Assembly (NCBI RefSeq): GCF_023920705.1
Contig: NZ_CP094657.1
Coordinates: 2,418,001-2,482,000, forward strand
Source: Acinetobacter sp. XS-4
GTDB taxonomy: Bacteria; Pseudomonadota; Gammaproteobacteria; Pseudomonadales; Moraxellaceae
Direction of reading: 5' to 3'
Length of the DNA: 64,000 bases
Shown here: piece after piece, positions 1 to 64,000 of the stretch
Numbering within the stretch: the stretch's first letter is position 1
How the letters are laid out: each line of letters opens with the position of its first letter
Notes under the pieces: model-generated
The model's database searches: none
What the model was told of the DNA's origin: nothing
The model's input: the letters and a program-made list of their open reading frames with translations, nothing else
Translations under genes and position numbers: made by a program

Positions 1-2662
1 GATCAATACATCGCCATTGCTGAACTACGTTACAAGCCATCATGATATTAAAGCCATTAATCAATGGCGAACGGATGTAGAAAAGCAATTGCAGGATTCA
101 TATGAAAATGGGCAATCTATTCGGGAAGTCATTAAAGCGCGCTCAGACCTCGTTGACGAAGCACTGATCTTTTTGTGGAAACATGCCGAACTTGATCAAA
201 CAGGACTAGGTCTTTTTGCTGTGGGTGGTTATGGGCGCCGTGAAATGTTGCCCTATTCTGATGTTGATATCATGATTTTATCGGAACATGAAATTAACGA
301 AGAAAATGAAAAACGTATTTCTACATTCATTTCCTCTTTATGGGATGTTGGCAATTTTAAGCCCGGTATTAGCGTTCGCACCATTCAAAGCTGTGTTGAA
401 CAAGCTGCCACCGATTTAACTGTTGCAACTACACTCATCGAAGCTCGTTTAATTACGGGCAATAGTCAACTTGCAAAATGGCCGCGTCGTATTGTTTCGC
501 AAACGTGGACAGACAAAACATTTTTTGATGCAAAAATGGCTGAACAAGCTAAGCGTTACCACCAACACAACAACACTGAAAGCAATTTAGAACCTGACAT
601 TAAAAATGCGCCTGGTGGCATTCGTGATATTAACCAGATTGGTTGGATTGCTAAGCGTCATTTCCGCGTAAACCGCATTTATGACTTAGTTCATTTAGGT
701 TTTATTTCAGAATTCGAATTAAATGTTTTAGAAGAAGCTGAAAGCTTTCTTTGGGAAATTCGTCACCATTTACATCGCTTAGCGAAGCGTGATGAAAACC
801 GCCTTCTGTTCGATCATCAAAGAGAAATTGCGGCTCAATTTGGTTACGCTCGCCAAGAAGGTCAGCCTGTAAACTACGGTGTCGAGCAGTTCATGAAACG
901 CTACTATCGTACTGCTCAACAGGTTTCAACGCTCAATGAAATGTTGTTAGCCTATTTTAGCGAATCGGTCATTACTCCACGTTTACCAAATTACGAACGT
1001 AAAATTGAAGTCGTTAATGACCACTTTAAGATTGTCGACAATAAACTTGCCGTACAGCACCACAAAATATTTGCAGAACATCCAAGTGCTATTTTAGAAC
1101 TATTCTATATTTTGGCTAATCGACCAGATATTGAAGGAATCCGCGCTCGTACTTTACGCTTACTTATTCTTGCTGCAAAACGTATTAACCAAAATTTTCG
1201 AGATAATCCTGAGCATCAAGCCCTATTTATGTCAATCATTCGCTCACCTTATCGTCTATACGATACTTTGGTAGCGATGAAACGATATGGTGTTTTAGGA
1301 AACTATATTCCAGCCTTTGGTCAAATTATGGGTCTTATGCAATATGACCTATTCCATATCTATACAGTCGATGCACACACATTATTATTACTGCGAAATT
1401 TAAACCGCTTTAAAGAACCAGAATTTGCTAAAGAGTTCCCTGTTGTAAGCTCAGTTTTCCAACGTCTTGCACGTCAAGATATTGTGTTTATTGCTGCATT
1501 ATTTCATGACATTGCCAAAGGCCGCGGTGGAGACCATAGTGAACTTGGTGCAGAAGATGCAATCGAGTTTGGACGGGCGCATGGCTTTACAGAGCGTGAA
1601 TGTAAATTAATTGCATGGCTCATTCACAACCATTTGCTCATGTCACTGACTGCTCAGAAAAAGGATATTTCCGATCCGGATGTTGTTAAAGATTTTGCCG
1701 AAAAACTTGGTGATATGGAACATCTTGATTATTTATACACTTTAACAGTGGCAGATATTAATGCGACAAATCCAAAACTGTGGAACACATGGCGTGCCTC
1801 GCTTATGCGTCAACTTTATACGCATGCACGTGATGTCATTCGTACAGGTTTAAGCCGTCCTGTTGACTATCAAATGCTGATTGAAGATACCAAATTTGCA
1901 GCAAGTGAATTACTGGTAAATAACTTCTCATTGGCAGACGTTGAAAAAGTATGGCAAGAACTAGGCGATGAATACTTCATTAAAGAGTCGGCAGATGAAA
2001 TTGCATGGCACACTCAAGCAATTTTGAAACACGGCGATAATCCAGAGCCATTAGTACTGTTGCGTGCTCACCGTAAAGCTGCGCAAGATGCAGTACAAAT
2101 CTTTATATATACACGTGACCAACCCAACCTTTTTGCCACAACTGTAGCAGTTTTGGACCGTATGAACTTAGACGTTCAGGATGCAAAAATTATCACAGCC
2201 AGTACTGCATTTAGCTTAGACACCTATGTTGTGCTTGATCGCTTTGGTACATTGCTAACCGACCCTGAACGCGAAGAAACAGTTAAAACTGCATTAGTGA
2301 AGGCGCTTAGTCAGCCAGATCAATACCCAGGACTCATGCAACGCCGCATTCCACGTCAACTACGTCATTTTGATATTGAAAATACAGTCGACGTAACATT
2401 GAATGAAGCGTTACAGCAAAACATGGTTGAAATTTCAACACTCGACCACCCTGGCCTACTTGCACGTGTAGGTGGCTTATTTATGATGCAAGGTTTAGAC
2501 ATCCATTCAGCTAGAATTGCAACTTTAGGTGAACGTGCCGAAGATATTTTCTTTGTCACGAAAAAAGATGGAAAACCGTTAAATAACGAAGAGGTCAAAC
2601 TCTTCTCGGAAAAGCTTAAAGCTGCATTAGATGAAGCATCTAATCAAATTTGTCAGCACTGA
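1..2662 (+). CDS. glnD: bifunctional uridylyltransferase/uridylyl-removing enzyme GlnD (5' end cut by window)
   Basis: GlnD uridylylates and de-uridylylates PII proteins in response to glutamine and so sets the nitrogen status signal in the cytoplasm. Seen: a nucleotidyltransferase motif GGYGRRE...SDVDIMIL near residues 76-94, an HD domain ([14 protein letters not shown]) in the middle and two C-terminal ACT repeats (near DQPNLFATT and [11 protein letters not shown]). The reading frame is open to base 2 and reads I-N-T-S-P before the first internal TTG at 17. Base 1 is a G, which fits an ATG starting two bases outside the window, giving about 887 residues, a normal GlnD length. The TTG at 17 is therefore not the start. 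A dapC-like gene follows directly. Confidence 0.96.
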
Positions 2663-2687
2663 AACTCAACTATCTGGTAACTGTTTA

Positions 2688-3857
2688 ATGAACTCTAGCT
2701 TGTCGTTATTGCACCCATATCCATTTGAAAAGTTAAACCAACTTTTTAAGGATATCACTCCTGCTCATCTTCCCTTGATTCCACTATCAATTGGTGAACC
2801 TAAGCACCCAGCACCAGAGTTTGTTAAACAGGCAATTATTGACAACTTTAATCACCTCTCAACTTACCCAAATAGTAAGGGCTTGCCAGAGCTTCGCCAA
2901 AGCATTGCAGAGTGGCTAACTAAGCGTTTTAAACTTAATAGCATTAGTGCTGAAAACCACATTTTGCCAGTGTCTGGTACGCGTGAAGGGATTTTCTCAT
3001 TTGTTCAGGCGCTCATTAACCGTGAAGACGCACCGTATGTGGTAATGCCGAATCCGTTTTATCAAATTTATGAAGGTGCCGCTCTACTGGCTGGTGCAAA
3101 ACCTTATTTCATCAATTGCACCGAAGAAAATGGCTATTTAGGTGATTTTGATGCTGTACCCGCAGAAGTATGGAAAAAAACTGCCCTTCTTTTTGTATGT
3201 ACACCGGGCAATCCAACTGGCACGGTACTTTCTAAAGAACAATTCAAAAAGCTAATTGCCTTATCTGATCAATATAATTTTGTTATTGCTTCTGACGAAT
3301 GCTATTCAGAACTTTGGTTCGAGCAAGCACCTACAGGTTTATTAGAAGTTTGTGCGGAACTTGGTCGAGATGACTATAAAAACTGTGTCGTATTTCATTC
3401 ACTTTCTAAACGCTCAAACTTACCGGGTTTACGCTCAGGTTTTGTAGCGGGTGATGCAGAATTATTAAAACCATATTTGCAGTACCGTACCTATCATGGT
3501 GCAGCAATGCCTGTTCAACATCAGCTTGCATCTATTGCGGCATGGAATGATGAAAACCATGTTGAAGAAAACCGTAAGCAATATCGTGCAAAGTTTGATT
3601 TATTCCAAAACGAACTAGATCACTTATTACCTCTGCAAAAGCCAGATGCGGGTTTTTATTATTGGTTAAAAGTCGATAACGATGAAACTTTTGCCAAGAT
3701 GTTAATGGAAAAAGCCCATATTAAAGTTTTACCGGGTCGTTATTTATCTCGTGACACAGATCAAGGTAACCCTGGCGAAAATCATGTACGTATGGCTTTA
3801 GTCGCCGATTTAGCACAATGCGAAGAAGTGGTTAAGCGTTTAAAAGCAATTCTTTAA
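2688..3857 (+). CDS. dapC: N-succinyldiaminopimelate aminotransferase (DapC type)
   Basis: Fold-type I PLP aminotransferase of about 389 residues, most like DapC, which transaminates N-succinyl-2-amino-6-ketopimelate with glutamate in lysine and peptidoglycan precursor synthesis. Seen: substrate-side motif IPLSIGEPKHPAP near the N-terminus, CTPGNPTG, SDECYSEL, and the PLP lysine at about residue 241 in HSLSKRSNLPGLRSG. An upstream ATG at 2631 would overlap glnD by 32 bases; I prefer 2688 because the family usually begins just before the NSSLSLLHPYPFEKL segment. It follows glnD with a short gap, so the two are probably cotranscribed. A hairpin terminator follows. Other class I aminotransferases are possible, but the DapC match is good. 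Confidence 0.88.
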   Translation: MNSSLSLLHPYPFEKLNQLFKDITPAHLPLIPLSIGEPKHPAPEFVKQAIIDNFNHLSTYPNSKGLPELRQSIAEWLTKRFKLNSISAENHILPVSGTREGIFSFVQALINREDAPYVVMPNPFYQIYEGAALLAGAKPYFINCTEENGYLGDFDAVPAEVWKKTALLFVCTPGNPTGTVLSKEQFKKLIALSDQYNFVIASDECYSELWFEQAPTGLLEVCAELGRDDYKNCVVFHSLSKRSNLPGLRSGFVAGDAELLKPYLQYRTYHGAAMPVQHQLASIAAWNDENHVEENRKQYRAKFDLFQNELDHLLPLQKPDAGFYYWLKVDNDETFAKMLMEKAHIKVLPGRYLSRDTDQGNPGENHVRMALVADLAQCEEVVKRLKAIL

Positions 3858-3877
3858 CCTCACAAAACTCTTTAATT

Positions 3878-3905
3878 AAAAGGCCTCCATATTGGAGGCC
3901 TTTTA
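3878..3905. terminator. bidirectional rho-independent terminator between dapC and the TonB receptor gene
   Basis: An 11-bp perfect stem (AAAAGGCCTCC / GGAGGCCTTTT) with a 5-base loop lies between the two convergent genes. The A-run on one side and T-run on the other let it work in both directions. Confidence 0.9.
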
Positions 3906-3919
3906 ATCTTGCTCTTTAA

Positions 3920-6145
3920 TTAGAAATCAAAAGATGCGCTTAATAAGAAAGTACGTGGCGCTCCTGCAACCAAATAGCCATTATTTGTATTTCCTGAACT
4001 ATTGATATTGTCTGAAAGCCCAACGGATGACCAATAATCTTTGTCAAATACATTATTTACCATAAAGTTGAATGTAGTCGGTACTTGTCCAAATTGAGTT
4101 TTATAACTTGCACCCAGATCAAGTGTTGTCCAATCTTTTACTTTCAAATTGTTATCAAGACTTGCGTATGTAGAACCTGTATAAGTCACTTGAGCATTTA
4201 AAGATACATCTTGTGGAATCGGTAATTTCCATGTTGTACCAATATTTGCCTGAAACTTAGGTACACCCACCTCATAATTATCATTATATTTTTCAGCTCC
4301 AGTATTCTTTTGTTTAGCTTGCATCCAAGATGCGCCACCCAAAACCGTAATAGAGTCTGTTAATTTTCCATAGGTATTTAATTCGACACCTCGGTGAACA
4401 TACTCACCTGCATCACTAAATACATCATCTTGTAAAATAGCGCGCTGTTTATTGATATCAAATAAACTTAAACTAACGCCAATGTCATCAGTTTCATATT
4501 TAGCGCCCACTTCTTTTTGTTTAGCAACAAATGGTTTAAGCGTAGTAGTAACATTCCCTGTAGTACGACTTAAACCTTTTGCCAAAGACTCGATGTAGTT
4601 AGCATAAACAGAAACTTCTGGAGTAATTTTGTAGGTTACACCCAAAGCTGGTGTAAATTTACTTTCATCATAAGATGATGTTTTACCTTGATCATCATAT
4701 CCATAAGTATCTTGCATAATGGTCTGATAACGACCGCCCAGCATAACAATTAATTTGTCATCTAGTGCCTTTAAATTATCGCCAATAGCAATACTTCTTA
4801 AACGCGTTCTTGTCGTTAGTTTAGGCGAATCTAAATCATTGCCATGATAAAGCGGAGAACTTGCTACAGGCTGATCATATTGTATCGGGTTATAAATATT
4901 AGTTTTTAAGAGTTCACTCTCGGCTGAGTTCATAAAATACGCATTGCGTGTATTTTGCTGAAATGCAGCTGCTGAAAGCACTAAGTTATGTTTAATTTTT
5001 CCCGTATTAACTTGGGTACGTATCCCGACCTCACCCGTATTCACCATATCAACACGCGCATTGTCAAAACGGTAAAGAGTTCCGTCACCCGTAGCAGCAT
5101 TAGTCAGCGTAACATTCCCTAAACTATTTTGCTCAACACCATGTCGAAAACCATAAGCTGCATAAGCCGTCGTGTTTTCAGTTAAATCATACTCAGCACG
5201 ATAGCTCCCGAAATAATCCTCTTCATTTGAATAAGACCATTTTTGAGCATAATTTTTAGAACCATCAATAGGGTTAGGAACTGAAGTTAACCCACTTCCT
5301 AGGGTGACATTTGGGCGAGTAGCTTTTAAACGGTTATTGCTATACCCCATATCACCTGAGATACGTAAATTATCACCACGATAATCTAAGCCGATAGATG
5401 CCAGACCTAATGATTTTTTTTCATCATCTATGGCTGTATTTCCACCATGGTATGCAGTATTTACACGCACACCAAATTGCTGATTCTCCCCAAAACGACG
5501 AGAGATATCATTTGCAACATAACCACCATTAAAATCAGTTCCTACAGTCACACGATTTAGTGGATCATTAGCAGCACGCTTTGGTAGCAGATTAATTGCT
5601 CCACCAATTCCTCCATTTCCAGGCATTGCGCCATTTAAAAATGATGAAGCACCTTTAAGAACCTCAACACGTTCAAAAAGTTCTGCTGGAATATACTGAC
5701 GAGGTAAAATCGAATACAAACCGTTATACGCTGTATCATCAGAACCTAAGTTAAACCCACGAATATAGTAACTTTCTTGAAAATTGCCATATCCACGCCC
5801 TACTCGTACACTGGGATCAGCTTTTAAAACATCTCCAACGCTCTTTGCCTGATGTTCCTGAATATATTGGCTGGTGTAACTTGTTAAGTTAAAAGGAGTA
5901 TCTAAATTAATCTGATTTCCAAAAATACCAACTCGACCGCCTTTAGCAACCTGACCACCAGCAAATGCCTCCATCAAACCTTCTGCTGATGCATCGGCAC
6001 TTGCAGTAATATGAATAGTATTCAATGTAACTGGATTTTCACCTGTTGTTTGTTCTTGCACAGCATCATCTGCTGAAACAGTGGTTAATCCATAGCATGA
6101 AATACATGCCATCATTGCTACTAAGGGTTTCAGTTTCCGTTTCAT
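3920..6145 (-). CDS. TonB-dependent siderophore receptor
   Basis: Outer-membrane receptor of 741 residues for a ferric siderophore, energised by TonB-ExbBD. Seen: a signal peptide with likely cleavage after residue 25 (TTVSA|DD), a plug domain (about 60-190) with SYYIRGFNL and an ERVEVLKGASSFLNGAMPGN plug motif, and a long beta-barrel ending in the aromatic C-terminus ASFDF expected for Bam-dependent insertion. The ligand cannot be read from sequence; FhuE/ferrichrome-type receptors are the nearest in style. It is a single gene with its own AT-rich promoter that carries a Fur-like box, so iron-repressed expression is likely. No siderophore synthesis or ABC uptake genes are adjacent. Confidence 0.93.
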   Translation of the reverse strand: MKRKLKPLVAMMACISCYGLTTVSADDAVQEQTTGENPVTLNTIHITASADASAEGLMEAFAGGQVAKGGRVGIFGNQINLDTPFNLTSYTSQYIQEHQAKSVGDVLKADPSVRVGRGYGNFQESYYIRGFNLGSDDTAYNGLYSILPRQYIPAELFERVEVLKGASSFLNGAMPGNGGIGGAINLLPKRAANDPLNRVTVGTDFNGGYVANDISRRFGENQQFGVRVNTAYHGGNTAIDDEKKSLGLASIGLDYRGDNLRISGDMGYSNNRLKATRPNVTLGSGLTSVPNPIDGSKNYAQKWSYSNEEDYFGSYRAEYDLTENTTAYAAYGFRHGVEQNSLGNVTLTNAATGDGTLYRFDNARVDMVNTGEVGIRTQVNTGKIKHNLVLSAAAFQQNTRNAYFMNSAESELLKTNIYNPIQYDQPVASSPLYHGNDLDSPKLTTRTRLRSIAIGDNLKALDDKLIVMLGGRYQTIMQDTYGYDDQGKTSSYDESKFTPALGVTYKITPEVSVYANYIESLAKGLSRTTGNVTTTLKPFVAKQKEVGAKYETDDIGVSLSLFDINKQRAILQDDVFSDAGEYVHRGVELNTYGKLTDSITVLGGASWMQAKQKNTGAEKYNDNYEVGVPKFQANIGTTWKLPIPQDVSLNAQVTYTGSTYASLDNNLKVKDWTTLDLGASYKTQFGQVPTTFNFMVNNVFDKDYWSSVGLSDNINSSGNTNNGYLVAGAPRTFLLSASFDF

Positions 6146-6179
6146 CTATCGCACTTGAACTTACAGCTATTAATGCAGC

Positions 6180-6206
6180 GATAATAAATGATAACTATTA
6201 TTATTT
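6180..6206 (-). promoter_or_regulatory. candidate Fur box upstream of the TonB receptor gene
   Basis: The segment 6180-6206 has repeated NATAAT-like hexamers in both orientations (GATAATAAATGATAAC then TATTATTATT), about 35-60 bases before the receptor start. It fits the Fur consensus GATAATGATAATCATTATC only approximately; the iron-uptake gene downstream supports the call. Confidence 0.6.
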
Positions 6207-6253
6207 ATATAAGCATTTTCACTATCCAATAAAATATTAATGAGAGCAGATTA

Positions 6254-6886
6254 TTAAGTTGTAATTAAAAGTAATCCAGCGAAAATTGCAAATGTGATAC
6301 TTGAACAATAATATAGCCCTCTGGACACTCGTTTTAAGCAGTCCAACCACCGCTTTTGACTTAATAATTTAACTAAAAGATAATTCCAGCAAAATACGAC
6401 TGCAACCATCCATCCACTCATTAGTAATTTTTGCACCAAACTAAATTGATGCTGAATAAGCAACATCAAGCTACTATAAAACATAATATTTTTAGGATTA
6501 AAAAGACTGGATTGCAAGCCCAGAGTCAAGCTTTTAACTTGACTTTGATAACTATAATCTTGTTCAACCACACTATTTTCATCAACATTAATATTTAAAG
6601 TTGCTCCTTGAGCGGCCCTAAAACAAAGAAAGCTCAAATAAGCTAAATATCCAGCTCCAAGCCATTTAAGTAGTAAAAGAATGGTTGTACTGAAATTGCC
6701 AAGCACCGTGAATCCAAATAGACAAACCATTAAGATCAAGGCATTACCAAATGTAATTCCTGCAATGATGCCATATGTATAACGTGAACCTTTTTGCAAA
6801 AGGCCAGTGAGAATAAGAAAAAAATCTGGTCCCGGGGATAACAGTGCTAAAAAGTGAGTAAAGGCGATAACTAAAAAAACTTCCAT
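6254..6886 (-). CDS. LysE/RhtB-family amino-acid exporter
   Basis: Inner-membrane LysE-family translocator of 210 residues with about six hydrophobic helices. The family signature near the N-terminus is clear (HFLALLSPGPDFFLIL), followed by GITFGNALI and the SLFNPKNIMFY motif around residue 125, both typical of RhtB/LysE exporters of amino acids or homoserine lactone-like compounds. The substrate cannot be told from sequence. It lies 64 bases downstream of an AraC-family gene on the same strand, which is the likely regulator. The same gene pair occurs again at 60.9-62.4 kb. Confidence 0.88.
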   Translation of the reverse strand: MEVFLVIAFTHFLALLSPGPDFFLILTGLLQKGSRYTYGIIAGITFGNALILMVCLFGFTVLGNFSTTILLLLKWLGAGYLAYLSFLCFRAAQGATLNINVDENSVVEQDYSYQSQVKSLTLGLQSSLFNPKNIMFYSSLMLLIQHQFSLVQKLLMSGWMVAVVFCWNYLLVKLLSQKRWLDCLKRVSRGLYYCSSITFAIFAGLLLITT

Positions 6887-6950
6887 AACGATTTCATCTT
6901 TAAAACTGTATGGAATAGCTTAAAAATAGAGAAAAATAATTTATTGTAAA

Positions 6951-7796
6951 TTATTGCGCGGCTGCGAGTTGGAACTGGCGAGGAGTGATTCCTGTATGTG
7001 CTTTAAAAGCTTTATGAAAATGGCTCTGATCACTAAAGCCCAAATTTACTGCCAACTCTACGAGTGAAATCCCCTCTTTCAGCTGGGCTCTGGCCTGATT
7101 AATTTTTAAATTAATTTGAAATGCATGGGGCGTTAAGCCAACATTGGCTTTAAATAGACGAATAATTGCATATCGACTAAGACCCACCTGCTGCGCAAGC
7201 TCTTCTAGAGAAATAAATCGTTCAGATGATTTAATAATATGAATTAACACTAAGAAGTCTTCATACAAATATTGAGTTTTCTGTATTTCTTCTAATATAA
7301 AATGTGGTAATAACAACTGAGTAAGGCAATAGATAAGCGACTGTTCTTTTTCAAGAATCAATTTTTGAGAGTCAAATAAAGTTTTATTCATACCAGAAAA
7401 AGCCTGATATAAAGACTCATCTTTAATAATCAGAGGCCTATGCTGGGGCAAATTTAAATCAAAGCCCTCTTTTTGAAATTCGGCATACCATTGATTAAGC
7501 CAAGATATATCCAAATGCAACATCTGGTAACTCCAAGCCTGATCTGGCAATGGATTACAAGAATGTTCAATGTGGGCAGGTACAATGACTAACGTACCAG
7601 CAGAGATCTTTTGTGCTGTACCAAATGAGCTTTGAAAAACGCTATTCCCTTCATCTATAGCTCCAATAGAAAATGTTGGATGACTATGAGATTTATAACA
7701 TGTTCGGCTAAAACAAGATCTTCTGGTTTCAACATAAGGCATTCGCCCATCTTGCCAAAGCTCAAAAGCTTGAGGAATAGCGTTCATTGAATTCAT
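6951..7796 (-). CDS. AraC-family transcriptional regulator
   Basis: 281-residue regulator with an N-terminal cupin-like sensing domain (RTCYKSHSHPTFSIGAIDEG, IVPAHIEHSCNP) and a C-terminal double helix-turn-helix of AraC type (LEELAQQVGLSRYAIIRLFK, then LAVNLGFSDQSHFHKAFKAHTGITPRQFQ). Its ATG overlaps the TAA of the glutathione peroxidase gene as TAATG, so translation is probably coupled. Regulators of this shape often control a neighbouring LysE exporter, and one lies just downstream. The effector is unknown. Confidence 0.88.
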   Translation of the reverse strand: MNSMNAIPQAFELWQDGRMPYVETRRSCFSRTCYKSHSHPTFSIGAIDEGNSVFQSSFGTAQKISAGTLVIVPAHIEHSCNPLPDQAWSYQMLHLDISWLNQWYAEFQKEGFDLNLPQHRPLIIKDESLYQAFSGMNKTLFDSQKLILEKEQSLIYCLTQLLLPHFILEEIQKTQYLYEDFLVLIHIIKSSERFISLEELAQQVGLSRYAIIRLFKANVGLTPHAFQINLKINQARAQLKEGISLVELAVNLGFSDQSHFHKAFKAHTGITPRQFQLAAAQ

Positions 7797-8281
7797 TAAC
7801 CTGCTAATGCTTTTTCAATATCAGCTTCTAATGCCTCTGGTTTGGTCGTAGGAGCATAGCGATTAAGCACAGCGCCATCTTTACCTACCAAAAATTTGGT
7901 AAAGTTCCATTTAATCGTGCTACTGCCTAAAATACCTTTAGCTTCACGTGTTAAATATCTAAAAATCACGTGTGCTTCTGGTCCTTTTACATCTACTTTC
8001 GCAAACATCGGGAATTTCACCCCATAGTTGCGCTGACAGAATGTACCGATTTCTTTATTGTTACCCGGATCTTGCCCCCCAAACTGGTTGCAGGGAAAAC
8101 CTAAAACTTCCAAACCTTGATCTTTATATTTCTCATAAAGTTTTTCAAGACCAGCAAATTGTGGTGTAAAACCACATTTACTTGCAGTATTTACAATTAG
8201 TAAAACTTTACCTTTGTAATCAGCTAATTGCTTAACTTCACCCTCTAACAGTTCAGCTTCAAACTGATAAATATTACTCAT
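7796..8281 (-). CDS. glutathione peroxidase family thiol peroxidase
   Basis: 161-residue GPx-family enzyme that reduces hydrogen peroxide or organic hydroperoxides; most bacterial members use thioredoxin rather than glutathione. Seen: peroxidatic Cys36 in NTASKCGFT (cysteine, not selenocysteine), Gln in [13 protein letters not shown] (residues 61-71) and Trp-Asn in [10 protein letters not shown] (near 125), forming the usual catalytic tetrad; Cys82 (FCQRN) is a possible resolving cysteine. Its start overlaps the msrB stop by four bases (ATGA) and its stop overlaps the araC start. This forms a compact oxidative-stress operon. Confidence 0.93.
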
Positions 8282-8697
8282 GGATAGGTTTCCTCATCAT
8301 TTTTTTCTTGTGATTTCAGTTGTAATGATGCCGAGTTTACACAATAGCGCAAACCAGTCGGCTGTGGTCCATCTTCAAAAACATGCCCTAAATGGGCTTC
8401 GCAATCATGACAAACTATTTCTGTTCTGACCATACCATGCGATAAATCGTCATGTTCTTCAATTGCAGTTGCCTCAATCGGTTTAAAGAAGCTAGGCCAA
8501 CCACAACCACTGTCATATTTAGTATCTGATGAGAACAATTCTGCCCCGCAGCAACGGCAGACATAGGTACCATGTTGCTTAGTATTCCAGTATTGCCCCG
8601 TAAATGCAGCTTCAGTGCCCTTTTGTCGTGTGATCCGATACTCTTCTGGTGATAACTCTCTTTGCCATTCCCGGTCTGTTTTATTGACTTTTCCCAT
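8278..8697 (-). CDS. msrB: peptide-methionine (R)-S-oxide reductase MsrB
   Basis: MsrB repairs R-methionine sulfoxide in proteins using thioredoxin. The 139-residue protein has the two zinc CxxC pairs (C47/C50 in CRCC, C96/C99 in CHDC), catalytic Cys119 in RYCVNSASL and a second Cys65 in SGCGWPSF that can act as resolving cysteine. I place the start at the second ATG (8697): an AAGG element sits eight bases before it but is too close to the ATG three codons upstream. It heads the msrB-gpx-araC-lysE run, and the gpx start codon overlaps its stop. Confidence 0.95.
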
Positions 8698-8826
8698 GAC
8701 ATGCACCTTTATTCTGATGTAAACATTTCTGATGATTGAGTTTTATATTTACGCCATTCATCACAAAAACACTAGTCTCTGAACGTAAAATTTGTTGGAA
8801 TTTAATCATCTAAGCAACAGAAAGCA

Positions 8827-8863
8827 AAAAGTAAGCAAATCTCAAAACCAAAAGTAAGCAAAT
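8827..8863. repeat. two 14-bp direct repeats in the msrB-alaA intergenic region
   Basis: AAAAGTAAGCAAAT occurs exactly at 8827-8840 and 8850-8863, a period of 23 bases, 70-110 bases upstream of alaA in a divergent promoter region. A degenerate AGCAACAGAAAGCAAA lies just before. The spacing suggests a regulator binding on one DNA face; the protein is unknown. Confidence 0.65.
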
Positions 8864-8935
8864 TTATGTTTTATTTTCTTTCAAGGAAGCAAAGATGGTG
8901 CTACTCTTGTATAGCACGGTTGTATAGGACAAAAC

Positions 8936-10366
8936 ATGTCTCAGAAAAAAAGTGTGCTTTTCCAGCAACTATTACCAGTTATCAAACAGTATCAGCAATC
9001 GGGCTTTACCCATGAAAAAATTGTTGAATTACTAAAAGATCAACACGATCTGAATTTGGTAACAGTTAAAACATTTAAAAGTTATTTATACCGATATGCA
9101 AAAGTGAATCCAGCTATGTCTAAAAATACTGCTCCCCTCCAATCTATGCCAACTTCTCGAGAAATAAAGAAATCATCGAAGCTTGAGCATGTTTGTTATG
9201 ACATTCGTGGCCCAGTATTACGAGCCGCCAATGAAATGGAAGAGCAAGGACATAAGATCATCAAGCTAAATATCGGCAACCCTGCTCCATTTGGTTTTGA
9301 AGCCCCACAAGAAATTATTAATGACGTTGCTTTAAACCTACCAAATGCGATTGGTTATGTTGATTCGAAAGGTATCTTTCCAGCACGTAAAGCTATCTGC
9401 CAGTATTATCAACAAAAAGGCATCCTAAATATGCACGTTAATGACGTGTATATTGGTAACGGTGTGTCTGAACTCATTGTTATGGCGATGCAAGGCCTAC
9501 TTGATGATGGCGACGAGATGTTGATTCCAATGCCGGATTATCCGCTTTGGACAGCAGCTGTTAATCTTTCAGGTGGCACAGCAATCCACTATAAATGTGA
9601 TGAAGAAAATAGCTGGTATCCAGATATTGCTGATATTGAAAGCAAGATTACACCGAATACTCGCGGTATTGTCATCATTAACCCGAACAACCCTACTGGT
9701 TCAGTTTATCCACGTCATATTCTTGAACAAATTGTAGTACTTGCAAAAAAATATGATCTAATTTTATTTGCTGATGAAATTTACGACAAAATTATTTATG
9801 ACGGTATTGAACATGTTTCAGTAGCTTCATTAGCAGGCGACCAGCTTTGCGTATCTTTCAATGGTTTATCAAAAGCTTACCGTATTGCAGGTTTCCGTTC
9901 AGGCTGGATGGCAATTACTGGAGATAGAAGCCGTGCTGCTGACTATATCGAAGGTCTAGATATGTTGGCATCAATGCGCCTATGTGCAAACGTTCAGGCT
10001 CAATATGCGATTCAAACTGCTCTAGGCGGTTATCAATCAATTAATGACCTGATTCGTCCAGGTGGTCGTTTGTACGAACAGCGCAATATTGCTTGGGAAA
10101 TGCTAAATGAGATTCCTGGTGTAAGCTGCGTAAAACCAGATGGAGCAATGTACTGTTTCCCTCGCCTCGATCCAAATATCTATCCAATCGAAGATGACGA
10201 AAAATTAATGCTTGATTTGCTACGCGCAGAAAAAGTGTTATTGGTACAAGGTACGGGCTTTAATTGGCCAACTCCAGATCATTTCCGTGTGGTTTTCTTA
10301 CCTGCTGAAAATGAATTACGAGAAGCAATTACTCGCTTAGGTCGTTTCTTAGCCAACCGTCGTTAA
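8936..10366 (+). CDS. alaA: glutamate-pyruvate aminotransferase AlaA with an N-terminal extension
   Basis: Class I PLP aminotransferase making alanine from pyruvate and glutamate. From about residue 78 (SSKLEHVCYDIRGPVL) to the end it follows E. coli AlaA closely, including NIGNPAPFGF, PDYPLWTAAV, INPNNPTG, the PLP lysine 313 in FNGLSKAYRIAGFRSGW and LCANVQAQYAIQTALGGYQS. It is 476 residues long against about 405 for E. coli AlaA. The extra 70 or so N-terminal residues are predicted-helical and basic (SGFTHEKIVELLKDQHDL, then TVKTFKSYLYRYAK), like a small helix-turn-helix module. The ATG at 8936 follows an AGGA element, so the extension is probably translated. A strong terminator follows. Confidence 0.92.
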   Translation: MSQKKSVLFQQLLPVIKQYQQSGFTHEKIVELLKDQHDLNLVTVKTFKSYLYRYAKVNPAMSKNTAPLQSMPTSREIKKSSKLEHVCYDIRGPVLRAANEMEEQGHKIIKLNIGNPAPFGFEAPQEIINDVALNLPNAIGYVDSKGIFPARKAICQYYQQKGILNMHVNDVYIGNGVSELIVMAMQGLLDDGDEMLIPMPDYPLWTAAVNLSGGTAIHYKCDEENSWYPDIADIESKITPNTRGIVIINPNNPTGSVYPRHILEQIVVLAKKYDLILFADEIYDKIIYDGIEHVSVASLAGDQLCVSFNGLSKAYRIAGFRSGWMAITGDRSRAADYIEGLDMLASMRLCANVQAQYAIQTALGGYQSINDLIRPGGRLYEQRNIAWEMLNEIPGVSCVKPDGAMYCFPRLDPNIYPIEDDEKLMLDLLRAEKVLLVQGTGFNWPTPDHFRVVFLPAENELREAITRLGRFLANRR

Positions 10367-10376
10367 AAAAATGCAT

Positions 10377-10414
10377 ATCAAAAAAGGTATCTTAAAATAG
10401 ATGCCTTTTTTGAT
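10377..10414 (+). terminator. rho-independent terminator of alaA
   Basis: A 15-bp stem, ATCAAAAAAGGTATC with GATGCCTTTTTTGAT and one G-T wobble, about ten bases after the alaA stop, followed by TAATTTTATTTTATT. The A/T symmetry may allow both directions. Confidence 0.88.
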
Positions 10415-10788
10415 AATTTTATTTTATTAATTTAAAAAGAATTCGCCAAAACGCACTCACCTTCTGTCCTTTATAAAAATAAGATATTGAAATTAAATAT
10501 TTTTCTTTGAAAATTTAATTCTATTAATCTTTAAATTTAGTTTAAAAATTCATTTATATATTTTTTACCATACGTTTAAATTTGTGTGCAATTTCACGTC
10601 TTCCTCAACCTTTATTATGCAAAAAATGCATGGATCAGTATATTTTTGCATTTCACACTGCTTCAAAATCGAGCAACAATCCTTTTCCATAACAACATCA
10701 CCATATTCGATTCGGTTAAAACAGATACAGATATCTAGGAAGATAAAATCGGTAGAACGACCGGACTGAATTAACAAGGAAAGCTTTT
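10415..10788. other. AT-rich intergenic region between alaA and the symporter gene
   Basis: No convincing gene. Two overlapping antisense ORFs of about 60-70 codons (10584-10769 on +, 10565-10777 on -) lack a recognisable fold or clear ribosome site. A CGGT/ACCG pair around 10750-10763 could be part of an operator. The region probably holds the symporter promoter. Confidence 0.5.
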
Positions 10789-10817
10789 AATCATTCAAAT
10801 CCCATCAAAGAATGATT
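10789..10817. repeat. inverted repeat just upstream of the symporter gene
   Basis: AATCATTC (10789-10796) and GAATGATT (10810-10817) are perfect 8-bp arms around a 13-base spacer, 24 bases before the ATG at 10841. It could be an operator or a leader hairpin; there is no T-run, so it is not a terminator. Confidence 0.55.
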
Positions 10818-10840
10818 GAATCAAATGGATAGAGGTTCAT

Positions 10841-12148
10841 ATGAAGCAAAAGAAATTGCTCAAGTATATTGTTATTGCTATTTTACTTGGCGTACTAACA
10901 GGTTGGATTTGTCACCACTTTTTCAATGAAGGTGAACAACTCAAACAAATCGCTTCTTATTTCAGCATCGGCACAGACATTTTTTTACGTCTCATCAAAA
11001 TGATTATTGCTCCATTGGTATTTGCCACAATTGTTTCAGGCATTGTATCAATGGGGAAATCTACATCGATTGGTAGCATCACACTCAAGTCAATGACTTG
11101 GTTTATTACTGCTTCGTTTGTATCGCTTGCCATCGGCATGGGTTTAGCAAACTTTTTCCAACCTGGTGCAGCTCTAGACTTAGCACTACCAACAGCTCAA
11201 CAACTTAGTGGCGCTTCTCTCCCAACGACCACTGGCTTTACATTGCAATCATTCTTAAGTCATGTGTTTCCACGCAGTATTGCAGAAGCAATGGCCAATA
11301 ACGATATTTTACAAGTACTTGTTTTCTCAATTTTCTTTGGTTCAGCACTCGCTTTTGTAAATCAAGGCAACGAGAAAGAGTCTGTTATTGTTCGTTTGAC
11401 TGAAGAACTTAGCAAAATCATGTTCCGTATTACCGATTACGTCATGATGTTTGCTCCTTTTGCAGTATTTGCTGCAATCGCTTCAGCAATTACAGTACAA
11501 GGTTTAGGCTTGATTGTTGACTATGGTATTTTAATCGCTGAGTTCTATTTCGGTCTTCTGCTACTTTGGATTGTTTTGTTCTCTGTTGGTGCAATCGTAC
11601 TTAAAAAAGATATTTTCCGCTTAGGCAAACTAATTCGTGAGCCTGTAACTCTTGCTTTTGCTACAGCTTCAAGTGAATCTGCCTACCCTAAAGTAATGGA
11701 CGCACTCAATAAATTTGGTGTACCTAAAAAAGTAACTAGCTTCGTATTACCACTGGGTTATTCATTTAACCTCGATGGCTCAATGATGTACACGACTTTT
11801 GCAGTACTGTTTATTGCTCAAGCTTACAACATTGATCTTAGCTTCACTCAACAAATCTTAATTCTGTTAACTCTTATGGTGACAAGTAAAGGTATTGCTG
11901 GTGTATCACGAGCTTCAATTGTGGTTATTTCAGCAACACTCACCATGTTCCATTTACCAGAAGCAGGCATTCTCTTATTGCTTGGTATTGATCAGTTCCT
12001 CGATATGGGTCGTACTGCAACAAACGTAGTAGGTAACAGTATTGCTACCGCAGTTGTTGCGAAACTTGAAGGCGAAAAAGTAACTGACACTGAAGAACTA
12101 CCAGAGCCTGCATTAATTAAATCAACTCAAGAACAAACAACCGCTTAA
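10841..12148 (+). CDS. dicarboxylate/amino acid:cation symporter (GltP/DctA family)
   Basis: 435-residue inner-membrane symporter of the DAACS family, which imports glutamate, aspartate or C4-dicarboxylates with protons or sodium. Seen: eight or so hydrophobic segments, MIIAPLVFATIVSGI, the ASSESAYPKVMDAL serine-rich re-entrant loop, YSFNLDGSMMYTTFAVLFIAQ, and DQFLDMGRTATNVVGNSIAT, the substrate-binding motif in the last helix. The Arg in MGRTATN points to an acidic amino acid substrate. It lies before a periplasmic glutaminase-asparaginase gene, which would supply glutamate and aspartate, so GltP-like acidic amino acid uptake is the best guess. A terminator follows. Confidence 0.92.
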   Translation: MKQKKLLKYIVIAILLGVLTGWICHHFFNEGEQLKQIASYFSIGTDIFLRLIKMIIAPLVFATIVSGIVSMGKSTSIGSITLKSMTWFITASFVSLAIGMGLANFFQPGAALDLALPTAQQLSGASLPTTTGFTLQSFLSHVFPRSIAEAMANNDILQVLVFSIFFGSALAFVNQGNEKESVIVRLTEELSKIMFRITDYVMMFAPFAVFAAIASAITVQGLGLIVDYGILIAEFYFGLLLLWIVLFSVGAIVLKKDIFRLGKLIREPVTLAFATASSESAYPKVMDALNKFGVPKKVTSFVLPLGYSFNLDGSMMYTTFAVLFIAQAYNIDLSFTQQILILLTLMVTSKGIAGVSRASIVVISATLTMFHLPEAGILLLLGIDQFLDMGRTATNVVGNSIATAVVAKLEGEKVTDTEELPEPALIKSTQEQTTA

Positions 12149-12177
12149 GTTTCTCTTTTCTCCCACTCTCCCAACTT

Positions 12178-12220
12178 AAGAGCAATTTTATATGACCTTA
12201 TAAAATTGCTCTTCTTTTTA
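12178..12220 (+). terminator. rho-independent terminator of the symporter gene
   Basis: A perfect 15-bp stem (AAGAGCAATTTTATA / TATAAAATTGCTCTT) with a six-base loop, followed by CTTTTTATT. Confidence 0.88.
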
Positions 12221-13903
<1,683 letters not shown>

Positions 13904-13911
13904 GTTTTTCA

Positions 13912-13949
13912 ACCAGCTCAAGCCTAGATGTTTGAGCTGGTCATATTTT
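13912..13949 (+). terminator. hairpin terminator of the asparaginase gene
   Basis: CCAGCTCAA (13913-13921) and TTGAGCTGG (13932-13940) form a 9-bp stem shortly after the stop; the T-run is interrupted (TCATATTTTA). Confidence 0.75.
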
Positions 13950-14102
13950 ATAAAAATAATGTCTTTTATATTAAATCTGTACAATAGATGTTCAACTCAT
14001 TCTTCTTGAATAATAAAATCCTTAACAGTTTGCCAAAATATTAACCATTTCCTTTTAACTTTGCGTGTTAAACTATGCTGTAGTCGCATTAAGGATTGGT
14101 TT

Positions 14103-17100
14103 ATGCAGTTTGTTCATCTAGGTATTTATACAGAATTTTCGATTACAGAGTCGATAGTTCGCATACCTGACTTGGTCAATGCTGCGGTTAAAGACCAAAT
14201 GCCTGCATTGGCATTAACTGACCTTTCGAACCTCCATGCTGCGGTAAAGTTTTATAATTCTTGTTTAAAAAAAGGAATTAAGCCTCTTTTAGGTAGCACA
14301 ATTCGCCTTGATGATGCTCAACATCGTGCAACATTACTAGCAATGAGTGATGTTGGGTGGAAAAGTCTTACCGAAATCGTTTCACGCGGTTTTATTGAAG
14401 GGCAACAGCTTAGTATTCCATGTGTACAAAAAGAATGGGTACTTGAACAGCATCAAGATATTATCGTTTTACTTGGCCAGCATAGTGATGTTGGTCAGAT
14501 GCTTTGCTCATCGAATCCTCAAAAAGCTGCTCCCCTTTTAGAAGCATGGCTCGAAAAGTTTGGTAACCGTGTTTATCTTGCTTTAACACGTACCGACCGT
14601 CCCGGTGAAGAAGACTTTATTCAAGAAGCAGCTAAACTTGCTGCACAATATAATATTGGTGTGGTTGCGCATAATGATGTGCACTTTGTAGAAAAAGAAG
14701 ATTTCGAAGCACATGAAGCTCGTGTTTGTATCGCTGATGGCTATGTACTAGCAGATAATCGCCGCCCACGCATATATAGTCCTGAGCAGCACTTTAAAAC
14801 CTCAGATGAAATGATCGAATTGTTTTCCGATATTCCTAGTGCTATCGAGAACACCTATCATATTGCTAAACGCTGTAACGTTAAACTACAACTTGGCACC
14901 TACTTTTTACCTGACTACCCAATTCCAGATGGTTTTACCATCGACACTTATTTTGAACATTTATCTAAAGTAGGTTTGGAAGAGCGTTTAAATTATCTTT
15001 ACCCTGTTGAAAAACGTGGCGAAGACTGGCCTGAGATTCGTAAGCCTTACGATGAACGAATTGATTATGAAGTTGGTATTATCCTGAAAATGGGTTTCCC
15101 AGGCTACTTCCTCATCGTCATGGACTTCATTCGATGGGCAAAAAGTAATGGTGTTCCTGTCGGGCCAGGTCGTGGTTCAGGTGCAGGTTCATTAGTCGCC
15201 TATAGCTTAGAAATTACTGACCTTGACCCTCTTCGTTACGATCTACTCTTCGAACGTTTCTTGAACCCAGAACGTGTATCGATGCCAGACTTTGACGTCG
15301 ATTTCTGTATTGCCGGACGTGACCGCGTTATTGATTACGTATCACGTACTTATGGTCGCGAAGCCGTTTCACAAATTGCAACTTTCGGAACTATGGCAGC
15401 AAAAGGTGCAATCCGTGATGTTGCACGTGTATTAGGTAAATCTTATGGTTTAGCTGACCGTATTTCAAAAATGGTGCCGACCAAACCGCTCGGTGTGGAC
15501 TTAGCCACTGCCATTGATATGGAACCTCAGCTTAAAGATATTGTGACCAATCCATCTAACCCAGATAACGATGATGCAAGCGAAATCTGGGAAATGGCAT
15601 TAAAGTTAGAAGGTGTAACCCGAAATACTGGTAAACATGCCGGAGGTGTAGTTATTGCACCAGGTAAAATTACCGATTTCTCGGCTGTACTTTGTGATGC
15701 AGATGGCACAAACCGCGTTGCTCAATATGATAAAGATGATGTAGAAGCAGCGGGTCTGGTTAAATTCGACTTTTTGGGCTTACGTAACTTAACCGTTATT
15801 GAAGACGCGATCCAAAATATTAATAAAAACCGCGACAGTAATGATCAGCTCAATATTTTACATGTTCCTTTAGACGACGCTAAAGCATACTCTGTCTTTG
15901 CCGATGCAAATACGACAGCGGTATTCCAGTTTGAATCCGTCGGTATGAAACGGATGCTTAAAGAAGCACGCCCAAGCAAATTCGAAGAAATTATTGCGTT
16001 CGTATCCTTATATCGTCCGGGCCCAATGGACCTGATTCCTGACTTTATTCACCGTATGCATGGTGGAGATTTTGAATATCTTCATCCTCTTTTAGAAGGT
16101 GTATTAGAGCCAACTTACGGGATTATGGTTTATCAGGAACAGGTAATGCAGACTGCACAGATCTGTGCAGGTTACACATTAGGCGGCGCAGATTTATTAC
16201 GCCGTGCAATGGGTAAAAAGAAACCTGAGGAAATGGTCAAGCAGCGTGAAATTTTCCTAGAAGGTGCTGCCGAAAAAGGGATTGATGAAAGTACTGCAAA
16301 CCATATCTTTGACTATATGGAAAAGTTTGCAGGCTATGGTTTTAACAAATCTCACGCCGCTGCTTATGCGCTGGTTGCCTACCACACAGCATGGTTAAAA
16401 GCGCATTACCCTGCTGAGTTTATGGCAGCGGTAATGACATCGGAAATGCAAAACACGGACAGTGTTGTATTTTTGATTGATGACTGTCGAAATAATAATC
16501 TTGAGGTCTTACCACCCTCGGTCAATATGTCGACTTATCACTTCCATGCAAGTAATGATAAAACGATTGTTTACGGTTTAGGCGCAATTAAAGGCGTTGG
16601 CGAACAAGCAATGCAGTCAGTTATTGACTCTCGTCGACAATTTGGTCCGTATACAGATCTATTCGATTTTTGCCATCGTATTGATTTGAAGAAAATCAAT
16701 AAACGTACTCTTGAAGCTTTAATTCGCGCGGGTGCACTCGATTGCTTGGGAATTGAACGAGCAAGCTTAATGGCACAATTGCCTGAAGCTGTTCAAGCTG
16801 CTGATCAAGCTCGAAGTAACCGTGAAAGCGGTATTATGGATTTATTTGGTGAGGTTGAAGAAGTTCAGCGTAAGCCAGCTAAACCAGTAAAACCTTGGAG
16901 TGACGAGGTTCGTCTCAAAGGCGAAAAAGATACACTTGGTTTGTATTTAACGGGACATCCAATTGATGTTTACCGACAAGAACTCAAATCTTTTATTCCC
17001 GTAAAACTAAATGAAATTACAGCTACGCGTCGTGGTGTTACAACCGTTTATGCGGGTTTGGTCATTGATGTCGCAAACTTCCCGAACCGTGTGGTTATTG

Positions 17101-17666
17101 TACTTGATGATGGTACTGCACGTATTGAAGTCAGCTGTAATCATGAACGCTTCCAACGTTTTAAAGATATCGTTCAAGTGGAGCGTGTTGTAATTTTCGA
17201 AGGCGAAATCTATGAACGAGAAGGCTTTGATCGTCCAATGGGACGTTTAACCAAAGCTTTCACGTTAAATGAAATAAGACAAAAACGTGCTAACAGTATT
17301 CAAATCAAATTAACAGAAGAGTTCATGCAGCCAACATTGGCAAAAGATCTACAAAACATGATCTTGCCATTTTGCAATGTAGATATGCATCAACATATCA
17401 CTCTACAGTTACAGATTGATCAACCCTATGCTCAAGCCGAACTTCAGTTTGGTCCGCAATGGAAAGTCGCTCCTCTAGATGAATTACTTGCTAAACTCAG
17501 AGATTATTTTGGTAAAGATAATATTTATATTGAATATCAAGTAAAGTCGAAAGCAGCTAAAGCAGCAGACCCTGTTCGTCCACATGCTGTTGCCTCTCCT
17601 CCTGCAGGTATGTCTATGGACGATGCGTTGGATTTATACCAAAGCGAAGTTTCTCAATATTCGTAA
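14103..17666 (+). CDS. dnaE: DNA polymerase III alpha subunit
   Basis: Replicative polymerase catalytic subunit, about 1187 residues (E. coli 1160). Seen: N-terminal PHP domain (MQFVHLGIYTEFSITES, then ALTDLSNLHA), the polymerase core with GPGRGSGAGSLVAYSL, the catalytic aspartates in MPDFDVDFC, VVIAPGKITDF and NKSHAAAYALVAYHTAWLKAHYPAEF, a helix-hairpin-helix region and a C-terminal OB fold. I choose the ATG at 14103 (MQFVHLG) because DnaE proteins start with this short lead into the PHP domain; an in-frame ATG at 14061 would add 14 unrelated residues and overlap the presumed promoter. An AAGGA element lies about seven bases before 14103. trmJ follows 14 bases downstream. Confidence 0.97.
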   Translation: MQFVHLGIYTEFSITESIVRIPDLVNAAVKDQMPALALTDLSNLHAAVKFYNSCLKKGIKPLLGSTIRLDDAQHRATLLAMSDVGWKSLTEIVSRGFIEGQQLSIPCVQKEWVLEQHQDIIVLLGQHSDVGQMLCSSNPQKAAPLLEAWLEKFGNRVYLALTRTDRPGEEDFIQEAAKLAAQYNIGVVAHNDVHFVEKEDFEAHEARVCIADGYVLADNRRPRIYSPEQHFKTSDEMIELFSDIPSAIENTYHIAKRCNVKLQLGTYFLPDYPIPDGFTIDTYFEHLSKVGLEERLNYLYPVEKRGEDWPEIRKPYDERIDYEVGIILKMGFPGYFLIVMDFIRWAKSNGVPVGPGRGSGAGSLVAYSLEITDLDPLRYDLLFERFLNPERVSMPDFDVDFCIAGRDRVIDYVSRTYGREAVSQIATFGTMAAKGAIRDVARVLGKSYGLADRISKMVPTKPLGVDLATAIDMEPQLKDIVTNPSNPDNDDASEIWEMALKLEGVTRNTGKHAGGVVIAPGKITDFSAVLCDADGTNRVAQYDKDDVEAAGLVKFDFLGLRNLTVIEDAIQNINKNRDSNDQLNILHVPLDDAKAYSVFADANTTAVFQFESVGMKRMLKEARPSKFEEIIAFVSLYRPGPMDLIPDFIHRMHGGDFEYLHPLLEGVLEPTYGIMVYQEQVMQTAQICAGYTLGGADLLRRAMGKKKPEEMVKQREIFLEGAAEKGIDESTANHIFDYMEKFAGYGFNKSHAAAYALVAYHTAWLKAHYPAEFMAAVMTSEMQNTDSVVFLIDDCRNNNLEVLPPSVNMSTYHFHASNDKTIVYGLGAIKGVGEQAMQSVIDSRRQFGPYTDLFDFCHRIDLKKINKRTLEALIRAGALDCLGIERASLMAQLPEAVQAADQARSNRESGIMDLFGEVEEVQRKPAKPVKPWSDEVRLKGEKDTLGLYLTGHPIDVYRQELKSFIPVKLNEITATRRGVTTVYAGLVIDVANFPNRVVIVLDDGTARIEVSCNHERFQRFKDIVQVERVVIFEGEIYEREGFDRPMGRLTKAFTLNEIRQKRANSIQIKLTEEFMQPTLAKDLQNMILPFCNVDMHQHITLQLQIDQPYAQAELQFGPQWKVAPLDELLAKLRDYFGKDNIYIEYQVKSKAAKAADPVRPHAVASPPAGMSMDDALDLYQSEVSQYS

Positions 17667-17680
17667 TTTCTGGAAATGTT

Positions 17681-18520
17681 ATGAGTTCGTTTGACCACAC
17701 CACCGTGTCAAAGCAATTAGCACAAGTGCGTATTGTCATGGTAAATACGACTTTGCCTGCCAATATTGGCAGTGCTTTACGTGCCATGAAAACAATGGGA
17801 CTAATTAAATTAGTTCTCGTAGCACCAAAAACATATCCTCATCCAGATATACAAGCACTTGCTGCGGGTGCTCAAGATTTATTTGAACATCTTGAGATTG
17901 TAGACACCTTAGAAGATGCGATTAAAGATTGTCATTTAGTATTTGGAACAAGTGCACGTAGTCGCACCATTCCTTGGCCTTTACTTGATGTGCGACCTGC
18001 GGCTAAAGAAGCTATTAAGGCAACCGCTCAGGGACAACAAATTGCTATTGTTTTTGGCCGTGAAGACCGTGGTTTAACTAACGAAGAATTAGCACTAGCA
18101 AACTACCATCTAACAATTCCTGTAAATCCTGACTATGGCGTATTAAATGTTGCGCAAGCGATTCAGGTTGTATGCTACGAAATTCGAATGTCTGCTCTGG
18201 AACAAGAGCAAGTTGATCAGAATGTAGATGAAATGCCATTAGTGCAAGGTCAAAGCATGCAATGGGATGAACCTTTGGTGACTCAGCAACAAATGGAAGA
18301 GTTTTATCCTCATCTAGAGAAAATGCTGACTGAAATTGAATTTTTAGATCCAGAAAATCCACGTTTATTACCTTTACGCTTGCGTCGTTTATTTGGTCGT
18401 ATACAATTAGATCGTATGGAATATCATTTACTTCGCGGTATTTTTAGTCGCGTGCAAGCTTTAACAAATGGTAAATGGAAAAAAGCATTATCTGACAAGG
18501 AGGATCAACCCAATGCTTAA
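17681..18520 (+). CDS. trmJ: tRNA (cytidine/uridine-2'-O-)-methyltransferase TrmJ
   Basis: SPOUT-family methyltransferase of 279 residues that 2'-O-methylates position 32 of several tRNAs. Seen: the N-terminal [20 protein letters not shown] motif, [15 protein letters not shown], and the trefoil-knot SAM site [15 protein letters not shown] with [19 protein letters not shown]. The C-terminal tail carries the region seen in gammaproteobacterial TrmJ ([22 protein letters not shown]). It sits between dnaE and cysE; its last eight bases overlap the cysE start, and the cysE ribosome site AAGGAGG lies inside it, so the two are coupled. Confidence 0.95.
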
Positions 18521-19328
18521 GCAGCTTAAAGAAGATATAAAAGCTGTATTTGCGCGAGATCCTGCTGCCCGCAATACACTTGAAGTTCTGACAACTTACC
18601 CAGGTATTCATGCAATTATAATGCATCGTGTTGCACATGAATTATGGCAAAAAGATTGTAAAGGTACAGCTCGCCTACTTTCTTCATTTAGCCGTTTTGC
18701 TACAGGAATTGAAATTCATCCTGGCGCTAAAATCGGTAAGCGTTTTTTTATTGATCATGGCATGGGTGTTGTGATTGGTGAAACTGCTGAAATTGGTGAT
18801 GATGTTACGCTTTATCATGGTGTTACCTTAGGTGGTACCACATGGAAAACTGGTAAACGTCACCCAACTTTAGAAGATGGTGTGGTCGTTGGTGCGGGTG
18901 CGAAAATTTTGGGTCCATTTACTGTAGGTAAAGGTGCCAAAGTCGGTTCAAATGCTGTGGTGACTAAAGCTGTTCCTGCTGGAGTAACTGCTGTAGGAAA
19001 CCCTGCTCGCTATATCTATAAAGATGCCGACAAAACTAAAGATAAAGATGAAGAACGTCGCCGCGATTATGCACAAAGTATTGGTTTTGCTCCATATGCG
19101 ACAACTGCTGATCAGTCAGACCCTATTTTAGAAGGTATGCGCGTTTTGCTTGATCGTATTCAGCACAATGAAACACGTATGAATAATTTATGTCAGCGTT
19201 TATCAGAACTAGACCCTAGTTTCAAAAAAGAAAGCCAAGATGAACAACCTTTTAGTGATGAAGAGCTAAAAATTCTTGAAGAAGTGCGTCGTGAATGTGG
19301 TGCACAAAACAAGATATCAAAAACGTAA
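18513..19328 (+). CDS. cysE: serine O-acetyltransferase CysE
   Basis: Makes O-acetylserine from serine and acetyl-CoA for cysteine synthesis. The left-handed beta-helix is clear from about residue 70 ([53 protein letters not shown] by positions 75-120, [12 protein letters not shown]). The ATG at 18513 follows a strong AAGGAGG at 18497-18503; the ATG at 18468 is in-frame but inside trmJ with no such site. Unlike E. coli CysE, the N-terminal helical domain is short and there is a tail of about 100 charged residues after the hexapeptide repeats ([15 protein letters not shown]), so this is the short-N type common in Acinetobacter and nitrogen-fixers. Confidence 0.95.
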
Positions 19329-19433
19329 TACTCTTGATTCATAATGTAACACGCTTACCCTTGCATGTCGGTTTAGCTTTTCCTAGACTTACCACTACCA
19401 AATCTGACTTTACTAAAATGAACGGAAGATCCT

Positions 19434-20375
19434 ATGAATTTTAAGCCTTTGGCATATATCATCCTTGCGACCTCAAGTTTAACAGCTTGTACAATGGCAC
19501 CTGTAAAACAACAAAAAATTGAGCCTTTTGTTTTCAAGGAACCAGAGCTTACTCCTCCTTTTTATGCACTAAATCCTTTTAACTATGATCAACCGCCAGC
19601 ATTTGAGGTTGCGTTAAAAGATGCTGCTGCACAGCCGGTAACCAAAATGGTGGTTAATCGTCAAGATGATCCAACCAAACAGCTTACTCTCGACACCAAC
19701 AAACTGATTGTTCCGACTGTAAATAATTCAAAGCGTTCAATGAAATACGCAGTTCTAGCTGGCGAGAATGAAATTGATGTAACAAGTATTGATGACTTCT
19801 TACAGTTAGTGGAAGGCAAAGCTCGTCACTACCCACCTCGCTTTACTGACCGCCAAGAACGTAAAGGCTTCGAAAGTAAACTTAAAGAAGTAACACAGCA
19901 ACTTGATACACTTGCTGCAAATCCAAATGCATCATTTGATATTTTGCTTCGCGCTTTTAAAGCAAGTGTTCTTGCACGTAACCTTGATTTAGGTACAGTT
20001 CACACCACTAGATCTTTAGAATATGCTCAAAGACTTTTAAAAATTAGCCCAGATGATGCAGAAGCAAACTTCTGGTTTGGTTTCGGTTTATCTGAAGGTG
20101 GTGGCCAACGTGAAGCCATTCCTTACTTAGATAAAGCAATTAAAGGTAATGTTCAAGAAGCGTATCTAGCTTCTGCAAATAACTACATTGCAATGGAACA
20201 AAAGAAAAACGCGATTCAGACGCTTAAAAATTATAAAGTTAAATATCCAGATGAATCGGAAATTGCTGATCGTTTAATTCAAGAAATTGAAAAACAAGGT
20301 CGTTGGAATGTATGGCAAGTTTTAACTAACCCTGCAATGTCTCCATCGAACTCTACGGCAACATCTAAAAAATAA
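19434..20375 (+). CDS. TPR-containing lipoprotein of unknown function
   Basis: 313 residues with a lipoprotein signal: LTAC lipobox with Cys19, so it is likely anchored in an envelope membrane (Thr at +2 favours the outer membrane). After a proline-rich linker the C-terminal half holds TPR-like repeats (about 195-290: RSLEYAQRLLKISPDDAEANFWFGFGLSEG, split here by eye into two helices, then REAIPYLDKAIKG and NAIQTLKNY). I do not recognise a named protein. It has its own start after GGAAGATCCT and a strong terminator, so it is probably monocistronic. TPR lipoproteins often scaffold envelope complexes, but nothing here shows which. Confidence 0.85.
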   Translation: MNFKPLAYIILATSSLTACTMAPVKQQKIEPFVFKEPELTPPFYALNPFNYDQPPAFEVALKDAAAQPVTKMVVNRQDDPTKQLTLDTNKLIVPTVNNSKRSMKYAVLAGENEIDVTSIDDFLQLVEGKARHYPPRFTDRQERKGFESKLKEVTQQLDTLAANPNASFDILLRAFKASVLARNLDLGTVHTTRSLEYAQRLLKISPDDAEANFWFGFGLSEGGGQREAIPYLDKAIKGNVQEAYLASANNYIAMEQKKNAIQTLKNYKVKYPDESEIADRLIQEIEKQGRWNVWQVLTNPAMSPSNSTATSKK

Positions 20376-20387
20376 GTTTAATAAGAT

Positions 20388-20418
20388 AAAAAAGGGCTGT
20401 TTTGACAGCCCTTTTTTT
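20388..20418 (+). terminator. rho-independent terminator after the TPR lipoprotein gene
   Basis: AAAAGGGCTGT, loop TTTG, ACAGCCCTTTT, then a run of T; a canonical strong hairpin. Confidence 0.92.
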
Positions 20419-20491
20419 TATTTGATCATTTGAAAAATATTTTAAAATTTGTATGATCTACCTACCATTGAGCCACTATATTTTGACCATA

Positions 20492-22498
20492 ATGTTTTCA
20501 ATAAAAAGAAGCAAAACACTATTGACGGTCATGCTACTCGGTTCAATTCTGAGTGGTTGTCAGGTCGTTAATGTTAAACAGCAAGCTTTGAATGTGACTA
20601 TTGCAAATGAACGTAATAGTATTCTTACGCAAGATAAACTCAGCGAAGCAAGTCTGAATGTTTTATCAATGTCTGGTCAGGAAGCTAAAGTTTGTACTGA
20701 CACCCCTGATAACTGTATAAATCAACTCAAAAAATTACCTCAAATTTTAGATGAGCAGTTCTTATCAGCTGCAAGTGAAATGTATCTGGCAAAAGCAATG
20801 GCTTTGTCAGATTCTTCAGATTGTAGGATTAGTAGATTTACTAAACATAAGTCTGAAGAAGAACAAACCAATATTCAAAGTAAATATGATGATTGTCTAG
20901 ACCAGCAATTAAATTTACTAGATAAAAGTATTCGTTATAGTTACGCCTATCTATTTTCAACGAAGCGTCAGCCTACTGACCGTATTTTTGATAATAGACA
21001 AGTTCAGATTCGTGACTTCTATAATCAAGCCATAGCAAAAATGGTGAGTGTTTATGATTTACGCCATCCCAAAAAAGATGTCGTAGAGCCTCAAATACAT
21101 ATTGGTAAAAGTATCTATTCGATTGATTTCGAATTTCACCAGCAACTTGCTGGTCAAAAGTTAGAAAAATTAATTTCAAGCTATAACTTAAATTTTTCAG
21201 GGTTAAGAACCATTAACCGTCGTGACGGTTTTGGCTCTGAATTTGTAGCGGTTTTTCCTAGTTCAGGAAAAGATGATATTAATGAATATATTTTAGACCC
21301 GCTTAAATACAATTATAAAAATGGTATTAACCCGAATATTCACCATGCACGTTATTTGGCTGCAACTATTGTCGCTGAACCAAAACATGCGACCACTGTT
21401 GAAGAAATTATTAATAACCCTGAATTCGTGATTCGGGTTTACGACCCATACCGAACTGATAATATTAGTGTCGCTGGAAAACAATATCCTCTAGCAGCAA
21501 ACTTCTCTGCTCCTTACGGTTTATGGTTAGCCGAAAATAATTTAGGTGTAGCAGCTTATTTAAGTCTGATTGATCGTGATCAGCACTTAACCATGCCACA
21601 TCTCTACATGCTTGAGCCATACAATCCAAATAAGAAAATTATTGTGTTAGTTCATGGGCTAGCGAGTAGTCCTGAAGCATGGATTGCTTTGACCAATGAT
21701 GTTATGGGTGATACTGTTTTAAGAGATAACTATCAAGTTTGGCAAATTTTCTATTCAACCAATATGCCGATTCTAGAAAGCCGTTTCCAAACTTACGCCC
21801 TTCTTAAGCAAGCTTTTAGTTCTTTAAACCCTAGTGACCCTGCTGCACATGATGCTGTTCTTGTTGGACATAGTATGGGAGGTATTATTAGTCGATTACT
21901 GGTCAGTGATGGTGATATTACCAAACCGGCTTTAGAATTGATGACAATTCGCCAGCAAAACCGCTTTAAGAAACATCCAATGGTTACTGAACGATTGCAA
22001 ATGCATTCAATCAATAACTTTGATCGTGCAATTTTCTTGGCTTCTCCTCATCGAGGTACAGATTATGCAGATCGATGGTTTACGTTAGCCGCACGTAAAA
22101 TTATTCGTTTACCCGGCGCATTTTTGTCAGCTGTAGCGACTTCACTTACCACTGAAAATTTAGATGTTAAAGATTTCTTGAGTAATATTGATAATGGTTT
22201 GATTCAAAATGGTCCAAGTGATTTGAGTCATCAATCTAAATTTATGGAACTTACAGAAAATATTAATCCGCACCAAGGGTTAGTCTTCCACTCTATTATG
22301 GGTAACATTACCAAGAGTGATGACCCAAATGTGATTACCGATGGTATCGTTCCCTATAAGAGCGCCCACTTAGAAGGTGCAAAATCTGAGAAAGTTCTTC
22401 CAGGTGGACACTCTATTCAGTTAACACCTCAAGCGGTACTAGAGCTACGTCGTATTTTACGAGAGCATTTAGTCGAACACGGTTTATATAAACCATAA
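20492..22498 (+). CDS. lipoprotein alpha/beta hydrolase (esterase/lipase-like)
   Basis: About 668 residues with a lipoprotein signal (LSGC, Cys23) when started at the ATG at 20492; an upstream ATG at 20453 would put extra hydrophobic residues before it. The N-terminal 350 residues match no domain I know. The C-terminal part is an alpha/beta hydrolase: oxyanion motif IVLVHGLASSPEAW (His388) and nucleophile elbow VGHSMGG with Ser461, then a likely acid in DGIVPYKSAHLEG and catalytic His in LPGGHSIQLTPQ. It is therefore a surface or periplasmic esterase or lipase of unknown substrate. Terminators on both sides make it monocistronic. Confidence 0.88.
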   Translation: MFSIKRSKTLLTVMLLGSILSGCQVVNVKQQALNVTIANERNSILTQDKLSEASLNVLSMSGQEAKVCTDTPDNCINQLKKLPQILDEQFLSAASEMYLAKAMALSDSSDCRISRFTKHKSEEEQTNIQSKYDDCLDQQLNLLDKSIRYSYAYLFSTKRQPTDRIFDNRQVQIRDFYNQAIAKMVSVYDLRHPKKDVVEPQIHIGKSIYSIDFEFHQQLAGQKLEKLISSYNLNFSGLRTINRRDGFGSEFVAVFPSSGKDDINEYILDPLKYNYKNGINPNIHHARYLAATIVAEPKHATTVEEIINNPEFVIRVYDPYRTDNISVAGKQYPLAANFSAPYGLWLAENNLGVAAYLSLIDRDQHLTMPHLYMLEPYNPNKKIIVLVHGLASSPEAWIALTNDVMGDTVLRDNYQVWQIFYSTNMPILESRFQTYALLKQAFSSLNPSDPAAHDAVLVGHSMGGIISRLLVSDGDITKPALELMTIRQQNRFKKHPMVTERLQMHSINNFDRAIFLASPHRGTDYADRWFTLAARKIIRLPGAFLSAVATSLTTENLDVKDFLSNIDNGLIQNGPSDLSHQSKFMELTENINPHQGLVFHSIMGNITKSDDPNVITDGIVPYKSAHLEGAKSEKVLPGGHSIQLTPQAVLELRRILREHLVEHGLYKP

Positions 22499-22504
22499 AA
22501 ATAA

Positions 22505-22538
22505 AAAAGAGCCAAAGGTTATCCTTTGGCTCTTTTGT
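22505..22538. terminator. bidirectional terminator between the hydrolase gene and ahpF
   Basis: AAAAGAGCCAAAGG, loop TTAT, CCTTTGGCTCTTTT: a 14-bp perfect stem between convergent genes, with A and T tracts on the two sides. Confidence 0.92.
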
Positions 22539-22552
22539 TTTGAAATTAAGTT

Positions 22553-24118
22553 TTATTGCCCAGAACGGATGATGTAATCAAACGCAGAGAGTGATGCTTT
22601 GGCGCCTTCACCTGTAGCAATAATGATTTGCTTGTAAGGTACAGTTGTACAGTCACCCGCAGCAAATACACCTTTGACATTGGTTTCATTGCGGTCATTG
22701 ACAATGATCTCACCACGGTTGGTTAACTCAACTTCACTGTCTTTTAAGAAGTCAGTGTTTGGCAATAAACCAATCTGTACAAAGATCCCTGCAAGCTCTA
22801 CCACATGCTCGTCATCAGTGGCACGGTCTTTATATTTAAGACCAGTCACTTGTGATCCGTCGCCTAACACTTCTGTACTTAACGCATTCATAATCACAGT
22901 TGTGTTTGGCAAGCTATGCAGTTTGTTTTGCAAAACTTGGTCAGCACGAAGTTTTGTATCGAACTCAACCAAAGTCACATGCTCAACAATCCCAGCAAGG
23001 TCAATTGCAGCTTCAACACCTGAGTTACCACCACCAATCACCGCAACACGTTTGCCTTTGAACAATGGACCATCACAGTGTGGGCAGTACGCGACACCAC
23101 GGGTACGATATTCTTGCTCACCCGGTACATTCATTTCTCTCCAACGTGCACCTGTTGAAAGGATCACAGTTTTCGATTCAAGTTTTGCACCGTTTTCAAG
23201 TTCAACTTCAACCAGACCATTTATCGTTTGGTTTGCACCTGTGATTTTGCTGACACGTTGCAGGTTCATGATATCAACATCGTATTCACGAACGTGTGCT
23301 TCCATTTCAGCAGCAAACTTAGGACCTTGAGTCTTTTGTACAGACGTGAAGTTTTCAATGTCCATGGTATCCATGACCTGACCACCAAAGCGTTCAGCTA
23401 CGATACCTGTATTAATACCTTTACGTGCAGCATAGATTGCTGCTGTTGCACCCGCAGGACCACCACCAATCACTAATACATCAAAAGCATCTTTGGCATT
23501 AAGTGCTGCTGCATCTTTTTCAGCTGAGTTGGTGTCAAGTTTTGCCACAATTTCTTCAAGTGTCATACGACCTTGGCCAATGTGCTCATTGTCTTGGAAC
23601 ACCATCGGTACAGCCATGATTTTGCGTTGTTCCACTTCGTCTTGGAAGAATGAACCATCAATCATGGTTGCTGTGGTGTTCGGGTTATAAATCGCAATCA
23701 GGTTAAGCGCCTGTACCACATCCGGACAGTTATGACAGCTTAGCGATACAAACACATCAAAGTTGGCTTTAAGGTTTAAACCTTTAATCTGGTTGAGCAC
23801 TTCATTCGACACTTTAGGTGCATAACCAGACACCTGTAACAGTGCCAAGATCAAAGATGTAAACTCATGGCCCATTGGTAAGCCAGCAAAGAACACACGA
23901 GGTTGTTCACCTGCTTTAGCCACACCAAAGCTTGGACGACGTGTATTGTTGCCATCAAAACGTGCAGTCACTTTGTCAGAAAGTTCAGCGATTTCAGTCA
24001 CTAATTCTTTAATTTGAGCAGCTTTATCTGATTGATCTAAAGCAGCCACTAATTCGATTGGACTTTCTAAACGTTCTAAGTAAGCTTTTAATTGAGTTTT
24101 AATGTTTTGATCTAACAT
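22553..24118 (-). CDS. ahpF: alkyl hydroperoxide reductase subunit F
   Basis: NADH-dependent flavoprotein that re-reduces the peroxiredoxin AhpC. It has exactly the E. coli length, 521 residues. Seen: N-terminal tandem thioredoxin-like domain with the CHNC disulfide (Cys128/Cys131), the FAD-binding [19 protein letters not shown] near 216, the CPHC redox pair at Cys345/Cys348, NADH-binding [17 protein letters not shown], and the C-terminal FAD motif [15 protein letters not shown]. No ahpC lies beside it in this window, so its partner is encoded elsewhere. The upstream 170 bases contain several ATAG tetranucleotides, which may or may not mark an OxyR site. Confidence 0.97.
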
Positions 24119-24246
24119 CTGTTTTTACTCCAATGCATCCAAATTCTTTCAATAGATGCATAGTACGTTAAAACATAGAATAGGTGAAACAGTATGTTTT
24201 TATAGAATTGATCGGTTTTTTAGATTTTATTCTTATTCACTTCAAT

Positions 24247-24286
24247 CAAAAAAAGCCAACCTGAACTCATCCAGCGCAGGTTGGCA
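24247..24286 (-). terminator. terminator of the chromate transporter genes
   Basis: GCCAACCTG and CAGGTTGGC form a 9-bp stem; read on the minus strand the hairpin is followed by a T7 run, placing it directly after the chromate transporter gene. Confidence 0.88.
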
Positions 24287-24297
24287 AACTGCTTAAA

Positions 24298-24819
24298 CTA
24301 GAGTAAGACAACACCAAATACCGCCCCAGCAATTAAGACATGCAAGGGATGAACCTTTTTAATTAAAGATAATAAAGTTGCAATGACTACCATAATGACA
24401 AGTAAAGTATTTATTGCTGCCGCCTCAGAAATGATCCACGCACTGGCAAGTACCGTTCCAACTGTGACAGGTTGTAAAGCAAGCTGTAAAACACGGCGCC
24501 ATTTCTTATCTTTAAATTTTGACCAGCCTCTCATTACAAACACAGTAATAATTGATGAAGGTAAAAATTTAGCAGTAGACGTTACCAATAGACCTGACAA
24601 CCCTGCTACATGCCATCCTACCAACGGTACAATCATCATGTTTGGACCAGGCGCGGCTTGAGCCATGGCAAATAATGCACTAAATTCTTGTGCCGTCATC
24701 CAATGGTGAATATCAACCACTTGACGTTGCATTTCAGGCAAAATTGTATTTCCGCCACCAAATGCAATAAGAGACAATTGAGTAAAAATGATGGCTAAAG
24801 TAAGTAGAATTGCACCCAT
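24298..24819 (-). CDS. chromate transporter, second half-size subunit
   Basis: 173-residue CHR-family membrane protein with about five or six helices. Seen: the family motif FGGGNTILPEMQRQVV near the N-terminus and AMAQAAPGPNMMIVPLVGWHVAGL. I place the start at 24819 (MGAILLTLA), where its ATG overlaps the TAA of the upstream half as TAATG; a longer reading frame upstream lies inside that gene. Short-chain CHR proteins work as a pair of inversely oriented halves to export chromate; some family members serve other anions. A terminator follows. Confidence 0.88.
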   Translation of the reverse strand: MGAILLTLAIIFTQLSLIAFGGGNTILPEMQRQVVDIHHWMTAQEFSALFAMAQAAPGPNMMIVPLVGWHVAGLSGLLVTSTAKFLPSSIITVFVMRGWSKFKDKKWRRVLQLALQPVTVGTVLASAWIISEAAAINTLLVIMVVIATLLSLIKKVHPLHVLIAGAVFGVVLL

Positions 24820-25379
24820 TACACACGTCTCCAAATAATAGTTGAATAAATTGCCAACAAAATCAGCATGGTCAAAAGCAAGGAGATTTTTAGAAAAGCA
24901 ATACTGATAATTGCCGCCAAGACAACACACATCGCTATTGGATTCCGTAATAATGGTTTCAACATTTTTAAGCCAGTTGCAACCAGAAGTCCCGCTGCTG
25001 CTGCTGCCAGCCCTTCGAAAAGATGCTTAACCATAAGGTTGTCTTGGAACTGCTCATAGACATAATGTAAAAGTACAACAATTACCGTAGGCGCAAAGAT
25101 CAAGCCAATCAGTGAACTAACTGCTCCACGGACACCGCGGAACTCCATACCAATCGCAACAGATAAGTTAATAATATTGCCGCCTGGTAAGAATTGACAC
25201 AGACCAAGTAACTCAGTGAATTTTTCAGGGCTTAGCCACTGCCTTTGCTCTACAACGACTTTACGAGCCAAAGGCAACACACCACCAAATCCAATTAAAC
25301 CTAATGTTAAAAAACCTAAAAATAACTCTGTGCAAGTTGGTACGCTCTCATTCTGCACGGCAATCTCAACATGGTTCAT
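24819..25379 (-). CDS. chromate transporter, first half-size subunit
   Basis: 186-residue CHR-family membrane protein. Seen: LGLIGFGGVLPLARKVVVEQRQWL near residues 27-50 and LCQFLPGGNIINLSVAIGMEFRG, both matching one half of a ChrA-type transporter. Translation is coupled to the second half by a TAATG overlap. A LysR gene lies divergently 101 bases away, and the shared region contains a short dyad (AGCAT-aga-ATGCT at 25407-25419) that may be its operator. Chromate itself is assumed from the family name. Confidence 0.88.
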   Translation of the reverse strand: MNHVEIAVQNESVPTCTELFLGFLTLGLIGFGGVLPLARKVVVEQRQWLSPEKFTELLGLCQFLPGGNIINLSVAIGMEFRGVRGAVSSLIGLIFAPTVIVVLLHYVYEQFQDNLMVKHLFEGLAAAAAGLLVATGLKMLKPLLRNPIAMCVVLAAIISIAFLKISLLLTMLILLAIYSTIIWRRV

Positions 25380-25480
25380 TTTCGTTACTTTTCACTTTAT
25401 CTGACCAGCATAGAATGCTACTTTTATGATATATCTACAAATGCTTTTATTTTCAATAACCATACCCTAAAGGTATTCCT

Positions 25481-26383
25481 ATGCTAGATTTACATAAGCT
25501 TCATGCCTTTGTGGTAGTAGTTGAGGAAAGAAACATTACTCATGCGGCAAATCGATTATTTATTCAACAGCCGCCATTAACGCGTTTACTCAAAAAACTT
25601 GAAGAAGAGCTCGGTGCCCAATTACTTATTCGCCAGCCTCGTGGAATTGAACCGACTGAGGCAGGTTTAGCCTTATTTAAAGAAGCACAAATTTTATTAG
25701 AGCATGCCAGACATATTCCAAAATTAGTCCAAGACGTTAGCCAAGGTAAAACTGGACAACTCAATATTGGCTTTACAAGTTCCGCAGGCTTGCATCCGCT
25801 CATTTCATTAGTATTGCGTTCATATCGGGAAATATATCCTGCGGTACAAACAAAACTTGAGGAAGCAGGCAGTCAAAAGCAGCTGGATTGGTTAATTTCG
25901 GAAAAACTTGATATTGCTTTTTTACGAGCACCAATTAGTCGTGATATTGGATTAAAGCATCTTCATATATTAGATGAGTCAATGGTAGTGGCATTGCCTA
26001 TAGGCCATCCACTTACACAAAAAGAGAAAATTAGTTTAAGTGACTTGTCTGATGAAAATTTTGTTTTATACCGTCGTTCTTCAGGACAAGGTTTATATGA
26101 CAATATTCTATATAGCTGCTATCAGGCAGGTTTTAGTCCGCGCATTGTTCAGGAAGCACCTCGACCTACCGCAACCTTAAATTTAGTTGCTGCTGGAATT
26201 GGTATAACAATTGTGCCAGCCTCAATGCATAATTTTTGGGACCATGAAATTGTATATCGCGAGTTTGATGATTCTATAAAACTGAATGCTCCTATTTACT
26301 TGATTACACGTGAAAATGAAAACTCGGCTAAAGTTTCAAACTTCATTGAACTACTACAAAAACTATTACCCACAATGACTTGA
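25481..26383 (+). CDS. LysR-family transcriptional regulator (divergent from the chromate transporter)
   Basis: 300 residues: N-terminal winged helix-turn-helix (LHAFVVVVEERNITHAANRLFIQQPPLTRLLKKLEEELG by position 6-45) and a C-terminal effector domain of the periplasmic-binding-protein fold (LNIGFTSSAGLHPLI onwards). The divergent placement suggests it controls the chr pair and itself. The effector domain resembles BenM/CatM-type LysR proteins of Acinetobacter only in general style. A terminator hairpin follows. Confidence 0.9.
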   Translation: MLDLHKLHAFVVVVEERNITHAANRLFIQQPPLTRLLKKLEEELGAQLLIRQPRGIEPTEAGLALFKEAQILLEHARHIPKLVQDVSQGKTGQLNIGFTSSAGLHPLISLVLRSYREIYPAVQTKLEEAGSQKQLDWLISEKLDIAFLRAPISRDIGLKHLHILDESMVVALPIGHPLTQKEKISLSDLSDENFVLYRRSSGQGLYDNILYSCYQAGFSPRIVQEAPRPTATLNLVAAGIGITIVPASMHNFWDHEIVYREFDDSIKLNAPIYLITRENENSAKVSNFIELLQKLLPTMT

Positions 26384-26387
26384 GTAT

Positions 26388-26416
26388 AAAAAGTGCCTGT
26401 CTAAAGGCACTTTAAT
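26388..26416. terminator. hairpin terminator between the LysR gene and acr3
   Basis: AAAGTGCCT and AGGCACTTT form a 9-bp stem with a six-base loop between convergent genes. Confidence 0.82.
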
Positions 26417-26449
26417 AAAATCTTGATCAAATAAATTTTGTTATATTTC

Positions 26450-27484
26450 TTAAGCGTAATACTTTTTCTTTAACCAAAGCGAAACCGAAACCAATGAAAT
26501 CAGCACAGGTACTTCAACTAATGGTCCTATTACTGTAGTAAATGCCACAGGTGATGCTAAACCAAAAGTTGCAATCGCAACAGCTAAAGCCAACTCAAAG
26601 TTATTACCTGCCGCGGTAAATGAAATTGCCGCTGTTTGAGGATAGTTATTCCCCAGCCGTTTACTCATAAAAAAACTGATAAAGAACATCACCACAAAGT
26701 AAATCGTAAGTGGAATCGCAATACGTAATACATCTAACGGTAAGCTCACCACATCGCCACCTTTTAGGCTAAACATAGCAACAATCGTGAATAGCAAAGC
26801 AATCAGACTGATTGGACTGATCTTTGGTAAAAATTTAGTTTGATACCAAGCTAACCCTTTTGATTTAACTAAAACCAAACGAGTTAAAAATCCCATTAAA
26901 AATGGAATACCTAAATACACCAAAACAGCATGTGTGATGGTCCAAAAATCAACATTAATAACCTGCCCTGCCACACCAAAAAATGGCGGCAAAAAGGTCA
27001 AGAAAACCCAAGCATAAGTACTGAAAAATAAGATTTGGAAAATACTGTTAAAGGCAACCAACGCTGCAACATATTGATTATCGCCACAAGCAAGACCATT
27101 CCAGACCAATACCATTGCAATACAACGTGCTAAGCCAATTAAAATAAGGCCCGTCATATATTCCGGATAGTTATGCAAAAAAACAATCGCAAGAATAAAC
27201 ATTAAAACTGGAGCAATAACCCAGTTTTGCACCAACGATAAAGTTAAGGTTTTCTTATCTTTAAATACTTCTGGTAGCGCAGCGTAATCAACCTTTGCTA
27301 AAGGTGGATACATCATTAGAATTAAACCAATCGCAATTGGAATATTCACATTATCTACACTTAATTCATTTAAAGATACAGATGCCTGAGGAAAGAAAAC
27401 TCCAATGGATAAACCTAAAGCCATTGCTATAAAAATCCATAGCGTCAGGTTTCGATCTAAAAAGGAAAGCCCTTGTTTGGTCAT
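26450..27484 (-). CDS. acr3: arsenite efflux transporter, ACR3 family
   Basis: 344-residue inner-membrane carrier with about ten helices that exports arsenite using the proton gradient. Seen: the conserved cysteine of the fourth helix in [15 protein letters not shown] (Cys121), the [18 protein letters not shown] motif with its essential glutamate, and [12 protein letters not shown]. It is ACR3-type, not ArsB-type. It lies 104 bases downstream of arsR on the same strand and is likely controlled by it. Annotation pipelines may call it arsB. Confidence 0.93.
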
Positions 27485-27588
27485 GTTCTACTCGAAGAAA
27501 TAATTGATTAATTTTGCTCAATACACACAAATGACTCATGTATTTATGCTAAGAAAATCCGAATTTTTAAGACAGAAATCTAGGAAGA

Positions 27589-27918
27589 TTAATCACAGCA
27601 AGTTGTAGTGATGAAAGGCTGATCTTGTTGCTTTACTTTTGTATTACTCTCATCATTTTCTATCACCTTTAAAATATCTAAAGCCCATAAAGGCAAATCA
27701 GGATTTAAGCTGTAATAGACCCACTGTCCTTTTCTTTCATCCAGCAATACGCCATGAGTTCTTAATAAGGCTAAGTGCCTAGAGATTTTCGGTTGGCTCA
27801 ACTCAAGCTGTTCTGTTAGCTCACAAACACAAATATTTTGTTTATTTAGAACTAATTTAAGAATGTTTAACCGAGTTTGGTCAGATAGACATTTAAAAAA
27901 ATCGACTTGGTTGATCAT
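27589..27918 (-). CDS. arsR: ArsR-family arsenite-responsive repressor
   Basis: 109-residue winged-helix repressor. Seen: the metal-site motif ICVCEL with Cys30 and Cys32 in the alpha-3 helix, recognition helix SQPKISRHLALLRTHGVL, and a C-terminal Cys-Cys pair (107-108) in TTCCD that could add a ligand. It is divergent from arsC across an 84-base region containing a good palindrome and co-directional with acr3. Confidence 0.93.
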   Translation of the reverse strand: MINQVDFFKCLSDQTRLNILKLVLNKQNICVCELTEQLELSQPKISRHLALLRTHGVLLDERKGQWVYYSLNPDLPLWALDILKVIENDESNTKVKQQDQPFITTTCCD

Positions 27919-27941
27919 ATCTTCAACAGAATATATTCGTT

Positions 27942-27977
27942 ATTGCAAATATACGGATATCCATATATAAATGCAAT
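27942..27977. promoter_or_regulatory. candidate ArsR operator between arsR and arsC
   Basis: Core ATATACGGATATCCATATAT (27949-27968) is palindromic at 18 of 20 positions, and it is framed by ATTGCA (27942-27947) and TGCAAT (27972-27977). It sits between the two divergent start codons, as expected for an ArsR site. Confidence 0.72.
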
Positions 27978-28002
27978 ATCTTAATTTGATAATAAATTTA
28001 CC

Positions 28003-28431
28003 ATGACTGAACTAGTGAAGATCTACCATAATCCTGCTTGCGGCACATCACGCAATACCTTGGCACTCATTCGTCATGCTGGGTTTGAACCTCTCGTTAT
28101 TGAATATTTACAAACACCACCAAGTAAAGATGAGCTGATCCAAATCATTAAAGATTCAAATTTAACTGTACGTGAAACCATTCGTAAAAATGTTGATTCA
28201 TATAAAGATTTAGAGTTAGAAAAAGACAACTGGACAGACGAGCAGTTAATTGATTTTATGCTGCAATACCCAATTTTAATTAATCGCCCATTCGTGGTTA
28301 CACCAAAAGGTGCACGGCTTTGCCGCCCTTCTGAAATTGTTTTAGATATTTTAGATTCAGAAAACTTAGGCTATTTTGCAAAAGAAGATGGTGAAGTGAT
28401 TATTGATGAACAAGGCCGTCGTATAAAATAA
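28003..28431 (+). CDS. arsC: arsenate reductase, glutaredoxin type
   Basis: 142-residue ArsC that reduces arsenate to arsenite with glutathione and glutaredoxin. Seen: catalytic Cys13 in HNPACGTSRNTL, and the arginines of the active site in NRPFVVTPKGARLCRP (about residues 94-109). It is divergent from arsR and acr3, so arsenate is reduced and the product exported by one regulon. No arsH is present in this window. Confidence 0.95.
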   Translation: MTELVKIYHNPACGTSRNTLALIRHAGFEPLVIEYLQTPPSKDELIQIIKDSNLTVRETIRKNVDSYKDLELEKDNWTDEQLIDFMLQYPILINRPFVVTPKGARLCRPSEIVLDILDSENLGYFAKEDGEVIIDEQGRRIK

Positions 28432-28449
28432 TTGAAGACATTAATAAAT

Positions 28450-28490
28450 AAAAAAAGCTAAATGGCACAATACCATTTAGCTTTTTTTGA
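28450..28490 (+). terminator. terminator of arsC
   Basis: AAAAAAGCTAAATGG and CCATTTAGCTTTTTT form a 15-bp stem with a seven-base loop and a T-run; it can also serve the opposite strand. Confidence 0.92.
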
Positions 28491-28500
28491 GTGAAACTGG

Positions 28501-28665
28501 TTAAAAATAGGACTTAATAAAAGGAAGAATTTGCTCTCCTATTACCATGCCTAATAACCCGACTAATGCAACAAGAGGTGGAGCTGGTGACTTAACATTT
28601 AAAACATAATATAAGACACCAACAAGCAATCCTACAGCCAAAGATAACAAGTACATTTTCATCGT
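28501..28665 (-). CDS. XapX domain protein (DUF1427), 54 residues
   Basis: A short gene too small for most ORF cut-offs. It encodes a 54-residue hydrophobic protein with two predicted membrane segments (MKMYLLSLAVGLLVGGVLYY and PLVALVGLLGMVIGEQILP) joined by VLNVKSPAPP. The N-terminal GLLVGG and the SPAPP...LGMVIGEQ pattern are those of the XapX family, whose function is not known. It lies 54 bases after the amidohydrolase gene on the same strand, a pairing I believe recurs in other proteobacteria, so it is probably part of that operon. Confidence 0.8.
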   Translation of the reverse strand, partial: TMKMYLLSLAVGLLVGVLYYVLNVKSPAPPLVALVGLLGMVIGEQILPFIKSYF

Positions 28666-28719
28666 ACATACCTTAGAGAATCAAGCCATTTAGTAAGGCA
28701 GGTTCTCACACTGTTTTAT

Positions 28720-30594
28720 TTAAAATGCAAAACAAGAACACCCGAGTGCACCCCAGAAAGATTTTTTATCTTTATCATTTACAGGCACATCAAGCATCCA
28801 TGAGTGGCTATGTCCATGCATGCCACAACTGCTGGCACATTCACACAAAGCACTTTGCGACTGTAATGACTGATTAGAAGGTGCATTACAATTTTCAGAT
28901 AAACGCCACTGACCACCAAAGCGTTTTACTGGCGACCATGTTGGAGATGCTGGTGGTAACGGCGGGTCGTCTTGCTTGAATTCTGCCCCTGCATATACCA
29001 CTTTTCCACCTAAAACAGTGAGTACAGACTCAATCCACTGGATATCTTCTGCTTCCACTTTGAAGTAGTCATCAGACAGTACAACCAAGTCGGCAAGTTC
29101 CCCTGCTGTTAATGAACCTTTGACATCTTTTTCACCTGAAAACCATGCAGAACCCTTGGTCCAGAGATTGAGTGCAGTTTGACGATCTAACAGATTCTTT
29201 TCATCATACAAAGGTAAACCACCAACTGTTTTACCAGTACTTAGCCAGTACAAACACACCCAAGGGTTATAGGATGCAACACGAGTCGCATCTGTCCCCG
29301 CACCTACAGGAACACCAAGTTCTAACATTTTCTTAACAGGTGGCGTTGCCTGAGCAGCTTCAGCACCATAGCGTTTTACGAAAATTTCGCCTTGATATGC
29401 CATACGGTGTTGAATGGCAATACCACCACCCAATGCACCAATACGCTCAATATTACGCTCAGATACCGTTTCAGCATGGTCAATAATAAATCGGGTCGCA
29501 AATGGCTGTTTGGCATTTACTTTCTCAAATACATTGAGCAAACGATTAATACTTTCATCATAAGTTGCATGAATACGGAATGGCCATTTCTTTTCAGCCA
29601 AATGTTCTACAATGGCTTCAAGTTCACCTTCCATTTTTTCTGGTAAATCTGGACGTGGCTCATAGAAATCTTCGAAGTCACCCGCTGACCAAGTCAGGTT
29701 CTCACCTGCTCCATTCATTCTAAATAATGCATCACCATCGCCCGGAAATGTCATTTCTGTCCAGCGGCGATAATCATCAAGCTCTTGGCCTGCCTTTTGA
29801 GCAAATAGATTATAAGCAATTCGAACTGTCATTTGATTTTGATCATGTAATTGCTTAATTACATCATAATCTTCAGGATAGTTTTGCCCGCCGCCACCTG
29901 CATCAATTGCAGAAGTAATGCCTAATCGGTTCAATTCACGCATGAAGTGACGAGTTGAATTGACTTGATCTTCAACTGGCAATTTCGGTGCTTTACCTAA
30001 GGTCGAATATAAAATCATAGCGGATGGAGTTGCGAGCAACAAACCAGTTGGTTCACCCTTTTCATCTCGTACGATCTTACCACCAGGTGGGTCTGGCGTG
30101 TCTTTATTAAAGCCTAATACATCAAGTGCAGCTCGGTTCAACAAGGCACTGGCGTATAAATGTAAAACGAATACAGGAGTATCTGGTGCAGCTTTATTAA
30201 TTTCTTCCAAAGTCGGTAAGCGCTTTTCTGCAAACTGGAACTCAGTCCAACCACCCACGACACGGACCCATTGTGGAGCTGGCGTATTATCTGCTTGCTC
30301 TTTAAGTAAGCGCAGTGCATCAGCAACGGATGGCACACCTTCCCAGCGCAGCTCCATATTGTAATTTAGGCCACCACGAATAATATGCAGATGACTGTCA
30401 TTTAGACCCGGTATAACGCGACGACCATTTAAGTCTACAACTTTGCTGGTTGCTGCTGCCAGCTTCATGATTTCATCATTTGAGCCGGTGCGTACGACTT
30501 TACCATCTGCAATCGCAATTGCTTGTACTTCTGGATTTTTAGGATCTAGGGTGGTGATTTTACCGTTTATGAGTATGAGGTTTATTTCGGTCAT
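28720..30594 (-). CDS. amidohydrolase family 3 (YtcJ-like) metal-dependent hydrolase with a Cys/His-rich tail
   Basis: About 624 residues, amidohydrolase superfamily; hydrolyses an unknown amide or related bond in the cytoplasm. Seen: N-terminal composite beta-sandwich, metal motif NDSHLHIIRGG (His68/His70), FRIHATYDES, IDHAETVS and VGAGTDATRVASYNPW. The last 60 or so residues are unusual: CNAPSNQ, then LCECASSCGMHGHSHSW and a final GALGCSCFAF, giving seven Cys and several His. I choose the ATG at 30594 because GGAG lies six bases before it, better than the ATG four codons upstream. The XapX gene follows, and an isochorismatase-like hydrolase gene precedes it. Confidence 0.9.
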   Translation of the reverse strand: MTEINLILINGKITTLDPKNPEVQAIAIADGKVVRTGSNDEIMKLAAATSKVVDLNGRRVIPGLNDSHLHIIRGGLNYNMELRWEGVPSVADALRLLKEQADNTPAPQWVRVVGGWTEFQFAEKRLPTLEEINKAAPDTPVFVLHLYASALLNRAALDVLGFNKDTPDPPGGKIVRDEKGEPTGLLLATPSAMILYSTLGKAPKLPVEDQVNSTRHFMRELNRLGITSAIDAGGGGQNYPEDYDVIKQLHDQNQMTVRIAYNLFAQKAGQELDDYRRWTEMTFPGDGDALFRMNGAGENLTWSAGDFEDFYEPRPDLPEKMEGELEAIVEHLAEKKWPFRIHATYDESINRLLNVFEKVNAKQPFATRFIIDHAETVSERNIERIGALGGGIAIQHRMAYQGEIFVKRYGAEAAQATPPVKKMLELGVPVGAGTDATRVASYNPWVCLYWLSTGKTVGGLPLYDEKNLLDRQTALNLWTKGSAWFSGEKDVKGSLTAGELADLVVLSDDYFKVEAEDIQWIESVLTVLGGKVVYAGAEFKQDDPPLPPASPTWSPVKRFGGQWRLSENCNAPSNQSLQSQSALCECASSCGMHGHSHSWMLDVPVNDKDKKSFWGALGCSCFAF

Positions 30595-30631
30595 TCTGAA
30601 CTCCATTCTTGTGAATTATCGTTCTAAAAAA

Positions 30632-30686
30632 TAAAGGCATATCTGTATTAATATCACTTAAATATTGAATACTAGACATGCCTTTA
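30632..30686. repeat. 9-bp inverted repeat between the cysteine hydrolase and amidohydrolase genes
   Basis: TAAAGGCAT (30632-30640) and ATGCCTTTA (30678-30686) are exact complements separated by 37 bases. It could be an operator pair or a weak attenuating stem; no T-run follows on the minus strand. Confidence 0.4.
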
Positions 30687-30703
30687 CCTAAATCAGTACT
30701 ATT

Positions 30704-31390
30704 TTATTTTGCAGGAACTGGCGCAAGTACTTCGTGTTTTGATGTTGTACGCTCAGGTGCCTTATGTACCATCGTATAAGCATAGTCCACACCCATACCG
30801 TAAGCACCAGAATGCTCGCGTACAATTGCCATAACTGCATCATACGTATCACGGTGTGCCCAATCGCGTTGCCATTCAAGTAACACTTGTTGCCAAGTTA
30901 CCGGAATAACACCTGCTTGAATCATACGCTGCATAGAATAATCGTGCGCTTCTTTCGATGTGCCGCCTGAAGCATCTGCAACCATATAAATTTCATAATC
31001 ACCTTCAAGCATGGCACCAAAAGCAAAGGTGTTATTACACACTTCAGTCCACAAACCTGAAACAATCACTTTTTTACGATTATTTTTTGCAAGCGAATCA
31101 CGTACTTTTTGGTCATCCCATGAATTCATTGAAGTACGCTCTAGTAATGGAGCATCTGGAAATACATCTAAAAGTTCTGGGTAGGTATGTCCAGAGAAGC
31201 TTTCTGTTTCAACCGTAGTAATGGTGACAGGAATATTGAATGTTTTAGCTGCTTTTGCTAACCCTACAGTATTATTTTTTAATACTTGGCGATCTATTGA
31301 CTGAACCCCAAAAGCCATTTGTGGCTGATGATCAATAAAAATAACCTGACAATTCGTTGGTGATAGTTGTTCTAAAAGTGATTTATTCAT
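30704..31390 (-). CDS. isochorismatase-like cysteine hydrolase (YcaC-related)
   Basis: 228-residue hydrolase of the isochorismatase-like superfamily. Seen: catalytic Asp20 in IFIDHQPQMAFGV, Arg85 in LLERTSMNSW (taking the place of the usual lysine, as in YcaC-type members) and nucleophile Cys118 in SGLWTEVCNNTFA. The family hydrolyses amides or similar C-N bonds; the substrate here is unknown. It is followed on the same strand by the amidohydrolase and XapX genes and faces a LysR gene across 188 bases. Confidence 0.9.
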   Translation of the reverse strand: MNKSLLEQLSPTNCQVIFIDHQPQMAFGVQSIDRQVLKNNTVGLAKAAKTFNIPVTITTVETESFSGHTYPELLDVFPDAPLLERTSMNSWDDQKVRDSLAKNNRKKVIVSGLWTEVCNNTFAFGAMLEGDYEIYMVADASGGTSKEAHDYSMQRMIQAGVIPVTWQQVLLEWQRDWAHRDTYDAVMAIVREHSGAYGMGVDYAYTMVHKAPERTTSKHEVLAPVPAK

Positions 31391-31578
31391 GGGTAAATTC
31401 CTTATGAGTAATGCATTGAAATTGCTTACTGGCCATTATCAAAACAGATAAAAATGTAAAAGCATAGACACTAAATCAGCACGAATCTGTATCCTTTACG
31501 AATACAATAAAAACAATGATTGCTTTTTAATTTTTATAGTTTAATCATTGATATATATTTTTTAAATTTCGCTTATCC

Positions 31579-32469
31579 ATGGATCGATTAGACTGTATTT
31601 CCACTTTTGTAAGTGTCGTAGAACATGGGAATTTTAGTAGTGCCGCCAGAGCTCTCGATATCTCTCGGGACTTGGTTGCCAAACGAGTTTGCTACTTAGA
31701 AAATGACCTAAAAACTACACTTTTAAACAGAACAACAAGACAGATGAACCTTACCTCTTGTGGGGAAAAGTTCTATCAGCATAGTAAAGTCATTTTAAGT
31801 GAGTTCGAATGGGCTGCTTATGAAATTAGCTACAATCAGCAGTATCCTGAAGGCGAACTCAAGCTCAATACGCCAATGTCTTTTAGCAATATTTTTCTTC
31901 AAAATATCATTTCAGATTTTATTGAGAAATATCCTAGCATTAAAATCGATTTATTCATGACGGATCAGCTACTAGACATGAATAATAATAAATTTGATTT
32001 AACAATTCGTTTAGATGGCTCACCTCCAAATTTAGCAAATAGTAAAATCTTAAATACCTACCAACGATATTTATATGCAACACCTGAGTATTTTAATCAA
32101 CATGGATTGCCTGCCTCTTTAGAAGAGCTAAAAGATCATAAGTTTCTGATTTACTATCAAGATAGCCGACATAAAAAGTTGATTTTTCAAAAAGATCAGA
32201 AAGAAGTATCTTTCAATTGTTTCCCTGTAATGACCTGTAATAATGGAGAATTATTATTAGATATGTGCCTAAAAAATCACGGTATTGTCTTTCTTCCAGA
32301 GTTTATTGCAGAGCCTTACTACAAAGAAGGTAAATTGCAGAAATGCTTGGAGGACTACACCAGTCAGTCTCTTCACTTATATGTGACATGGCCAAAACGT
32401 AAAATTTTATCGAAGAAAGTAAAACTATTTATCGATTTTTTAACACATCAAATCGTTCCCCTAAAATAA
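31579..32469 (+). CDS. LysR-family transcriptional regulator (CrgA/DsdC-like subgroup)
   Basis: 296 residues: wHTH at 1-60 (FVSVVEHGNFSSAARALDISRDLVAKRVCYLE) and effector domain with LKLNTPMSFSNIFLQNIISDF, typical of the large group with short RLxxxxxF lead-in. It is divergent from the cysteine hydrolase gene. The shared region contains CAATGAT (31514-31520) and ATCATTG (31544-31550) as distant arms and two ACGAAT copies, any of which may belong to its operator. Likely the local regulator of the hydrolase operon. Confidence 0.88.
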   Translation: MDRLDCISTFVSVVEHGNFSSAARALDISRDLVAKRVCYLENDLKTTLLNRTTRQMNLTSCGEKFYQHSKVILSEFEWAAYEISYNQQYPEGELKLNTPMSFSNIFLQNIISDFIEKYPSIKIDLFMTDQLLDMNNNKFDLTIRLDGSPPNLANSKILNTYQRYLYATPEYFNQHGLPASLEELKDHKFLIYYQDSRHKKLIFQKDQKEVSFNCFPVMTCNNGELLLDMCLKNHGIVFLPEFIAEPYYKEGKLQKCLEDYTSQSLHLYVTWPKRKILSKKVKLFIDFLTHQIVPLK

Positions 32470-32473
32470 CCAA

Positions 32474-32513
32474 TCTGGGCCTTTTCAATAAGAATCGGCC
32501 CATGATTTTTAGT
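32474..32513. terminator. hairpin between the convergent LysR and GntR genes
   Basis: TGGGCC (32476-32481) and GGCCCA (32497-32502) with a 15-base loop, followed by TGATTTTTAG. A moderate bidirectional terminator candidate. Confidence 0.55.
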
Positions 32514-32517
32514 TAGT

Positions 32518-33258
32518 TTAAATAGCTTCAATTTTCTTATTTTTAAATAAGTTTAATAAATTTTGCTCTGCTGTTGCTGTGCTATCTTGTTCAATAAATG
32601 TCGTCGCGTAGTGTTCTAAATGCTCTTCCATCAATTGAGTTGCTCGCTTTTCATCGCCTTGCTCAATAGCATTTAAAATTGCACGATGTTCATCTGCCGA
32701 ACAATTATTATGTTTGGGAATTTCATATAACCCAATCAATAACGAAGTCCTTGCAATAAGCGTCTGCAAATAACTGGTCATAATCGTATTTTGATTTGCT
32801 TCAATCAGCTTTAAATGAAATTGACCTGATAGCTTAATCCATGAGGCCCAATTTCCAGCTAAACGCTCATGAGACTCTTGATCTACTAAGCTTTGAAGCT
32901 CACCAAAATCTAGGCTATGTGACTTTTGAGCTAGCTTTTTTACAGTGGCGATTTCAAGCATACTGCGTGCTTCAAAGACCTCTTTTGTTTCATGAGCACT
33001 ATGTTTTGCGATGAGTGCTCCACGATTGGGCTGAATTTCGATGACCTTATCATGTGCAAGTTTGACGAAGACACGTCTTAACACTCCTCGCGTTACACCA
33101 AATGCTTCACATAAAGGTGCTTCAACTAAACGTGCACCAGGAGCAAGTTGTCGATTTAAAATAGCATCTACGATAGCGTTATATATATGGTCATCAATTT
33201 CATCATTGCTCATTTCTACGGCTTTTTTTGGTGCATTCGATGGCATTGATTTCTCCAT
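32518..33258 (-). CDS. GntR-family regulator, FCD/FadR-C subgroup
   Basis: 246 residues: winged helix at about 20-90 (IYNAIVDAILNRQLAPGARLVEAPLCEAFGVTRGVLRRVF, shown here by range) and an all-helical FCD ligand domain at 95-225. It is divergent from the NCS1 permease-racemase operon, and two TTGTnnACAA dyads, the class consensus, lie between them. It is therefore the likely local regulator, probably sensing a nucleobase- or hydantoin-like ligand. The start could also be four codons further in. Confidence 0.9.
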   Translation of the reverse strand: MEKSMPSNAPKKAVEMSNDEIDDHIYNAIVDAILNRQLAPGARLVEAPLCEAFGVTRGVLRRVFVKLAHDKVIEIQPNRGALIAKHSAHETKEVFEARSMLEIATVKKLAQKSHSLDFGELQSLVDQESHERLAGNWASWIKLSGQFHLKLIEANQNTIMTSYLQTLIARTSLLIGLYEIPKHNNCSADEHRAILNAIEQGDEKRATQLMEEHLEHYATTFIEQDSTATAEQNLLNLFKNKKIEAI

Positions 33259-33644
33259 TTTTATTAATGCCTCCTCTTTTTAAAACTTTATCTAATGACA
33301 GTAGTGTAAGTTTAACTTAAGCGTTTTGGAATATTGCTCTCATTCCCACAGCAAATATACTGAGCCGAATAAGTCAATATTAGACCTCTAAATATCCACT
33401 TACACACCTAAATTTACTTACTTTTTATAAAAAATTAAGCACTTATCATTTTATAAATCTGTCTCTTCATATCCAAAATTCATACCAGTTTAAATAGCTC
33501 ATAAGCGCTACTTCTTCAATTTGGCATAAGTTTTGCTCAATTAAAATTGTGCACAATTTAAATATCACATTGTACACAATTTAAATTTCATTCTTTTAGA
33601 CAGAAAACAATGCTGCTGAAAGTGCCTCCATCTTAAGGAAATGA
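33259..33644. other. divergent promoter region of the GntR and permease genes
   Basis: 386 bases without a gene. The first 280 bases are AT-rich and featureless to me. The part nearest the permease gene contains the two operator dyads listed separately, followed by an AAGGA ribosome site at 33635-33639. Confidence 0.7.
33544..33580. promoter_or_regulatory. tandem GntR-type operators
   Basis: AAATTGTGCACAATTT (33544-33559) is a perfect palindrome and ATTGTACACAAT (33569-33580) an almost identical second copy; the shared unit ATTGTnCACAATTTAAAT repeats with a 23-base period. Both fit the TTGTnnACAA class of FadR/FCD regulators, 65-100 bases before the permease start. Confidence 0.8.
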
Positions 33645-35123
33645 GTGTTCAAGATGAATAATACCGAAGCAATAATTAAACCTTCTTATGATGCAAAACT
33701 GACAAATCAAGACTTGGCTCCTTTAAAAAAGCAAACTTGGGGCGCTTATAATATTTTTGCTTTCTGGATGTCTGATGTTCATAGTGTCGGCGGTTATGTC
33801 ATGGCTGGGAGCCTTTTTGCACTAGGACTCAATAGCTGGCAGGTACTTTTATCTTTACTCATCGGCATTGCCATAGTTCAGTTTTTTACAAACCTCATTG
33901 CTAAGTCTAGTCAACAAACTGGCACGCCCTATCCTGTTATTTGCCGCGCAACCTTCGGTGTGCTTGGTGCAAATATTCCTGCCGTTATTCGTGGTCTTAT
34001 TGCTGTCGCGTGGTATGGCATTCAAACCTATTTGGCCTCAAGTGCTTTCTTATTAGTCATTTTAAAGTTCTTTCCAGAATGGTCGGTCTATGCCGATGTT
34101 TCAACTTATGGCTTTCTTGGACTTTCCTATTTAGGATGGGTTGGCTTTATGCTGCTTTGGCTACTGCAAGCGATTGTTTTTTGGTCTGGTATGGACAGCA
34201 TTCGTAAATTCATTGACTGGGCAGGTCCAGCTGTCTACGTTGTAATGTTTGCGATGGCAGTATGGCTCATCTGGAAAGCTGGCTGGCAAAATATTGATTT
34301 AAACTTGAGCGGTGTTCAATACGACGGTTTTGCGGTTGTACCAGTCATGATTGGTGCTATTGCGCTTGTTGTTTCATATTTTTCAGGCCCGATGCTGAAC
34401 TTTGGTGACTTCTCTCGTTATGGCAAAAGCTTTAATGCCATTAAAATGGGGAACTTTCTTGGACTACCGATTAATTTCTTAGGCTTTTCTTTACTTACTG
34501 TGGTGTGTATTGCGGCAACGCTTCCAGTCTACGGCAAGCTCATTACAGACCCTGTTGAGATGGTTGGAAAACTTGATAATACCTTTGTGGTTATTTTAGG
34601 CAGCTTGACCTTAATGATTGCCACCATCGGGATTAATATTGTCGCTAACTTTGTTTCACCTGCCTTTGATTTTTCCAACGTTTCACCGAGCAAAATTAGC
34701 TGGCGCATGGGTGGAATGATTGCAGCAGTTAGTTCGATTTTCATTACCCCATGGAATTTATTTAATAATCCTCAAGTGATCCATTACACCATTGATATTT
34801 TAGGTGCATTTATTGGCCCACTTTTTGGCGTATTGCTAGCCGATTTTTACCTCGTTAAAAAACAAAAAATCGAAGTAGATGATTTATATACCTTAGATAG
34901 CAAAGGTTTGTATTGGTACAAAAATGGTTATAACCACTCTGCCTTTTATGCCTTAATTCCAGCTTCATTAATTCCTATTCTATGTGTGCTTTTACCACAA
35001 TTATCTGCACTTGCTAATTTCACATGGTTTATTGGGATGGGATTCGCTTTTGTCATTTACCGATTTCTTAACCAACCGCTTGCCCATGCTAAATCGGCAA
35101 TGACTAAGGTAAAAGTACAATGA
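33645..35123 (+). CDS. NCS1-family nucleobase/hydantoin/allantoin permease
   Basis: 492-residue inner-membrane symporter of the nucleobase:cation symporter-1 family with about twelve helices. Seen: the N-terminal LKKQTWGAYNIFAFWMSDVHSVGGY motif (family signature, residues about 26-50), RATFGVLGANIPAVIRGLIAVAWYGIQTY by position, and FGDFSRYGKS in the middle. Start: GTG at 33645, five bases after AAGGA, or ATG at 33654, fourteen bases after it; I favour the GTG but it is not settled. It overlaps the racemase gene by four bases (ATGA), so both act on one substrate, likely an allantoin- or hydantoin-type ring. Confidence 0.9.
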   Translation: MFKMNNTEAIIKPSYDAKLTNQDLAPLKKQTWGAYNIFAFWMSDVHSVGGYVMAGSLFALGLNSWQVLLSLLIGIAIVQFFTNLIAKSSQQTGTPYPVICRATFGVLGANIPAVIRGLIAVAWYGIQTYLASSAFLLVILKFFPEWSVYADVSTYGFLGLSYLGWVGFMLLWLLQAIVFWSGMDSIRKFIDWAGPAVYVVMFAMAVWLIWKAGWQNIDLNLSGVQYDGFAVVPVMIGAIALVVSYFSGPMLNFGDFSRYGKSFNAIKMGNFLGLPINFLGFSLLTVVCIAATLPVYGKLITDPVEMVGKLDNTFVVILGSLTLMIATIGINIVANFVSPAFDFSNVSPSKISWRMGGMIAAVSSIFITPWNLFNNPQVIHYTIDILGAFIGPLFGVLLADFYLVKKQKIEVDDLYTLDSKGLYWYKNGYNHSAFYALIPASLIPILCVLLPQLSALANFTWFIGMGFAFVIYRFLNQPLAHAKSAMTKVKVQ

Positions 35124-35854
35124 AAATTAAAATTATTAATCCTAATACCACCCAAAGCATGACAGACAAACTTGCTGCATCAGCAAAGATAGTCGCAGGT
35201 TCTAGTACTCAAATTATTGCAGTGAGTCCTCAAATGGGCCCTGCTACGATTGAAAGTTATTATGATGAGGCCCTAAGTGCTGTAGGCGTGCTGGAAGAAA
35301 TTCGCCAAGGTGAACTTCTAGGTGTAAATGCTTATGTTATTGCCTGTTTTGGTGACCCTGCGCTTTATGCTGCCCGTGAAATGACTTCAGCCCCTGTGAT
35401 TGGGATTGCCGAAGCAGCTATGCGAACTGCAAGTTATGTAAGTACTGGTTTTAGTGTGGTCACAACCTTACAACGCACAGTGAATATGAGCTGGCATCTG
35501 GCTCATCGTTATGGGGTTACACCATTTTGCAAAAATGTTCGAGCTTGTGACATTGCAGTTGAAGAGTTAGAACTTCCTAAATCTGATGCTTATCGAATTG
35601 TAAGAGATGAATGCAAAAAAGCACTAGCGGAAGATAAAAGCGATGCGATTGTTTTGGGCTGTGCAGGTATGAGTGATTTATGCCTAAAACTACAAAACGA
35701 GTTGGGAGTGATTGTTATTGACGGCGTTGCAACAGCAGTTAAACAAGCTGAAATGTTAGTTCAGTTAAATTTAAAAACCAGCAAAATTGGTGATTGGGCC
35801 TCACCTCCTGCAAAGAGCTACACGGGCATATTGTCAGGATTTGGGATGCGCTAA
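35120..35854 (+). CDS. hydantoin/allantoin racemase (HyuE/HpxA family)
   Basis: 244-residue Asp/Glu racemase-superfamily enzyme. Seen: the N-terminal IKIINPNTTQSMTDKLA signature, and the two catalytic cysteines Cys76 in VIACFGDPALYAARE and Cys181 in VLGCAGMSDL, 105 residues apart as in allantoin racemase. It would interconvert the enantiomers of 5-substituted hydantoins or allantoin. Translation is coupled to the NCS1 permease gene. No hydantoinase, carbamoylase or allantoinase gene lies alongside, although the amidohydrolase 5 kb upstream is on the other strand and may be unrelated. Confidence 0.88.
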   Translation: MKIKIINPNTTQSMTDKLAASAKIVAGSSTQIIAVSPQMGPATIESYYDEALSAVGVLEEIRQGELLGVNAYVIACFGDPALYAAREMTSAPVIGIAEAAMRTASYVSTGFSVVTTLQRTVNMSWHLAHRYGVTPFCKNVRACDIAVEELELPKSDAYRIVRDECKKALAEDKSDAIVLGCAGMSDLCLKLQNELGVIVIDGVATAVKQAEMLVQLNLKTSKIGDWASPPAKSYTGILSGFGMR

Positions 35855-35863
35855 AGAATTATT

Positions 35864-35903
35864 GTTTCAATTCCAACTCAAAATGCTGCGTTGGAATTGA
35901 AAC
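35864..35903. terminator. long hairpin between the racemase and tauD genes
   Basis: GTTTCAATTCCAAC (35864-35877) and GTTGGAATTGAAAC (35890-35903) are perfect 14-bp arms with a 12-base loop between convergent genes. No long T-run follows on either strand, so termination may be weak. Confidence 0.7.
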
Positions 35904-35920
35904 GGCTGAAAACCAAAGAA

Positions 35921-36802
35921 TTAAACTTCGGCTAACTCTGGCTGTTGTTCGCTTTTATAAAATGGCACATCGCCGTTAATAGTTGCACGGTGCATGATGC
36001 GATGAGCATCGCCATAATCAAATAATGCTTTATGTTGCGTACAACGGTTATCCCAAATCGCGATATCACCATCTTGCCACTTCCAACGCAAATGAAATTG
36101 CTCTTGGGTCGCATGTTCAAACAAGAAATTAAGTAATCGCTCACTTTCTTGTTCAGGTAACTCATTAATTCGAGTGGTAAAACCCTCGCTTACAAACAAC
36201 AAAGGCTGACCTGTAACCGGGTGGGTACGCACCACTGGGTGAACCACTGGTGGGTTACGTTTAAATGTTTGCAAAAGCTTTTCACGTTCTTCTTCGTTAT
36301 GAGCAAAACGTTCAAGTGGAAAAGACTTACGAATATCATGTGTTGCAGTTAAACCACGTAATTTTTGCTGTAGCTCGAGCGAAAGCCCTTTAAAAGCTGC
36401 TGTATTACTCGACCACAAGGTGTCACCGCCTACAGGTGGAATTTTAATGGCTTGCAACACACAACCTAAAGGTGGATTTTTACTAAAAGTCACATCTGTG
36501 TGCCAAAGTTCATTATCACGTAAATCTTGTTTCCAACTATCGAGCACCATCACTTCAGGCACATCTTCAATTGAAGGATAAATCGGGTGCACATGTAAGC
36601 TGCCAAAACTACGGGCCAAGTCTGCTTGTGCTTGCGGTGCTAATTGTTGCTTTCGAAAAAAAATGACCTGATGATCAAGCAAAGCCTGCTGGATTTGTTG
36701 CGTTGTCTGTTCATTTAACGCATTCAAATCAATATCGTGAATAATTGCGCCAATGGTAGGCTTGATCACTTCAATATTTAAGTTTGCTACTACTGTATTC
36801 AT
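35921..36802 (-). CDS. tauD: taurine/alpha-ketoglutarate-dependent dioxygenase (TauD family)
   Basis: About 293 residues; Fe(II)/2-oxoglutarate oxygenase that releases sulfite from taurine or another sulfonate. Seen: iron ligands His101 and Asp103 in ELWHTDVTF and His257 in NRCTQHKALFDYGDAHR, with the 2-oxoglutarate Arg268. The start at 36802 (MNTVVANL) is preferred over a TTG 18 codons upstream that lies inside the permease gene. It is the last gene of the transporter operon. Related alkylsulfatase AtsK-type enzymes share these motifs, so the exact sulfonate or sulfate ester is uncertain. Confidence 0.88.
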   Translation of the reverse strand: MNTVVANLNIEVIKPTIGAIIHDIDLNALNEQTTQQIQQALLDHQVIFFRKQQLAPQAQADLARSFGSLHVHPIYPSIEDVPEVMVLDSWKQDLRDNELWHTDVTFSKNPPLGCVLQAIKIPPVGGDTLWSSNTAAFKGLSLELQQKLRGLTATHDIRKSFPLERFAHNEEEREKLLQTFKRNPPVVHPVVRTHPVTGQPLLFVSEGFTTRINELPEQESERLLNFLFEHATQEQFHLRWKWQDGDIAIWDNRCTQHKALFDYGDAHRIMHRATINGDVPFYKSEQQPELAEV

Positions 36803-36810
36803 CTTCTTTA

Positions 36811-37680
36811 CTACAACTGCTGACCATACCAAGGAGAAAACTGTTTTTGTAACCAACGTAAAAACAGCTCAAAACTAACTGCGACAATCGCAATCACAAT
36901 AATGCCCAGAATCACCGTATCGGTAATTAAGAACTGTGCTGCCGATTGCACCATAAAACCAATACCACGATCTGCTGCAACTAACTCGGCTGCAACTAAT
37001 GTTGACCAGCCCACCCCAAGACCAATACGAATACCGGTAATAATATGAGGTAAAGCTGTTGGTAAAATGACATGCCAAAATACTTGTGTCTGACTTGCCC
37101 CTAGCGACAGTGCAGCACGTTCACGATTAAGCTGATGGCTTAACACACCATGTGCACTACTAATAATGACAGGCGCCAAAATCGAGAAGAAAATCAAAAG
37201 TACTTTTGTGGTTTCACCAATACCGAACCAAATCACCAGTAATGGCAAATAAGCTAACGGTGGAATTGGACGTAATAATTCAACCAAAGGATCTAGAACT
37301 GCACGAACCCATTTGTTCAGGCCCATCCATAAACCCATTGGTACACCAATCACCACGGCAGCAATCAAGGCTAAAAACACACGCGAGATACTGGCGGCCA
37401 AATGTTGCCATAAAGTAGCCTTCATAAAGCCTTCTTGGCTGACCGATATAAATTTTTGCCAGACTGCCTGTGGACTCGGTAAAAACAGTTCGGGTACGAC
37501 ATGCAAAGCAGTAATAAGGAACCAGAGTGCAACCACACTTCCCACACTAATTATGCTAACTACCAAAGTGCGATGCTTCTCAAAAAATGACGATAGAAAT
37601 GAAGCATTTTCTGTTTGCACATCTGGCTTAAGTTTTAGCCCTGCTTTGTCATATTCATAGACGTTATCTTTAGTACTCAT
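36811..37680 (-). CDS. tauC: sulfonate/taurine ABC transporter permease
   Basis: 289-residue inner-membrane permease of the SsuC/TauC type with about six helices. The permease signature for binding the ATPase is ERAALSLGASQTQVFWHVILPTALPHIITG (by range about 195-224), with the core AAxxxG-like GASQ. A long N-terminal cytoplasmic segment precedes the first helix. Its start overlaps the ATPase stop by four bases, and tauD follows eight bases after its stop. The substrate is inferred from the TauD neighbour. Confidence 0.9.
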   Translation of the reverse strand: MSTKDNVYEYDKAGLKLKPDVQTENASFLSSFFEKHRTLVVSIISVGSVVALWFLITALHVVPELFLPSPQAVWQKFISVSQEGFMKATLWQHLAASISRVFLALIAAVVIGVPMGLWMGLNKWVRAVLDPLVELLRPIPPLAYLPLLVIWFGIGETTKVLLIFFSILAPVIISSAHGVLSHQLNRERAALSLGASQTQVFWHVILPTALPHIITGIRIGLGVGWSTLVAAELVAADRGIGFMVQSAAQFLITDTVILGIIVIAIVAVSFELFLRWLQKQFSPWYGQQL

Positions 37681-38471
37681 GTGGTTAACGCCTCCTTACC
37701 GCTTTGTTTTTGTGCCCTTAAACTTTCAAACAGCTGTTCTCTGAGCTGAATAAATTGAGGGTCCGATTTAATTGAGCGAATAGACTCGCCCTGACGATAT
37801 CGTTTAGCAAAATCGAGATGTAGAGTTTCTACAATTTTGCCCGGATGTGCTATCATCAGTACCAACTGATTGCTGAGCAATAATGCTTCTTCAATGTCAT
37901 GAGTAATTAAAAAGAAACTTTTATTTTGTTGAATCCATAAATCGAGCACTAACTGCTGCATGTTTTCACGCGTAAAAGCATCTAATGCGGCAAAAGGTTC
38001 ATCTAATAAAATAAACGGCGCGTGACTGATCAAAGCTCTAGCAATACCAACACGTTGTTTCATACCACCGGAAAGTTCCCAAATATTGGCTTTTTCAACG
38101 TGACTTAAACCTACAATTTTTAAAATTGCGTTCACTTGTGCTTCGATATCCGCGCGCTTTAAACCTTTTAACTGCAAAGCGAAGCCAACATTATCTGCAA
38201 CATTCAACCAAGGAAGTAAGGCGTGATCTTGAAATACGACAGCACGAGTTACATCTGGTCCAGTTACGACTTCATGATTTACAAGCACATCACCTGAACT
38301 CGGCTTTTGAAATCCTGCCAAGATATTAAGCAAAGTTGTTTTGCCACAACCCGACTCACCTAAAATCACGGTTAAAGAACCTTCTTCAATCGTTAGGTTA
38401 ATGTCTTGTAAAACTGGCTTTTGCTGTTTAGGAAAAGTCAGATGAATATGTTTGGCTTCTAGTACACTCAT
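37677..38471 (-). CDS. tauB: sulfonate/taurine ABC transporter ATPase
   Basis: 264-residue ABC ATPase. Seen: Walker A GESGCGKTT (38-46), Q-loop VVFQDHALLPW, signature LSGGMKQR (133-140), Walker B FILLDEPFAALD (153-164) and switch His in LITHDIEEAL. The MKQR variant of the signature is usual in the nitrate/sulfonate/taurine group. It lies ten bases after the substrate-binding protein gene and overlaps tauC. Confidence 0.92.
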   Translation of the reverse strand: MSVLEAKHIHLTFPKQQKPVLQDINLTIEEGSLTVILGESGCGKTTLLNILAGFQKPSSGDVLVNHEVVTGPDVTRAVVFQDHALLPWLNVADNVGFALQLKGLKRADIEAQVNAILKIVGLSHVEKANIWELSGGMKQRVGIARALISHAPFILLDEPFAALDAFTRENMQQLVLDLWIQQNKSFFLITHDIEEALLLSNQLVLMIAHPGKIVETLHLDFAKRYRQGESIRSIKSDPQFIQLREQLFESLRAQKQSGKEALTT

Positions 38472-38480
38472 GACAACTCC

Positions 38481-39503
38481 TTAAGGCTGCAAAAATGAAG
38501 AATTCACATTGCCTTTATAATCGGCTTTAAGTTGATCGACCTTACCCTGACCTTTTAAGAACTTCGCCGTATCAAAAATATTTTGCGCAAATTCACCATC
38601 TAACGTTTGTTTTTGCTGAGCATGGTCAAGGTAAATGTTTCCACTTAATAAAAGCGGAATATCTTTTGGATCAGAACCTGTGAGCTGCGCAATTTTTTGC
38701 ACGTTATCGGCATCTTTAACGTAAGCGGCTGGATCTTGATTATATTTTTCAAGCTGCTCAAGCGTAGTTTTAACAAAAGCTTTTAAGAAATCAGGATTTT
38801 TCTCTGCAAAATCTTTACGCACAACCCATAGGTCATAAGTTGGAGCGCCCCATTCACCCACTTGTTTTGAGTCAGTTAAAACCGTACCAGATGCTTTGGC
38901 TTTACTTAAAGCAGGTTCCCAAACATAGGCAGCATCAATATCTCCACGTTCCCAAGCAGCTGAAATTTCAGGTGGACGCAAGTTAATAATTTTTACTTTG
39001 TCTTCTGGAATGTTCCAATGTTTAAGTGCAGACAAAAGGCTGTAATGCGTGGTTGAAACAAACGGTACAGCAATGGTTTTGCCAATTAAATCTTGGGGAG
39101 TTTTAATGCCTGATTTATTACTTACCACTAATGCTTCAGATCCACCAAGTTTTGATGTAATTAAGAAGACTTCAATCGGTAAATCACGGCTTGCCGCAGC
39201 AGCAAGTGGACTTGAACCAATATTGCCAAGTACAACATCGCCTGAAGCAAGTGCGTTTACAACATCTGAACCCGCATCAAATTTTTTCCATTGAATGGTC
39301 CGTTGACTATGTTTTTCATATTCCCCATTGGCCTGCGCAACTTTGCTTGGGTCAACACCTGTTTGGTAGGCAATCACGACAGGTTTGCTGTCGCGAACTG
39401 AAGCACTTGTATTATTATCTTTTTTATTTTGCCATACGATAAATGCAACAATTGCGACTACCACAATTGCCGTGATAATCAACGGTTTGGTCTTTGTGCT
39501 CAT
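38481..39503 (-). CDS. tauA: sulfonate/taurine ABC transporter substrate-binding protein
   Basis: About 340 residues, SsuA/TauA family. Seen: binding-protein fold with VIAYQTGVDPSKVAQANG, LGNIGSSPLAAAASRDLPIEVF and AVPFVSTTHYSLLSALKHW. The N-terminus has a hydrophobic stretch (about 8-25, ending ...AFIVWQNKKDNN) without a clear signal-peptidase or lipobox site, so it may stay as a membrane anchor. A TTG six codons upstream is possible; I choose the ATG at 39503. First gene of the tauABCD-like operon, with a hairpin directly in its leader. Confidence 0.9.
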   Translation of the reverse strand: MSTKTKPLIITAIVVVAIVAFIVWQNKKDNNTSASVRDSKPVVIAYQTGVDPSKVAQANGEYEKHSQRTIQWKKFDAGSDVVNALASGDVVLGNIGSSPLAAAASRDLPIEVFLITSKLGGSEALVVSNKSGIKTPQDLIGKTIAVPFVSTTHYSLLSALKHWNIPEDKVKIINLRPPEISAAWERGDIDAAYVWEPALSKAKASGTVLTDSKQVGEWGAPTYDLWVVRKDFAEKNPDFLKAFVKTTLEQLEKYNQDPAAYVKDADNVQKIAQLTGSDPKDIPLLLSGNIYLDHAQQKQTLDGEFAQNIFDTAKFLKGQGKVDQLKADYKGNVNSSFLQP

Positions 39504-39508
39504 AATTT

Positions 39509-39536
39509 CATGATCTTTCAATAATATAAGATCATG
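39509..39536 (-). promoter_or_regulatory. inverted repeat in the tauA leader
   Basis: CATGATCTT (39509-39517) and AAGATCATG (39528-39536) are perfect 9-bp arms with a ten-base spacer, ending six bases before the tauA ATG. It can form an RNA hairpin that covers the likely ribosome site (AAAGA), or be a protein operator. Confidence 0.65.
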
Positions 39537-39944
39537 GTATGCAGCTGGCTTTATAATGAAAAATAAAAAAATATGAGTTGCTTATCTATTTTTGATAAAT
39601 AACTTTTTCATATAAGTTTTTATCTTTTGGTAAAAAGAAAATTTCAACCAAACTTACAGATTAGCCATAAAATTAAAATACTTATATATCAATAATTAAA
39701 AAGGATATTCAAAAAACACATGGTGAGAAAAACCTGACATACATCCTCTAATTATTTTACCCTACTCATTTCATCATTTTTATTTTTGCTTATCGCATCC
39801 AGAGTTTTGCATCTAATTAATTTTCATTTTTTTATATAAAGTTCAGATTTTATTATCTTTTTATCTTAAATCTTCTGCAAATATTGAGATTTGGACAAAT
39901 CTTTTTCTGGTTTATACATGACGCAAATTTAATTTTTATTTTTA
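39537..39944. other. divergent promoter region of tauA and the porin gene
   Basis: About 400 AT-rich bases without a gene. It should hold promoters in both directions. I see no strong palindrome beyond the tauA leader repeat and no clear CysB consensus. Confidence 0.6.
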
Positions 39945-39961
39945 AGAGGAGAAAAATTCTT

Positions 39962-41146
39962 TTGTTTAAACATTCTCAATTTTTGAAAAAAACATTAATT
40001 ACAACGTCTTTGATTACATTCAGCCTTTCAAGTCATGCAGCCCTTACTTTTGGTAATGCTGAAGAAGGTCAACTTAAAGTAAGTGGTACTGTTCGGGCTA
40101 AATATGTTTATGATTTTGACTCTAATCCCACTACCAGTAAATTTTCCTTTAATGACGCGGTATTATGGTTAGATTACAACTCCCCGAAATGGATTGGCCG
40201 TCTAGATTATCGGGTTTATGAGTATTACGGGCGTTTAGGCGATGCCAATTGGCTTACCGATGCATGGTTAGGTTATAAAATTAATGACAACAGTAAAATT
40301 ATTGCTGGCTTAAACCCAGTTCCTTTTGGCTTGGGTCGCTTTTGGGGAAATACTTATTATTTAGGCATTGCCAATAGTGCAGGTTGGGAAGATGTGCACA
40401 ACCTTGGGGTGAAATATGATTTCAATGATGGCATCAATGAAGCACAACTCGCCTTTTATCCTACCGATGGTGGCACCTACAGAGGTAAAAGCAAAGATTC
40501 GAGCCGATTTAGTATCAACCCTGTCAATGCGGATGACTCTGTACCACAAGGCACCAATACTAAAGAAAAGAACTCGATTGTTGTTCGCGGTGCTCATACC
40601 TTTAAAAATGTCTTAGGCCAAGAAAATTTCTCTACCCAATTGGGTGCCTCTGCATGGTACTCCACCATTGAAAATAAACGTTCAGGGCAAGATGGCAATC
40701 GCCAAGTCTATTCAGTTTTTAGCAATACCAATTACAATCAATGGAATTTACAGCTTTTGGCTGGTTATCAAGACATTGATAATGCGGACACCCAATATAA
40801 AGATCACCTGACTTTGGGTGGTTTCGATTATTCATTTAACTCGGCAACCAAAGGTCAGATTTACTCAGCCGAACTCAGCTATTTATTTCCTCAGCAGTTT
40901 GGCCCAATTACCTCTGTTCGCCCCTACCTAAACTATAGTTCTTATCGAAAAGAGCAAGATGGCTTTAAAGATTCAACCCGTTTTATTCCCGGCATTGCCT
41001 TTAACTATCAAAAATTGACGGTACAAGCCGAGTTGCTGATGGGTAAACACGATCCATATCTAGGAGACAGTGAAGGCCTTGCGGCTGGCGGAAGCAATGA
41101 TAAATGGAATAAAAAAGCGTTTGTGATTTTTGCTTATTACTTCTAA
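39962..41146 (+). CDS. outer-membrane porin of the sulfonate locus
   Basis: About 394 residues from a TTG start. Upstream codons give an uncharged-to-basic lead (RRKIL) that does not look like a signal; starting at the TTG at 39962 gives MFKHSQFLKKTLITTSL and a signal peptide ending SSHA|ALT, and AGAGGAG lies ten bases before it. The rest is a beta-barrel with aromatic girdle, alternating strands and a C-terminal FAYYF. It looks like a general or sulfonate-linked porin; the family is not clear to me. Divergent from tauA, so it may admit the sulfonates. A strong terminator follows. Confidence 0.82.
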   Translation: MFKHSQFLKKTLITTSLITFSLSSHAALTFGNAEEGQLKVSGTVRAKYVYDFDSNPTTSKFSFNDAVLWLDYNSPKWIGRLDYRVYEYYGRLGDANWLTDAWLGYKINDNSKIIAGLNPVPFGLGRFWGNTYYLGIANSAGWEDVHNLGVKYDFNDGINEAQLAFYPTDGGTYRGKSKDSSRFSINPVNADDSVPQGTNTKEKNSIVVRGAHTFKNVLGQENFSTQLGASAWYSTIENKRSGQDGNRQVYSVFSNTNYNQWNLQLLAGYQDIDNADTQYKDHLTLGGFDYSFNSATKGQIYSAELSYLFPQQFGPITSVRPYLNYSSYRKEQDGFKDSTRFIPGIAFNYQKLTVQAELLMGKHDPYLGDSEGLAAGGSNDKWNKKAFVIFAYYF

Positions 41147-41150
41147 CTCT

Positions 41151-41187
41151 AAAAAGAAAGGCCAACAAATGTTGGCCTTTCTTTTTA
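41151..41187. terminator. bidirectional terminator between the porin and MFS genes
   Basis: AAAAAGAAAGGCCAAC, loop AAAT, GTTGGCCTTTCTTTTT: a 16-bp perfect stem between convergent genes. Confidence 0.93.
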
Positions 41188-41207
41188 TCTAGATATCTAC
41201 TTTTACT

Positions 41208-42674
41208 CTAGTCGATTACTGGTGAATTATTGAGAGGAAGTTCTGTTTTATCTTCATCTATAACATCGACATCTTGGGCGGTAGGCTCAAACTTAATCAG
41301 TAGTCCAATCACAATTAAAGGAATAAACGCAAAGATAGAAATAATCAGGTAAACATCGGTTTTATATCCCGCCATCCAGATCGGTAAAACAAACAAAGCA
41401 ATTGCTTGAGCAACACCCGTTACTGCACGGTTAAAGCCGACCCCAACGCCACGAATTGAAGCCGGATAAGCCATAGTTGGATAAACCATCATTTGTGCCC
41501 CAGGCCCAAAGCCTTCGGCAAAAAGCCATAAACCTAGCATTCCAATTGCGGTGTAGAGTAGAAAGCTATTACCGGGTTCACCAATTAATGCCAAAGCAAT
41601 GAGGGCTATAAACTGGAGTAAAAAGCCTGTAAGCAACACATGACGAGATTTAAATCTGCTGGCAACAAATACACCTAACAGCCCGCCCGTAAATGCAAAC
41701 AATAAATTAAGCCCGAGTGTTGTAGTAATGGTCGTCAAGACATCGGTATGGAAGAAACGCGTTAAAATAGAAGGTAAAAAGAAGGCAATGGTCGTGTACT
41801 GAAATGCCACCGAAATATGAATCACAATTGCCACAATCGTTCTTGGCAAATAGGTTTTATTAAATAAAACTGCAAAACCCTCGCGCTTTTTCTTTTCAGC
41901 GGTTCTTTCTACTTTTTCAACTGTAGCAACTGCATTAATAGCATAGGACTCTTGTAGAACTTTAGCAGCCCCTTTTAAATCGCCTTGGTTTGCAAGCCAG
42001 ATTGGTGATTCAGTTAAATATTTACCACGAATAAAAATGATGAGTAACGCTGGCACTGCTCCAAAAATTAAAGATGCTCGCCATAACCAGTTGCTATGCT
42101 CAGGAGGTAAAAGAAAATAAAGCGCCAAAACCAGACCAAAACACACCGAAGAAGCGGCATACCACATTGGGCACCATGCGGCTAAACGCGCTGCCTTGTT
42201 GCTACTACCGTTAAATTTGGAAAACTCAGATAAGTATGACATTGCCACAGGCAGATCAATACCAACACTAATCCCCATAATAAATCTGGCTAAAATCAAA
42301 ACCCAGACATTAGGTGCAAAGCCTGCGACAATTGCAGCAATGACAAAGAGCACCATGTCTGCCATAAAAACCCGATAACGGCCAATTTTATCTGTCAGCC
42401 AACCACCAATCAGGTTACCAACAATGGTTCCGCAGACAATTGCTGAAGCCACCACACCAGTCATCACAGGGCTTAAAGAAAACTCTGAGATAACTTGCTC
42501 AATACCAAAGGACAGCGTTGTTAAATCATAGGCATCAATAAATACCCCAATCAATGCCAACCAAATAACTTTATTCGATTTACCCTTCCCTGCAAATTTG
42601 GAAATTAATTGTGAAACATCATCGGGAGATTTAATTTCATAACGATGGTTATGATCGAGTTCTTGTGTGCTCAC
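41208..42674 (-). CDS. MFS transporter (sugar/aromatic acid:H+ symporter type)
   Basis: 488-residue major facilitator with twelve helices. Seen: GGWLTDKIGRYRVF (loop 2-3 motif A), VLILARFIMGISVGIDLPVAMSYLSEF, ESPIWLANQGD, and RGVGVGFNRAVTGVAQ. The start is a GTG at 42674 with CAGGAA seven bases upstream. It lies between the tau-like genes and two flavin monooxygenase genes, so it may import an organosulfur substrate, but its family gives no direct proof of that. Confidence 0.87.
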   Translation of the reverse strand: MSTQELDHNHRYEIKSPDDVSQLISKFAGKGKSNKVIWLALIGVFIDAYDLTTLSFGIEQVISEFSLSPVMTGVVASAIVCGTIVGNLIGGWLTDKIGRYRVFMADMVLFVIAAIVAGFAPNVWVLILARFIMGISVGIDLPVAMSYLSEFSKFNGSSNKAARLAAWCPMWYAASSVCFGLVLALYFLLPPEHSNWLWRASLIFGAVPALLIIFIRGKYLTESPIWLANQGDLKGAAKVLQESYAINAVATVEKVERTAEKKKREGFAVLFNKTYLPRTIVAIVIHISVAFQYTTIAFFLPSILTRFFHTDVLTTITTTLGLNLLFAFTGGLLGVFVASRFKSRHVLLTGFLLQFIALIALALIGEPGNSFLLYTAIGMLGLWLFAEGFGPGAQMMVYPTMAYPASIRGVGVGFNRAVTGVAQAIALFVLPIWMAGYKTDVYLIISIFAFIPLIVIGLLIKFEPTAQDVDVIDEDKTELPLNNSPVID

Positions 42675-42819
42675 TTAATAATTCCTGAATTTTAATAACA
42701 GAAACAAAATAATGATTATTCACATAATACAAAAACAAATTAATCTGATTTTTTAATCTCAATTATAGAATTATCTTTTCATTATTAACTCAGCAGTAAA
42801 ACCGATATAAAAGACAAAA

Positions 42820-42842
42820 TAAAAGCTGGCATTTAACCAGCT
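42820..42842 (-). terminator. terminator of the flavin monooxygenase gene
   Basis: AGCTGG and CCAGCT form a short stem with a seven-base loop, and on the minus strand it is followed by TTTTATTTTG. Confidence 0.7.
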
Positions 42843-42867
42843 ATTTATTTAAAGGTTTTCCAAAATA

Positions 42868-44259
42868 TTAACTCGCCTCAGCAAGTTTTAATTCCTTTAG
42901 ATTACGATATTTTGCACCGCGGTGATTTTCAGGCAAATATGGACCAGCACCAAATAATTTTTCTCTTAATGTTCCTTGTGCATATGAGGTTTGATATACC
43001 CCTCGTTTTTGCAACTCTGGCACAATAAACTCAACCACATCGGCAAAGGTTTGATGCGCCAAAATATAAGCCAAGTTAAAGCCATCGACATCGGTATCTT
43101 CAACCCATTGCTGTAAAGCATCCGAAACGGTTTCTGCCGAACCCACTAACACAGGTCCATTACCGCCTAAGCTGTTCCAGTTTGCAATTTCTTCAATGGT
43201 CCAAACACGTTCTGGGTCTGCATTTACATAAGAATCTAATAAAGATTGAATCGCATTGGTTTGAATATATTCAACTTTGTCGGTCGGTTGATATTGTGAA
43301 AAATCAACACCTGACCAGCCAGATAGCAATGTTAAAGCGCCATCGTAGCTTCCATAGCTTTGATATTCTTTAAACTTAGCCTGCGCTTTTGTATCGGTTT
43401 CATCGGTTACAATCGACAAAAGTGCATAAATTTTAACTGAGTACGGGTCTCGGCCTTCTTGAGCCAATTTTTGACGAATGCCCTGTACCACTTTTTTAGT
43501 GGCAATTTTAGACGGCGCTGCAATAAATACACACTCAGCATTTTGACTAGCAAACTTCTGCCCACGTGAGGATGCACCTGCTTGATAAAGTACTGGCGTT
43601 CGCTGCGGTGATGGCTCACAAATATGGATACCCGGCACAGTAAAGTATTTACCTTCGTGCTGAATTGGATGCACTTTATTATGGTCAGCAAAGATACCGC
43701 TTTCACGGTCACGAAGTACCGAACCTTCTTCCCAAGAACCTTCCCAAAGCTTGTAAAGAACTTCTAAATATTCATCAGCAATATCATAACGATTGTCATG
43801 GTTGACCTGAGTTTTTAGGCCCAAGTTTTTCGAGCCACTTTCCAAATAAGAAGTCACGATATTCCATCCAACTCGCCCCTTGGTTAAATGATCTAGCGTA
43901 CTAATACGTCTAGCAAAAGGATAAGGATGCTCAAAGGAAATAGAGGTCGTGACACCAAAACCCAAGTGCTTTGTGACTGCGGCCATCGCTGGCACAATCT
44001 GTAGCGGATCATTGACTGGAACTTGTACTGCACCTGTTAAAGCATGTTCAGCACTTTGATGATAAACGTCATAAATACCAAGTACATCTGCAATAAAAAT
44101 ACCGTCAAAAAAACCACGCTCAAGAATTTGTGCTAAATCTGTCCAATATTCTAAATCTTTATATTCAACAGATCGGTCTTGGGGATGTCGCCATAATCCT
44201 GGAGATTGGTGAGCAATACAATTCATTTCAAAAGCATTAAAACTAATTTTCTTAGTCAT
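42868..44259 (-). CDS. FMN-dependent monooxygenase, NtaA/SnaA/DszA (SoxA) family
   Basis: About 463 residues, class C flavin monooxygenase using FMNH2 from a separate reductase. Seen: MTKKISFNAFEMNCIAHQSPGLWRHPQD at the N-terminus, FIADVLGIYDVY, GFGVTTSISFEHPYPFARRISTLDHLTKGRVGWNIVTSYL (by range 105-145), and PQRTPVLYQAGASSRGQKFA. These are DszA/NtaA hallmarks; members split C-S or C-N bonds in sulfones, nitrilotriacetate or pristinamycin. Starting at 44259 avoids an atypical six-residue lead. With the SfnB-like gene and tau genes nearby, an organosulfur substrate is likely. Confidence 0.88.
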   Translation of the reverse strand: MTKKISFNAFEMNCIAHQSPGLWRHPQDRSVEYKDLEYWTDLAQILERGFFDGIFIADVLGIYDVYHQSAEHALTGAVQVPVNDPLQIVPAMAAVTKHLGFGVTTSISFEHPYPFARRISTLDHLTKGRVGWNIVTSYLESGSKNLGLKTQVNHDNRYDIADEYLEVLYKLWEGSWEEGSVLRDRESGIFADHNKVHPIQHEGKYFTVPGIHICEPSPQRTPVLYQAGASSRGQKFASQNAECVFIAAPSKIATKKVVQGIRQKLAQEGRDPYSVKIYALLSIVTDETDTKAQAKFKEYQSYGSYDGALTLLSGWSGVDFSQYQPTDKVEYIQTNAIQSLLDSYVNADPERVWTIEEIANWNSLGGNGPVLVGSAETVSDALQQWVEDTDVDGFNLAYILAHQTFADVVEFIVPELQKRGVYQTSYAQGTLREKLFGAGPYLPENHRGAKYRNLKELKLAEAS

Positions 44260-44390
44260 AAAAATATCAACCAGCATTTTATTTATTTTTATACTAAATC
44301 AATTTTTAGGTTTTCTTTATAATATAAACCCCAAACAAAATATGATTTTATTCTAATAGATTTTTATAATTTATTTTAAAAATTAAATAA

Positions 44391-44418
44391 TATTAAGCCG
44401 CTAAAAATAGCAGCTTAA
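44391..44418 (-). terminator. imperfect hairpin after the SfnB-like gene
   Basis: ATTAAGC-GCT and AGC-GCTTAAT pair with one mismatch around an AT loop, and AT-rich sequence follows on the minus strand. Confidence 0.5.
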
Positions 44419-44434
44419 TATCTAAAATTATAAC

Positions 44435-45730
44435 TTATTGCTTAGCAACATTCCCTATTCGCCATTGATACGGTGGTAATGTACCGTTCACACTAAAATC
44501 ACCGATAATTCGATTTTTAAATACTCTCGGGTTATGTGAAGATAAAGTTCGTACATTACGCCAGTATCGATCTAGACCTAAATCTTTATCTGTTGCTGAA
44601 GCGCCTAAAGCATCAAATAAAATTGTAGATGCATTTAAAATTAAATCGGTAATAACGGTTTGAGACTGTGCACTTTCAAGCTCGGCAAGCGCATTTTGCT
44701 CCTCTTCAAGCTGCTCATTATTTTGAAATGCAGCCAAGTAAGCACGCTGCAAGCTTTGTGCAACTTTTTCAACAATCGCCCCTGCACTGTAAGCCGCGCC
44801 ACGAACTTGTCCCACGACTTGTAAAATTTGTGGATCCTGTTTTACAAATTGGGCATTTGCATGCGTGTAGTTTCGGGTACGTTTAGCAACAGCTTGAGAA
44901 ACATCATAGGTTGCAGCACGTCCTAGACCTGTAATGATTGCCAGTTGGACCAGTTGATAGTAAGCCGCTGAATATTTAAAGCGGTCATCATCAGGTAAAA
45001 CTTCAGTTTCATCGACCAATACGTCATGGAAATATGCTGTACCGCTTGCAGTGAGTTGCTGACCAAAGCCGTTCCAGTCATCGACAATTTCAACGCCTTC
45101 ATCTTCACGGCGAACAACGACCGAACCAGACTCACCCTTTAAGTCAGTTACACCAATTTCGACCCAGTCTGCATATAGACTCCCTGTGGTGTAATATTTT
45201 TGGCCTTTAACACGAATTTTGCCGTTATCGTCTCGATACAAATGTGTTTCGAACTGATCAATTGACTCCTTTCCACCTTCAGACCATGCACTACCCACCG
45301 TTTCACCATTTGCAATTCGGCTGAACCAACGCTGTTGAAACGCTTTATCTTTACTTACCAATACATCTTCAGTGAAACCAAAATGCACACGCAAAGATTG
45401 CGGCAAGTTTGAATCGGCCTCTGCAAGTTCAATTAATAATGCAAATAATTCAGGAATGGTTGCATCAAAGCCCCCATGAGCTTTAGGAAGTCGTAATCGT
45501 GTAAAACCAATATCTTTGAGCCACTGAAGTTGTTCATAAGGCAAAATATGCTGCTGCTCACGGATTAAAGCCCCTTCTTTAATACGCGCAAAAGTCGGTC
45601 TGAAGTTTTTTGCCAAATCATCATAACGTTCAGAAGGTCCTTCACCCCACACCCGAGAAATGATTGAAGCCTGACTAAGTGCCGCATGCGTTAGTGAACC
45701 GAGATGATGCTCAAAATTTAAATTTGTCAT
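44435..45730 (-). CDS. acyl-CoA dehydrogenase-fold flavin monooxygenase, SfnB/DszC family
   Basis: 431 residues with the acyl-CoA dehydrogenase fold: N-terminal helical domain (LRLPKAHGGFDATIPELF), beta domain with VGSAWSEGGKESIDQFET and VKGQKYYTTGSLYADWVEI, C-terminal helices with RYWRNVRTLSSHNPRVFKNRIIGDFSVNG (by position 390-420), the DszC/SfnB signature instead of a CoA-dehydrogenase glutamate. Such enzymes use FMNH2 to oxidise sulfides or sulfones. It is 157 bases from the DszA-like gene, same strand, so the two probably act on one organosulfur compound. Confidence 0.87.
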   Translation of the reverse strand: MTNLNFEHHLGSLTHAALSQASIISRVWGEGPSERYDDLAKNFRPTFARIKEGALIREQQHILPYEQLQWLKDIGFTRLRLPKAHGGFDATIPELFALLIELAEADSNLPQSLRVHFGFTEDVLVSKDKAFQQRWFSRIANGETVGSAWSEGGKESIDQFETHLYRDDNGKIRVKGQKYYTTGSLYADWVEIGVTDLKGESGSVVVRREDEGVEIVDDWNGFGQQLTASGTAYFHDVLVDETEVLPDDDRFKYSAAYYQLVQLAIITGLGRAATYDVSQAVAKRTRNYTHANAQFVKQDPQILQVVGQVRGAAYSAGAIVEKVAQSLQRAYLAAFQNNEQLEEEQNALAELESAQSQTVITDLILNASTILFDALGASATDKDLGLDRYWRNVRTLSSHNPRVFKNRIIGDFSVNGTLPPYQWRIGNVAKQ

Positions 45731-45847
45731 TTATGTAAAACCAATATTGCTTTGCTTTTACCATAAAATATTTATTTCACATGAAAACGATTATTTTTTT
45801 ATAACTGTATTCATTCTTTATATAACGCAAAGTAAAAGCTTACAGCG

Positions 45848-46666
45848 CTAAGCTATCGCTTTCTTGTTAGGACTATGCTGACTTTGCAATAAGGTTTGCA
45901 TATATTCTGAATAGACAGATAATTTTTCGAAAATATGCTCTGAATAGAACATATCATCAATTAAATGCGTCATTTGACTAGCGGTAAAGGTATCGCATAA
46001 ACCTACCAACTCTGCATTCATCTTGGCAAATTGCGCACATAATTTCACGTAAGTGTCATCTTTATTTTTGAATAATAATTTACGCATTTCCAATTCATTT
46101 ATATCTTTTAAATCATCGCTTTTTTTGGGGTTAATCCAATAAATTTTGACTTTTAAGAACTGCTCAAGCTCTTTCAGATGTTCTAAATCAATATCTAAAT
46201 CAGTGATTAGAAAAACCGTAGAGAGATCACTTCTACACAGTGCTTTAATTAAACTTAAATAAATAAACTCAACTTCACTAAGCTCTCCAAGTTCTAAATC
46301 TATATATACTTTTAAGCTTTCTAGAACATCATCGATCTTGAAAAGTACCTTTTTTTCAGCTTGATAATATTTGTTAAGAATAGAAAGTACAGGTGCTGTC
46401 GCAGGTGTTGTGTAAATGGCTGCTTTATTTAAATTGGCAAATATAAAAGGTGAAAATAAATAAGCCACACTGCTTTGCTTTAAGTGAATATGAGATTGAA
46501 TTAAATATACAGTTTCAGATTTAGAAAAGTCTCTGAGAACCTTTGCTCTTAATAAAGTTGCTTCAAAATTAACATAGGTCTGCTCTAGTTGAGCCATTAT
46601 AGAAGCTGGAATAGGCTGATTTTTAATAATTTTATGCAGGACATTGAGTTGAGAAGTAGTAAACAT
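45848..46666 (-). CDS. hypothetical protein, 272 residues
   Basis: I do not recognise this protein. It is cytoplasmic in appearance: no signal peptide and no membrane helix, with charged mixed alpha/beta sequence, a run of Lys/Asp/Glu (KIYWINPKKSDDLKD) and a C-terminal helix (YSEHIFEKLSVYSEYMQTLLQ). Codon use matches its neighbours. It lies between the SfnB-like gene and cydA, separated from both by long gaps, and is on the minus strand alone. The ribosome site before the ATG at 46666 is weak. It could be a lineage-specific regulator or stress protein, but nothing shows which. Confidence 0.75.
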   Translation of the reverse strand: MFTTSQLNVLHKIIKNQPIPASIMAQLEQTYVNFEATLLRAKVLRDFSKSETVYLIQSHIHLKQSSVAYLFSPFIFANLNKAAIYTTPATAPVLSILNKYYQAEKKVLFKIDDVLESLKVYIDLELGELSEVEFIYLSLIKALCRSDLSTVFLITDLDIDLEHLKELEQFLKVKIYWINPKKSDDLKDINELEMRKLLFKNKDDTYVKLCAQFAKMNAELVGLCDTFTASQMTHLIDDMFYSEHIFEKLSVYSEYMQTLLQSQHSPNKKAIA

Positions 46667-47314
46667 TTTTTAACATCCAAGCTATTTTAGAAGAGCTACA
46701 CTTAAATCAGGTCTTTAATAACCTACGCAACAACCAGACCTCACACAAAACAACAAGGGAATAAAAAAGAAGTAATTTATCCTGCGCTTATATAAAAACC
46801 AAAGTCGCATTGATGTTGCTTATAACGATGATTTTGGCCATTCGTAAATCTTGTTCATTTATTTTGGACTTTAGGTGAATGGATATATAGCTACAGATAA
46901 TTGAAAAAAAACTATAGCACACCTCACAATTGCTCCAGACTGTTATAGTTTTATAAAAAATTTCTGTATCTAGATATACAAAATTAGCGAGTGCATGATT
47001 AAGAAAGCTTCTTAAGGTAGGTAGTTTTCATGAAACGATCTATGGTGCATCGTCAGATATTTCATCAATGTTTCAATGCAACATGCATTTTTACAAATGC
47101 AACATCATGCATAAACTTTGTTAACAGATTGAGAACAATCAATCAGTCTATTCTCTTGAAATATCAAGCAATTATATTACTTCACCCTGTTGGCATTTTA
47201 CTTGCTAAGAACATTTATCACAGAAGTAAGTTTAATCGTCAAAATACTTTGTTGCCTGAAAATAAGTATTTAACTCATTTAACCATCATCAGCTAGTTCA
47301 CAGGGGGAAAGTTT
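46667..47314. other. 648-base region upstream of cydA
   Basis: AT-rich. It contains an 88-codon ORF on the plus strand (47030-47296) with an AAGGTAGG element before its ATG, but the product has no domain I know and looks like chance. A 10-bp direct repeat AATGCAACAT occurs at 47075-47084 and 47096-47105. The cydA promoter and oxygen-response sites should be here; I see no clear FNR/Anr box. Confidence 0.5.
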
Positions 47315-48760
47315 ATGAGCCTCGGTCTAACCGCTCTAGAATTAGCGCGAATACAATTTGCTTTTACAGTATCCTTCCATATTATTTTTCCGGCCACCTC
47401 TATCGGTCTTGCCTGTTTTTTAGCAGTGTTAGAGTGGAAGTGGTTAAGAACCCAGAACCCGATTTATAAAGATCTATTTAAATACTGGATTAAGATCTTT
47501 GCCGTTGCCTTTGGTATGGGTGTGGTCTCGGGTGTGGTCATGAGTTACCAGTTCGGTACTAACTGGAGTGAATTTTCACGTGTTGCAGGAAGTATTACTG
47601 GTCCTTTACTGACCTATGAAGTCTTGAGTGCCTTCTTCTTAGAAGCAGGTTTCTTAGGCATTATGTTATTTGGCTGGGGACGTGTTGGTCCTCGAGCCCA
47701 TTTCTTTGCGACACTTATGGTTGCGATCGGAACATGTATTTCCATGTTCTGGATTTTATCTTCCAATAGCTGGATGCAGACACCTCAAGGCTTCGCCATC
47801 GAAAATGGCATTATTGTGCCAAAAGACTGGTTTGCAATTGTCTTTAACCCATCCTTTCCTTACCGCTTTGCCCACATGGGTGCAGCAGCCTTCTTGGTTT
47901 CATCATTATTGGTCGTTGGAACATCTGCATGGCATTTAGTAAAAGGCCGTCGCGATGAATTGGTGAAAAAATCGTTCTCGATGGGTCTTTGGATGGTGCT
48001 GGTGACTTCATGTTTACAAGTGGTGATTGGCGATAATCACGGTTTAAACACCCGTGAACATCAACCTGCCAAACTTGCAGCAATGGAAGGACACTGGGAA
48101 ACCAATCACAATGAGCCTATGCCTTTATTGTTATTCGCAATTCCAGATATGAAAGAAGAACGTAACCACTTCGAAGTGGGTGTTCCTTATTTGGGTAGCT
48201 TAATTTTAACGCATAGCTTAGATGGCCAAGTGACAGGTTTAAAAGATTTCGCACCTGAAGACCGTCCCAATTCAACGATTGTTTTCTGGAGCTTCCGTGT
48301 GATGGTAGGCCTTGGTGTACTCATGGTCACCCTGTCTTTAATTGCACTTTGGCTACGTAAACGCGGAAAACTCTATGAAACATCATGGTTCCATAAATTT
48401 GCCTTGGTGATGGGACCATCTGGTTATGTCGCTATGCTTGCAGGTTGGGTAACCACTGAGGTTGGCCGTCAACCGTGGGTGGTGTACGGTATTATGAGAA
48501 CTAAAGATGGACTTTCACATACGGTTTCTGCAGAACAAGTCGGACTGAGCCTGTTTATTTTTGTGGTGGTCTATACCATCGTTTTTGGGAGTGGTATTTA
48601 CTACACCTTAAAACTGATTAATAAAGGCCCTGAATTTATCGACACACAAAATACCGAAGCAGGCGGCGTTGGACACTTTAAAACACCAATGCGTCCACTT
48701 AGTGCAGTCGATGAAAATATTGACAGCAAACAAAACTCTGGGGAGAACCGTCATGATTGA
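47315..48760 (+). CDS. cydA: cytochrome bd ubiquinol oxidase subunit I (CIO type)
   Basis: 481-residue subunit of the quinol oxidase that reduces oxygen at low tension and resists cyanide. Seen: heme b595 ligand His22 (SFHIIFPATSIG), the second heme ligand His187 (FAHMGAAAF), conserved glutamates near 102 and 110 (TYEVLSAFFLEAGFLG), and GWVTTEVGRQPW. It is shorter than E. coli CydA (522) with a short Q-loop, so it is closer to CioA. It forms an operon with cydB and a DUF2474 peptide; no cydCD lies here. The ATG follows AGGGGGAAAG. Confidence 0.95.
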   Translation: MSLGLTALELARIQFAFTVSFHIIFPATSIGLACFLAVLEWKWLRTQNPIYKDLFKYWIKIFAVAFGMGVVSGVVMSYQFGTNWSEFSRVAGSITGPLLTYEVLSAFFLEAGFLGIMLFGWGRVGPRAHFFATLMVAIGTCISMFWILSSNSWMQTPQGFAIENGIIVPKDWFAIVFNPSFPYRFAHMGAAAFLVSSLLVVGTSAWHLVKGRRDELVKKSFSMGLWMVLVTSCLQVVIGDNHGLNTREHQPAKLAAMEGHWETNHNEPMPLLLFAIPDMKEERNHFEVGVPYLGSLILTHSLDGQVTGLKDFAPEDRPNSTIVFWSFRVMVGLGVLMVTLSLIALWLRKRGKLYETSWFHKFALVMGPSGYVAMLAGWVTTEVGRQPWVVYGIMRTKDGLSHTVSAEQVGLSLFIFVVVYTIVFGSGIYYTLKLINKGPEFIDTQNTEAGGVGHFKTPMRPLSAVDENIDSKQNSGENRHD

Positions 48761-49760
48761 TCTTTCTTTAATATGGGTCGGTATTATCGGTTTAGGTGTC
48801 ATGATTTATGTGGTCATGGACGGCTTCGACTTAGGAATCGGGATTATGTTCCCATTCATTAAGAACAGCCAAGAACGTGACGTGATGATGAATACCGTAG
48901 CTCCTGTCTGGGATGGTAATGAAACATGGATGGTTCTCGGTGGTGCTGGTCTATATGCTGCATTTCCACTGGTCTATTCAACAGTTTTATCAGCACTCTA
49001 TTTACCGATCATTTTCATGGTGATTGCCCTGATTTTCCGTGGCGTTGCTTTTGAATTCCGTTTCAAAGCCCATCGCACTAAACATCTTTGGGACTTGGCT
49101 TTTATTTGGGGTTCAGTTTTAACCAGCTTCCTGCAAGGGATTATTTTAGGTGCTTATATTCAAGGGATTAAAACCGAAAATGGTATTTATGCGGGTGGAT
49201 CACTTGACTGGTTATCTCCATTTACGATCTTCACAGGTATTGGCGTAGTTGCCATGTATGCCACTTTAGGATGTGGATGGCTCATCTTAAAAACTGAAAA
49301 AGGCTTGCAGCAACGTATGTATGAGCTTATGCCAAAGCTAATTATTGCGTTGCTCATTATTTTTGGTGGCGTGAGTTTATATACTCCGTTAACTCATCCT
49401 GAAATTGCAGATCGCTGGTTCTCTTTACCAAACCTGTTTTATTTTAGCCCTGTGCCTATTTTGGTCTTATTATTTGTCGGCCTGATTTTATCAGCGTGTA
49501 AAAAGCAGCAACATGACCTCAAGCCATTTATATATACACTGGCTCTAGTTTTCCTTGCATTTACAGGCTTCGTCATTAGTTTATGGCCATATATTATTCC
49601 GCCATCAGTGACTATTTGGCAGGCAGCGGCCCCTCACTCAAGCCAGATGTTTGCTTTGGTTGGCGCACTTATTCTGATTCCGATCATTATTGCTTACACC
49701 ATTGTGTCTTACTGGGTATTCAGAGACAAAGTTCGTGTAGGTGATGAAGGCTATCACTAA
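48753..49760 (+). CDS. cydB: cytochrome bd ubiquinol oxidase subunit II
   Basis: 335 residues, eight to nine helices, partner of CydA. Seen: MIYVVMDGFDLGIGIMFPF near the N-terminus, VAPVWDGNETWMVLGGAGLYAAFP, FRGVAFEFRFK and LQGIILGAYIQGI. I place the start at the ATG at 48753, seven bases after GGGAG and overlapping the cydA stop by eight bases; a longer upstream frame is inside cydA and has no family match. CydB and the small subunit form one transcript. Confidence 0.95.
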   Translation: MIDLSLIWVGIIGLGVMIYVVMDGFDLGIGIMFPFIKNSQERDVMMNTVAPVWDGNETWMVLGGAGLYAAFPLVYSTVLSALYLPIIFMVIALIFRGVAFEFRFKAHRTKHLWDLAFIWGSVLTSFLQGIILGAYIQGIKTENGIYAGGSLDWLSPFTIFTGIGVVAMYATLGCGWLILKTEKGLQQRMYELMPKLIIALLIIFGGVSLYTPLTHPEIADRWFSLPNLFYFSPVPILVLLFVGLILSACKKQQHDLKPFIYTLALVFLAFTGFVISLWPYIIPPSVTIWQAAAPHSSQMFALVGALILIPIIIAYTIVSYWVFRDKVRVGDEGYH

Positions 49761-49775
49761 ATGTATGGGGGTTTT

Positions 49776-49910
49776 ATGAAAAAGTTATCAGTCAAACTCA
49801 ATCAAACCCAATGGTTTATTCTGCTATGGCTCGCTGGCTTTTTAGCTTTAGGTGTTATTGCGGGTTTGTTTAAAGTCATATTGATTTATGCCGCCCCTTA
49901 TTTAAAGTAA
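49776..49910 (+). CDS. DUF2474 small membrane protein of the cytochrome bd operon
   Basis: A 44-residue peptide missed by usual length cut-offs. It has one membrane helix (WFILLWLAGFLALGVIAGLF) with a basic N-terminus MKKLSVKLNQTQ and a short tail. DUF2474 proteins are found after cioAB/cydAB and are thought to be small accessory subunits like CydX, but with no sequence relation to it. It starts 15 bases after cydB, with a GGGGG element before its ATG, and is followed by a terminator. Good support from position and sequence. Confidence 0.82.
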   Translation: MKKLSVKLNQTQWFILLWLAGFLALGVIAGLFKVILIYAAPYLK

Positions 49911-49925
49911 ATCTATTATTCTCAA

Positions 49926-49959
49926 CAAATGCCGTTTGTAGATTCTGCAAACGGCATTT
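49926..49959 (+). terminator. terminator of the cydAB operon
   Basis: AAATGCCGTTTG and CAAACGGCATTT form a 12-bp stem with a loop of about eight bases, followed by ATTATTG. A clear hairpin with a modest T-run. Confidence 0.82.
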
Positions 49960-50008
49960 ATTATTGATTAAGTGCATCTTTTATTTTGTCATTTTGGGCA
50001 GCCCATAC

Positions 50009-51409
50009 ATGTATAAATCTGAACAACTTGCCCATAGTATTCGCCAACTTATTGAAAGTGGCACTTTAAATGCGCATGAAAAATTACCTTCATTAAGAGA
50101 TCAGGTACAACGCTCTGGTTTTAGCTTAATGACTGTCATGAATGCCTATCAAGAACTTGAATCGCAAGGTCTTATCTATTCAAAAGAAAAATCAGGTTAT
50201 TTCGTTGCCGAGCAAATTGCACTAAAGCCACTCGAGCAATATTCAGTGGTTTCACTTAACTCTAAAATTGAAATTAACTCGTTAGTTTTTAAATATCTTA
50301 AATCGATTCAACATGAATCTATCATACCTTTTGGCTCAGCCTTTCCCGATAGTCAGCTTTTATATGCGCCAAAGTTAATTCAAATTATGGGGCAGCTTGC
50401 GCGTCAAAAAAACAGTTATGACCAAACTACAAGCTTACCTCCGGGTAATTTAGCGTTAAGAAAACTTATTGCTCAACGCTACTGTATGCAAGGAATACAG
50501 ACCGACCCAGATGACATTGTCATTACATCTGGCGGATTAGATGCACTTAATCTTTCTTTGCAAGCAGTTGCTCAGCCGGGTGATTATATTTTATTACAGC
50601 AAAATGTCTTTTATGGCGCTTGGCAGGCAGCAGAACGTTTAGGGTTAAAAGTGATTACCATTCCTGAACATCCTCAACATGGTTTTGACCTAGAGGCTTT
50701 TGAACAGGTTATTCAAACATATCCAATTAAAGTGTGTTGGCTCATGCTGAATGCACATAACCCGATTGGTTTTACAGTCAGTGATGACATTAAATATAAA
50801 ATTGCCAAGTTGCTTCACGAACATCAAATTTATTTGATTGAAGATGATGTCTATGAAGAGCTTTTTTATGGCGGCCAAAAACCACTTTCGATGAAGTATT
50901 TTGACCAGCAAAATCTAGTGCTTCACTGCTCGTCTTTTTCTAAAACATTAGGTGCAGGTTTTCGGGTCGGTTGGGTCTATGCAGGTAAATTTTCAGACCA
51001 TATTCAGCACTTGCAGCTCATGAGTACCATTTCAGTAAATGCACTCATTCAAAATGCATTGGTTGAGTTTTTGTCTCATCATCATTATGAAAAGCACTTG
51101 CGTACTCTACGACTTTCACTCGAACGTTATAAAAAACAGTTTTATCATTATTTAAAACAAAACCTTCCTGCTTCATGCGAATTGTACTACTACCCAAGTG
51201 GTTATTTTCTTTGGGTTAAACTCCCTAGCACTCTAGACAGTATGCGAGTTTATGAAGAGTTGATCCAACAGCATATTGGCGTAGCCCCAAGCCAATTATT
51301 TAGTGTTTTACCCTCGCAGCAGCATTATTTAAGAATCAACTGCTCTTTTGAATGGAACGCTAAAATTCAAGATGCATTAGATCAAATCATTAAAACAATT
51401 CAGCAATAA
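50009..51409 (+). CDS. MocR-type regulator (GntR helix-turn-helix plus aminotransferase domain)
   Basis: About 466 residues. The first 75 form a GntR winged helix (SEQLAHSIRQLIESGTLNAHEKLPSLRDQVQRSGFSLMTVMNAYQ by range 3-48), and the rest is a class I aminotransferase fold with PPGNLALRKLIAQRY, LNAHNPIGF, LIEDDVYEEL and the PLP lysine in CSSFSKTLGAGFRVGW. MocR proteins sense PLP or an amino acid and regulate nearby genes. The start at 50009 is chosen because the in-frame ATG at 49964 adds a hydrophobic lead over the cyd terminator region. No obvious target beside it; MdcR and cydAB are neighbours. Confidence 0.87.
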   Translation: MYKSEQLAHSIRQLIESGTLNAHEKLPSLRDQVQRSGFSLMTVMNAYQELESQGLIYSKEKSGYFVAEQIALKPLEQYSVVSLNSKIEINSLVFKYLKSIQHESIIPFGSAFPDSQLLYAPKLIQIMGQLARQKNSYDQTTSLPPGNLALRKLIAQRYCMQGIQTDPDDIVITSGGLDALNLSLQAVAQPGDYILLQQNVFYGAWQAAERLGLKVITIPEHPQHGFDLEAFEQVIQTYPIKVCWLMLNAHNPIGFTVSDDIKYKIAKLLHEHQIYLIEDDVYEELFYGGQKPLSMKYFDQQNLVLHCSSFSKTLGAGFRVGWVYAGKFSDHIQHLQLMSTISVNALIQNALVEFLSHHHYEKHLRTLRLSLERYKKQFYHYLKQNLPASCELYYYPSGYFLWVKLPSTLDSMRVYEELIQQHIGVAPSQLFSVLPSQQHYLRINCSFEWNAKIQDALDQIIKTIQQ

Positions 51410-51527
51410 GATAAAGCAGGTTCATCAATCAACCCTTCGACCTAAGCACAATTCTATGGTCTTTATTTTGTGGTAACTTGATAGTTCAAATCGATAGTTT
51501 TAAGGGAAACAGGTTCAAGGTATTTAT

Positions 51528-52460
51528 ATGGAAATTGATGAAGAACTTACCCTAAAAAAAATACAGATTTTTTTAGCTTTTATGCGCTGCGGTAATTTGT
51601 CTAAAACAGCAACAGAAATGGAGCTGAGCAATGTCAGTGTTCATAAAGCCTTACACTCTTTAGAAAGTGCTTTACGTTGTCCTCTTTTTAAAAATGAAGG
51701 CCGTAACCTGATTCCTTTAAAAAGTGCTTATGTGTTTGAAGAGCGGGCTCAAAAAATCGTACAAGACATTTTTATTACCGTAAATAAAACCAGAGAAGCT
51801 GCGGGTTTTGCAGCCAAGGTCTTACATTTAGGTTCTCTTTATTCTCTAACTGTTAATACGATTCCAAATGTGATTAGCGGTCTTAAACTCAGACGTAGTG
51901 AGCTTGATATTCAACTTTTACTCAGCTCAAATCAGGACTTGGTGAAAAAACTTAAGGCAACCGAGCTTGATGCCATTATCGTGGCTTTAAATGAAACCAC
52001 TCAAGATGATGACTTTGAAATTTTGCCGATGTTTTCAGACGATATCTTTCTGGCAGTTAATAAAGATTCAAAATATGCCGATTTTAAAGACATTGATTTA
52101 AGCCTTTTAAAGGAAGAAACTTTTCTAACTTTAACTAAGGGTTTTGCAACTCATAACGACAGCGACATCATTTTTAAAAAAGCTGGTTTTTCACCTAAAG
52201 TTGCTTTACAGGTCAATGATATCTTTACCCTAATTAGTATGGTCAGCTCTGGCGTCGGCTTTGCTCTACTACCCGGTCGTATTTCTGCGGTTTATGAAAG
52301 TTCAGTTAAACTTATTCCGCTCAAACAGCAATATCACATGCAACAAGAAATTGGTCTCGTCTTTTTAAAAAGTAAAGAGCGCGATCCAAACTTACTTGCT
52401 CTGATTGCTGAATGTCGAATGTTTGCCTCTAATTTCAAAAATAAAAAAGACCGTTGTTAG
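51528..52460 (+). CDS. mdcR: LysR-family regulator, probably of malonate use (MdcR-like)
   Basis: 310 residues: wHTH (KIQIFLAFMRCGNLSKTATEMELSNVSVHKALHSLESALR by range 11-50) and LysR effector domain (VLHLGSLYSLTVNTIPNVISGL). It faces the malonate transporter genes and is convergent with madM. Sequence style and place agree with MdcR, the malonate activator, but another LysR gene (59914-60828) flanks the other end of the operon, so the assignment is probable, not certain. A bidirectional terminator separates it from madM. Confidence 0.75.
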   Translation: MEIDEELTLKKIQIFLAFMRCGNLSKTATEMELSNVSVHKALHSLESALRCPLFKNEGRNLIPLKSAYVFEERAQKIVQDIFITVNKTREAAGFAAKVLHLGSLYSLTVNTIPNVISGLKLRRSELDIQLLLSSNQDLVKKLKATELDAIIVALNETTQDDDFEILPMFSDDIFLAVNKDSKYADFKDIDLSLLKEETFLTLTKGFATHNDSDIIFKKAGFSPKVALQVNDIFTLISMVSSGVGFALLPGRISAVYESSVKLIPLKQQYHMQQEIGLVFLKSKERDPNLLALIAECRMFASNFKNKKDRC

Positions 52461-52478
52461 TAGCAACGGTCTTTTTGG
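52445..52478. terminator. bidirectional terminator between mdcR and madM
   Basis: AAAAGACCGTTG and CAACGGTCTTTT form a 12-bp stem, seven-base loop, overlapping the last codons of mdcR. Confidence 0.92.
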
Positions 52479-52496
52479 CTGAGTATTAAATATTGA

Positions 52497-53261
52497 TTAA
52501 CCAACTAAAGCTTTAACAGCAAAGAACAAAACAGTCGGCCCCATTAAGCAGCCAAGACCTGTATGGAACGTTGCCGTGAGCGCACCGTAAGGCACTAAAC
52601 GGCGATCTGTAGCTGCTAAACCAGCTGACACACCACTTACAGTTCCTGCTAAGCCACCAAAAATCATGGCAGAACGTGGATTGTCTAATCCCATAAATTT
52701 TGCGGTCAGCGGTGTTGAAACCATTACACAAATTGCTTTCACCAGCCCAGTTGCAATTGAGAGCGCCATGACCTCAGAACTCGCACCAATGGCAGCACCC
52801 GTAACTGGCCCTACAATATAAGTCACTGCACCTGCGCCAATTGTAGTAATACTTACTGCATCACGATAGCCAAAAATCCATGCAAACATACAACCGACAA
52901 TAAATGGCAAAATGGTTCCGAGAAATAAAGAGAATGCGCCAATAAATCCGGCTTTTTTCGCCTCAGTCGCCTGTACCTCAAATGCAGTTGCGACAATAGT
53001 AAAGTCACGAAGCATTGCACCGCCCATGAGTCCGACACCAGTAAAGAGCGCAAGATCAGTTATGCCCTTTTCACCGCCTGTCATTTTTCCGCCAAACCAT
53101 GCCAAGATTAAACCAATCACAATGGCAATTGCTGAAGCATGCACTCGTCCCTTGGTTAAATATTTAGATAGCTTGGTCGACAGCCACATAATTAAAGCAA
53201 TTAAGGCGAAAGCTGTAATTAAACCTAAATGAGTTAAGTCTTTTAATAATAATTCAACCAT
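52497..53261 (-). CDS. madM: malonate transporter subunit MadM
   Basis: About 254 residues, membrane protein with seven or so helices, the larger half of the MadLM sodium:malonate symporter. Seen: MVELLLKDLTHLGLI, GGKMTGGEKGITDLALFTGVGLMGGAMLRDF (by position about 57-87), YIVGPVTGAAIGASSEVMALSIATGLVKA and PYGALTATFHTGLGCLMGP. The ATG at 53261 is eight bases after TTGGAGG, which lies within the end of madL; overlap makes them coupled. The symporter brings malonate to the decarboxylase. Confidence 0.94.
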   Translation of the reverse strand: MVELLLKDLTHLGLITAFALIALIMWLSTKLSKYLTKGRVHASAIAIVIGLILAWFGGKMTGGEKGITDLALFTGVGLMGGAMLRDFTIVATAFEVQATEAKKAGFIGAFSLFLGTILPFIVGCMFAWIFGYRDAVSITTIGAGAVTYIVGPVTGAAIGASSEVMALSIATGLVKAICVMVSTPLTAKFMGLDNPRSAMIFGGLAGTVSGVSAGLAATDRRLVPYGALTATFHTGLGCLMGPTVLFFAVKALVG

Positions 53262-53670
53262 GAACTTTGCCTCCAATGCGGTTTAATGTGGTGTCTTCTT
53301 CCTTAGGTAAAGGGCTTGCTTTGTTATAACGACTTAAACCTGCAATCGTAAATGTACAAACGACAACCGAAACTACCGCCGCAAAGAGTGCCATATGTCC
53401 ACTAGATAATGCTGTAACCACATTTTGTTGTGCTGCCATAGCAACAACAACAGGGATATACATAGTGCCCCAGAATGAAACGCCTTTTTCGGTTTCAACT
53501 GTCATAACACCACGTTTTTCCATCCATAACCGTATGCAAATGAGTAAAATCATGGCGATACCCACGCCACCAACATTGGACTTTACACCCAATAAAACGC
53601 CCAACAGATCGCCAACAATAACACCTACCAAGGTGCAAAGTGCGAGTAAACCAACTCCATATATAATCAT
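53254..53670 (-). CDS. madL: malonate transporter subunit MadL
   Basis: 138 residues with about four helices; small half of the MadLM malonate carrier. Seen: MIIYGVGLLALCTLVGVIVGDLLGVLLGVKSNVGGVGIAMILL (range 1-43) and VVTALSSGHMALFAAVV. It starts 48 bases after mdcH and is coupled to madM. Family usual length is about 130-140. Confidence 0.94.
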   Translation of the reverse strand: MIIYGVGLLALCTLVGVIVGDLLGVLLGVKSNVGGVGIAMILLICIRLWMEKRGVMTVETEKGVSFWGTMYIPVVVAMAAQQNVVTALSSGHMALFAAVVSVVVCTFTIAGLSRYNKASPLPKEEDTTLNRIGGKVHG

Positions 53671-53718
53671 GACAATCCCTCATATCCTTGGATCATTTAT
53701 GCTTTTGTAAAATCTGAC

Positions 53719-54657
53719 TCAAAAAGAAAAACAATTTTCCTGTTCTTTTTGCATTGCCATCTGAATACTGTCTATGCGTGTCCCTTGAAATGACAACACG
53801 GTTCCTTCTTTAAATGTTCGGCGTGCAAGTGTAGTAAGCACCGTTCCCGGTAAAGCTTCGATCTGCAATCTCACACCTCGCTCCCATGCAGCTTGGATGG
53901 TACTTTCCCAATCTACAGTTCGACTCATATTAAAAGCCAAGTCATCACCAATCTGTTCTGGCTTGCTAAGCGTACGAGCCGTTGTACCACTTAAATAACG
54001 TATTTTAGGCTGCTTTAAAGTCACTCCCTCCATAGCCGCTGCAAGTTGCTTTGCTTGCTGACTTAATAATTCACAGTGCGATGGCACCGATACATCTAAT
54101 TTTTTTGCCACCACGCCTTGTTGCCTTGCCAAAACAGCAACTTGGTTCATGGCTTCAAAGCTTCCTGAAATAACGATCTGGTTATGTGCATTAATATTTG
54201 CGACAAACACCTCTGGCGCTATTTCATAAATTTGTTTGACCCATCTTTCAACAGCTGCACGGTCTGTACCAATCAGGGCAGTCATACCATAGCCTGTTGG
54301 ATAGGCGTTTTGCATGAGTTCACCTCGATAGGCAACCAAACGAACGGCATCCTCAAAGGCTAAAACCCCTGCTACAACCGCAGCCGACCATGCACCAATC
54401 GATAGACCCGCAACATAATCAGGCGTTAAGTTTTGCGCAGTTAATAGTGTAGAACTCACTACACCTGAAATCAGTAAACAAAGCTGTACTGCACGTGTCG
54501 ATTGCAATGCAACCGGACTATCCAACATCAAGACATCTTCTTTGAGTGCATTCGATGCACGCTCAAGGTATTCTTTAACCAGAGCAGTTTGAGGTAAATC
54601 GTGCAGCATATTGCTTCGTTGCACACCTTGTCCCGGATATACCCAAATTGAAGCCAT
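53719..54657 (-). CDS. mdcH: malonate decarboxylase malonyltransferase MdcH
   Basis: 312-residue acyltransferase of the FabD fold that charges the acetyl-ACP subunit MdcC with malonyl from malonyl-CoA. Seen: VYPGQGVQRSNMLHDL, the catalytic serine in GLSIGAWSAAVVAG (GxSxG) and the histidine region PSHCELLSQQAKQLA. Twelve bases after mdcG, same operon. Confidence 0.93.
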   Translation of the reverse strand: MASIWVYPGQGVQRSNMLHDLPQTALVKEYLERASNALKEDVLMLDSPVALQSTRAVQLCLLISGVVSSTLLTAQNLTPDYVAGLSIGAWSAAVVAGVLAFEDAVRLVAYRGELMQNAYPTGYGMTALIGTDRAAVERWVKQIYEIAPEVFVANINAHNQIVISGSFEAMNQVAVLARQQGVVAKKLDVSVPSHCELLSQQAKQLAAAMEGVTLKQPKIRYLSGTTARTLSKPEQIGDDLAFNMSRTVDWESTIQAAWERGVRLQIEALPGTVLTTLARRTFKEGTVLSFQGTRIDSIQMAMQKEQENCFSF

Positions 54658-54669
54658 GATATCTATTCC

Positions 54670-55272
54670 CTAATTCCATGGGTTTTCTACTAAAACAGCA
54701 TCATCAGAACGTTTCAATAGAACTTTTTCACTGTTCCCAGCCCATTCTTTTAACGCCAAACCACCTTGTGGAAGTTGAAGCTGTATATCCACATTCAGCC
54801 CTACTTGCTGAAAATTTTCGAGTAGCTCAATCGCCTGCATTTTGCTAAAAGGCTGTTCAGCTCGAATCAACAAATCTATGTCACTTTGCTCGGTTACTGT
54901 TTTAATGCCCGTTGCCAGTTCAAATCCGAAACTTCCTGTATATCCCCAACATCCTGAAAAGTTTTTCATAATGCTGGAAATGCTCTGTAAACGTTCTGCT
55001 AGGTGCTCAAACTGCTGCGTATCTACATGAGTCAGCGCTTCGGGTTTAAGCTGTTTGCTAACAGCAATTCTTGGCATTTGCGCAGCATATCGTTGATAGC
55101 GAAATTGTCCTCTTACCCCCACAGCCACCTGATCTACAGGAGTAATTGCCCGTCGAACTACAACAGGATCACCTCGTTGCAAAACCTCTTTCACCCAAAG
55201 TGGAGCATCATCGGCCAAGCAATCGACCGTCATGCCCCACAGTAAATCATGGGCTTCAAGCTCAAGTTTCAT
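54670..55272 (-). CDS. mdcG: phosphoribosyl-dephospho-CoA transferase MdcG
   Basis: About 200 residues; attaches the phosphoribosyl-dephospho-CoA prosthetic group to MdcC. Seen: nucleotidyltransferase motif GYTGSFGFELATGIKTVTEQSDIDLLI with the DxD pair (range 110-136). I choose the ATG at 55272, which overlaps the mdcE stop as ATGA, rather than the one two codons upstream. Confidence 0.92.
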   Translation of the reverse strand: MKLELEAHDLLWGMTVDCLADDAPLWVKEVLQRGDPVVVRRAITPVDQVAVGVRGQFRYQRYAAQMPRIAVSKQLKPEALTHVDTQQFEHLAERLQSISSIMKNFSGCWGYTGSFGFELATGIKTVTEQSDIDLLIRAEQPFSKMQAIELLENFQQVGLNVDIQLQLPQGGLALKEWAGNSEKVLLKRSDDAVLVENPWN

Positions 55273-56096
55273 GACCATTGCTCGCGCAATAATTCACGGA
55301 CCTTTTTAGACATTTGACGGTTTTTGCCGTGAAGCCTTTGTTCCAATCCTCTAGATTGATCAGCATTAATTTCTTTAAATGCTTGAGCAACCACCTGTTT
55401 CGCTAACAGTAGATCATCGGTTGTCGGTTGTTCAGGGTTTTCAACAGATAACAGTTCAGATAACAAACCCAGCGTTGCATAACTTTCAATGTCATAAGCC
55501 ATTGGAGGAATGCTTGATGCCAATTGCTCTAACTCATCAACTGACCGTAAGGTAACGCGTGCAGCAGATTCCTTACCCATCGCATGCACCATAACACCTG
55601 AATCTTTTAAGGCAATAATACGATTGGCTTGGTATCCATGCGCCAAGAAAGCACCCGACATCGACTTACCAACCAATAAACTGACAACAGGATGGCCTGC
55701 CAATCTGGCTCTGGCATAACTATCCACTGCACCCGCTAAAGCTTGATGAATACCCAATAATTCTTCGCGGCGCCCGTAGGCCTGACTAGGGACATCAACC
55801 AAGCATAAAATGCCGCGTTTAGTTTCTGAATGAACATCGGCTTGAATAACGTCATCAACCGCTTTTGCTAAATTCCAGCCTTCCAGCAGTCCAACTTCAC
55901 CTTGTCTTGCCCGAGGGAACAGATTATTACTGTCTTGAACAACAGCAATCACACGTACCGCTTGCTGATCGATTTGACCATCGGCCACCCAAACTGAAGC
56001 TGGAAAACCTTCAACTGTCTTAAAGCCCTGTGTAAATGCTTTAAACCAATGTGCACCACGTGTAGATGCTTTTAATGTATCAACGGCGATATTCAT
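55269..56096 (-). CDS. mdcE: malonate decarboxylase gamma subunit MdcE
   Basis: 275 residues with the crotonase-like carboxyltransferase fold; with MdcD it decarboxylates malonyl-S-MdcC to acetyl-S-MdcC. Seen: LVDVPSQAYGRREELLGIHQALAGAVDSYARARLAGHPVVSLLVGKSMSGAFLAHGYQA in residues 95-155 region. It overlaps mdcD by four bases. Confidence 0.94.
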   Translation of the reverse strand: MNIAVDTLKASTRGAHWFKAFTQGFKTVEGFPASVWVADGQIDQQAVRVIAVVQDSNNLFPRARQGEVGLLEGWNLAKAVDDVIQADVHSETKRGILCLVDVPSQAYGRREELLGIHQALAGAVDSYARARLAGHPVVSLLVGKSMSGAFLAHGYQANRIIALKDSGVMVHAMGKESAARVTLRSVDELEQLASSIPPMAYDIESYATLGLLSELLSVENPEQPTTDDLLLAKQVVAQAFKEINADQSRGLEQRLHGKNRQMSKKVRELLREQWS

Positions 56097-56944
56097 GCTT
56101 GCTCTCCTTGATACAAAGCCACAACCTGTGCTGGAGTAATTTGCTCAGCAGTATCGACTTGTTGTAGCTTCGCTAAATAGAATGAGTAATTTGAACTACG
56201 ATGCTGATGAGGCACGCCTTGGATTAAATAATCGATAACTTGCTGACGAATTTTTTGACGATCATCGTCTACATAAGCATCTGCCAAACCACTAGCGAAG
56301 CGCGGATTACCACCTGTAATACTCCATATAAATGGACGATCTTTGGCATTATATTCTTGAACACCAGCTTCTTGTTCAATCACTTGCGGGCCATTTAAGC
56401 CTAAACGTCCTTCTTGTGTCATTACAATATAGCTACATAGACCAGCCGCAATTGACATGCCACCAAAGCACCCTACACTGCCTGCGACCACAGCAATCAC
56501 GGGTTGATACTGCCGTAAGTTCACAATTGCAGCCTGAATTTCAGCAATTGCAGCCAAACCTAAATTTGCTTCTTGTAAGCGAACGCCGCCCGTCTCTAAC
56601 AATAAAATTGCCGCTGTTGGAATCCCTTTCAGATTGTCTTCAACTGCAAGTTCTAAGGCACCTGCAATTTTGGCACCACCCACCTCGCCTAAACTTCCAC
56701 CTTGAAATAAACCTTCAATTGAAATTAAAACCACTGGGCGTTCTTGAATAGATCCTTTTGCAATCACCACACCATCATCGGCTTGAGGCACAATATTCTG
56801 CTTAACGAGCCAAGGCGACATGACACGTGCAAATGGGTCGAGTAATTCTTTGTAAGAACCAGCATCTAACAATGATTTCGTACGTTCTCTTGCACTAAGT
56901 TCAATAAAATCTTGTTTATTTAACAAGCCTTGAATATCAGTCAT
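56093..56944 (-). CDS. mdcD: malonate decarboxylase beta subunit MdcD
   Basis: About 283 residues, the other carboxyltransferase half of the decarboxylase. Seen: SLGEVGGAKIAGALELAVEDN, LLLETGGVRLQEANLGLAAIAEIQAAIV and VVAGSVGCFGGMSIAAGL. A longer reading frame reaches into mdcC, but the ATG at 56944 gives the family N-terminus (MTDIQGLLNKQDFIELSAR) and overlaps mdcC by eight bases. Confidence 0.94.
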   Translation of the reverse strand: MTDIQGLLNKQDFIELSARERTKSLLDAGSYKELLDPFARVMSPWLVKQNIVPQADDGVVIAKGSIQERPVVLISIEGLFQGGSLGEVGGAKIAGALELAVEDNLKGIPTAAILLLETGGVRLQEANLGLAAIAEIQAAIVNLRQYQPVIAVVAGSVGCFGGMSIAAGLCSYIVMTQEGRLGLNGPQVIEQEAGVQEYNAKDRPFIWSITGGNPRFASGLADAYVDDDRQKIRQQVIDYLIQGVPHQHRSSNYSFYLAKLQQVDTAEQITPAQVVALYQGEQA

Positions 56945-57236
56945 GAGCAATCTCCTCCAATGCTTGTTCCAAACGTAAGCGAACGACACCGGGAGTTGCA
57001 CCAAAGTCATGAATATCAATATTGACCGCTGGTGGTATTTGCGCAGTAAAAATCCGCTCAAAAAGATTGTGCCAACGTGCTGCACTGCCATCTACCGAAG
57101 TCACTACGTGAATTGAAGCTTTTCCTGTTTCGCCGGGTTCCATCAAAATTTCTAAATCACCCGAGCCTACACATCCTACCAACGCTTTTTTTATCGGTGG
57201 CTCTGTGGCCACAAATTCAAATTGAAGTGTTTCCAT
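56937..57236 (-). CDS. mdcC: malonate decarboxylase acyl-carrier subunit MdcC (delta)
   Basis: 99 residues; carries the 2'-(5''-phosphoribosyl)-3'-dephospho-CoA group. Seen: attachment Ser25 in GCVGSGDLEIL and the N-terminal METLQFEFVATE. The ATG at 57236 is chosen over a TTG two codons upstream; AAGGGA is eight bases before it. mdcB ends three bases before its start. Confidence 0.94.
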   Translation of the reverse strand: METLQFEFVATEPPIKKALVGCVGSGDLEILMEPGETGKASIHVVTSVDGSAARWHNLFERIFTAQIPPAVNIDIHDFGATPGVVRLRLEQALEEIAHD

Positions 57237-57238
57237 AA

Positions 57239-58123
57239 TCAAAATCCCTTTTTATTTTTTCCAGATGACTGCTCAACACGATCTATAAATAGTGTTGCTG
57301 CCAATAAATCTGCGGCACCACCAGCGGAAGCTTTCATCCGAAGCAGATCTATCTCTAAAAGATGCAAAGCACGTCGACCTTCTAAGCTTGAGCTACCGCC
57401 CAAATCCAGTACTTGCTGAGCACCTTGTTGCATACGTTTTAAACCAGATGTTCCAGAGCGATAAAGCACACATGTATCAGTCAGATCGGTCATCATGGCA
57501 AGTAAGGCATCTAAACGCGCGAACTCTTCTTTCATAGGTCTACTACGACTTTGATGAAGTTGCTTTAAACCAAAATTCACAATAGTTGGAAAGCCTTGTT
57601 GTGCCTGTTCTTTTGCACCTAAGATGCCTAATCTCTTTTGTACTTGCTGACCATGACTTAAAGCCTGCTTTGGAATAAAACGATCTTCAAGCTGAGCAAT
57701 CTGGCCTGCTAACTGGCATAGCTCAACAGCCGATAAATATTGCTGATTACTGCGCGCCAATGCTGCTGCCGTAACCATTAACCCTAATGCCCAAATTGCA
57801 CCGCGATGTGTATTGACACCATTTGTCGCCAACATCATGGTGTTTTCACCTTGGCGACCAATTTCTCCAATGTCTTCACGCAAGGCCAAACAGACTTTTC
57901 CATGATGCTTTGCAGCTTGGGCCATTGCCTCAAACATGGGTCCTAAACTTTTCGCAGAGCGCTCCATTAAGTCCAAAGTCAGGTCATCATGTGCACCACT
58001 GCCACGGCGATCAACCAAAGCTGGTTTAGGCGTCAGATTAACTTCATCAATCAAAGCTTCGACCGCCATATCTGCTAAAAGCTGACTATCGCTAAGTGTT
58101 TGATATTGAAATTGTGCCATCAT
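57239..58123 (-). CDS. mdcB: triphosphoribosyl-dephospho-CoA synthase MdcB
   Basis: About 294 residues; makes the prosthetic group precursor from ATP and dephospho-CoA. Seen: LTPKPALVDRRGSGAHDDL, TNGVNTHRGAIWALGLMVTAA and a GGAADLLAATLFID C-terminus, all CitG/MdcB hallmarks. The start is the ATG at 58123, in TAATG with the end of mdcA; a TTG two codons upstream is less likely. GGAG is six bases before. Confidence 0.93.
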   Translation of the reverse strand: MMAQFQYQTLSDSQLLADMAVEALIDEVNLTPKPALVDRRGSGAHDDLTLDLMERSAKSLGPMFEAMAQAAKHHGKVCLALREDIGEIGRQGENTMMLATNGVNTHRGAIWALGLMVTAAALARSNQQYLSAVELCQLAGQIAQLEDRFIPKQALSHGQQVQKRLGILGAKEQAQQGFPTIVNFGLKQLHQSRSRPMKEEFARLDALLAMMTDLTDTCVLYRSGTSGLKRMQQGAQQVLDLGGSSSLEGRRALHLLEIDLLRMKASAGGAADLLAATLFIDRVEQSSGKNKKGF

Positions 58124-59802
58124 TACCAACTCCTGAATTTTGCAGGTGGTTGATATAAACCATCAGACCATGTCACCAAGTCGGCAATATTTTTCGCAGC
58201 TAAAAGCTCACGTGTTGCATCGGTGCGGCGAATACCTAAATCTTCAGGGAATACTACTAGACCTTCGCTTCTTAAACGTGCTGTTGTTTTAGGGTCTTGA
58301 GTTAAACCAATACTGGTCACGCCTGCCACCGCAGCAATCATGGCTTGACGCTCTTCTTGGCTGCTTGCTTTATATAGATAAGCAATGCCTTCTTCGGTGA
58401 GTAAATGGGTCACATCATCACCATAAATCATGATCGGTGCTAAAGGTAGGCCTGCTGTTTTAGCAACATCAATCGCATCAAGACGCTCCACAAAAGTCGG
58501 CTTACCGCCCTCTTGGAAAGTTTCCACCATTTGCACAACGAGTTTTTTACCACGTGCCAAATAGGTATCTGTTTCATTAGCACCTTGCAAACGCATATCT
58601 AACCATGCTGGCGTATCGTGACGACGGCCACGCGGATCATGTCCCATATTTGGTGCACCACCGAAACCAGCCAAACGGCCTTTGGTAACAGTCGAAGAAT
58701 GTCCCATACCATCAACTTGCAAAGTTGCGCCAATAAATAGATCAACGGCGTACTGACCCGCGAGCTGACACATCATGCGGTTGGAACGTAAAGCACCATC
58801 ACGTCCTGTAAAGAACACATCAGGACGAGCTGCAACATATTTTTCCATACCCAGTTCGGTACCAAAGCAATGCACGCTTTCAACCCAACCTGTTTCAATC
58901 GCTGGAATTAAGGTTGGATGCGGATTCAGTGTCCAGTTTCGGCAAATTTTTCCTTTTAAACCTAAAGACTCGCCATAGGTCGGTAAAATCAGTTCAATCG
59001 CCGCAGTGTTAAAACCAATGCCATGATTTAACGATTGCACATTATGCTTTTCATAAATTCCGCGAATTGCCATCATCGCCATGAGTATGTGCACAGGCTT
59101 GATATGTTTCGGGTCACGAGTAAATAACGGTTCGATATAAAATGGCTGGTCTGCAACCACCACATAATCCACCCAAGAAGCAGGAATATCGACACGTGGT
59201 AACTCTGAGACGTCATCAACCAATTCATTGACCTGAACAATCACAATACCGTCACTAAAAGCCGCAGGTTCAATAAGTGCTGGAGAATCTTCGGTACTTG
59301 GGCCCGTATAGATATTGCCTTGACGGTCAGCCATAAAGCCCGCCGAGAGCACCACATTTGGAATGAGGTCGACCACCAAACGTGAATATAGTTCGATATA
59401 GGTATGAATGGCTCCAATCTCTAGCAGCCCATCTTCAATTAACTGACTAATACGTAAACTTTGTGGGCCAGCAAAAGAAAAATCGAGTTTACGCGCAATG
59501 CCTTTTTCAAATAGGTCAAGATGTTCCGAACGCCCAACACTTGGCATGATCATATGCAAATCATGTAAAATATCTGGGTTGGTTTGTGCTAAAGAACGCG
59601 AAAGGAAATCTGCCTGCTTTTGGTTATTTCCTTCGAGTACAACTTTGTCACCTGGTGTAATTAAGGTTTCTAAAACTTTAATAATGTCTTGAGTTGGAAT
59701 AACCACACCATCGGTATATTGGTTTGCCATCTCTAGTTTTAGTTGTTTGGCATGACGCCGCTTTGTCCATAACCGTTCTTTATTCTGAACTGATCCTTCC
59801 AT
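58123..59802 (-). CDS. mdcA: malonate decarboxylase alpha subunit (acetyl-ACP:malonate transferase) MdcA
   Basis: 559 residues; swaps acetate for malonate on MdcC. Seen: PTQDIIKVLETLITPGDKVVLEGNNQKQADFL near the N-terminus, GLLEIGAIHTYIELYSRLVVDLIPNVVLSAGFMAD and GFGGAPNMGHDPRGRRHDTPAWLD. It is the first gene of the mdcABCDEGH-madLM operon (order as in Pseudomonas). AGGT is seven bases before the ATG. Its upstream region has a LysR-type dyad. Confidence 0.95.
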   Translation of the reverse strand: MEGSVQNKERLWTKRRHAKQLKLEMANQYTDGVVIPTQDIIKVLETLITPGDKVVLEGNNQKQADFLSRSLAQTNPDILHDLHMIMPSVGRSEHLDLFEKGIARKLDFSFAGPQSLRISQLIEDGLLEIGAIHTYIELYSRLVVDLIPNVVLSAGFMADRQGNIYTGPSTEDSPALIEPAAFSDGIVIVQVNELVDDVSELPRVDIPASWVDYVVVADQPFYIEPLFTRDPKHIKPVHILMAMMAIRGIYEKHNVQSLNHGIGFNTAAIELILPTYGESLGLKGKICRNWTLNPHPTLIPAIETGWVESVHCFGTELGMEKYVAARPDVFFTGRDGALRSNRMMCQLAGQYAVDLFIGATLQVDGMGHSSTVTKGRLAGFGGAPNMGHDPRGRRHDTPAWLDMRLQGANETDTYLARGKKLVVQMVETFQEGGKPTFVERLDAIDVAKTAGLPLAPIMIYGDDVTHLLTEEGIAYLYKASSQEERQAMIAAVAGVTSIGLTQDPKTTARLRSEGLVVFPEDLGIRRTDATRELLAAKNIADLVTWSDGLYQPPAKFRSW

Positions 59803-59888
59803 GTGCTTACCTATATAGATCGCAGTTTTGTTCTGTATCTATAAAAACGCTTTATGGAATTTCGATCAATCAACCTACATCAGTGGTT

Positions 59889-59905
59889 ATTAACCTCAGG
59901 TTAAT
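59889..59905. promoter_or_regulatory. LysR-type dyad upstream of mdcA
   Basis: ATTAACCT-C-AGGTTAAT is a perfect 8-bp inverted repeat with one central base and contains the T-N11-A LysR box, 87-103 bases upstream of the mdcA start. It is a good candidate binding site for MdcR or for the LysR protein encoded just beyond it. Confidence 0.7.
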
Positions 59906-59913
59906 GATTAATT

Positions 59914-60828
59914 TTATATTCGATGAATTTCTTCAAAAAACCATTCCAGACAGATTTTGACTTTAGGCAAGTTTGTATATTCTGGTCGGCATACCAAATA
60001 ATAAGAAAAAGGTGATGAGAAATGAATTTGAGGAAATAAACGAACCAATCGTCCGGTCTGTATATCTTTTTGCGCCATGACACTACGTGCTAATGCGACA
60101 CCATGTCCTTCCATTGCAGCCTGTAAAACTGCAGATGAACTGTTGATTTGCATACCTCGGCTAATATTGATGTCATCCAAACCCACACTTCTTAACCAAG
60201 ATTGCCACCCTGGAAATTGTTGATGTTTTTCCATAGAAAGGTCATGAATTAAAGTGATATTTTTTAGATCGTTCGGCGTTAAGAGTGATGAATGTTCTTT
60301 TAAAAATGCGGGTGAACATACGGGATAAACCTCTTCATCCATGAGTTTAATAGCTTCTAAACCTTGCCACTGCCCTTGGCCATATCTGACACCCACATCG
60401 ACTTTTTGCTCTAAAAAATCTACGGCTTTAAGGTTAATATCTAAACGAATATCAATATCTGGATATTGTTTTTGAAAGTGGTCAATTCTTGGTAATAACC
60501 ATTTTTCGGCGAATGCAGGACTCACTGCAATATTAAGAACGCCTGATAGAGAATCTTGTTTTAATTTTTCTAAAGCCAAAGTCAGCTTATCAAAACCCGC
60601 CCGAATATCTGGTAAAACTGACTCAGCCAACTCAGTGGCAATAAGCCGATTTTTACCGTTAGTTTGTCGATGAAATAAAGGAAAGCCTAGCCAATCTTCG
60701 AGTGTACGCACCAATTGCCCCACTGCAGCCGGAGTAACATTTAACTCTTTTGCCGCAGCAGAAAAACTTTTATGTCGCGCGCTGGCTTCAAAAGCACGGA
60801 GTGCATTCAAATAAACTGGTGAATTCAT
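59914..60828 (-). CDS. LysR-family regulator (GcvA-like)
   Basis: 304 residues: wHTH in ALRAFEASARHKSFSAAAKELNVTPAAVGQLVRTLEDWLG (range 9-48) of the GcvA subgroup, then effector domain (LNIAVSPAFAEKWLLPRIDHFQKQYPDIDI). It lies upstream of mdcA on the same strand. Its own upstream region has the TTGCATT-c-AATGCAA dyad and a long segment repeated before the SDR gene, so it probably regulates itself and perhaps the SDR-cupin genes rather than mdc. Confidence 0.88.
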   Translation of the reverse strand: MNSPVYLNALRAFEASARHKSFSAAAKELNVTPAAVGQLVRTLEDWLGFPLFHRQTNGKNRLIATELAESVLPDIRAGFDKLTLALEKLKQDSLSGVLNIAVSPAFAEKWLLPRIDHFQKQYPDIDIRLDINLKAVDFLEQKVDVGVRYGQGQWQGLEAIKLMDEEVYPVCSPAFLKEHSSLLTPNDLKNITLIHDLSMEKHQQFPGWQSWLRSVGLDDINISRGMQINSSSAVLQAAMEGHGVALARSVMAQKDIQTGRLVRLFPQIHFSSPFSYYLVCRPEYTNLPKVKICLEWFFEEIHRI

Positions 60829-60831
60829 GGC

Positions 60832-60896
60832 ACTAAAGATTTTCTTTATGAGGTAACGGAAATTATCTCATTTGTACTCGTAAAACTCTATTTCAA
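60832..60896. repeat. direct repeat copy A (upstream of the LysR gene)
   Basis: Begins ACTAAAGATTTTCTTTA (60832-60848), then 13 unlike bases, then ATTATCTCATTTGT (60862-60875), then a looser AAAACTCTATTTC. A second copy with the same order, orientation and spacing (one base shorter) is at 62568-62629. Confidence 0.72.
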
Positions 60897-60901
60897 AATG
60901 C

Positions 60902-60916
60902 TTGCATTCAATGCAA
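60902..60916. promoter_or_regulatory. LysR-type dyad upstream of the GcvA-like gene
   Basis: TTGCATT-C-AATGCAA: perfect 7-bp arms with one central base, with T-N11-A spacing, about 75-90 bases before the start at 60828. Typical recognition-site position for a self-regulating LysR protein. Confidence 0.6.
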
Positions 60917-60933
60917 TTACGATTTTAGTACTT

Positions 60934-61554
60934 TCAAGACTTAGAACTAAATAGCAGCCTCATACTCAAACTAATGAAACCTAAAGCAAAGCTACGTCTA
61001 AGCCATTTCAGTACAGCAGGTTTACCTAATACGTGCTGGCGCATCATTGCTGCAAAAACACCATAAAACATAAAAACCACGAATGTAATTAGCATAAAGA
61101 TCATGCTCAACAACAACATATCCCATGTTGGCGTAGTCGTATCATTTGCAACGAACTGAGGTAAAAAAGCGAGAAAAAATAAAGGCAACTTTGGGTTAAA
61201 TAAATTAATAAATACTGCATAACTCATAATTTTAAAGGCTGAATGCTCGGTATGTTCTTGTTCAAAATGAAATGCTCCTTTGTCTTGAAGCGATAGCCAT
61301 GCCATATATAACAAATAAGCCACACCTAAAAATTTTAAGATGGTAAATACAAAGGTGCTGGTGAGAAATACTAAAGCAAGTCCCAATATTGCAAGCAGCA
61401 TGTGTGGAATAATGCCAAGTGTACAACCAACTGCTGCAATAAGACTGGCTTTTGCCCCACGAGATAAACCTGTTGCAATGGTATAAATTGCCCCGGAACC
61501 CGGTGAAATCACAACAATAAGTGATGTAATGAGAAATTCGATACTAATCTGCAT
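60934..61554 (-). CDS. LysE/RhtB-family exporter
   Basis: 206 residues, about six helices. Seen: LIVVISPGSGAIYTIATGLSRG (family N-terminal motif with GSGA rather than GPNT/GPDF), ILKFLGVAYLLYMAWLSL and INLFNPKLPLFFLAFLPQF. The NPK...FFLAFLPQF segment is characteristic. It is downstream of an AraC gene on the same strand, the same arrangement as at 6.2-7.8 kb. Substrate unknown. Confidence 0.88.
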   Translation of the reverse strand: MQISIEFLITSLIVVISPGSGAIYTIATGLSRGAKASLIAAVGCTLGIIPHMLLAILGLALVFLTSTFVFTILKFLGVAYLLYMAWLSLQDKGAFHFEQEHTEHSAFKIMSYAVFINLFNPKLPLFFLAFLPQFVANDTTTPTWDMLLLSMIFMLITFVVFMFYGVFAAMMRQHVLGKPAVLKWLRRSFALGFISLSMRLLFSSKS

Positions 61555-61633
61555 AAGCCTGCTCCAGACATGGATTTTGGCTGAGTATCACAGAAGCATA
61601 GAGATAGGTCTTGAATAAAATTGCAGAGATCTT

Positions 61634-62449
61634 TTAAGACAAAATTGCTTTTTGATAACGACTTGGCGTAATGCCCAACTGACGTAAAAAAGCTCGTGTT
61701 AGATGGCTTTGATCGGCGAAACCTGCACGCAATGCAGCTTCAATTATGCTATTTCCCTGCTGTAAATAATGGCGTGCATGGCATACTCGTCGTTGCAACA
61801 AATAAGCATGCGGGGTAATTCCAACCTCACGAGAAAAGCTTCTGAGTAATTGGAAACGGCTTAAATCACATAAACCTGCCAACTCGCTCAATGTAACCGT
61901 GTGCTCTGCCATATCATCGAGATATTCTTTAGCACGCTGAACAGACGAGCAACGGGTTGGCTGATAGCGCTCCGATAACATGTGATAGCGACTAGCATGC
62001 ATCAAACTAAAGAGTAGCATTTCCTCCAATGCCACATGCTCAACCACTGGCAAAGCCATTTCTTTGAATAGTTGCAACAGTCGTTGGCTTAAAAGTCCAT
62101 CACGAACCAAAGGATGCAAGATGGCATCAGCACTACGTCCCTCTGCAAGCAATTCTTGCTTTAATATTTCGGGTTGAATATAAATCATTTGCCAAGCGCG
62201 AGGCCCATCAAGCGGAATACCATCATGAATTTCGCCCGGATTTACAATAATGACATCACCTTGGCCAGCTTCAACCTGACCAACCAAACTCCATGAGCGC
62301 TGCGCGCCACGCGTAATCACACCAATCCCAAAATAATCATGCGAATGACGAGGGAATGAATGCTCTGTCAATAATGATATTGCCTCTGTTCCAACTATTG
62401 GAGGACGCAAAGGATCAACCTGATGGATTGGTCTGGACAATGGGAGCAT
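61634..62449 (-). CDS. AraC-family transcriptional regulator
   Basis: 271 residues: N-terminal cupin-type domain (EHSFPRHSHDYFGIGVITRGAQ, DVIIVNPGEIHDGIP) and C-terminal double HTH (LSELAGLCDLSRFQLLRSFSREVGITPHAYLLQRRV, ALRAGFADQSHLTRAFLRQLGITPSRYQ; ranges 165-265). It is of the same type as the AraC protein at 6951-7796 and likewise stands upstream of a LysE gene, so it likely controls efflux. The effector is unknown. Confidence 0.88.
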   Translation of the reverse strand: MLPLSRPIHQVDPLRPPIVGTEAISLLTEHSFPRHSHDYFGIGVITRGAQRSWSLVGQVEAGQGDVIIVNPGEIHDGIPLDGPRAWQMIYIQPEILKQELLAEGRSADAILHPLVRDGLLSQRLLQLFKEMALPVVEHVALEEMLLFSLMHASRYHMLSERYQPTRCSSVQRAKEYLDDMAEHTVTLSELAGLCDLSRFQLLRSFSREVGITPHAYLLQRRVCHARHYLQQGNSIIEAALRAGFADQSHLTRAFLRQLGITPSRYQKAILS

Positions 62450-62709
62450 CCTGACATGACGATGATTTATTCTAGTATTTTTTCATTAAGAGAAAAGAAT
62501 TCTTTTATAGATATTCAAACCAATATGTTATTGCAAGCATCTTTAGCCATTCAAACATGCTTCATCAACTAAAGATTTTCTTTACCGAACAAGCAGATTA
62601 TCTCATTTGTGAATAAAAAACTATATTCCTAAAATAAACCTACATTGATTGCGATACATCAGTTTTATAAGTCAATCAATTTATTTTATTTAGTCTTAAG
62701 GGTATGCAT
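62450..62709. other. divergent promoter region of the AraC and SDR genes
   Basis: 260 AT-rich bases without a gene. It contains repeat copy B listed next, and the ribosome site AAGGG at 62698-62702 of the SDR gene. Confidence 0.6.
62568..62629. repeat. direct repeat copy B (upstream of the SDR gene)
   Basis: ACTAAAGATTTTCTTTA (62568-62584), 12 unlike bases, ATTATCTCATTTGT (62597-62610), then AAAACTATATTCC. It repeats the region before the LysR gene at 60828 in the same orientation, so one regulator may bind both. Confidence 0.72.
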
Positions 62710-63480
62710 ATGAGTAGATTTTCTTTAAAAGTTGCCATCGTTACTGGTGGCGGTTCTGGTATTGGTAAAGAAGTTGCAATTCGCTTGGTTCAAGAAGGCG
62801 CTAATGTTGTAATTGGCGGTCGCGATGAAAATAAATTGCAAAAAGCTGCCCATGAAATAGATCCGACAGGTGAAAAAGTTCGCTACTTTGCTGGTGATAT
62901 AGCCGACCCTGAAACTGCAAAAAATTTAGTAAAAGTAGCATCTGAAACATTTGGCGGTGTTGATATTCTTATCAATAATGCAGGTGTATTTAACCCAAAA
63001 TCTTTCCTTGATATTACTGAAACAGAATACGACTGGTTTTTAGATACCATTTTGAAAGGCAAGTTTTTTATGGCGCAAGCTGCTGCTAAAGCCATGCAAC
63101 AACGTGGAGGCGGCGCAATTGTACAAACAGGTTCGCTTTGGGCATTACAAGCTGTAAAAGCAACCCCTTCTTCTGCTTACTCAGCAGCAAATGCAGGGGT
63201 ACATGCTCTCACTCATAACTTAGCCATTGAATTAGCCGAATCAAATATCCGCATCAATACCGTAGCGCCAGGCGTAGTAGAAACACCTGTTTACAACACG
63301 TTTATGAGCGAAGATCAGGTTAAAGAAGCTTTACCGACTTTTAACTCTTTCCATCCTCTAGGCCGCAATGGTCAACCGGCTGACATTGCCGAAGCGATTT
63401 TATTCCTTGCATCAGCTAATGCCTCTTGGATTACAGGAACTATTCTTCCTGTAGATGGTGGTGTGATGGCTGGTCACTAA
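62710..63480 (+). CDS. short-chain dehydrogenase/reductase
   Basis: About 256 residues, classical SDR. Seen: NAD(P)-binding TGGGSGIGKEVA, NNAG in ILINNAGVF, catalytic Ser in QTGSLWALQAV, the YxxxN-type site (SAYSAANAGVHAL: Tyr with Asn in place of the usual Lys), and PGVVETPVY. The lysine at Tyr+4 seems to be Asn or Ala (YSAANAG), which is odd for a working SDR. Start: ATG at 62710, seven bases after AAGGG, preferred to 62704. A cupin gene follows. Confidence 0.85.
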   Translation: MSRFSLKVAIVTGGGSGIGKEVAIRLVQEGANVVIGGRDENKLQKAAHEIDPTGEKVRYFAGDIADPETAKNLVKVASETFGGVDILINNAGVFNPKSFLDITETEYDWFLDTILKGKFFMAQAAAKAMQQRGGGAIVQTGSLWALQAVKATPSSAYSAANAGVHALTHNLAIELAESNIRINTVAPGVVETPVYNTFMSEDQVKEALPTFNSFHPLGRNGQPADIAEAILFLASANASWITGTILPVDGGVMAGH

Positions 63481-63571
63481 TTTTTCATACAGAGCATTAA
63501 TTTAACTTGCTAATTCGTTCTGTTTATTTTGTTATTGAATAAAGAGAGTTTAGTTTACGAGGAGAGTATTC

Positions 63572-64000
63572 ATGTTGATCCATGCCGATTTTTCACAGGC
63601 TGTGATTATCAAACCTGAAGACTATCACTGGGTGCAATCTCCCCGTGGGGAAGTTGATCGCGTCATGCTTGATCGTATTGGTGATGAAGTAGCCCGTGCG
63701 ACTAGTTTAGTGAAATATGCGCCACATACAACTTTCCCTGAACATCGACATCATCATGGTGAAGAAATCCTCGTACTTTCAGGCGTATTTACTGAAAATC
63801 TAAATCAACACTACCCCGCTGGATGGTATTTACGCAGTCCACATCTGTCAGTACATCAACCGTCGAGCAAAGAAGGTACATTGATTTTTGTCAAACTTAT
63901 GCAAATTCCTACGTCAGAAACTCAAACCTTACGAATCAATACCAATGACCCAGCACAATGGCAAGAAATAGGTTCGCGTTTAATTTGCACATTGGTTGAT
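63572..64000 (+). CDS. cupin-domain protein (ChrR-like), 3' end outside the window
   Basis: Open from ATG at 63572, with GGAG eight bases before, to the window edge (143 codons, no stop). Seen: a metal-binding cupin motif HTTFPEHRHHHGEEILVLSGVF and second motif region SVHQPSSKEGTLIFVKL. Similar to the ChrR-type cupins and to anti-oxidant cupin proteins; function unclear. It lies 91 bases after the SDR gene and is probably in the same operon. Confidence 0.8.
   Translation, partial: MLIHADFSQAVIIKPEDYHWVQSPRGEVDRVMLDRIGDEVARATSLVKYAPHTTFPEHRHHHGEEILVLSGVFTENLNQHYPAGWYLRSPHLSVHQPSSKEGTLIFVKLMQIPTSETQTLRINTNDPAQWQEIGSRLICTLVD

Follow-up and report, generated by a model that had tools for sequence, protein, structure and literature searches.

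Two copies of a probable divergent lysR/SDR control region flank a lysE-araC gene pair in Acinetobacter sp. XS-4

In the window analysed here (a 64,000-nucleotide stretch of the Acinetobacter sp. XS-4 genome), a lysE-type exporter gene and an araC-family regulator gene lie between two imperfect copies of a short intergenic sequence. As judged from its letters, this repeat is the divergent control region of a lysR gene and an SDR-family oxidoreductase gene. We consider it probable that an ancestral lysR/SDR control region is now present twice with the accessory lysE-araC pair in between, that its two halves are kept separately by the two copies, and that the arrangement originated by additive recombination. 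The core of this explanation rests on the divergent pairs of relatives, on allele scores and on a fixed 26-bp spacing; the least certain part is the origin by additive recombination of two alleles around the accessory pair. The locus is a naturally occurring example of a bidirectional control region that exists twice, and since single-copy relatives are available for comparison, one can ask which of the two halves is kept by each copy.

The repeat and the genes around it

The lysR gene (59914-60828, minus strand) encodes a GcvA-like LysR-type regulator of 304 amino acids with the Pfam domains HTH_1 and LysR_substrate. Its product scores 317.6 bits against the NCBIfam GcvA subfamily (PRK11139), above the curated cut-off of 288, and its best relative of solved structure is a glycine cleavage activator (PDB 8y6u). 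The regulator shares the sequence subfamily of the GcvA-like proteins and differs in its neighbour genes, which here are an SDR and a ChrR-type cupin. The left copy of the control region (c1, 60832-60924) has a spacer like that of loci without the SDR gene. It is followed by the lysE-type gene (60934-61554, minus strand; 206 amino acids, Pfam LysE) and the araC-family gene (61634-62449, minus strand; 271 amino acids, Pfam AraC_binding and HTH_18), both regarded as accessory. The right copy (c2, 62568-62703) resembles the A. lactucae sequence up to the start of the SDR gene (62704-63480, plus strand; 258 amino acids, Pfam adh_short_C2), the presumed ancestral divergent partner of lysR. Next comes a ChrR-type cupin gene (Pfam Cupin_7) on the plus strand, which occupies 63572-64000 and continues to 64246 beyond the window.

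The initial annotation had described an imperfect direct repeat of about 65 bp, and our comparison bears this out. Positions 60832-60848 and 62568-62584 agree at 17 of 17 bases and positions 60862-60875 and 62597-62610 at 14 of 14, in one order and orientation, with 13 unlike bases between the blocks on the left and 12 on the right. The looser third block was also found in both copies, as TATTTC-AAAAT ending at 60899 on the left and as TATTCCTAAAAT ending at 62635 on the right, the left one being one base shorter. Local alignment of the two intergenic stretches gave a score of 50, whereas the best of 1000 dinucleotide-preserving shuffles reached 31. Searched without mismatches and with 10-16 bases allowed between the blocks, the exact composite pattern has two matches in the 4.17 Mb genome, namely the two repeat copies, and the control, the same pattern read backwards, had 0 matches.

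Each 17-mer contains the perfect dyad TAAAGA-TTT-TCTTTA, termed block B (TAAAGATTTTCTTTA; 60834-60848 in c1, 62570-62584 in c2), which would be the LysR recognition site; AAAG-N5-CTTT recurs upstream of lysR relatives. Block A (ATTATCTCATTTGT) starts 27 bp from block B in c1 (60862-60875) and 26 bp from it in c2 (62597-62610). It contains GATAAT, a -10-like word, and would be the activation site, holding the SDR -35 and the lysR -10 as well. By arithmetic, the lysR -10-like word under this proposed site lies at about 60860-60865 of the minus strand in c1, and the inherited word of the same type in c2, at about 62595-62600 of the minus strand, now faces araC-lysE. Towards the SDR gene, the dyad is followed by a -35-like TTGT in block A and, 17 bp on, by a -10-like word, the third element, which would be the SDR -10. 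The proposed SDR promoter is TTGTGA-17-TAAAAT (62607-62635, plus strand), and relatives have an ATT element at the matching distance. Since a promoter scan gave 2 promoter-like sites against 6.5 in shuffles, the consensus match is no evidence by itself. In c1 the aligned counterpart of this word (60894-60899, plus strand) reads CAAAAT, and the others in the species complex of the window genome read TAAAAT. We propose that c1 serves lysR by autoregulation while its SDR half decays, and that c2 serves the SDR gene, retaining the half which that gene needs; the leftward lysR-type promoter of c2 may now read araC-lysE.

This layout resembles a LysR-type divergent promoter. For LysR-type regulators, the excerpted text of PMC8407307 places the recognition site near -65 and the activation site at -35/-10, with a total length of 50-60 bp, and describes promoters that are divergent and overlap. 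The relatives of our locus likewise have regulator and target back to back, and the predicted layout likewise has its dyad near -65, centred about 65 bp before an SDR transcription start that is guessed from the -10-like word, a second site over -35 and a total length of about 50-60 bp. Two differences are apparent. The LTTR box of that excerpt is T-N11-A, with T-N10-A and T-N9-A also listed, whereas the conserved dyad reads T-N13-A by eye, T-N11-A being common by chance. Secondly, the control region is single in the described promoters and exists twice in the window because lysR and the SDR gene are no longer neighbours there. In the open-licence PMC literature no paper was found on a LysR-SDR-cupin module (Acinetobacter LysR/SDR with cupin or malonate decarboxylase), and for duplicated divergent LysR regions the literature matches listed concerned other promoters only.

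Divergent pairs and the two-block element in relatives

It had also been suggested that lysR and the SDR gene were formerly divergent neighbours with one shared control region, and a comparison across Acinetobacter for strains with the uninterrupted pair had been advised. Such a strain exists. In Acinetobacter lactucae (G124) lysR and SDR are divergent, about 139 bp apart and without lysE-araC between them, and both proteins are 96% identical to those of the window; the genome carries one copy of the exact composite pattern, which is c2-like from the 17-mer rightwards. Locus comparisons that took in matches above 40-45% identity gave three more divergent pairs without lysE-araC (G073, G046 and G161), in which identity over the matching segments is about 48-69% for lysR and 76-85% for SDR. 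Two further loci (L039 and L052), with SDRs 80-81% identical, are directly divergent too, and these six support the suggested former neighbourhood. Regulator and target are divergently transcribed from one intergenic region in G124, G073, G046 and G161, and the pair is split in the window. The lysR and SDR of G046 (L027) each match as two separate pieces, so this module may be broken or incompletely readable. Among 47 named loci outside the complex, an opposite-strand SDR was present in 14 and a cupin in 26 (no more than about 2.3 kb from where lysR starts, at least 45% identity). Apart from the two at 80-81% (L039 and L052), one of the 14 SDRs is 61% identical and the remainder are 45-48% identical; many may therefore be different SDRs.

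The spacing of the two blocks is strikingly constant. Both blocks were found in 54 of the 58 lysR relatives outside the complex, always with a start-to-start distance of 26, when up to 3 mismatches in one block, 2 in the other and distances of 15-36 were allowed; the block patterns were derived from the same sequences that later entered the count, and the 58 include several close relatives. The four relatives without both blocks are L061 and L064 (Pseudoroseomonas), L076 (Bradyrhizobium) and G046, the last of which was left out of an earlier version of the count (54 of 57). A stricter count over a shorter stretch placed both blocks in order in 52 of the 58, all 26 bp apart, with 0.05 per shuffled set. 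The counts leave out a second, 51-52% identical lysR in each of G102 and G171 (L017 and L033). The letters flanking the blocks in relatives are often GC-rich. Of the 54 relatives with both blocks, 43 also have an ATT element on the opposite side, at a distance of 26 bp. Among 61 elements measured, c1 alone, at 27, breaks the 26-bp spacing, which c2 and the five remaining elements of the complex keep. The two spacings of c1 are 27 and 25, keeping the sum at 52, and c1 lacks one base at the SDR-side -10-like word.

The blocks are also better preserved than the letters around them. Between c2 and G124, 31 positions are the same and 0 different inside the blocks, against 89 and 17 outside (Fisher p 0.013). 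Between c1 and G062, which was picked for its exact 17-mer, the figures are 31 and 0 inside and 45 and 19 outside (Fisher p 0.0002); the comparison of c1 with c2 was left out as circular. The 17-mer differs at one base each in G007 and G158 and at two in G085. By sequence comparison, the two-block element is old, and the repeated blocks have the appearance of LysR operators. The element fixed at 26 bp predicts a binding site for the LysR of the LysR-SDR-cupin module and, in the lysR relatives (L036-L082), could define a regulon. The distant consensus, scanned as an exact pattern in 229 class-level genomes, gave no matches; with so strict a pattern and so broad a draw, this result weighs neither way. 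The 26-bp-spaced element is common to Acinetobacter, Pseudomonas, Janthinobacterium, Paraburkholderia and Azospirillum loci, among others (L036-L082).

The mdcA-GNAT site and its accessory genes

The site of the module, between mdcA and a GNAT gene, was surveyed in the 19 genomes of the genus whose mdcA flank is 87% identical or more, the window genome included. The window order (lysR-lysE-araC-SDR) occurs in 1 of the 19, and lysR-SDR-cupin-MFS likewise in one (G124). Four genomes have lysR-cupin-MFS and are SDR-less (A. pittii G007, G062, G085 and G158), four have a cupin remnant and then MFS (G083, G156, G053 and G152), five have an empty site (G145, G004, G100, G054 and G047) and one has lysE-araC alone (G109). 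In the last three (G105, G141 and G161), none of these genes adjoined mdcA in the 14.5 kb examined. The remnant of G083, G156, G053 and G152 occupies about 170-260 bp between mdcA and MFS and is 68-73% identical to the cupin 3' end; the rest of the module is missing there.

The individual genes are scarce in the genus. Of 175 genomes, 16 have a relative of lysR at E<=1e-90 and 2 (own included) have araC at E<=1e-60; the SDR was detected at E<=1e-60 in 4 of 149, the SDR search having used a sample of 149 genomes and the lysR, araC and mdcA-flank searches 175. An order-level search for araC (E<=1e-50) returned 5 of 390 genomes, own included, the other four being 40-48% identical. Among the best 120 of 394 proteins at E<=1e-60, the cluster that contains the window AraC has 9 members, and the next nearest cluster, at 83% identity, has 86.

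The lysE-araC pair of G109 provides a second case. Its lysE-type protein is 82.5% identical to that of the window, and the two pairs are 79.4% identical in DNA, against 93.1% for the mdcA end. On its left the G109 pair has a degenerate, incomplete duplicate of the GNAT 3' end (L083, 8205-8301) and on its other side the intact GNAT; the left flank through this duplicate (8047-8301) is 87% identical over 273 columns to the uninterrupted mdcA-GNAT junction of G054. In both genomes, then, lysE-araC adjoins a partial second copy of local sequence, at different points. The window genome has, in addition, a second SDR and a second AraC-family gene between MFS and GNAT (65609-67471 in extended coordinates; L094, 9610-11472), for which the 18 other stretches in the comparison gave nothing above 45% identity; we regard these as another accessory pair at the same site.

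Origin of the two copies

The sequence to the right of block A distinguishes the two copies. Here c1 scores 36, 31, 26 and 26 against the SDR-less G062, G085, G007 and G158 (reached by 0, 1, 2 and 2 of 300 shuffles) and 21 against G124 (13 of 300). Conversely, c2 scores 110 against G124 (0 of 300) and 24-26 against the four SDR-less genomes (11-20 of 300), and the score between c1 and c2 is 21 (16 of 300). Since c1 is nearer the SDR-less type, c2 is nearer G124 and the likeness of c1 to c2 is weak, the explanation has to involve two alleles or a duplication of much greater age. These scores do not support the initial idea of a lineage-specific duplication of one control region by insertion in the form in which it was put. 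In a tree of the lysR, cupin and MFS locus, the window, G062 and G085 stand apart from G124, G007 and G158 (support 1.000), and a flank tree groups G124 with G007 and G158 (1.000), so the allele types do not follow the flank tree. A gene-by-gene mosaic test of lysR, cupin and MFS found no sharp switch between allele types, and the two-allele reading of c1 therefore rests on about 50 bp. No donor with lysE-araC beside c2 and without lysR was found.

An old duplication with later losses would take lysR-c1-lysE-araC-c2-SDR as ancestral. Recombination of one copy with the other would then have removed lysE-araC from A. lactucae, and the SDR-less type would have lost lysE-araC-c2-SDR, so that c1 and c2 would each have one single-copy type as their orthologue. 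It accounts directly for the likeness of c1 to the SDR-less type and of c2 to the lysR-SDR type, suits the single c2-like copy of G124, and gene loss is common at the site, as the cupin remnants of four genomes illustrate. However, araC is confined to 2 of 175 genomes, G109 has lysE-araC at another point, and the two pairs are too diverged, relative to the mdcA end, for plain descent with the site. We judge this history rather unlikely, a judgement that does not exclude the preferred one, since both it and a fresh insertion share the core of the preferred explanation and differ from it in origin.

A fresh insertion in the lineage of the window, with lysE-araC inserting into a single control region and about 70 bp of it being copied as a target duplication, is simple, and the G109 pair too has a partial local copy on one side and intact sequence, the GNAT 3' end, on the other. 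It is nevertheless improbable, as the part of c1 to the right of block A is closer to G062, and that of c2 closer to G124, than the two copies are to each other, and no transposase is found among the open reading frames of at least 60 amino acids between the copies. That the blocks are generic promoter sequence, their likeness saying nothing of LysR, draws on the GATAAT of block A and the AT-richness of the region and is very improbable given a composite pattern found twice in the genome and never in its reversed control, an alignment score reached in 0 of 1000 shuffles, and a 26-bp spacing fixed in 54 of 58 relatives with often GC-rich flanks.

Under the preferred additive recombination, an SDR-less-type lysR end would have been joined to an A. 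lactucae-type SDR end with lysE-araC between them. A mechanism cannot be named from two cases, and one-sided homologous joining during natural transformation is our guess. In Acinetobacter baylyi, homology-facilitated illegitimate recombination joins one end by homology and the other without it, adding foreign DNA; one-sided homologous joining and added DNA would be common to the two systems, ours being a proposal only. A wider and more tentative suggestion is that lysE-araC is a passenger that has come into the mdcA-GNAT interval on two or more occasions by additive recombination, with an imperfect local copy of some 70-100 bp left behind on each. The entry in the window would have split the LysR region, whose copies then specialised, c1 losing its outward promoter and the 26-bp spacing and c2 keeping the spacing and perhaps placing araC-lysE under LysR.

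A mobile element with target-site duplication was considered and rejected. Such an element would bring its own recombinase or transposase, and the only open reading frames of at least 60 amino acids between the copies are lysE and araC, so neither enzyme is encoded there. A candidate inverted pair of 12 nt, 92% complementary, lies near both ends (60895-60906 and 62532-62543); it is one of three found, and its left arm overlaps c1.
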